A DNA stretch of 24,140 bases, taken from a virus. The notes under the pieces were generated by a model. It had not been told where the DNA came from. It searched no databases and saw only the letters and a list, made by a program, of their open reading frames with translations. Of the stretch, positions 1-24,140 are shown in pieces. How positions within the stretch are numbered: position 1 is the first letter of the stretch; each line of letters opens with the position of its first letter. The position numbers were made by a program, and so were the translations under genes. The stretch is from positions 1 through 24,140 of the IMG/VR virus record IMGVR_UViG_3300028025_002913. The stretch is one strand, 5' to 3'.

Positions 1-218
1 TATTCGTTGTTGCTTTTAATGTGCAAAACGAACATTTTGTTGTATAGTATGCTGTACTTGTTTGAAAGACCACCAATTAGGTTGTCTAGGTCACCGAGTG
101 TGGTGAAAGTACATAGTAAACGATTGTTCATGTTTAAGTCTGTATTCATAAATAGGTCATAGTCATAGCCATGACTCGTATTATACGTATACGGAGCTTC
201 TTCTAAGGTTGGATACAT
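1..218 (-). CDS. Partial hypothetical protein, N-terminal 72 residues (cut by window edge)
   Basis: An open frame begins with ATG at 216-218 and runs without a stop to the left edge, giving at least 72 residues starting MYPTLEEAPYTYNTSHGYDY. The start lies 8 bases after the stop of the polymerase-like gene and the strand is the same, so it is very probably the next gene of the same transcript. The visible part has no signal peptide or membrane segment; after an acidic and Tyr-rich start it turns into a mixed Leu-rich region (LLCTFTTLGDLDNLIGGL) that could be the first fold element of a globular domain. I do not recognise the family, and the remaining part lies outside the window. The frame is credible because all neighbouring genes are packed in the same way and no other frame is open here. 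Confidence 0.6.
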   Translation of the reverse strand, partial: MYPTLEEAPYTYNTSHGYDYDLFMNTDLNMNNRLLCTFTTLGDLDNLIGGLSNKYSILYNKMFVLHIKSNNE

Positions 219-226
219 AACTGATT

Positions 227-1474
227 TTATTTGAAATTATACGTGTCACCCGCTTTGGCTTTCACATTTAGTTTACATTGTTTAAATACGTCCAGTATTT
301 GCGACATGGTTTCTGTTTCGGATTCGTCAACGTCAAATAGGAAACTGTCGTATACGGACAATACAAGTTTTGTGTTTTTACCACGCAACAGTTTAAATAT
401 TTTCCACATTAGTTTAACGTTAGTTGCGGTCTCGTAGTTTTGCAACACGTAGTTGAGTAGCTTTTGTGGGTTCATGTCGCTCAACTTATCACGCTCAAAT
501 TTATACTGCGATAATGGACATTCAATGTAGCCGTTAGTGGTGAATTGGTGCCATAATGTGTCTGTATATTTTTTTACTTTACTGAAATATACTAAATTTT
601 CGTACTGTTTCCAAATTCCTCCGTAAAGTTGCTGAAAAGTGATCTCCTTTGCTTTGTGGTAATCCACCTTATATAGGTCCGCAAAATATAAATGCACATC
701 TTGCCCACCAAAGTCATGATCCACCAAATGTGCAAGAAGAATAGGATGGTAAGCACTAACATCCAGCTCAATGAAAGTATCGTTGTTCGGTATAAAGCAT
801 TCTCGTTCGCCATTGTCTTTACTTAATGTATTAAAGTTAATACCACCAAACGTATTTGACGGTCTAGTGGTTGTAGTATTTAAATTGTAGTGTGTGTAGA
901 CGCGTTGTGTATCGTCTTTTCCGAAGCATCGCTTATACTCGCCTGTATTAACTGATATTCCACTGCGTTCTAGCATGTTGTATGCAATACAAGCTTTATT
1001 GTAGAAATGCGTAGTGTTAGTTTCGGGTAACACGCTAAAGCGTTGCTCAAACCATTCGTAATGTTTTACAATTGGTATTATTGCATTAACGTCTGCTCGG
1101 TCTGGATATAAACGGTAAAAATATTCGTGTGTTGATGTATGTGTGGGTAGTTTAACGTGTATTCCAGGTACAGGACAAGCAATGCTTTTGTGTGTGAAGT
1201 AGTGGAGGAATTCCTTTTTGTCGTGTACGTGTATTGTTTCGATGCTGTCCAGTACTTCTTGAATCAGTTCAATTGGTAAATTGATTGTGTCGTTGTGGTT
1301 TACCGGGAGTATATATCCTTTGTCGTTTTGTGTGGGTTTGAGGTATATTGCACATATCTCGTTTTCTTGTGCGTGGTGAGTGTGGGATATAGGGAGTATG
1401 TCCACGTATACGTTTTTATGACGTATGCGACATAAAATGTCGATTTTATCTGTATCCTCAATTAGCCAAAACAT
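227..1474 (-). CDS. Family A (Pol I-like) DNA polymerase, short form without exonuclease domain
   Basis: Probable template-directed DNA polymerase (phage replication or repair) of 415 residues. The signs of family A come in the right order: TRPSNTFGGINFNTL (203-217) matches the TGR-S--PNLQNIP segment; FIELDVSAYHPILLAHL (234-250) matches motif A, with the metal-binding Asp at D238; KEITFQQLYGG (276-286) matches motif B, with K276, F280 and Y284 at the O-helix positions; NYVLQNYETATN (341-352) matches the N--IQG-A segment; and VLSVYDSFLFD (371-381) matches motif C, with D376. In Pol I motif C is normally His-Asp-Glu; here it reads Tyr-Asp-Ser, so the usual Glu is missing. The N-terminal ~190 residues are too short and too unlike DEDD exonucleases to be a proofreading domain. 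It follows the baseplate genes with a 23-base gap. Polymerase ancestry is fairly sure from motifs; activity is an inference. Confidence 0.8.
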   Translation of the reverse strand: MFWLIEDTDKIDILCRIRHKNVYVDILPISHTHHAQENEICAIYLKPTQNDKGYILPVNHNDTINLPIELIQEVLDSIETIHVHDKKEFLHYFTHKSIACPVPGIHVKLPTHTSTHEYFYRLYPDRADVNAIIPIVKHYEWFEQRFSVLPETNTTHFYNKACIAYNMLERSGISVNTGEYKRCFGKDDTQRVYTHYNLNTTTTRPSNTFGGINFNTLSKDNGERECFIPNNDTFIELDVSAYHPILLAHLVDHDFGGQDVHLYFADLYKVDYHKAKEITFQQLYGGIWKQYENLVYFSKVKKYTDTLWHQFTTNGYIECPLSQYKFERDKLSDMNPQKLLNYVLQNYETATNVKLMWKIFKLLRGKNTKLVLSVYDSFLFDVDESETETMSQILDVFKQCKLNVKAKAGDTYNFK

Positions 1475-1497
1475 GGGTTGAAGATACGAATAAAATA

Positions 1498-2088
1498 CTA
1501 AACAGCAAAGTATTTTGCGTAGTCTTGTTTAAAGTATTGCGAGAAACCATACCACTTTTCCTCCACTTCCACCAAATTCACAATTGACTTGTTTACATTG
1601 TACACTTTCTCAATTTCACCCGCAATATACCACTGGATTGATGTTGGTGTATATAAGTCCCAAGCCACAGATGCATCTTTTGCTTGTAGTTTGGTGTATG
1701 TGGGTTGGTCGATTTCCATGTACTTTAGTTCGTTGTTTTTCTTGCAGAAGTAACGTGTGAATAAACCGTTTACATAGTCATCCGGTGTGGGTTGAGTTGG
1801 GTTTGGTTGTGGGATTAAACGTGGTTTAGCTGTGTGTGAATATTCCATGTTTGGTGAAATGGATATTTCAACACGTTCAGGTGTTACTGAATTGTTGGGT
1901 AAATTGGTTTGTTCAACTAGTGGTAGCAAAAATTGTGGTGTACCGTCTTGTGGTGATTTACCGGTATATCTTTCGTTTTTGTATGTTTCGAAATAGTAAC
2001 CTGAATATATTTCACCGGTGGTAGCGATTTTAAATTCGCCACCGTTGGTGAATAGGTTTGCTTTGTATTGTGATTGTGGTAGGTACAT
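1498..2088 (-). CDS. Probable tail/baseplate structural protein, unknown function
   Basis: A 196-residue protein with no signal peptide or membrane helix. Near the N-terminus it has a pattern I associate from memory with virion proteins of marine contractile-tailed phages: FTNGGEF (13-19), then SGYYFET (29-35), YTGKSP (41-46) and FLLPL (53-57). A Pro/Gln-rich linker (IPQPNPTQPTPDD, about 91-103) separates this from a C-terminal part rich in Tyr, Trp and Lys (KYMEIDQPTYTKLQAKDASV, then WDLYTPTSIQWYIAGEIEKV). The ATG lies 2 bases after the stop of the 1017-aa hub gene, so translation is probably coupled and the product is likely used in the same assembly. It ends in TAG. The role is inferred from context only; no enzymatic motif is visible. 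Confidence 0.6.
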   Translation of the reverse strand: MYLPQSQYKANLFTNGGEFKIATTGEIYSGYYFETYKNERYTGKSPQDGTPQFLLPLVEQTNLPNNSVTPERVEISISPNMEYSHTAKPRLIPQPNPTQPTPDDYVNGLFTRYFCKKNNELKYMEIDQPTYTKLQAKDASVAWDLYTPTSIQWYIAGEIEKVYNVNKSIVNLVEVEEKWYGFSQYFKQDYAKYFAV

Positions 2089-2090
2089 GT

Positions 2091-5000
2091 TTATATGTTT
2101 TTGTAGTTTACTGCTCTTTTTTCAACTAATTTACCTAAATATGATTTGGTGATAGGCATGCCCGGTTTTGTAGGGTCACGCAGTGCTGGGTTTTGTACCC
2201 AAGCATAAGGTGGGAAGTGGAATGATTCAGATTCATTAATGAATTTAGGCATAAACACTGCAGTATATATGGTGGATGCAGATGCGTTTTTTGGGAGTTT
2301 GGATTTTTTAAAATAACGCTCTACATAGTCTAGTTGTTCTAAATCGCTCATGGACGCTAATTTATCTCGAGTTGTACCTAAATCTTGGGCTGCAGGTTTG
2401 CCAAATTGGATAAGACCTACATACCCTAAGGAATTTCGGATTGATGGTGAAAATGTACCTGCTGATTCGATTTCCATAATAGCCATGAGGTATTCAGGTT
2501 TGATGGAAAGATTAGATGCTATTTGTTTTACTTTAGATATAAATGGTGTATTGTTTTTGATTTGGGTGTTTATACGCATTGAAGTATTTGTAACCTGTTC
2601 ATTAGTTTCGCCAAGTATTTTCTTCACCGCCGCAAGTAACTTGTCGTACTGCATATAGTGGGAACCGTTGTTGTCGCTATTGGCTATGGATGTTGTTTCC
2701 ACTGATGTTTCCCAGTCGCTATTGGATAACTTGTGGTGTACACCTCTAATTATAAAGTGTAAATTTTCAGGGTATCGTGGTGGTAAAAATCGAGATGCTA
2801 CGCTTAGTTCGTTGTATATTTTAATACCGCCAATTCCGTCCATGGTTACACCCAAGTTAATTGGGACAAACCCGTTTGTTGGGGATGCATATTTTTCGTC
2901 TACGTTTAATTGTATTTCGGCCTGGATTGATTTGTAGAATTCGGATACTATGGATATGTTGTTCTCGATGATTTGTGGGTCTAATTCTGGTTTGTCTGTG
3001 TTTTTTAAACCGAATGATGATTTGTGACCCCACCAGAATTTTTTCAAGTATGTCTCCTTTACTTCGTCTCGGCTATTGCTGAATCCAGTGCTTATTGGTG
3101 CAGATATTTCTGGTTGGAGACGATCGTTGAGTCCTTTGTTCCATTTCGAGAACATGGTGTTTTCTACGCCCTTAACATATCCACCAGCAGTGGAACTAAT
3201 TGCGGCCATGTTTGCGAAGTCAGGGGTAATTTCGGTTTTTAAATTGAAATTGCGTACGAAGTTTGAAGATTTAAAATCGTGGTTGTAACCATACAACTCT
3301 AACTCGTATTTACGTGGTTTTGGTTCGTAGTAGCTTTGGTCAATTATGCGAATAGTGTTTTCTTCTTCGTCGATTATTGGTTCCAGAGTGTTTATACCGC
3401 CCAACGCTTTGTTTAATTCCTTACACATACTGTCCAAGAAGTTAAATAGCGATAAATTGCCCTTCTCGTCTAAATTGTTTTTTAAACAAGAATCGATTGT
3501 TTGGTGATGAATATATATGTTCATCATGTACGCAGATCCTTTCTTGTCTGGGTTTATCCAGTGTTTTAATTGGTGGAAATAGTGTTTGGATCCTACTGGT
3601 TCATCGTGGTTATTCACAATACATACTTGTGGGTCTAACGATACCTGGAATGGGAAATGGTACATTAAACTGGAATATGTGTTGCTGTCTATGGTTAGCA
3701 TTTTGGCTATGGGTTGGTTTCCATTGTGTATATTTGGGATAACGTATTCCCTAAGGAAATCTAGTAAATGTCCAAAACGCATGTAGTATCCCAATAGGTA
3801 GTCATCTTTAGCAGCATTGCTGTATTCGATGAATGCGACGTCCTTTATTTCTTGGTCGGTATTATTAAATGCAGTTGGTTTAGGTTGATATTTGACCAAG
3901 TACTCACCCCCACTCTCCATTATCCAATATTGGTTAACGGGGATGGTTTGAATTATTTGGAATATATTGCTGCTTCGAATAAATTCAGTGGATTCAGGGT
4001 ATAGGGTTTTTATTGCCTGTCTAGCGGCTGAATCTGAATTATACGGGCCTAAAGTCTCTATACTTTGCGGTACAGGTACATCTCCCTCCACTGGTTTAAT
4101 GAAATGACCCATTTGAGTGGGTGTGTCCTTTACTGAAATGGTTATTTTTTCAGTAGAATAATTAGTACGGTCACTATTCAACAATGACTGGTAGTATAAA
4201 TACGACGAGATAACATTGGATGTTGGTGAAACTATTAAGTCAGATGCAGAGTCAGCAGTGCCAGTTTCAGTGGTAGAATTGTATGTGGTATCAATTAACT
4301 TTAAAATGTCTGGGTTTGGTGATATGTTTGTTTTGAGTGACTCAATTACATCACCCATACTAAGTAACTCTAGTGTGATGTCATATGAACCGTCTTGGGC
4401 AAATTGCCAACTGAAATTTACTACACGGGCTACCAATGCATCGTAGTTACCAGATTTGTCTGCACGGTATTTTTTAATTCGGGGTATCATGTCGTAGTAT
4501 GTCTTTACACTATCGCTAAAGAAACCATCCGGGTCCTCAACTAGCGTGTATCCCATTTCTTGCAAGTTGTCTTGACTATTACTCCAGTATAAACTGTTAC
4601 CCCATTCCAATAACATGGTATAACCTATACGCATGTATAGCAAGTCTAATATGTGGAATTGTTCGGGTGAATAGCATTTGATTTTAACTGTGGCACGTTT
4701 GATTGAACCACGGTTCATGCATTTGATTTCAGCGCTTTCGATACCCGGCATAGGCACTAAACCAAATTCTGAGTTTTCAGTGAATGCGTTTACGTTGTAT
4801 GTTCCGGTATAGTAGTCGGTAACGTTGTCTTTTTGTGGGTCTGTACCACGCTGGGTTAAGTAGCCATTTTCAATGTGGGATGTACCATTAAATAACACGT
4901 ATCGTGTTGCTAATGTACTCCCGGGCATTTGGTCTGTACCACCACGTAGTTTTTCTTCAGTAACACGCGCATCGTTTAATGACACACCAGATGCCAATTT

Positions 5001-5144
5001 CACCCACGCTGTTTTTGAGTTAAGGTATGCGATTTGTTCTGCTGTTCGTACAGTACCGTCTTGACCCGAACCATGGATTCGCTGACGGTGGTTTATCTGT
5101 TTTGCAACGTAGTCAGGGATTGGTTCTCCTATGATGTTTGGCAT
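2091..5144 (-). CDS. Baseplate hub/tail-tip protein with C-terminal lytic transglycosylase (SLT-like) domain
   Basis: A 1017-residue protein. The N-terminal half carries a hub-like segment (WVKLASGVSL at 47-56) and a long mixed alpha/beta region without membrane helices. The last ~155 residues (from about 866) look like a soluble lytic transglycosylase: IMEIESAGTFSPSIRNS (889-905) fits the ES-F-P-A motif with E893 as the likely catalytic Glu, followed by GYVGLIQFG (907-915), the G-(A/V)-GL-Q motif. This gives a particle-borne enzyme that would cut peptidoglycan when the tail tip reaches the cell wall, comparable in logic to T4 gp5, although T4 uses a lysozyme in a different position. It lies between the LysM/gp53-like gene (4-base gap) and the 196-aa gene (2-base gap). 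The lytic domain is well supported by motifs; the hub assignment rests on size and neighbours. It could instead be a long tail-tip protein without the gp27 fold. Confidence 0.75.
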   Translation of the reverse strand: MPNIIGEPIPDYVAKQINHRQRIHGSGQDGTVRTAEQIAYLNSKTAWVKLASGVSLNDARVTEEKLRGGTDQMPGSTLATRYVLFNGTSHIENGYLTQRGTDPQKDNVTDYYTGTYNVNAFTENSEFGLVPMPGIESAEIKCMNRGSIKRATVKIKCYSPEQFHILDLLYMRIGYTMLLEWGNSLYWSNSQDNLQEMGYTLVEDPDGFFSDSVKTYYDMIPRIKKYRADKSGNYDALVARVVNFSWQFAQDGSYDITLELLSMGDVIESLKTNISPNPDILKLIDTTYNSTTETGTADSASDLIVSPTSNVISSYLYYQSLLNSDRTNYSTEKITISVKDTPTQMGHFIKPVEGDVPVPQSIETLGPYNSDSAARQAIKTLYPESTEFIRSSNIFQIIQTIPVNQYWIMESGGEYLVKYQPKPTAFNNTDQEIKDVAFIEYSNAAKDDYLLGYYMRFGHLLDFLREYVIPNIHNGNQPIAKMLTIDSNTYSSLMYHFPFQVSLDPQVCIVNNHDEPVGSKHYFHQLKHWINPDKKGSAYMMNIYIHHQTIDSCLKNNLDEKGNLSLFNFLDSMCKELNKALGGINTLEPIIDEEENTIRIIDQSYYEPKPRKYELELYGYNHDFKSSNFVRNFNLKTEITPDFANMAAISSTAGGYVKGVENTMFSKWNKGLNDRLQPEISAPISTGFSNSRDEVKETYLKKFWWGHKSSFGLKNTDKPELDPQIIENNISIVSEFYKSIQAEIQLNVDEKYASPTNGFVPINLGVTMDGIGGIKIYNELSVASRFLPPRYPENLHFIIRGVHHKLSNSDWETSVETTSIANSDNNGSHYMQYDKLLAAVKKILGETNEQVTNTSMRINTQIKNNTPFISKVKQIASNLSIKPEYLMAIMEIESAGTFSPSIRNSLGYVGLIQFGKPAAQDLGTTRDKLASMSDLEQLDYVERYFKKSKLPKNASASTIYTAVFMPKFINESESFHFPPYAWVQNPALRDPTKPGMPITKSYLGKLVEKRAVNYKNI

Positions 5145-5148
5145 AACT

Positions 5149-5460
5149 TTATATTCTGTTTAAATTTTCAAATGTACCTAAAATGGTTGGGATGCGTGAT
5201 GCTGATGGTATTCTGATTTGTGCCCCAATACCCGGGTAGATTGAATCAGATGGTTGGGATGGGTTGGCTCTGGATATTACCCACCACAGGCTTGAATTAC
5301 CATAGTATGTTTGGGCTAATATGTCGTAGCGGTCACCTTGTGTTGTGTATACGTATGTGTCCGAAAAGTCGCGTGGAATATCGGGATATTTAACGTTGAT
5401 GAATCTACGTTTTGGGTTGTCTTGTGTAGTGATAACGGGTATTGATGTATAGCGAGCCAT
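5149..5460 (-). CDS. gp53-like baseplate wedge protein with LysM-type domain
   Basis: A 103-residue protein. After an extended N-terminus it has YVYTTQGDRYDILAQTYYGN (36-55), then LWWVISRANP and IYPGIGAQIRIP (74-85), which is the LysM/tail protein X layout: a domain that starts with a short strand and the (G)D-(L)-IA---YG helix, a Trp-rich centre and a closing (L/I)--G--IRIP strand. T4 baseplate wedge gp53 carries a LysM-like domain and is of the same functional class, and the position next to the hub gene fits. The gene has its own upstream ATATTTATA element, 12 bases before the ATG, and a hairpin lies just before that, so it may open a small transcription unit with the hub, 196-aa and polymerase genes. 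The family is good; the exact wedge role is by analogy. Confidence 0.72.
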   Translation of the reverse strand: MARYTSIPVITTQDNPKRRFINVKYPDIPRDFSDTYVYTTQGDRYDILAQTYYGNSSLWWVISRANPSQPSDSIYPGIGAQIRIPSASRIPTILGTFENLNRI

Positions 5461-5472
5461 GAGTGGTTTATG

Positions 5473-5481
5473 TATAAATAT
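5473..5481 (-). promoter_or_regulatory. ATATTTATA leader element of the gp53-like gene
   Basis: In sense direction it reads ATATTTATA followed by CATAAACCACTC and the ATG (12-base spacing). It is one of ten exact copies placed directly before genes of this window. I infer a promoter -10-type element or a leader signal; the function is not shown by sequence alone. Confidence 0.45.
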
Positions 5482-5494
5482 GGAATATACAAAG

Positions 5495-5517
5495 AAAGCC
5501 TGGCTAGGCCAAGCTTT
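5495..5517 (-). terminator. Hairpin terminator after the 696-aa gene
   Basis: In sense direction AAAGCTTGGC-CTA-GCCAGGCTTT forms a 10-base-pair stem (one G-U pair) with a 3-base loop, followed by a T-rich run TTTCTTTG (the stem's final T's included). It lies 22 bases after the 696-aa gene and directly before the leader element of the gp53-like gene. On the plus strand the run after the stem is all T, but the stem has one C-A mismatch and no plus-strand gene needs it. Intrinsic terminator or processing hairpin. Confidence 0.55.
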
Positions 5518-5538
5518 TTTAGTATTATGTGGGTGGGT

Positions 5539-7629
5539 TTATGCTTGATTGTGTTGATTGACGAATTTAGGTGAATTTTTCTCTTCTTTAATTAACGGAA
5601 ATAAAGGAGCAACATATTTGTACTCAGGTCTGAAGTTATGTATTGGTGTGAACTGGAATCCAGTTACTTTAATATACATTGGTAATTGTTTACCTGATTC
5701 TATATCCCACGGTGACTCTTCCATTATTTCATATGTCATTCCGTTAATTATACCGTACTGAGCGTTAATATAGTTACCCACAGTTAATTTGTGGATATTA
5801 CCAGCCATATATCCTTGTGCTGTATAAGTTGGTGCTAATGATGATGCTAATTGGTTTAAATGACTGTACATTTTGTCTCTATGGTGTACACCTTCAGCTA
5901 CCACAGTAAATCCAAGTGATATTTTACGGTCGAATGAATTGTATTTGTGGAATTTTTCACCACGTCCCATATATGTTTGTGAATTCCAGTCCGGACTGTA
6001 ATTGTCTGACAGGTTGTCGATATATGCTCTGAATGTAAGTGGTTCTGGGTTGTTGTTTGGGTGTGTTGGGTCAATGATGTCTATACGGAACGTGATGAGG
6101 TCATCACCTGTTCCGAAGTCACGGGATTTACGTTTATTTCCTGAAGTATAATATACTTGATCTACTAATCTATTGTCATCTTTATAGTAATCACCATCTT
6201 TAATTATATCCTCGGATTTTTTTGTAATGTAATCGTATGATCCGCTATAGTCAATAAATCCACGTACAATTCTGTCTACTTTCCTAAAGTCAGGACCAAT
6301 TCCCTTGGCTTCTCCTTTAAGGTTAACGGGACCAAATACCATTTTACCGTCAGGGCCTGGGTAGTAACCTACATTTTTGTCTATATTGGCTAAATATGAA
6401 CCAGTCTGTGCGTTTAGTGAAAGGTATTTGTTTTCTGCAGATGCATCACTAGATGCTTTGTCTACATTTATAGTAATGGCAGATGAATATTCAGTATATC
6501 CCTCTATTTTCGGTGATATGTCGAGGGGGTTATATTGATCAAAATTTAATTTATCTACAATTTGTCTACCGGCACCAGCATTTATTAATTTATCATTAAT
6601 TGATGAATAATATGAACCTGTGGTTAAATCAATACGTTGAGTTAAATTATAAGCATACGATAAACCAACCCCTGTTTTACCAGTTTTATCAGGTACTAAA
6701 TAACTAGATATATTTGGTTTAGGTGTTAATGAACCAGATTCATATACACTATACGTAGGTTCACCATTTACTAACCAGTCAAGGTTAGATTTAGATTTGG
6801 ATAATGTGGATAATATTGTGGTTTTGTTGTATAAATCGTATTTAACGGACGCACCTAGTATTGGTGTAAATTTATCACGCAACGATTGTTTAAATGTATC
6901 GTCGTCTATTGATGGTGAAAATAATTTGTCTTTTCCACCAGGTACCAAATATGTTTTTGGGTTTAAACCGTTTGACCCCATTACTCGTAATGGTACCATT
7001 CCGTCTCCCTCTGTAGCATATTTAATTTTGGTACTACCAATACCTAATATGGATCCAGGGCCACCTTTGTAGGTATAAAGGTTAGTGTCATATTCCGACG
7101 GTTCTTCAATTGATTCAAAATGCAAATTAACTAACCTATTGTCAGTGAATGTATTTGGATCCATTAAATTGGCATTGTATACCGTACTACCGTATTTTTT
7201 TAACGATAGTTTGGTTAGTCCAGTTGGGTCAAGTCCTTGTTTGTTTAAATGTATACCCAAAATACCAACACCAGCTTGTGCTAGTGTTGATAATGGTGTA
7301 TATATACCTTCGTTGAAGAATCCACTAGTTTCGGTACCAACCGCAACGCGAGATAGTAGGTTTTGCTTTAGCGCGAATTGCACACCACTTGGTGTAGCCA
7401 TATATTTCGTTAAACGTTCAACGTCACGCGCTGATCGCTGCACGGATATCAATGCTCCACGCACAACACCATCAGCGTACGCAGCGAGTGGAGTAGCAGG
7501 TTTAGTTACTACTGTTGAGTCGCTAGGTATTGGTGTTTGAATGAAAGGCTGGGAGGTAAACTTGTCGTCACCAAATTTAAGTGATTTGAGTTTAGTCCCA
7601 TTTTCAATATATGACGTTAATATACCCAC
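5539..7629 (-). CDS. Large tail/baseplate-associated structural protein (696 aa), GTG start
   Basis: A 696-residue protein that begins with GTG (7627-7629) as MGILTSYIENGTKLKSLKFG; no ATG is available near the N-terminus, and the stop of the previous gene is only 6 bases upstream, so re-initiation by coupling is likely. Residues 57-138 form a helical segment, RGALISVQRSARDVERLTKY and on to IYTPLSTLAQAGVGILGIHL, and the middle is a long series of Ser/Gly/Tyr-rich strands. The C-terminal part (RIDIIDPTHP, then LTFRAYIDNLSDNYSPDWNS, with GFTVVAEGVHHRDKMYSHL) has a compact conserved look. I recall related proteins only as uncharacterised virion proteins of Bacteroidota and marine phages. The location between tape measure and baseplate wedge/hub suggests a tail-tube end or baseplate part. 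No enzyme motif is seen. It ends in TAA. Confidence 0.65.
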   Translation of the reverse strand: MGILTSYIENGTKLKSLKFGDDKFTSQPFIQTPIPSDSTVVTKPATPLAAYADGVVRGALISVQRSARDVERLTKYMATPSGVQFALKQNLLSRVAVGTETSGFFNEGIYTPLSTLAQAGVGILGIHLNKQGLDPTGLTKLSLKKYGSTVYNANLMDPNTFTDNRLVNLHFESIEEPSEYDTNLYTYKGGPGSILGIGSTKIKYATEGDGMVPLRVMGSNGLNPKTYLVPGGKDKLFSPSIDDDTFKQSLRDKFTPILGASVKYDLYNKTTILSTLSKSKSNLDWLVNGEPTYSVYESGSLTPKPNISSYLVPDKTGKTGVGLSYAYNLTQRIDLTTGSYYSSINDKLINAGAGRQIVDKLNFDQYNPLDISPKIEGYTEYSSAITINVDKASSDASAENKYLSLNAQTGSYLANIDKNVGYYPGPDGKMVFGPVNLKGEAKGIGPDFRKVDRIVRGFIDYSGSYDYITKKSEDIIKDGDYYKDDNRLVDQVYYTSGNKRKSRDFGTGDDLITFRIDIIDPTHPNNNPEPLTFRAYIDNLSDNYSPDWNSQTYMGRGEKFHKYNSFDRKISLGFTVVAEGVHHRDKMYSHLNQLASSLAPTYTAQGYMAGNIHKLTVGNYINAQYGIINGMTYEIMEESPWDIESGKQLPMYIKVTGFQFTPIHNFRPEYKYVAPLFPLIKEEKNSPKFVNQHNQA

Positions 7630-7635
7630 TAAGAA

Positions 7636-8022
7636 TTAGTCTTTAATTGGAAATGATGCAGCTTTACCTAATACCTTTAAATAAGTATTGGCATATGAAC
7701 CGTTGTTTGTTTTGTATTTTGGTTTGTTGGTTGGGTCAGCTGTAACTGAATCCTCTAAGTCAAATGCCGTAGGTGTTGGTAATTGATTTGCTACACCATC
7801 ATTGTACTTAATGAAATCCGCGTTTACTGCTGCTTGGTTTGAACCGTCCACTGAATAACTTGGTGTTTTTGTTGTTGCATTGTAATGCAATGAACCAGGT
7901 GTTAATGGGTATGTTGTGTTCGTTGAATTTACGAATTCAAGTGGGTTTGGTAAAATAGTCCCTCCGTTTTTTTCGGCAGCGAATGGAGAGCCTTGTGTTT
8001 GAAGCATGTTTTTAATTCCCAT
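7636..8022 (-). CDS. Small structural-cluster protein, unknown function (128 aa)
   Basis: A 128-residue protein, rich in Asn, Thr, Pro and Tyr, poor in Cys, without signal or membrane segment: MGIKNMLQTQGSPFAAEKNG, then PLEFVNSTNTTYPLTPGSLH and a C-terminal NTYLKVLGKAASFPIKD. The composition suits an extended virion protein rather than an enzyme. It has its own ATATTTATA element 17 bases before the ATG. Its stop codon TAA is followed by two codons and then the GTG of the 696-aa gene in the same reading frame, which links the two genes tightly. I do not recognise a family; the position after the tape measure gene points to tail assembly. Confidence 0.6.
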   Translation of the reverse strand: MGIKNMLQTQGSPFAAEKNGGTILPNPLEFVNSTNTTYPLTPGSLHYNATTKTPSYSVDGSNQAAVNADFIKYNDGVANQLPTPTAFDLEDSVTADPTNKPKYKTNNGSYANTYLKVLGKAASFPIKD

Positions 8023-8039
8023 GGTAATTTAGTTTTGTT

Positions 8040-8048
8040 TATAAATAT
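8040..8048 (-). promoter_or_regulatory. ATATTTATA leader element of the 128-aa gene
   Basis: Sense ATATTTATAAACAAAA, 17 bases before the ATG, in the gap after the tape measure gene start. It matches the extended form ATATTTATAnnnAAAA exactly. Confidence 0.45.
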
Positions 8049-8076
8049 TGCTAATTACTGAATTGAATAACCAGTT

Positions 8077-10497
8077 TTATGATATTGCGTAACTGTTCTT
8101 ACGGTTGTTATCATTTGTTGCAGTTGCAATTTTTTCACCATCAACTTTAACCTCAGTATAAATCGGTCGGTTTTGGTTTTTTTCAAATATACTACGCATT
8201 GCCCGCAGTTCAGCTATTAATGCTGAATTATCTTGTGTAGGTTGGGGGGAAGGTGGGGATGACAATCTGGTATTGATTCGAGGTGCTACTGCTATTTCAT
8301 CATTGTCTGATATGGAGTATAGACCCCCCTCTTTAGTAGATATAGTTGTTTCACCTGTTTTGTTTGAGTAATTAAAATCACCTACGGGAGTTGCTCCTTT
8401 CATAGCTGAATATATGGATGATCCTATAACAGCTGCTGCTCCTATACCAAGGGCTGCTTGGAATGGGTTAGCTAAAGCCCATGCGGTAGCTATACCTATT
8501 TGGGTAATTAGCTCTTTGCCCTTCATTAAGTTCATGGTTGCTTGCAGACCAATGTTTACTTTTTCTTGTGCCCCTATAGCTATTTGAAGTAATTTTATTG
8601 CAGTAAACCCACCAATTATGCCTTGAAGCAAACCAGGAATTGAACCAAGCAGATTTACTAAATTAACTATAGGTGAAACTACTTGCAATACTGGTTCAGC
8701 CAATGACACAAATATGTCTTTGAGTTTTTCTACGGATTGGTTAAATCGGTCCTGGATTGATTGCTGGTCAACTAATTGGTCTAACTGTCCTTCTTTCAGC
8801 ATTTTGGATGCTTGCTCAAGACCATATCTTCCCTTAGCTGTTTCAAATGCACGTTGTTCGTCGTCGCTTAACTTACCACCTATGGCGCGGATTGCTTCTT
8901 GCTCAACTAATACATCCGCTAACTGATCCGCATTCATACCAACGGCTTTAGCCATTGCTTCTTGCTGGATTCGGTTCATTTCGCTGTATTTAGCTGCGGA
9001 ACCTATTTGGTCCGTGATTTCCGATGCAACTGTGGCTAAATCGTTGTTTAACGCGGCTTGTCTCGCTTTTTCTAGCGTAATGTCTTTACCGGTTAATAGT
9101 TCAGCGGATAATTCAGCCTCAATGGATGACTCAAAATTGAGTAATTGGTCCGCAATTGCCGCTACTTGTTCCAAATTACCACCCATTAATTTAGCATTAA
9201 ATGCTGCTTTGGCTAAACCTTCGGCTCCGCCCTCAATGGATAACTTGGTTCGGTTTGAAACATTACCCATATCCACCATTAATTGTTTGGTGTTAATGGA
9301 TACTTTGTTTTGGTATGATAATATTTTAGATGTTGCCTGGAATGTTGCTACGTTGTCTTCTAATGTACCACCAGTAGCCATGGTGTATTTTTGCATAGCG
9401 AACAACTGTTCATTGGTTAGTCCAGATTGTTCACGCAGTTTGGTAAATGTGATTAGGTCTTGCTCGGATAATTTTCCGTTGGTACCTAGTTGTTGGTTAA
9501 TGTAACCTAACGATTCTTGTAAATTTTTAGAATTTAATGCAACATCACCGGACAATGAGGCAAGATCAGCCATTTCTCCACGTACATTTAATGCGTCGCT
9601 GTACGTTATGTTCATGGATTTGGCAAAATTACCAGCTCCTGAGTCTATGTCTTTGAAGACACTAACGAATGATGTTAATATTACTAATGGGTCCGTGAGA
9701 TGTTTGGTTAGGTTTTTACCTAAATTACTCACAAACATACCAAATGATTGCCATTTACCAATTACTTTACCCCCTTCGGTAGCCATTCGTTGCATTTCCT
9801 TGGTAGTATCGGCTAGTGCTTTGTTTACATCTTCAGATATTCCTTTAAAATGACCAAATGTTTTAGCAATTTTACCAACTAACCCTAACTGTTCTTCTAG
9901 TTGTTGCTGGATGCCTAATTCGGTTTTGCGTAGGTCTTGCTGCTTTTCTAGCTCAGATGTATTTAGTTTAGTGTATGCTAATTGAAGTTCATGGACACCC
10001 ATTTGTTGGGTGAGCTGGTCTAACAATTCATCATTAAGTTTGATTGCTAGTTGTTTGTTTTGAATTTCACTTAACGATAAATTATGTGCTGTTTCTAACT
10101 CATGTATAAGGTTTTGTTGAGCTTGATATATTTCGATGAATGTAGAAAGTCTACTTAAATCGGTCCCTCCCAAGTTATTAGTAAGGCCATTCTCAATTAT
10201 TTTCGCCTTGTTTAGTAAATCCTGGTTTTTGTTAATTTGACGGCCAATAGATTCTAAATCGCGCAGCCCTGTTTTTTGGTCCAGTATAGCTTGGGCGATC
10301 GATTTGTTAGTTTTTAAAGTAGCAGATTCAAATGTAGAACGACGTGAATTAATACCCAAAGCCTCTTTAATTGAATCAACAGCAGCTGCAGATACATCGT
10401 ATGAGTCTTGCTGAAGGTCTTTTACTTGTTTAAGTAATTCTAATTGCTCGCGTAGTAAGTCATTTGTGTCTCGTATGTCTTTATTTGAGTCAGCCAT
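8077..10497 (-). CDS. Tape measure protein
   Basis: An 806-residue protein that sets tail length and lies inside the tube. Residues 1-240 are helical and rich in Gln, Leu, Lys and Glu with a strong coiled-coil look (LREQLELLKQVKDLQQD, then LEKQQDLRKTELGIQQQLEE). The centre (about 280-600) is Ala-, Met- and Gln-rich helix. Two hydrophobic stretches follow: 603-645 (VVSPIVNLVNLLGSIPGLLQ and on) and 664-699 (TQIGIATAWALANPFQAALG, then IGAAAVIGSSIYSAM), typical of tape measures that enter the host membrane. The C-terminus has a Ser/Pro/Gln linker (745-756) and a short charged end with VKVDGEKIAT. With the usual rule of about 1.5 angstrom per residue, the tail would be roughly 120 nm (inference). 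It follows the gp26-like and 109-aa genes, as gp29 follows 26-51 in T4. No other gene in the window fits this role. Confidence 0.88.
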   Translation of the reverse strand: MADSNKDIRDTNDLLREQLELLKQVKDLQQDSYDVSAAAVDSIKEALGINSRRSTFESATLKTNKSIAQAILDQKTGLRDLESIGRQINKNQDLLNKAKIIENGLTNNLGGTDLSRLSTFIEIYQAQQNLIHELETAHNLSLSEIQNKQLAIKLNDELLDQLTQQMGVHELQLAYTKLNTSELEKQQDLRKTELGIQQQLEEQLGLVGKIAKTFGHFKGISEDVNKALADTTKEMQRMATEGGKVIGKWQSFGMFVSNLGKNLTKHLTDPLVILTSFVSVFKDIDSGAGNFAKSMNITYSDALNVRGEMADLASLSGDVALNSKNLQESLGYINQQLGTNGKLSEQDLITFTKLREQSGLTNEQLFAMQKYTMATGGTLEDNVATFQATSKILSYQNKVSINTKQLMVDMGNVSNRTKLSIEGGAEGLAKAAFNAKLMGGNLEQVAAIADQLLNFESSIEAELSAELLTGKDITLEKARQAALNNDLATVASEITDQIGSAAKYSEMNRIQQEAMAKAVGMNADQLADVLVEQEAIRAIGGKLSDDEQRAFETAKGRYGLEQASKMLKEGQLDQLVDQQSIQDRFNQSVEKLKDIFVSLAEPVLQVVSPIVNLVNLLGSIPGLLQGIIGGFTAIKLLQIAIGAQEKVNIGLQATMNLMKGKELITQIGIATAWALANPFQAALGIGAAAVIGSSIYSAMKGATPVGDFNYSNKTGETTISTKEGGLYSISDNDEIAVAPRINTRLSSPPSPQPTQDNSALIAELRAMRSIFEKNQNRPIYTEVKVDGEKIATATNDNNRKNSYAIS

Positions 10498-10515
10498 TTA
10501 TGGGGATATTTTCGT

Positions 10516-10524
10516 TATAAATAT
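10516..10524 (-). promoter_or_regulatory. ATATTTATA leader element of the tape measure gene
   Basis: Sense ATATTTATAACGAAAA, 18 bases before the ATG of the tape measure gene, inside the 42-base gap after the 109-aa gene. It matches the extended form with the AAAA block. Confidence 0.45.
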
Positions 10525-10539
10525 GGAATAAATATAACT

Positions 10540-10869
10540 TTATTGGTAACTTGTACGTTTATCCATATGCTGTTTTAAATGTTCTGGTGCCTTAATGGTA
10601 CCATCACTATCAATTACAGTGGTTTTGTTACCTTGTGTTTGAGCATTGGCGCGATCGTTTTCGTCGCTGTAGAATTTGTTGATTTGGTTGAAAGTAAATC
10701 GGCGGAGCCAGATTGGCATATTGTATATAGTCTGCCAATCGTATCCGCCTTTACCATGAAACACTATCTCGTGTATTTGAGTATATATTGCTAGTTTAGT
10801 TTCAGCTGCTGATTCGGGTGTGAGGCCGAAAAATGCTAGTTGATTTCTAGTTTTGTTACTAACGTCCAT
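10540..10869 (-). CDS. Tail assembly protein in the gp51/tail-chaperone position
   Basis: A 109-residue soluble protein: MDVSNKTRNQLAFFGLTPES, a helical IYTQIHEIVFHGKGGYDWQT, then YNMPIWLRRFTFNQINKFYS (49-68), and a polar tail (NKTTVIDSDGTIKAPEHLKQ). The PIWLRRFTF-type segment is one I associate with small proteins beside tape measure genes in marine myoviruses. In T4 the order 26-51-(27-28)-29 places the hub-assembly factor gp51 here; in lambda-like phages the same slot holds the second tail assembly chaperone. The stop of the gp26-like gene is followed by two sense codons and this ATG in the same frame, so a readthrough fusion is formally possible. There is no exact ATATTTATA element, only ATATTTAATA overlapping the upstream stop. 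The role is inferred from position and is probably transient in assembly. Confidence 0.6.
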   Translation of the reverse strand: MDVSNKTRNQLAFFGLTPESAAETKLAIYTQIHEIVFHGKGGYDWQTIYNMPIWLRRFTFNQINKFYSDENDRANAQTQGNKTTVIDSDGTIKAPEHLKQHMDKRTSYQ

Positions 10870-10875
10870 TTCATA

Positions 10876-11604
10876 TTAAATATCTGGCCAGAAGAAACTA
10901 ATACCAATCGGAATGTTTACTTTGTCGTCAGCGCCATCAACGTGGAATGTTAAATCAACATCCGGTTGTAATTCGCGAATATATTCGCGTAACGCGCGTG
11001 AATCTTTAGCGATCAAGTAGTTGTCAACGAACTCGCGGATGTCTTTCTTTTCGCGTCTACCTTCCACCGAAGTGATGATGTATTTCCAACGTGTGGATAG
11101 TTCTGGTGATGAGTCTTTGTTGATTTTTTTCAAACCGTCTAGTTCGCGCTGGATGTCTTGTTCGTCTTTGTGTGTTAATAGTTTGAATGTGATTGTGTTT
11201 TTAGTGTATGGTAACACGTACTCAAATTCGTTTTTGTCTGCTTTTTCAATTGCCTCGTGTACTGGTTTGTTGTCTAATGCAGCTAAATCAACTGTTTGGT
11301 CTACACCACCGTATGTGAATTTATATTCACTTCCGTAACCTAATACGCGGGCAGCAACCATGATTGCGTTTTTGTCACCAATTAGTAAATCGTCGTAGTT
11401 AATTGGACTAACAATTAATGCTTTGATTAACTTGTCCAATACGGTACCGTTTTTGATGTACGTTTGGTTAGTTAAGATGTCTTCGTGTGCTGCAGTCATG
11501 TATTTAACTTCAACTACACCTTTAGCTAACTCTGAATCTTTAGGGTACAATAGTCCTTTGGACGGTAACTCTACTGTTTCAGTAGGGATTTTAAATTCAC
11601 TCAT
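10876..11604 (-). CDS. gp26-like T4-type baseplate protein
   Basis: A 242-residue protein with the start pattern of the T4 baseplate gp26 family (T4_baseplate, PF12322 as I remember it): VELPSKGLLYPKDSEL (11-26), then VEVKYMTAAHEDILTN (31-46), VLDKLIKALIV and YDDLLIGDKNAIMVAARVLG (70-89), with YGSEYKF after it. The second half is charged and helical (THKDEQDIQRELDGLKKINK), then WKYIITSVEG and KDIREFVDNYLIAKDSRALR, and ends PIGISFFWPDI. In T4 gp26 takes part in hub assembly; related proteins in other myoviruses lie before the tape measure as here, where they may act as tail assembly chaperones. The leader contains TTATAAACAAAA, a weaker copy of the recurrent element. Family recognition is good; the exact function is less sure. 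Confidence 0.78.
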   Translation of the reverse strand: MSEFKIPTETVELPSKGLLYPKDSELAKGVVEVKYMTAAHEDILTNQTYIKNGTVLDKLIKALIVSPINYDDLLIGDKNAIMVAARVLGYGSEYKFTYGGVDQTVDLAALDNKPVHEAIEKADKNEFEYVLPYTKNTITFKLLTHKDEQDIQRELDGLKKINKDSSPELSTRWKYIITSVEGRREKKDIREFVDNYLIAKDSRALREYIRELQPDVDLTFHVDGADDKVNIPIGISFFWPDI

Positions 11605-11617
11605 ATACTTTATTTTG

Positions 11618-11628
11618 TTTATAACTTT
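11618..11628 (-). promoter_or_regulatory. Degenerate leader element of the gp26-like gene
   Basis: Sense AAAGTTATAAACAAAATAAA before the ATG keeps TTATAAACAAAA of the recurrent element but has lost the left ATAT part. Spacing from the TATA end to the ATG is about 15 bases. Weak evidence. Confidence 0.3.
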
Positions 11629-11648
11629 ATTTGTCGGATATACATATA

Positions 11649-12020
11649 TTAAATTGGTGCGACAGTCTCAGAATTCATACTGAAATTAACAACACCTTCT
11701 ACTTTACGTATTTGTGCTGCTATATCGTCCATTTTGTCGCGGTTGAATCCACCAGATTTCATGAATGGGTATCCGTCTACTTTTACTGTTAATATGGCCT
11801 TGAAGTTACGTTTGTCTTGTTCGTTGTATGGCAATATCTCCTTTTCAGATACAATGGTAATACCAGTGATTGCGCGGATGTCGGACAATATCTCTTTTTG
11901 TGGACGTAACTCTAGGTTGGTAACTAATCCACCAGACATTTTGTATTTGTCTTGGTAGTCCTCGCTTAGTATGCGTTTGATTTCCTCGCGGATGATTTGT
12001 TTGATAGGGTGGTTTTTCAT
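11649..12020 (-). CDS. Small phage protein with ferredoxin-like strand-helix pattern (123 aa)
   Basis: I start it at the ATG at 12018-12020 (MKNHPIKQIIREEIKRILSE), because the ATATTTATA element lies 14 bases before this ATG. The frame stays open 23 codons further up, but those codons run through the element and most of the terminator hairpin. The protein has an amphipathic N-terminal helix IIREEIKRILSE and then a beta-alpha-beta series: DIRAITGITIVSEKEI, FKAILTVKVDGYPFM, MDDIAAQIRKVEGVVNFSM, which suggests a ferredoxin-like or ACT-like small fold. The N-terminal IIREEI--(I/V)L-E motif is one I have met at the start of varied proteins in marine T4-like phages. I cannot name a function. The gene lies between tail tube and gp26-like genes, so a role in tail assembly or its regulation is possible. 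Confidence 0.65.
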   Translation of the reverse strand: MKNHPIKQIIREEIKRILSEDYQDKYKMSGGLVTNLELRPQKEILSDIRAITGITIVSEKEILPYNEQDKRNFKAILTVKVDGYPFMKSGGFNRDKMDDIAAQIRKVEGVVNFSMNSETVAPI

Positions 12021-12034
12021 ATTGTAATATATGG

Positions 12035-12043
12035 TATAAATAT
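12035..12043 (-). promoter_or_regulatory. ATATTTATA leader element of the 123-aa gene
   Basis: Sense ATATTTATACCATATATTAC, ending 14 bases before the ATG, and about 38 bases downstream of the terminator hairpin. The terminator-element-gene order supports a fresh transcript start here. Confidence 0.45.
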
Positions 12044-12071
12044 ACAATGAGTGTGGTAGGTAGGCAAGGAA

Positions 12072-12104
12072 AAACAAAAAACCCCACATTTTTGGTGTGG
12101 GGTT
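12072..12104 (-). terminator. Intrinsic terminator after the tail tube gene
   Basis: In sense direction AACCCCACA-CCAAAAA-TGTGGGGTT forms a 9-base-pair GC-rich stem with a 7-base loop, running straight into TTTTGTTTTT. It lies 23 bases after the tail tube stop. This is a classic rho-independent terminator and probably ends the sheath-tube transcript. Confidence 0.88.
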
Positions 12105-12127
12105 GAATGATATATGTCGGTGTATAT

Positions 12128-12616
12128 TTAAAAGTTTAATACACAGTAATCAGGACGGATTGTCATTTTGATGTTTACTGCAACTCCGTCGTCATCGTAG
12201 CTATAGTCGCCAAAATTAACGTTGGTTGGAAATGCACCTTTAACAACCCACTCACTTACGATATCGCCTACTGGTCCAAGTACATTGAATGTCAAGTCTT
12301 TCTTGTAGAAATCAGAGTAACCATCTCTACCCGTTACTGACTCGTGACCTAAACGGATCCATTCCATTACCGCTTGTGCACCAGATGGAGTGATTGATTC
12401 GAATAATGTTAAGTCAATTGTGCTCCATTTAGTTTTACCTTTAACGAAACGTTGAACGTTAATGTGGTTTAATTCTACTGGTGTTTGGTCTAATGATATT
12501 GCAGATACCCCTTTTACTAAATAAGCAGGTATACCGTCAATGTACATTACGAATCGATTTGACTGCTTAGGTTCGAATGCAGTGTAAAAGATCTCACTTG
12601 AATTTAATATTGGCAT
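12128..12616 (-). CDS. Tail tube protein, gp19-like
   Basis: A 162-residue protein of the T4 gp19 tail tube family. It builds the inner tube through which DNA passes. Features: EPKQSNRFVMYIDGIPAYLV (15-34), the N-terminal N-F-(V/M)-I-G-P pattern of tube proteins; VELNHINVQRFVKGKTKWST (47-66), the loop-strand that precedes LTLFESITPSG; and the C-terminal GAFPTNVNFGDYSYDDDGVA and IKMTIRPDYCVLNF, the W--KGAFP--V-FGDL segment that is the best signature. The length agrees with T4 gp19 (163). It follows the second sheath gene and precedes a strong terminator, the order sheath-tube being standard. Its own ATATTTATA element lies 23 bases before the ATG. Confidence 0.92.
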   Translation of the reverse strand: MPILNSSEIFYTAFEPKQSNRFVMYIDGIPAYLVKGVSAISLDQTPVELNHINVQRFVKGKTKWSTIDLTLFESITPSGAQAVMEWIRLGHESVTGRDGYSDFYKKDLTFNVLGPVGDIVSEWVVKGAFPTNVNFGDYSYDDDGVAVNIKMTIRPDYCVLNF

Positions 12617-12639
12617 GTTTTGTAAGTTTTAATTTTGTT

Positions 12640-12648
12640 TATAAATAT
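12640..12648 (-). promoter_or_regulatory. ATATTTATA leader element of the tail tube gene
   Basis: Sense ATATTTATAAACAAAA followed by TTAAAACTTACAAAAC and ATG (23 bases from TATA end). The first 16 bases are identical to the copy before the 128-aa gene. Confidence 0.45.
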
Positions 12649-12663
12649 TCACATTTTCAAGTT

Positions 12664-14406
12664 TTACCCAGGAAATTCTGCTCCAGTTGGTAATACAATG
12701 AAATCAAGTGAAATAAATTCTGCTGTTTTAGTTGGTTGAATGTAAATTTGTCCTACTAATTGGTTTCTGTCGATAACATCTGGGCCATTATTAGTGTCAT
12801 CCATTACGATACGGAATGCGTACAAACCTTGTTTTTGTTGGATGTTTTCTAAGTATGGGTTAACACGGGACAAGAACAATGAACGTGTACGTTCTGTGTT
12901 TTGTTCGAATACGATGTTGTCTGCTAATTGACCGATATATCCTTTCAATTCGATTAATAAACGTCTAACGTTTACTCTGTCTAGTGCGGATGTACCTTTT
13001 TGTAGCGTTTTTTGTCCATAAATTACTACACCAACTTTTGGCATTGTTGCTAATGGGTTGATGTTGCTTAAGTACAATTCGTCTTTTTGTGCTTGAGACA
13101 ATTTGTATTGAGCGCGAGATACGTTGTTTAAACCACCTCTGTTGATACCCGCTGGTGCGAACCAAGGAGCAGCAATTTTGTCGTTGTTTGCGTATACACC
13201 TGGTATTAATGTAGATGCAGGAACCCAAACGTATTTTCCAGTTGCTGGGTCGATCATGTTACACCATGGCCAGTAAGTAGTTGCGTATGAATTATCGCGT
13301 GTCTGTGCTTGAGCGACTGCTTCACTGACTGTTGAATTGTAATCAGTTAAATCAACGATATATAAATTGTCTCCACGGTTTTGTGTGTTGGTGATAATTG
13401 TAGATATTGTTGATGTGTGTAAGTCGTTAGTTAAACCTGGTGTAGTTAATATGTTGAATCTATATTCGTCTTTGTTTGACAATAGATTAATCATGTTTGT
13501 GTAGTTGTCTGCAACTAAACCTTGTGTGTTTGATGAGTTAATTGCATCGTAGAAATTAGCACCTCCTTTAACAGTACCTGTAGCGCCACCAAATACACCT
13601 AATTGTGCTGCTGGTATTTTTGCTGCGTATCCTGTTTTTGGTTGACCGTTTGTGTCTAAATAGTCAGGTGTTGTTGAGTTAACTGCAGCTACACGAATGT
13701 ATTTTGATGCGTTAGGGTAAGAACCACTGAATTCCATCTGTAGTGTTGATGGGTTGTAGTTTAATTTAGTATCGCCAATTACACGTGCAATGTAGTTTGG
13801 TGATTTTGGATCTAAGTTTACACCGTTGAATGCTTCAAGTACCACTTTCTTGTTTGTCTTGTCGTTACCTTGACGAACAATTACATTAAATGTACCTGAT
13901 GCTGTGTTTGGTGATGAAATTTCAAATCGAATATTATTTGCTGTGCCTAAAGTTAAGCTACCAGATGTACCTAATGTTGCGTTGTTTTGGTCTACACCTT
14001 CACTTAGTGTTTCAAGTTGGAATACATTTACTCCACCGCCTGCTACGTATGAAGAACTAACATAACCGTCAAACACATATGCTGAATCATTTGCAATGAC
14101 AGATGATGTAGCTGGAGCATATGAACCAGACACAACACGAGCAACTAGCAATGATTGACCACCGTAGTTGAAGTAATTGTATGCAGCAATTGATGTGAAA
14201 TAAGAATAAACATCACTTCCACTAGTGATGATGTCACCGAATACGTTTTTGTATTCTGAATAAGATGTAACTACAGTTGGAACCTCAACTGGTCCCTTAA
14301 CTGTTGGGCCAATTATAGCGGCACCAACCTGAATAGGCTGACCTGATAGATATGAATTATCTAGCTCGTTTAATGTTACTCCTGGAGATATTGTAAAGTT
14401 TCCCAT
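12664..14406 (-). CDS. Tail sheath protein, copy 2 (tube-proximal), gp18-like
   Basis: A 580-residue contractile sheath protein. The N-terminus has SPGVTLNELDNS and then QPIQVGAAIIGPTVKGPVEV (22-41), TVVTSYSEYKNVFG, the usual sheath start. The C-terminal domain (about 450-580) holds VVIYGQKTLQ, LDRVNVRRLLIEL (475-487), FEQNTERTRSLF and LVGQIYIQPTKTAEFISLDF, the conserved sheath core that joins neighbouring subunits and faces the tube. The middle (~100-330) is Ser/Thr/Asn-rich and is the least conserved part compared with copy 1. Over the last ~130 residues I count about 93 identical positions to copy 1 by hand. It has its own ATATTTATA element. The family is certain; whether both copies enter the same sheath is not known. 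Confidence 0.94.
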   Translation of the reverse strand: MGNFTISPGVTLNELDNSYLSGQPIQVGAAIIGPTVKGPVEVPTVVTSYSEYKNVFGDIITSGSDVYSYFTSIAAYNYFNYGGQSLLVARVVSGSYAPATSSVIANDSAYVFDGYVSSSYVAGGGVNVFQLETLSEGVDQNNATLGTSGSLTLGTANNIRFEISSPNTASGTFNVIVRQGNDKTNKKVVLEAFNGVNLDPKSPNYIARVIGDTKLNYNPSTLQMEFSGSYPNASKYIRVAAVNSTTPDYLDTNGQPKTGYAAKIPAAQLGVFGGATGTVKGGANFYDAINSSNTQGLVADNYTNMINLLSNKDEYRFNILTTPGLTNDLHTSTISTIITNTQNRGDNLYIVDLTDYNSTVSEAVAQAQTRDNSYATTYWPWCNMIDPATGKYVWVPASTLIPGVYANNDKIAAPWFAPAGINRGGLNNVSRAQYKLSQAQKDELYLSNINPLATMPKVGVVIYGQKTLQKGTSALDRVNVRRLLIELKGYIGQLADNIVFEQNTERTRSLFLSRVNPYLENIQQKQGLYAFRIVMDDTNNGPDVIDRNQLVGQIYIQPTKTAEFISLDFIVLPTGAEFPG

Positions 14407-14420
14407 TGTTTGATTTTGAT

Positions 14421-14429
14421 TATAAATAT
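14421..14429 (-). promoter_or_regulatory. ATATTTATA leader element of sheath copy 2
   Basis: Sense ATATTTATAATCAAAATCAA, 14 bases before the ATG in the 54-base gap between the two sheath genes. Having a separate element allows the two sheath genes to be expressed independently. Confidence 0.45.
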
Positions 14430-14460
14430 ATTGTTAATTATGTAAATTCGAGTTAATATA

Positions 14461-16161
14461 CTAAATTGTTACTCCAGTTGGTAGGATATTGAATTCCAGT
14501 AATATAAATTCGGATGTTTTTGTTGGCTGGATATATATTTGTCCTACTAATTGGTTGTTGTCTATTACGGTTGGTGTGTTGTTCGTATCGTCCATTACTA
14601 CATTAAAGTCGTACAGACCTTGTTGTTGTTGTATAGTAGATAAATATGGATTTACTTGTGCTAAAAATTCATTACGTGTACTTGCTGTATTTTGTTCAAA
14701 TACTAATGATTGTGCTATTTGACCAATGTAGTTATTTAATTCGATTAATAAACGTCTAACGTTTACACGATCCAATGCGGTATTTTTCTTTTGTAGCGTT
14801 TTCTGACCATATACAACTACACCATATCCTGGTAGTGTTGCTAATGGGTTTACGTTTGCTTCGTATAGCGCGTCTCTTCCGCTTTGTGTAACTACGCGTT
14901 CAACACGAGTTACGTTAGTTACAACACCTCTGTTAGTACCAGCTGGTGCTATCCATGGGTACGAAACTCTGTCACTAGCCATATATACACCTGGTATTAA
15001 TGTGGATGCAGGTACCCATACGTTTTGTCCAGTTGCTGGATCAATTGTTTGAGCCCAAGGCCAATATGTTGCTACGAATGATGTATCGAATGCTGCGGCT
15101 GCGTTAACTGTAGTGGTTAAATTTTGACCATATTCAACTACATCAACTATAGCCATTGTATCACCACGTTCAGTAACCATAGGTATCAATTTAGTGTTGA
15201 TAACGTTGTAGTGGTTAGTGAATGAATTACGTCCAATTAAACCTGGAACAGTGATGAAATTGAATCGGTATGAATCTTTATTTGCTAATAATGCAATTGA
15301 TTGTGTATATGCTGATGCTGGTAAACCTTGTGTATTTGTATCACTAATTGCCTCGTAGTATTTGGCTGCGGTTCCAGTTGGTATGTTTTTACCTGTTGCT
15401 CCACCGAATGATCCACTAGCTAAAGTAGGGATGGAACTAGTGTATTGTGGTTTTGCTAAACCGTTGTTGTCTAAATAGTTTGGTGTAGGTGTAAGTACTT
15501 GTTTAACACGAACGCATTTTGAATTGTTTAAGTAACTACCAGTTAGTTCAAGGTAAAATTCACCGTTGTCTTCAGATACGTTTTCGGTAGTATTACCAAC
15601 GATTTTTTCAATGTAGTTTGGCGAGAATGGATCTAGCGATAGGTTGTTGTATGCCTCAAGTATAGATGGTGATGATGCTGAATCGTCTCCTTTTCTAATT
15701 AGTAGCGAGAATGTACCTGATGCCGTGTTTGGTGATGTGATTTGCCATCTGTAGTTATCGGCAGATCCGCTTACTAGTGAACCGCTGATTTCAGCACCAA
15801 CACTGTTCATGATTTCGCCTTCGGATAATGTTTCTAATACGAATGCTGTTTGAATAGATGCTGTAGCAGGTGTAAATGAGCCACTTACAACGCGAGTAAC
15901 TAGAAGTGAACTACCTCCGTTGTTGAAGTAATTATACGCTGAAATTGACGTCAAGTATGAATATGTTTGAGATCCACTTACTAATGTATCTCCAAATTTA
16001 TTTTGATATTCACTATATGTAGTTACTACGGTTGGGATACCTACAGGTCCTTTAACTGTTGGTCCGATGATGGCTGCTCCCGCTTGTATTGGTTGGGAAG
16101 TTACTGCAGAATTATCGTTTACGTTAATGGCTACCCCTGGTGATACAATAGTTGTTGGCAT
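14461..16161 (-). CDS. Tail sheath protein, copy 1 (paralogue), gp18-like
   Basis: A 566-residue sheath protein closely related to the next gene. Start: VSPGVAINVNDNS, QPIQAGAAIIGPTVKGPVGI (22-41), TVVTTYSEYQNKFG. End (from about 438): VVVYGQKTLQ, LDRVNVRRLLIEL, FEQNTASTRNEFL, LVGQIYIQPTKTSEFILLEF, ILPTGVTI. Both domains needed for a working sheath are present and no frameshift or stop is seen, so it is not a decaying copy. The difference from copy 2 is concentrated in the middle surface-exposed region. It ends with TAG, while copy 2 ends with TAA. A tandem pair of full-length sheath genes is uncommon in phages; multiple sheath paralogues are known in extracellular contractile systems such as Afp/PVC. 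Confidence 0.94.
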   Translation of the reverse strand: MPTTIVSPGVAINVNDNSAVTSQPIQAGAAIIGPTVKGPVGIPTVVTTYSEYQNKFGDTLVSGSQTYSYLTSISAYNYFNNGGSSLLVTRVVSGSFTPATASIQTAFVLETLSEGEIMNSVGAEISGSLVSGSADNYRWQITSPNTASGTFSLLIRKGDDSASSPSILEAYNNLSLDPFSPNYIEKIVGNTTENVSEDNGEFYLELTGSYLNNSKCVRVKQVLTPTPNYLDNNGLAKPQYTSSIPTLASGSFGGATGKNIPTGTAAKYYEAISDTNTQGLPASAYTQSIALLANKDSYRFNFITVPGLIGRNSFTNHYNVINTKLIPMVTERGDTMAIVDVVEYGQNLTTTVNAAAAFDTSFVATYWPWAQTIDPATGQNVWVPASTLIPGVYMASDRVSYPWIAPAGTNRGVVTNVTRVERVVTQSGRDALYEANVNPLATLPGYGVVVYGQKTLQKKNTALDRVNVRRLLIELNNYIGQIAQSLVFEQNTASTRNEFLAQVNPYLSTIQQQQGLYDFNVVMDDTNNTPTVIDNNQLVGQIYIQPTKTSEFILLEFNILPTGVTI

Positions 16162-16185
16162 GTTTGATTATGGTTTAATTTTAAT

Positions 16186-16194
16186 TATAAATAT
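16186..16194 (-). promoter_or_regulatory. ATATTTATA leader element of sheath copy 1
   Basis: Sense ATATTTATAATTAAAATTAA, 24 bases before the ATG, the longest spacing of the series. It sits in the 52-base gap after the 87-aa gene. Confidence 0.45.
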
Positions 16195-16213
16195 GTGAAT
16201 ATTTAATTATATG

Positions 16214-16477
16214 TTAAGTTAATGGGAATATTTCGCCAGTTTCCGGGTTTAGATTTACTTGACCGTATTTTTCGTATAGCGATTGGTTGAATTCGGATTC
16301 GCGTTTGCTTAACTCGGTTAATTGTATTTTAGCGGATGCGTGTCTTTCGTCTAATTGAATTCGCATTAACTCAATTTCCCCCAGTTCGAGAACCAGGGAT
16401 TGAGTTTGTTTTTGTATATCTCTAAGTGATTGTAATTCGTCAGTGGATATAACTGTATTGGTTGTAACTGTTTCCAT
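16214..16477 (-). CDS. Small coiled-coil protein (87 aa), unknown function
   Basis: An 87-residue protein. Residues 12-70 are predicted by eye to be one long helix: TDELQSLRDIQKQTQSLVLE, LGEIELMRIQLDERHASAKI, QLTELSKRESEFNQSLYEKY. The C-terminus ends in a short GQVNLNPETGEIFPLT, which looks like a small strand or docking tail. A small helical protein with such an end fits a fibre or baseplate chaperone or a connector. It lies between the fibre genes and the sheath genes and has its own leader element. I have an impression of similar small genes beside structural genes in marine myoviruses, but cannot name the family. No membrane segment or enzyme motif is seen. Confidence 0.65.
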   Translation of the reverse strand: METVTTNTVISTDELQSLRDIQKQTQSLVLELGEIELMRIQLDERHASAKIQLTELSKRESEFNQSLYEKYGQVNLNPETGEIFPLT

Positions 16478-16491
16478 GTGTGGTTTTTAGA

Positions 16492-16500
16492 TATAAATAT
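16492..16500 (-). promoter_or_regulatory. ATATTTATA leader element of the 87-aa gene
   Basis: Sense ATATATTTATATCTAAAAAC, 14 bases before the ATG. With the two extra bases on the left (TATATTTA) this copy comes near the Bacteroidota -7 element TAnnTTTG except for the last G. Confidence 0.45.
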
Positions 16501-16508
16501 ATGGTTGG

Positions 16509-18065
16509 TTATGTAAGTTGTGTTTTCTTCCATCCACCTCCAATATATACATAAAGGTAGCAAGTACCACTAATGTTTACAGGTACCATTTCACCTTCCA
16601 CACCAGTATATGATGGTGCTGCTGATTGTGTGGCTACCACAATGGTATTTCTGTCTGTTACTTTAAATGCATCTACTCGAGATCCAGCATTAGCCCCACC
16701 ACCAACAATAAATCTGGATGTTATATCTCCATGTGTATTGAATGATCCTACTACTGTTTGGGATGAACCTGATGCTATTGTGTTTGCTCCACCAGCATAT
16801 GAATATGAACCACTTGCTACTGTTTGGTAACCGGAGGCGTGTGAACCATCACCACTAGCAGTTGTTTGGAAACCTTCAGCGTGGGAAAAATTTCCTAAGG
16901 TTAAAGTAGCACCACCTTCAGCGTGTGAACTAACACCTCGGGTAATTGTACTTTCACCCTCAGCGTGTGAATTTTTTCCAATTGCCGTGGTGTACAAACC
17001 TTCAGCGTGGCTAGCATTGCCTTCAGTTCGAGAACCAGAACCTTCAGCATGGGAGAATGATCCGGTTACTGTTACTAAGTTACCATTAAGTAATGAACCA
17101 TTTACATGCAAATGAGCTTGTGGGTCTATTGTGCCAACACCAATATATCCCCTATTACTACCAGTACCGTGGATGTGGAGGTGTGGTTGATTATTAAGCA
17201 CATTATTAGTTGGGTGACCAGCATAGAATCTAATGTAGTTTTCTTTTATATTATTTATATCTAAAGCAAAATTTAGGATGTTTAATCCGTTTGAAAGTGA
17301 AGTGGAAGAGATGAAAGTATCGTCTTTTTTACCATATCTTGAATATGTTGATTCATTAGTGGTATTGGAACTCCGTACACCCATAAGTAATTGAGCTGCA
17401 CTTGAACCGGTTGGGGTTGATACACCCATCTGTACTATGTTTTTAGTACCAGATACTACTACTACACCACCATCAGCACTACTGGTATCGTATACCAGAT
17501 AATTATTAGCTTCACCGGCATGTACATGAAATTTATATTGTGGGCCGTTAGTACCAATACCAACATTACCATTTGTAGCAATTGTCATTTTGGTAGTACC
17601 ATTAGTTTCAAACTCCAATGATTGGTTGTCGTTTGTACCTAATGTTGCTGTAGCACCAAATGAGTTACCATCTTGTTTGAAGAATGAACTTGTATCTATA
17701 GTAGCGGCAATAGGTACATTAAATGTAGTTCCGTTCCCTTTAGTGAACACAAGGTTTGGGGATGAATATGATGCAGTAACCAGCAATGAACCTGTATCTG
17801 TTGATGAGCCTACAGCTGCTGATGCAGTATAGAATAATTGCCCGGTTGTAGTATTAATTGTTAATACGTTGGGGGTTGATACTTGAGTTAATGTTTTAAT
17901 GTAGGTGCTGCCGGATAAAGTTGTAGAACCAGTAACTTGAAATGAACCGGATACATTAATATCATATGCAACGATGCCAGTAAATGCATCCACTGATTGT
18001 GATACGTGGTATGGTCTCACTATGTTCAGTGAGACTATATCCTGTTTGTCGAGTCGTTTTGCCAT
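16509..18065 (-). CDS. Tail fibre/adhesin with YadA-like 14-residue repeats
   Basis: A 518-residue fibre protein. Residues 1-100 repeat the start of the 1301-aa fibre (HVSQSVDAFTG, YDI-VSGSF-VTGST, then NTTTGQLFYTASAAV), so this is probably the anchor to the particle. The middle contains two fibre motifs of the type G-(V/I)G(I/V)GT--P---(F/L)HV: NVGIGTNGPQYKFHV (167-181) and YIGVGTIDPQAHLHV (307-321). Residues 338-435 hold seven SHAEG/SHASG/SYAGG units with an exact period of 14 residues, as in the left-handed beta-roll head of YadA-type trimeric adhesins. The end (VEGEMVPVNISGTCYLYVYI, GGGWKKTQLT) may be the tip or a trimerisation foot. It starts 18 bases after the stop of the larger fibre, without an exact leader element. 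Trimeric host-binding fibre is an inference from these repeats. Confidence 0.82.
   Translation of the reverse strand: MAKRLDKQDIVSLNIVRPYHVSQSVDAFTGIVAYDINVSGSFQVTGSTTLSGSTYIKTLTQVSTPNVLTINTTTGQLFYTASAAVGSSTDTGSLLVTASYSSPNLVFTKGNGTTFNVPIAATIDTSSFFKQDGNSFGATATLGTNDNQSLEFETNGTTKMTIATNGNVGIGTNGPQYKFHVHAGEANNYLVYDTSSADGGVVVVSGTKNIVQMGVSTPTGSSAAQLLMGVRSSNTTNESTYSRYGKKDDTFISSTSLSNGLNILNFALDINNIKENYIRFYAGHPTNNVLNNQPHLHIHGTGSNRGYIGVGTIDPQAHLHVNGSLLNGNLVTVTGSFSHAEGSGSRTEGNASHAEGLYTTAIGKNSHAEGESTITRGVSSHAEGGATLTLGNFSHAEGFQTTASGDGSHASGYQTVASGSYSYAGGANTIASGSSQTVVGSFNTHGDITSRFIVGGGANAGSRVDAFKVTDRNTIVVATQSAAPSYTGVEGEMVPVNISGTCYLYVYIGGGWKKTQLT
16761..17054 (-). repeat. Seven 14-residue YadA-head-like repeats (42-base DNA period)
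   Basis: Codes residues 338-435 of the 518-aa fibre. The Ser that opens SHAEG lies at 338, 352, 366, 380, 394, 408 and 422, a strict 14-residue step; the last two copies drift to SHASG and SYAGG. Between them a second Gly motif (AIG, TRG, TLG, ASG) recurs, as in YadA-type heads. Confidence 0.85.
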
Positions 18066-18083
18066 GTTTATATATATGTTTTT

Positions 18084-21000
18084 TTAAATACTACGAATGA
18101 TTGTTTTAACAGTCCAACCATTTGTGGTTGTGGAACCAGTTAATGCTAAATTACTACCCGACACTAATACACCAAATGTAAATGTGGATGTATCGCCGAA
18201 TGATGATGCGGATGTTTCGACTTGGTTTACGCTACTTCCACTCCAAATGGCGAATATATTTCCTGCTCTTGCAGTTGAACCACTACGGATATTGTAGTCA
18301 ACATGAATACTGTCGTATGTTGATGTTGGTACAGTGTATAGTGTGGTTGAACCACTATTTGCTGTGGTTTTGTTAGTGGCGAATAACGCTGCTGCACCTG
18401 ATGCACCACCAAGTATGGTTGTGTAGTCTGAATTGGCTTGTAGTATACGGTTGGATCCAGTCCATACGGTGAATAATGAACCAGACACAACATCTGTTAT
18501 GTCGAATAATGGTCCGGTTGATCCGCTAACGGCTAATACCATTGAGCCGGATTTGTATATGTTTACACTACCTGTTGCGTTAATTGAACCCGATATAAGT
18601 ACTGCTTGGTTTAATTGATTAACATATGATGCAGTGGCAGCAAATGATGACGATACAGCATTTAGTACATATGAAGCGGTTTGTGCTAGTACAACATACG
18701 AAGCGGTTTGTGCTAAGGCAACATAACTTGCAGTAGAGGCAAATGAGGATGAAATTGCATTTGACGCCCAAGATGATGTACCGAACAATGAACCGGTGAT
18801 ACCGTTTTGTACGGTTAAACTACCAGTGATTGTTGCTGAACCATTTAACGTCATTACACGGTTTGAAGATACGTCAAATATTGCTGACGATCCAGTGTAT
18901 ATGGTCCATAGCGAACCGGATACAGAATCGGTAACTTCGAATAATGTACCTTGCGATCCACTAATTACTAGTGGGGATGAACCTGATTTGTATATGTTTA
19001 TACTACCAGTTGCGTTTAACGAGCCTGAAATAAGTACGGCTTGGTTTAATTGGTTAACGTATGATGCTGTTGATGCGAATGATGACGATACAGCGTTTAG
19101 TACATATGATGCGGTTTGAGCCGTTGTAACGAATGATGCCGTTTGTGCTAGTACAACATATGATGCAGTAGCTGCTTGTGTAGCGAATGATGAGGTACCG
19201 AATAATGATCCAGTGAATGATGTTGCAGTTAAGCTACCAGTTAACCCGTATGAACCGGTTAATTGTTTTGAATTGATCCACACACTACCAGATTTAACTA
19301 ACATATCACCATATGACGTTATTGTGGATGTATCAATTATGTCGTGCATTTCGCCAATTTCGTATCCGTTGTCGATACGAACATGCATGGATCCGTTGTT
19401 TGATTGTTGACGAATAACCTGACCTAATCGTACAGTATGAAGTGGTGCTGTAGGTTCGGTAGCGGTGATTGCACCACTTGCGCCCAAATACAACAATTGG
19501 CCTGAATTGTATAGTGAGGTGTCAATACCAAGTAATATACCCTCGGTGATGATGAAACCTTGCGATCCGTTTGTGATTTGCTGTGTAGCAATACCTAACG
19601 TATTTGCTGATACACCATCAGATTCATACGATGCAGTAGTGATACGTGGTATATCGCTGGCATTGTTTGAGCCAGTGATACGCACAACCATACCTTTTTG
19701 AATGGTGAAACCAGAATTGTTGAGTGCTAATATGTCTGTTTGTGTTGTGCGTTCTGAAAGTGATGAAGTTGCTGCATACGATGCGGATAATGCGGTAGAT
19801 GCATAACTAGCAGTTACAGCATACGATGCGGATAAAGCATATGAAGCAGATACAGCGTTTAACACATACGATGCTGTTTGAGCATTTGCAACATAACTAG
19901 CCGTTTGTGCCAATACAACATACGATGCAGTAGCTGAATATGAAGCGGATACTGCTTGTACAATGTGGGATGAAGTGATTGCGTTTAACGCCCACGATGC
20001 AGTACCAAATAGTGAACTAGTGACACCGTTCTGCACGTTTAAGCTACCAGTGATTGTGGTAACTAACGACGAATCAACTACTAATATGTTTGTGGACCCA
20101 GTTGCCACTGTTAATAGTGGACCTGAATTACTATCTGTTACGGTTAATAATGGTCCAGTTGAGCCACTAATGGTTACTACATTTGAACCAGATTTGTATA
20201 CACTGAAGCTACCAGTTAGTCCTAACGAACCAGTGATTTGTGCCGATCCTGTGTATGGGAACGCGGCAACAATACCAGTTACATGAGACGCTGTTAATGC
20301 GTATGACGATGAAATTACACTGTTTGAACCATACGGACCAAATACACCAGATGCAGTGATGAATGATGCCGTTTGTGCTGTTGTAACGAATGATGCCGTT
20401 TGCGCATTCGCAACGTAACTAGCTGTTTGCGCTAGTGTAACGAATGAAGCGGTTTGCGCATTCGCAACGAATGATGCCGTTACAGCATAGGATGAAGATA
20501 CAGCATATGAAGCGGTAGTAGCGAATGATGATGACACAGCATTAAGTACATACGATGCAGTCTGAGCATTCGCAACATAACTAGCTGTTTGTGCTAGTGT
20601 AACATATGATGCAGTAGCGGCCTGTGTAGCGTATGATGCAGTACCAATGAATGAATCTGCCGTTATACTACCACTAACGGATAAACTACCAGTGAACTGG
20701 TGTGTGTCGTCTGATGTATCGCCAAATTTGGTTGAACCAGATGCGTAAATAATGGACGATGAATTGTATATGGTATGGAATACGTTGAATGATGCCGTAC
20801 CGTTCACCACTAAATCGCCATTGATTGTAGCGCTACCAGTTACACCGAGCGAGCCAGTGATTTGTGCTGAACCGGTGAAGGGGAATGGTGAAATATATCC
20901 CTCTAAGTATGATGCGGTTAATGCGTATGAGGATGATGTGGATGTGTTTGAGTATGAAGATGTTACAGCGTATGACGCGCTTAGTACATAACTAGCGGTT

Positions 21001-21989
21001 TGTGCTAGTGTAACATATGATGCAGTATCGGCTAAATCAGCGTGTGAAGCGCTTACAGCATACGATGCGGATATGGCGTTCTGTGCAAATGATGCAGTAG
21101 TTGAGTAACTCGCCGATATAGCGTTGTCAGCCGCAGATGAACTCACAGCATATGATGCCGTAGTTGCGTATGAAGCAGTACCAGCAAATTGCGATATGTT
21201 TGAACCAGTATAGCTGTTAAATGATGATGTGGTAACTAAATAGTCTCCCAATTGCGTTGCCACGTCTTGGTAGTTAGCATATGTTGTTACACCATCGGAT
21301 GTGGTAGTTAATACATACGATCCAGTTGTGTATTGTATGCTGCTGCTAACCCAATCGATTACATCTGGGTAGAATACGCCTTGTTGTTTGATGCTGCCTG
21401 AAATGTATTGACTGCCGCTAAATATGTTTGAGCCAGTTGTGGCTAGTGAAGCGCTTTTAGCTACAAATACAGGGTCAGTTTCATTGTAGTACGAAGCCGT
21501 CTGTGCATTTTTAACATAGCTAGCTGTTAATGCATACGATGCACTTACAGCATATGAAGAGGACAATGAACGTTCAGCATACGAAGCCGTTAATGTATAC
21601 GATGCACTTGTAGCATATGAAGCGGACAATGAACGTTCAGCATATGAAGCAGTTACTGAATACGATGCACTTACAGCATTTGATGCAGTAGCTGGAGATA
21701 TAGCGCTTGATGCAGTGTAGTATAATTGTCCATTGATTGGATTAAATGTTACTACATTGGTTTGTGCTGTGCTAGTTAAGTTAGGTGCTACTACATTACC
21801 ATACATGGTAGTAGGACCATCTATGCTTACATCGCCTTTGATTGATGTGGAACCGGTTACGGTAAATGAACCTGATATGGTAATATCGTAGTCGTCTGCA
21901 CCTGTGAATGCGTCTACTGACTGTGATACGTGTTGTGGGTAGATTATTTGGTTAAGAACTATGCCGTTGTTCGATAGGTTTTTTGCCAT
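18084..21989 (-). CDS. Giant tail fibre made of ASY repeats and fibre modules (1301 aa)
   Basis: A 1301-residue fibre protein rich in Ser, Ala, Thr, Tyr and Gly. Order: shared anchor (1-100: HVSQSVDAFTG, YDITISGSFTVTGST, INGQLYYTASSAI); ASY blocks at about 105-168, 269-361, 449-569, 661-743, 931-978 and 1071-1123; YKSG fibre modules at about 588-660, 988-1070 and 1132-1192; a non-repetitive domain at about 750-890 (MVVRITGSNNASDIPRI, GSQGFIITEGILLGIDTS, LYLGASGAITATEPTAPLH); and a C-terminal tip at about 1205-1301 (TTLYTVPTSTYDSIHVDYNI, FTFGVLVSGSNLALTGSTTT). It has no cysteine-rich or membrane part. It is the longest protein in the window and probably the long host-contact fibre; the anchor shared with the next gene suggests attachment to the same baseplate site. 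Fibre type is strong; the receptor is unknown. Confidence 0.85.
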   Translation of the reverse strand: MAKNLSNNGIVLNQIIYPQHVSQSVDAFTGADDYDITISGSFTVTGSTSIKGDVSIDGPTTMYGNVVAPNLTSTAQTNVVTFNPINGQLYYTASSAISPATASNAVSASYSVTASYAERSLSASYATSASYTLTASYAERSLSSSYAVSASYALTASYVKNAQTASYYNETDPVFVAKSASLATTGSNIFSGSQYISGSIKQQGVFYPDVIDWVSSSIQYTTGSYVLTTTSDGVTTYANYQDVATQLGDYLVTTSSFNSYTGSNISQFAGTASYATTASYAVSSSAADNAISASYSTTASFAQNAISASYAVSASHADLADTASYVTLAQTASYVLSASYAVTSSYSNTSTSSSYALTASYLEGYISPFPFTGSAQITGSLGVTGSATINGDLVVNGTASFNVFHTIYNSSSIIYASGSTKFGDTSDDTHQFTGSLSVSGSITADSFIGTASYATQAATASYVTLAQTASYVANAQTASYVLNAVSSSFATTASYAVSSSYAVTASFVANAQTASFVTLAQTASYVANAQTASFVTTAQTASFITASGVFGPYGSNSVISSSYALTASHVTGIVAAFPYTGSAQITGSLGLTGSFSVYKSGSNVVTISGSTGPLLTVTDSNSGPLLTVATGSTNILVVDSSLVTTITGSLNVQNGVTSSLFGTASWALNAITSSHIVQAVSASYSATASYVVLAQTASYVANAQTASYVLNAVSASYALSASYAVTASYASTALSASYAATSSLSERTTQTDILALNNSGFTIQKGMVVRITGSNNASDIPRITTASYESDGVSANTLGIATQQITNGSQGFIITEGILLGIDTSLYNSGQLLYLGASGAITATEPTAPLHTVRLGQVIRQQSNNGSMHVRIDNGYEIGEMHDIIDTSTITSYGDMLVKSGSVWINSKQLTGSYGLTGSLTATSFTGSLFGTSSFATQAATASYVVLAQTASFVTTAQTASYVLNAVSSSFASTASYVNQLNQAVLISGSLNATGSINIYKSGSSPLVISGSQGTLFEVTDSVSGSLWTIYTGSSAIFDVSSNRVMTLNGSATITGSLTVQNGITGSLFGTSSWASNAISSSFASTASYVALAQTASYVVLAQTASYVLNAVSSSFAATASYVNQLNQAVLISGSINATGSVNIYKSGSMVLAVSGSTGPLFDITDVVSGSLFTVWTGSNRILQANSDYTTILGGASGAAALFATNKTTANSGSTTLYTVPTSTYDSIHVDYNIRSGSTARAGNIFAIWSGSSVNQVETSASSFGDTSTFTFGVLVSGSNLALTGSTTTNGWTVKTIIRSI
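18414..20228 (-). repeat. Three copies of a YKSG fibre module interleaved with ASY blocks
   Basis: Copies code residues 588-660 (20010-20228), 988-1070 (18780-19028) and 1132-1192 (18414-18596). Common plan: GS(L/I)---TGS--(V/I)YKSGS, (V/I)SGS-GPL(L/F)-(V/I)TD, SG-L(L/F/W)T(V/I)-TGS. Copies 1 and 2 are followed by (T/A)TITGSL-VQNG(V/I)T-SLFGT and another ASY block; copy 3 runs into the tip domain. Confidence 0.8.
18621..21677 (-). repeat. ASY repeat blocks with 6- and 9-residue units (six blocks)
   Basis: Blocks at 21486-21677, 20907-21185, 20283-20645, 19761-20009, 19056-19199 and 18621-18779. Each unit opens with (T/S)(A/S)S(Y/F) and is either 6 residues (SASYAV, TASYAV) or 9 residues (TASYVANAQ, TASYVLNAV, TASYAERSL). 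In the DNA this gives irregular 18- and 27-base periods with many near-identical words. Confidence 0.88.
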
Positions 21990-22002
21990 CTTATGTTTTA
22001 AT

Positions 22003-22011
22003 TATAAATAT
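22003..22011 (-). promoter_or_regulatory. ATATTTATA leader element of the giant fibre gene
   Basis: Sense ATATTTATAATTAAAACATA, 13 bases before the ATG, in the 33-base gap after the gp15-like gene. The first 16 bases are the same as in the copy before sheath copy 1. Confidence 0.45.
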
Positions 22012-22022
22012 GGCTAAATCCA

Positions 22023-22931
22023 CTAAATGTTCGAGGACCCGGAATAGTATGTTTCAGTGCTTACTATTACTTGTGCTTTACTGTTAAATTTACGGTGTGC
22101 GGTCACTTCTTTCTGTATGGTGTCTGGGATAATGTAGCCTGACATTTTAATGGTGAATGTGGCTTTCACTATACGGTCTTGCCCATCGTTCAATTCGGTT
22201 GTGGTGGTGAATGAATCGATGTTTGCTTTGAATTTAAAGCGTTCCGGGTCACCCCAATATGCATTTGATGCATAGTTAATAGCCTCAACTATTTTGTTGA
22301 GTTGGTCAACGTAGTACGTTTGTACAGTACAACTGTAGGATAAATTAACGTAGTCAGGTATGACGATTAATTGGTATGTTTTAACTGGTTTACGGTTGTT
22401 GAGTAAATCGAAGTTTGAGTACGTGTTTTTTGAGTTGTATGTAGTGGCCCAAGTTGCATACAAATGTGGTTGGTTGGCATCTATTTTGTTGGTGATGGAA
22501 TTATTGCGTTCCACAGTATCACGTTTGAACATGATTATGGGCGCCATGATTTTGCCGTTTTTGTCTTTGTAGTACCCGTCCTTTTGTGCCGATTTCCAAC
22601 GTTCAGGTGCACCATATATTACTGGTACAGCAATACGCTGTCCGTTTTGTTGTACAGTTGGGCGAATGACTTCGTTGAAGTAGTACATAACGGATTCGTC
22701 CATGTCCTGGATACCAACGGTGAATGGCTTGGTGGTATCGTTACGGAAGGACATTTTTTCCGAACGGTTAAATTCGTTCCCAGATTGCTCTGTTTTAGTG
22801 AATTGCTCAAACGTGTTTGGTTGGTTTGGGTTGCCTAGTGTTTCGCCAGTTTCTTGGTTAACGTACGGTTCAACTTGTTCGTTTGAGATTTGTCGCTGTG
22901 ACTTAGTTCGGGGTTTTCTTGCTTTTGCCAT
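22023..22931 (-). CDS. Tail completion/sheath stabiliser, T4 gp15-like
   Basis: A 302-residue protein. After a basic, disordered N-terminus (MAKARKPRTKSQRQ) the core runs: FTVGIQDMDESVMYYFNEVI (70-89), IAVPVIYGAPERWK (100-113), a linker, APIIMFKRDTVERN (130-143), then YQLIVIPDYVNLSYSCTVQT (186-205), VDQLNKIVEAINYASNAYWG (208-227), FKFKANIDSF, and IVKATFTIKMSGYIIPD (254-270). This succession resembles T4 gp15 as I remember it (GDKFIRVPITYASKEHF; IYELSIFTRYEDDMFQIVEQ; RIEWSLTFEVNGWMYPP), the hexamer that caps the sheath and tube below the neck. Length is near T4 gp15 (272). It lies upstream of the fibre and sheath genes. Its leader element sits only 6 bases before the ATG. It ends in TAG. Family match is by eye only. 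Confidence 0.62.
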   Translation of the reverse strand: MAKARKPRTKSQRQISNEQVEPYVNQETGETLGNPNQPNTFEQFTKTEQSGNEFNRSEKMSFRNDTTKPFTVGIQDMDESVMYYFNEVIRPTVQQNGQRIAVPVIYGAPERWKSAQKDGYYKDKNGKIMAPIIMFKRDTVERNNSITNKIDANQPHLYATWATTYNSKNTYSNFDLLNNRKPVKTYQLIVIPDYVNLSYSCTVQTYYVDQLNKIVEAINYASNAYWGDPERFKFKANIDSFTTTTELNDGQDRIVKATFTIKMSGYIIPDTIQKEVTAHRKFNSKAQVIVSTETYYSGSSNI

Positions 22932-22937
22932 ATCGTG

Positions 22938-22946
22938 TATAAATAT
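22938..22946 (-). promoter_or_regulatory. ATATTTATA leader element of the gp15-like gene, very close to the ATG
   Basis: Sense ATATTTATACACGATATG: only 6 bases separate the element from the start codon. It follows the terminator of the previous gene by about 20 bases. If it is a promoter, the message would have almost no leader. Confidence 0.45.
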
Positions 22947-22958
22947 GGGTGGAGGGTG

Positions 22959-22990
22959 AAAAAAAAATAGCCACCGGTGAGGGTGGCTAT
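22959..22990 (-). terminator. Intrinsic terminator after the 73-aa gene
   Basis: In sense direction ATAGCCACC-CTCACC-GGTGGCTAT forms a perfect 9-base-pair stem with a 6-base loop, followed by about nine T. It lies 27 bases after the 73-aa stop and is the cleanest terminator of the window. Confidence 0.92.
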
Positions 22991-23017
22991 AATTTGTGTT
23001 GTGTAACTAACTTTAAA

Positions 23018-23239
23018 TTAAAATGGTAATTCCGATATTACTGGGTTGTATGCTATTGATGGTAATTCGTGGATCCATTCGAATGCACCATTTTCGTGTA
23101 TACATCCGTTCACTTCCTCAACTGAAATGAACCAGTTTCCGTCAGCGTCTTGCGTAGGATTAAAGAATTGAACTCCATCCCAAGTTTGACCAATAAGTTG
23201 GTCTTTTTGTGTTTCTGTTAATTTGTATACGTTTTCCAT
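23018..23239 (-). CDS. Small acidic protein (73 aa), unknown function
   Basis: A 73-residue soluble acidic protein: YKLTETQKDQLIGQTWDGVQ, FFNPTQDADGNWFISVEEVN (25-44), then GCIHENGAFEWIHELPSIAY and a short end. The FNP-QDADGNWFIS-EE segment looks like a compact beta unit and is one I have seen in small uncharacterised proteins near phage fibre genes. It lies 28 bases after the receptor-binding protein gene and is followed by a strong terminator, so the two are probably co-transcribed. That suggests a chaperone or accessory protein of the LamG-like protein, as many phage adhesins have a small assembly partner just downstream; this is inference from position only. The leader has TTTTATAAAC, a weak form of the recurrent element. 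Confidence 0.65.
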   Translation of the reverse strand: MENVYKLTETQKDQLIGQTWDGVQFFNPTQDADGNWFISVEEVNGCIHENGAFEWIHELPSIAYNPVISELPF

Positions 23240-23257
23240 GTGTGTTTATGTTTTAAA

Positions 23258-23268
23258 GTTTATAAAAT
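23258..23268 (-). promoter_or_regulatory. Degenerate leader element of the 73-aa gene
   Basis: Sense AATTTTATAAACTTTAAAAC, about 21 bases before the ATG, overlapping the stop codon of the upstream gene. It keeps TTATAAAC of the recurrent element only. Confidence 0.25.
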
Positions 23269-24095
23269 TATACGTTTCTGCCTAGTGTAGTTTGGTATTT
23301 TTGTACTGCTGTGTAAAGTGTTGCTGCTTCAGTGTCCGTTAAACCATCTCCGATTGATGCAAATGCACATTCATTGCCTGAATTCGATCCAGCGCTATAT
23401 CCTAGTAATGTAACAGGAGCAGGAGGTAGTACGTTACCGTCTGATGTTGTGTTAGTAGCAATGGAACTGCCATTTCGATACAATTTTCTTAATGTGGATG
23501 ATGTTTCACTACCAATAAAGAAACCTGGAAGTGTGTTTGATGCTAATGCATTAACTGCATCACTTCCCGCAGAGAAATATGCTGATCCACCACCAGTTTT
23601 ATTATTTGTTCTTAATGCTAACCATGATGTTCCAGAACCATATGGCTGATCAACTAATATTTCACCTGAATATGAAATTAGTGGAGATGCAGTTGTTGAA
23701 TAGAACGATACGTGAAGGTTTGAATTAGTTAAATTGGTTTGAGCATTTAAATTTGTGCTAGCCCATGCATTACTTGCGTTCCCAGCATATCCAGTTGGTG
23801 AATGAACACCACCACCATTATATGACAATCTGAATGCTTCATTCAAATCGCGTGGGTCTTTAAGGTTGAATTTGTGTTGTGCAGCTGTACCACCCACAAA
23901 TGGATAAATAGCTTTCATTTTGCTCCATATACCGTAACCTTTCAGGTCGGTTACAAGTGTATTGATAGCGTTTTGTTGGGTTGTGTTGGTAATTGTCGCC
24001 GCAGTAATGAATGCTAACGCGTCTGCATCTTGCCCCGATGCAGGTGCAGCTACTGCTGAACGCCAACCAACTTGCCCATAAGATAAAATTGCCAT
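23268..24095 (-). CDS. LamG/concanavalin A-like receptor-binding or minor tail protein
   Basis: A 275-residue protein of a type I associate with Bacteroidota phages and prophages. Residues 21-83 hold the conserved start: DADALAFITAATITNTTQQN, INTLVTDLKGYGIWSKMKAI, YPFVGGTAAQHKFNLKDPRD. Then a long beta-sandwich-like part rich in Ser, Asn and Thr follows (LNAQTNLTNSNLHVSFYS, GSGTSWLALRTNNKTGGGSA, FFIGSETSSTLRKLYRNGSS), typical of laminin G/concanavalin-like sugar-binding domains. The end FASIGDGLTDTEAATLYTAV, QKYQTTLGRNV (about 245-275) is a short conserved helix. Such proteins are thought to bind surface glycans; the exact ligand cannot be told. The start MAILSYGQVGW is supported by an A-rich leader without Shine-Dalgarno sequence. 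The first gene of the window in transcription order. Confidence 0.72.
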   Translation of the reverse strand: MAILSYGQVGWRSAVAAPASGQDADALAFITAATITNTTQQNAINTLVTDLKGYGIWSKMKAIYPFVGGTAAQHKFNLKDPRDLNEAFRLSYNGGGVHSPTGYAGNASNAWASTNLNAQTNLTNSNLHVSFYSTTASPLISYSGEILVDQPYGSGTSWLALRTNNKTGGGSAYFSAGSDAVNALASNTLPGFFIGSETSSTLRKLYRNGSSIATNTTSDGNVLPPAPVTLLGYSAGSNSGNECAFASIGDGLTDTEAATLYTAVQKYQTTLGRNV

Positions 24096-24140
24096 ATTTG
24101 TATTTATTTAAAATTATTACCATTATACATATGTTAACGG

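Follow-up and report, generated by a model that had tools for sequence, protein, structure and literature searches.

A giant fibre protein encoded in the window (the whole 24,140-nucleotide stretch of viral DNA analysed here) contains six arrays of a short aromatic word that recurs at steps of six or nine residues, and viral relatives share this spacing rule. On the combined grounds of sequence, crude backbone models and analogy with solved fibres, the most likely reading, in which we place about even confidence, is that the arrays form a trimeric alpha/beta coiled-coil shaft. The features on which the argument draws are as follows.

12664-14406 and 14461-16161, minus strand: two tandem tail sheath genes
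18084..21989, minus strand: giant fibre protein with the 6/9 arrays, an ORF of 1301 aa with an identical copy in IMG/VR (L001)
21690..21989, minus strand: N-terminal domain, residues 1-100, common to the adjacent fibre (16509-18065) and many array proteins
21489..21671, minus strand: array 1, residues 107-167, steps 6,9,6,6,9,6,6,9
20907..21179, minus strand: array 2, residues 271-361, steps 6,15,6,9,6,9,9,6,6,9,6
20361..20642, minus strand: array 3, residues 450-543, steps 9,9,9,9,6,6,6,9,9,9,9
19770..20003, minus strand: array 4, residues 663-740, steps 9,9,6,9,9,9,6,6,9
19059..19196, minus strand: array 5, residues 932-977, steps 9,9,9,9,6
18774..19067, minus strand: TGS-rich inter-array module, presumed beta, residues 975-1072 (phmmer)
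18624..18779, minus strand: array 6, residues 1071-1122, steps 9,6,9,9,9,6
18087..18419, minus strand: C-terminal domain, residues 1191-1301, with phmmer matches in L004, L112, L061, L079 and L068

All six arrays fall within residues ~105-1123, which is exactly 18621-21677, and a two-word outlier follows array 3 (residues 560-570). The strict word [TS][AS]S[YF] occurs 56 times, with steps of nine (25), six (19) and 15 (2) residues and none of seven or eight. Admitting H and W at the aromatic position, (T/S)(A/S)S(Y/F/H/W), gives 61 words and 53 steps of 20 residues or less, of which 29 are nine, 21 are six and again none is seven or eight; the remaining three measure 15, 17 and 20 residues, the last two lying in inter-array linkers. 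The original prediction, that some 50 units step by six or nine only and never by seven or eight, thus describes 50 of the 53 close steps. Composition-shuffled sequences contain a mean of 2.5 words and a maximum of 9, so the word arrays are not due to chance. The nine-residue unit had further been proposed to be the six-residue unit plus a three-residue insert, often with A-Q or A-V, and this is what we find, the usual insert being N-A-Q or N-A-V. Unit length is reflected in the unit's first residue (T in 28 of 29 nine-units, S in 18 of 21 six-units) and in the residue following Y (V in 18 of 29 nine-units, A in 16 of 21 six-units), while the position two residues ahead of the following word holds A in 26 of 29 nine-units and 16 of 21 six-units, and otherwise S, T or V. 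The first residue also predicts unit length in relatives (S for six, T for nine), significantly so regardless of the preceding unit.

At the conserved A/T/V/S/L positions, only ~37% of unit comparisons use the same synonymous codon, and the 61 words have 46 distinct DNA spellings; the units are therefore not fresh DNA duplications, and the protein rule is maintained while the DNA has drifted.

Relatives were collected as 32 IMG/VR loci found by similarity and then by a DNA pattern scan of IMG/VR, which supplied most of the proteins. In the pattern, three ASY codon triplets followed one another at any distance from 3 to 33 bases; being keyed to Ala-Ser-Tyr codons, it places aromatic-free arrays outside the sample. 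Among the IMG/VR matches listed, 76% of steps were 18 or 27 bases and 99.6% were in frame; for the same pattern in GTDB genomes the values were 10% and 74%, the commonest step being 21 bases. The 6/9 rule is absent from this cellular control, and the proposed three-residue module, set apart from heptad coiled coils, is real and general among the viral relatives; the original prediction is supported to that extent, its trimeric shaft staying a proposal. At least 168 non-redundant proteins (near-copies removed) among the matches listed gave 918 steps of six, 1113 of nine, 83 of seven and 5 of eight, totals that are counts and not independent events because the proteins are partly related. A survey of relatives for frequent steps of seven or eight had been suggested as a check on the prediction; eights proved practically absent and sevens rare, with more than a third of the latter (29 of 83 among the matches listed) in one protein, L140. 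Steps of four residues belong to a separate TGSF motif let in by the looser word. With a stricter word, both unit lengths occurred in 85 of the 90 proteins that had eight or more close steps among the matches listed, two proteins lacking nines and three lacking sixes, and the lags between aromatic residues in relatives peak at 6, 9, 15 and 18.

Two further spacings were noted. The L140 ORF (L140+2_2254) has seven-residue units, SSSYSPL/SSSFSLV, which carry proline inside and so form no ordinary heptad helix; they are perhaps a third unit type. Ten-residue steps are largely TASYYGGSVV-like, and L120, L072 and others have spacers of the types TASYYGGSVV/T and TASYALNVPV between arrays.

Fibre length had been expected to change by whole units. 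Between the window and its orthologues in L004 or L006 we find whole-unit indels of 9 and 36 residues, together with three-residue insertions (AIN, VLN and AFN) that convert six-units to nine-units; since the alignments favour the word register, these cases illustrate the rule and do not independently test it. Pure hexad runs reach 16 steps in L055, 14 in L053 and 12 in L075, among the matches listed. Serine codons in L055 change between AGY and TCN from one hexad to the next; this rules out a young microsatellite and points to selection on its hexad runs at the protein level.

A position profile over distinct units, anchored on S-aromatic only (an anchor on the aromatic alone gives the same picture), places A, S, T, V or G at positions 2, 5 and 8 in 93-99% of units, that is, a small residue at every third position, and confines variable and polar residues to positions 6, 7 and 9. 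Together with the aromatic lags, this gives the arrays a core period of 3.0 residues. Array composition is dominated by S (27%), A (24%), T (12%) and Y (10%), and the near-absence of G (0.2%), P (0.1%) and charge (~1.4%) argues for an unbroken regular structure.

In trimeric coiled coils, units of six or nine residues force the formation of beta-layers, the hexad being a nonad without a-b-c, and the structure of a nonad fibre has been solved (Hartmann 2016, PMC4786415). For the arrays we infer trimer, fold, register and function as follows. They would make up parts of a tail-fibre shaft, an alpha/beta coiled coil of three parallel chains. The chains would cross by ~120 degrees in short beta-layers, and between successive layers would lie one helical triplet or two, each very short. 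A six-unit would comprise a beta-layer and the helical triplet e-f-g, and a nine-unit would add a second helical triplet, a-b-c; steps would always be multiples of three because every unit is a beta-layer plus one or two such triplets, and mixtures of six and nine would be tolerated because both lengths have the same 3.0-residue core period. The proposed register assigns A-S-Y to the beta-layer, [A/V]-x-[N] to e-f-g and A-x-T to a-b-c. Units could be added, lost or switched between six and nine without breaking the trimer, so that fibre length would evolve in small steps.

This register was compared with others on crude C3 backbone models (N, CA, C, O and CB only) restrained to the published hydrogen bonds. 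Restrained nonad models close without serious clash, the best of them burying the published positions b1, b2 and a, and some models of pure hexads are free of clashes; a backbone search run without restraints missed the known beta-layer contacts and was set aside. With ASY as beta-layer, modelled burial correlates with sequence variability at rho -0.69 for nonads (best of 9 registers) and -0.83 for hexads (best of 6), a suggestive result, over nine and six positions only, that this assignment fits conservation best in both units. The TAS register has S at b3 and A at b2, yet it places Asn in the core, at position a, and its agreement with burial is poor (rho 0.10). The first register considered, with Y-V-x as a-b-c and N-A-Q as the layer, also had a poor burial fit. 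In the ASY register b1 is A/S, b2 is S and a is A/S, where known layers have a hydrophobic b1, a small b2 and a hydrophobic a; at the capping positions it has Y at b3 and A/V at e, while the TAS register has S at b3 and acids enriched at position 6. We accordingly put it that the arrays work like an alpha/beta coiled coil, a statement we hold at roughly even confidence, and do not file them as a proven member of that class, because the best register departs from the capping pattern, the composition is atypical and AlphaFold2 monomer models, at a confidence too low to be informative, show no helix in the arrays.

The main rival, unlikely but to be taken seriously, is another trimeric fold with a three-residue period, largely of beta structure: three strands would intertwine as a spiral, each triplet would contribute one small residue to the trimer axis, the aromatics would wrap around the outside, and six and nine would correspond to two and three triplets per turn. 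Such a fold would suit the beta-prone, Ser/Thr/Tyr-rich composition, the small residue in the middle of every triplet and the beta-like look of the linked TGS modules, and triple beta structures are frequent in phage fibres; yet the Gly, Pro and Asp expected in beta-helix turns are nearly absent from the arrays, we know of no triple beta fold with a strict 6/9 unit, and the exact pair of six and nine is what the alpha/beta coiled coil predicts. It is quite improbable that the arrays are disordered or flexible Ser/Thr/Ala-rich linkers with a periodicity left by DNA repeat expansion. Low complexity speaks for such linkers, as does the very low confidence of AlphaFold2 monomer predictions (pLDDT 33 for residues 638-1301 and 49 for one array with 24 relatives); but the protein unit persists despite scrambled synonymous codons, the AGY/TCN alternation of L055 being a further instance, the 6/9 rule spans divergent proteins, and G, P and charge are almost nil. 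Least probable is an irregularly spaced coiled coil of heptads or hendecads, for which the seven-residue units of L140 might be cited, or a left-handed beta-helix, a fold in which hexads do occur: sevens are absent from the window and number 83 against more than 2,000 six- and nine-steps among the matches listed, nine-units outnumber and alternate with six-units where the beta-helix needs a strict six-residue repeat, and neither fold allows free alternation of six and nine.

Around the alpha/beta coiled-coil shaft that we favour, the rest of the protein is modular. By eye, the arrays are bordered by TGS-rich segments, and no flanking heptads were seen. The TGS-rich module is repeated after array 6 and in relatives (~30 array proteins matched by phmmer), and L006 has insertions of one complete module (94-97 aa); these presumed beta modules would connect the arrays. 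The N-terminal domain, matched by phmmer in about a dozen array proteins, is probably the virion anchor; residues 1-135 of the giant fibre align with the neighbouring fibre at 46% identity (E 2e-17). The C-terminal domain is possibly the fibre tip. The C-terminal region (18084-18500, minus strand) also has a match, at 43% over half of the query, in LR756501/LR756503, an uncultured phage record of 735 kb that carries no annotation. Near the fibre genes the window encodes the two tail sheath proteins, a tail tube and a baseplate hub protein; array genes lie near sheath genes in L006 and L085 as well, and that of L008 adjoins a gene resembling a long tail fibre distal subunit. By shared domains and tail-gene context, the array proteins are a modular tail-fibre family. 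L006 likewise has two consecutive sheath genes.

Sheath homologues identify Flavobacterium phage immuto (the closest by tail sheath, about 50% identity) and Microcystis phage Mel-JY01 as cultured relatives; the genes checked in cultured relatives (for immuto, seven neighbouring genes) contained no arrays. An immuto tail fibre (L273:10851-12587) has by eye, after an ITGSLFGTA segment, a GTATNATNATNAT segment with Ala at every third residue; judged from its sequence, the segment may represent, in a cultured phage, the triplet shaft without its aromatics.

No relative turned up in the PDB when its sequences were searched with a profile, a hexad run, a single array or the entire protein, and in Pfam, PHROG and PDB no family model or solved chain matched the arrays, the only matches being weak or of low complexity. 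Among those set aside was a low-complexity Pfam match to 'Plasmodium_HRP', below cut-off. A likeness of GTASYATQAATASYV to a GNASSATKLATARTI-like sequence, which we take to be a tail-fibre motif, pointed to nothing but the phage Dec protein 6e3c and was abandoned.

The arrays set apart a large class of phage fibre shafts, so far without annotation, whose sequence grammar is simple and which none of the family libraries searched (Pfam, PHROG, PDB) recognises. The broader proposal, which we advance tentatively and at somewhat less than even confidence, is that these fibres are naturally occurring alpha/beta coiled coils of extended length, with uninterrupted hexad arrays among them (of up to 16 steps, in L055), in which the mixing of six and nine tunes length and twist. 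A hexad-only form had been predicted to be possible, with three beta and three alpha residues and no intrachain helical hydrogen bonds left; at that time hexad-spaced proteins had gone undetected, a single layer pair in 2C3F excepted, and an attempt at construction had failed (Hartmann 2016, PMC4786415). We found no later report of hexad arrays in the open-licence literature. If the proposal is true, the hexad arrays are this minimal form, in 2016 neither built nor found; with many natural hexad candidates now available, in runs of up to 16 steps among the matches listed, the hexad-only question is directly testable.

Among known systems, one likeness is with phage fibre segments of the GTATNATNATNAT type (e.g. 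immuto), which have Ala at every third residue in common with the arrays and are without the aromatic word and the 6/9 spacing. Trimeric autotransporter adhesins and YadA-head repeats are modular trimeric fibres, as the array proteins would be; the arrays match no YadA model. The adjacent fibre (16509-18065, minus strand, 518 aa) does have HAEG-type YadA-head-like repeats (Pfam PF05658, below cut-off). The tail-fibre hyaluronidase of Streptococcus pyogenes prophage SF370.1 (2C3F) is also a phage tail fibre and has two beta-layers in hexad spacing, but as a single lysine-capped pair within a heptad/hendecad coiled coil. The known natural alpha/beta coiled coils have nonads in charged, helix-forming sequence flanked by heptads, whereas the arrays are S/A/T/Y-rich, poor in charge and in good helix formers, and run as long free mixtures of six and nine or as long pure hexads; known beta-layers typically, though not universally, have D/N/T/S at b3, D/E/Q at g and K/R at e, to which the arrays conform in part. 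With the alpha/beta coiled coils (the Tcar0761 nonad fibre, 5APZ, and the OMP100 stalk, 5APP; PMC4786415) the arrays nonetheless share units of six and nine residues, a core that repeats every 3.0 residues, layers with small residues and a hexad that reads as a shortened nonad.
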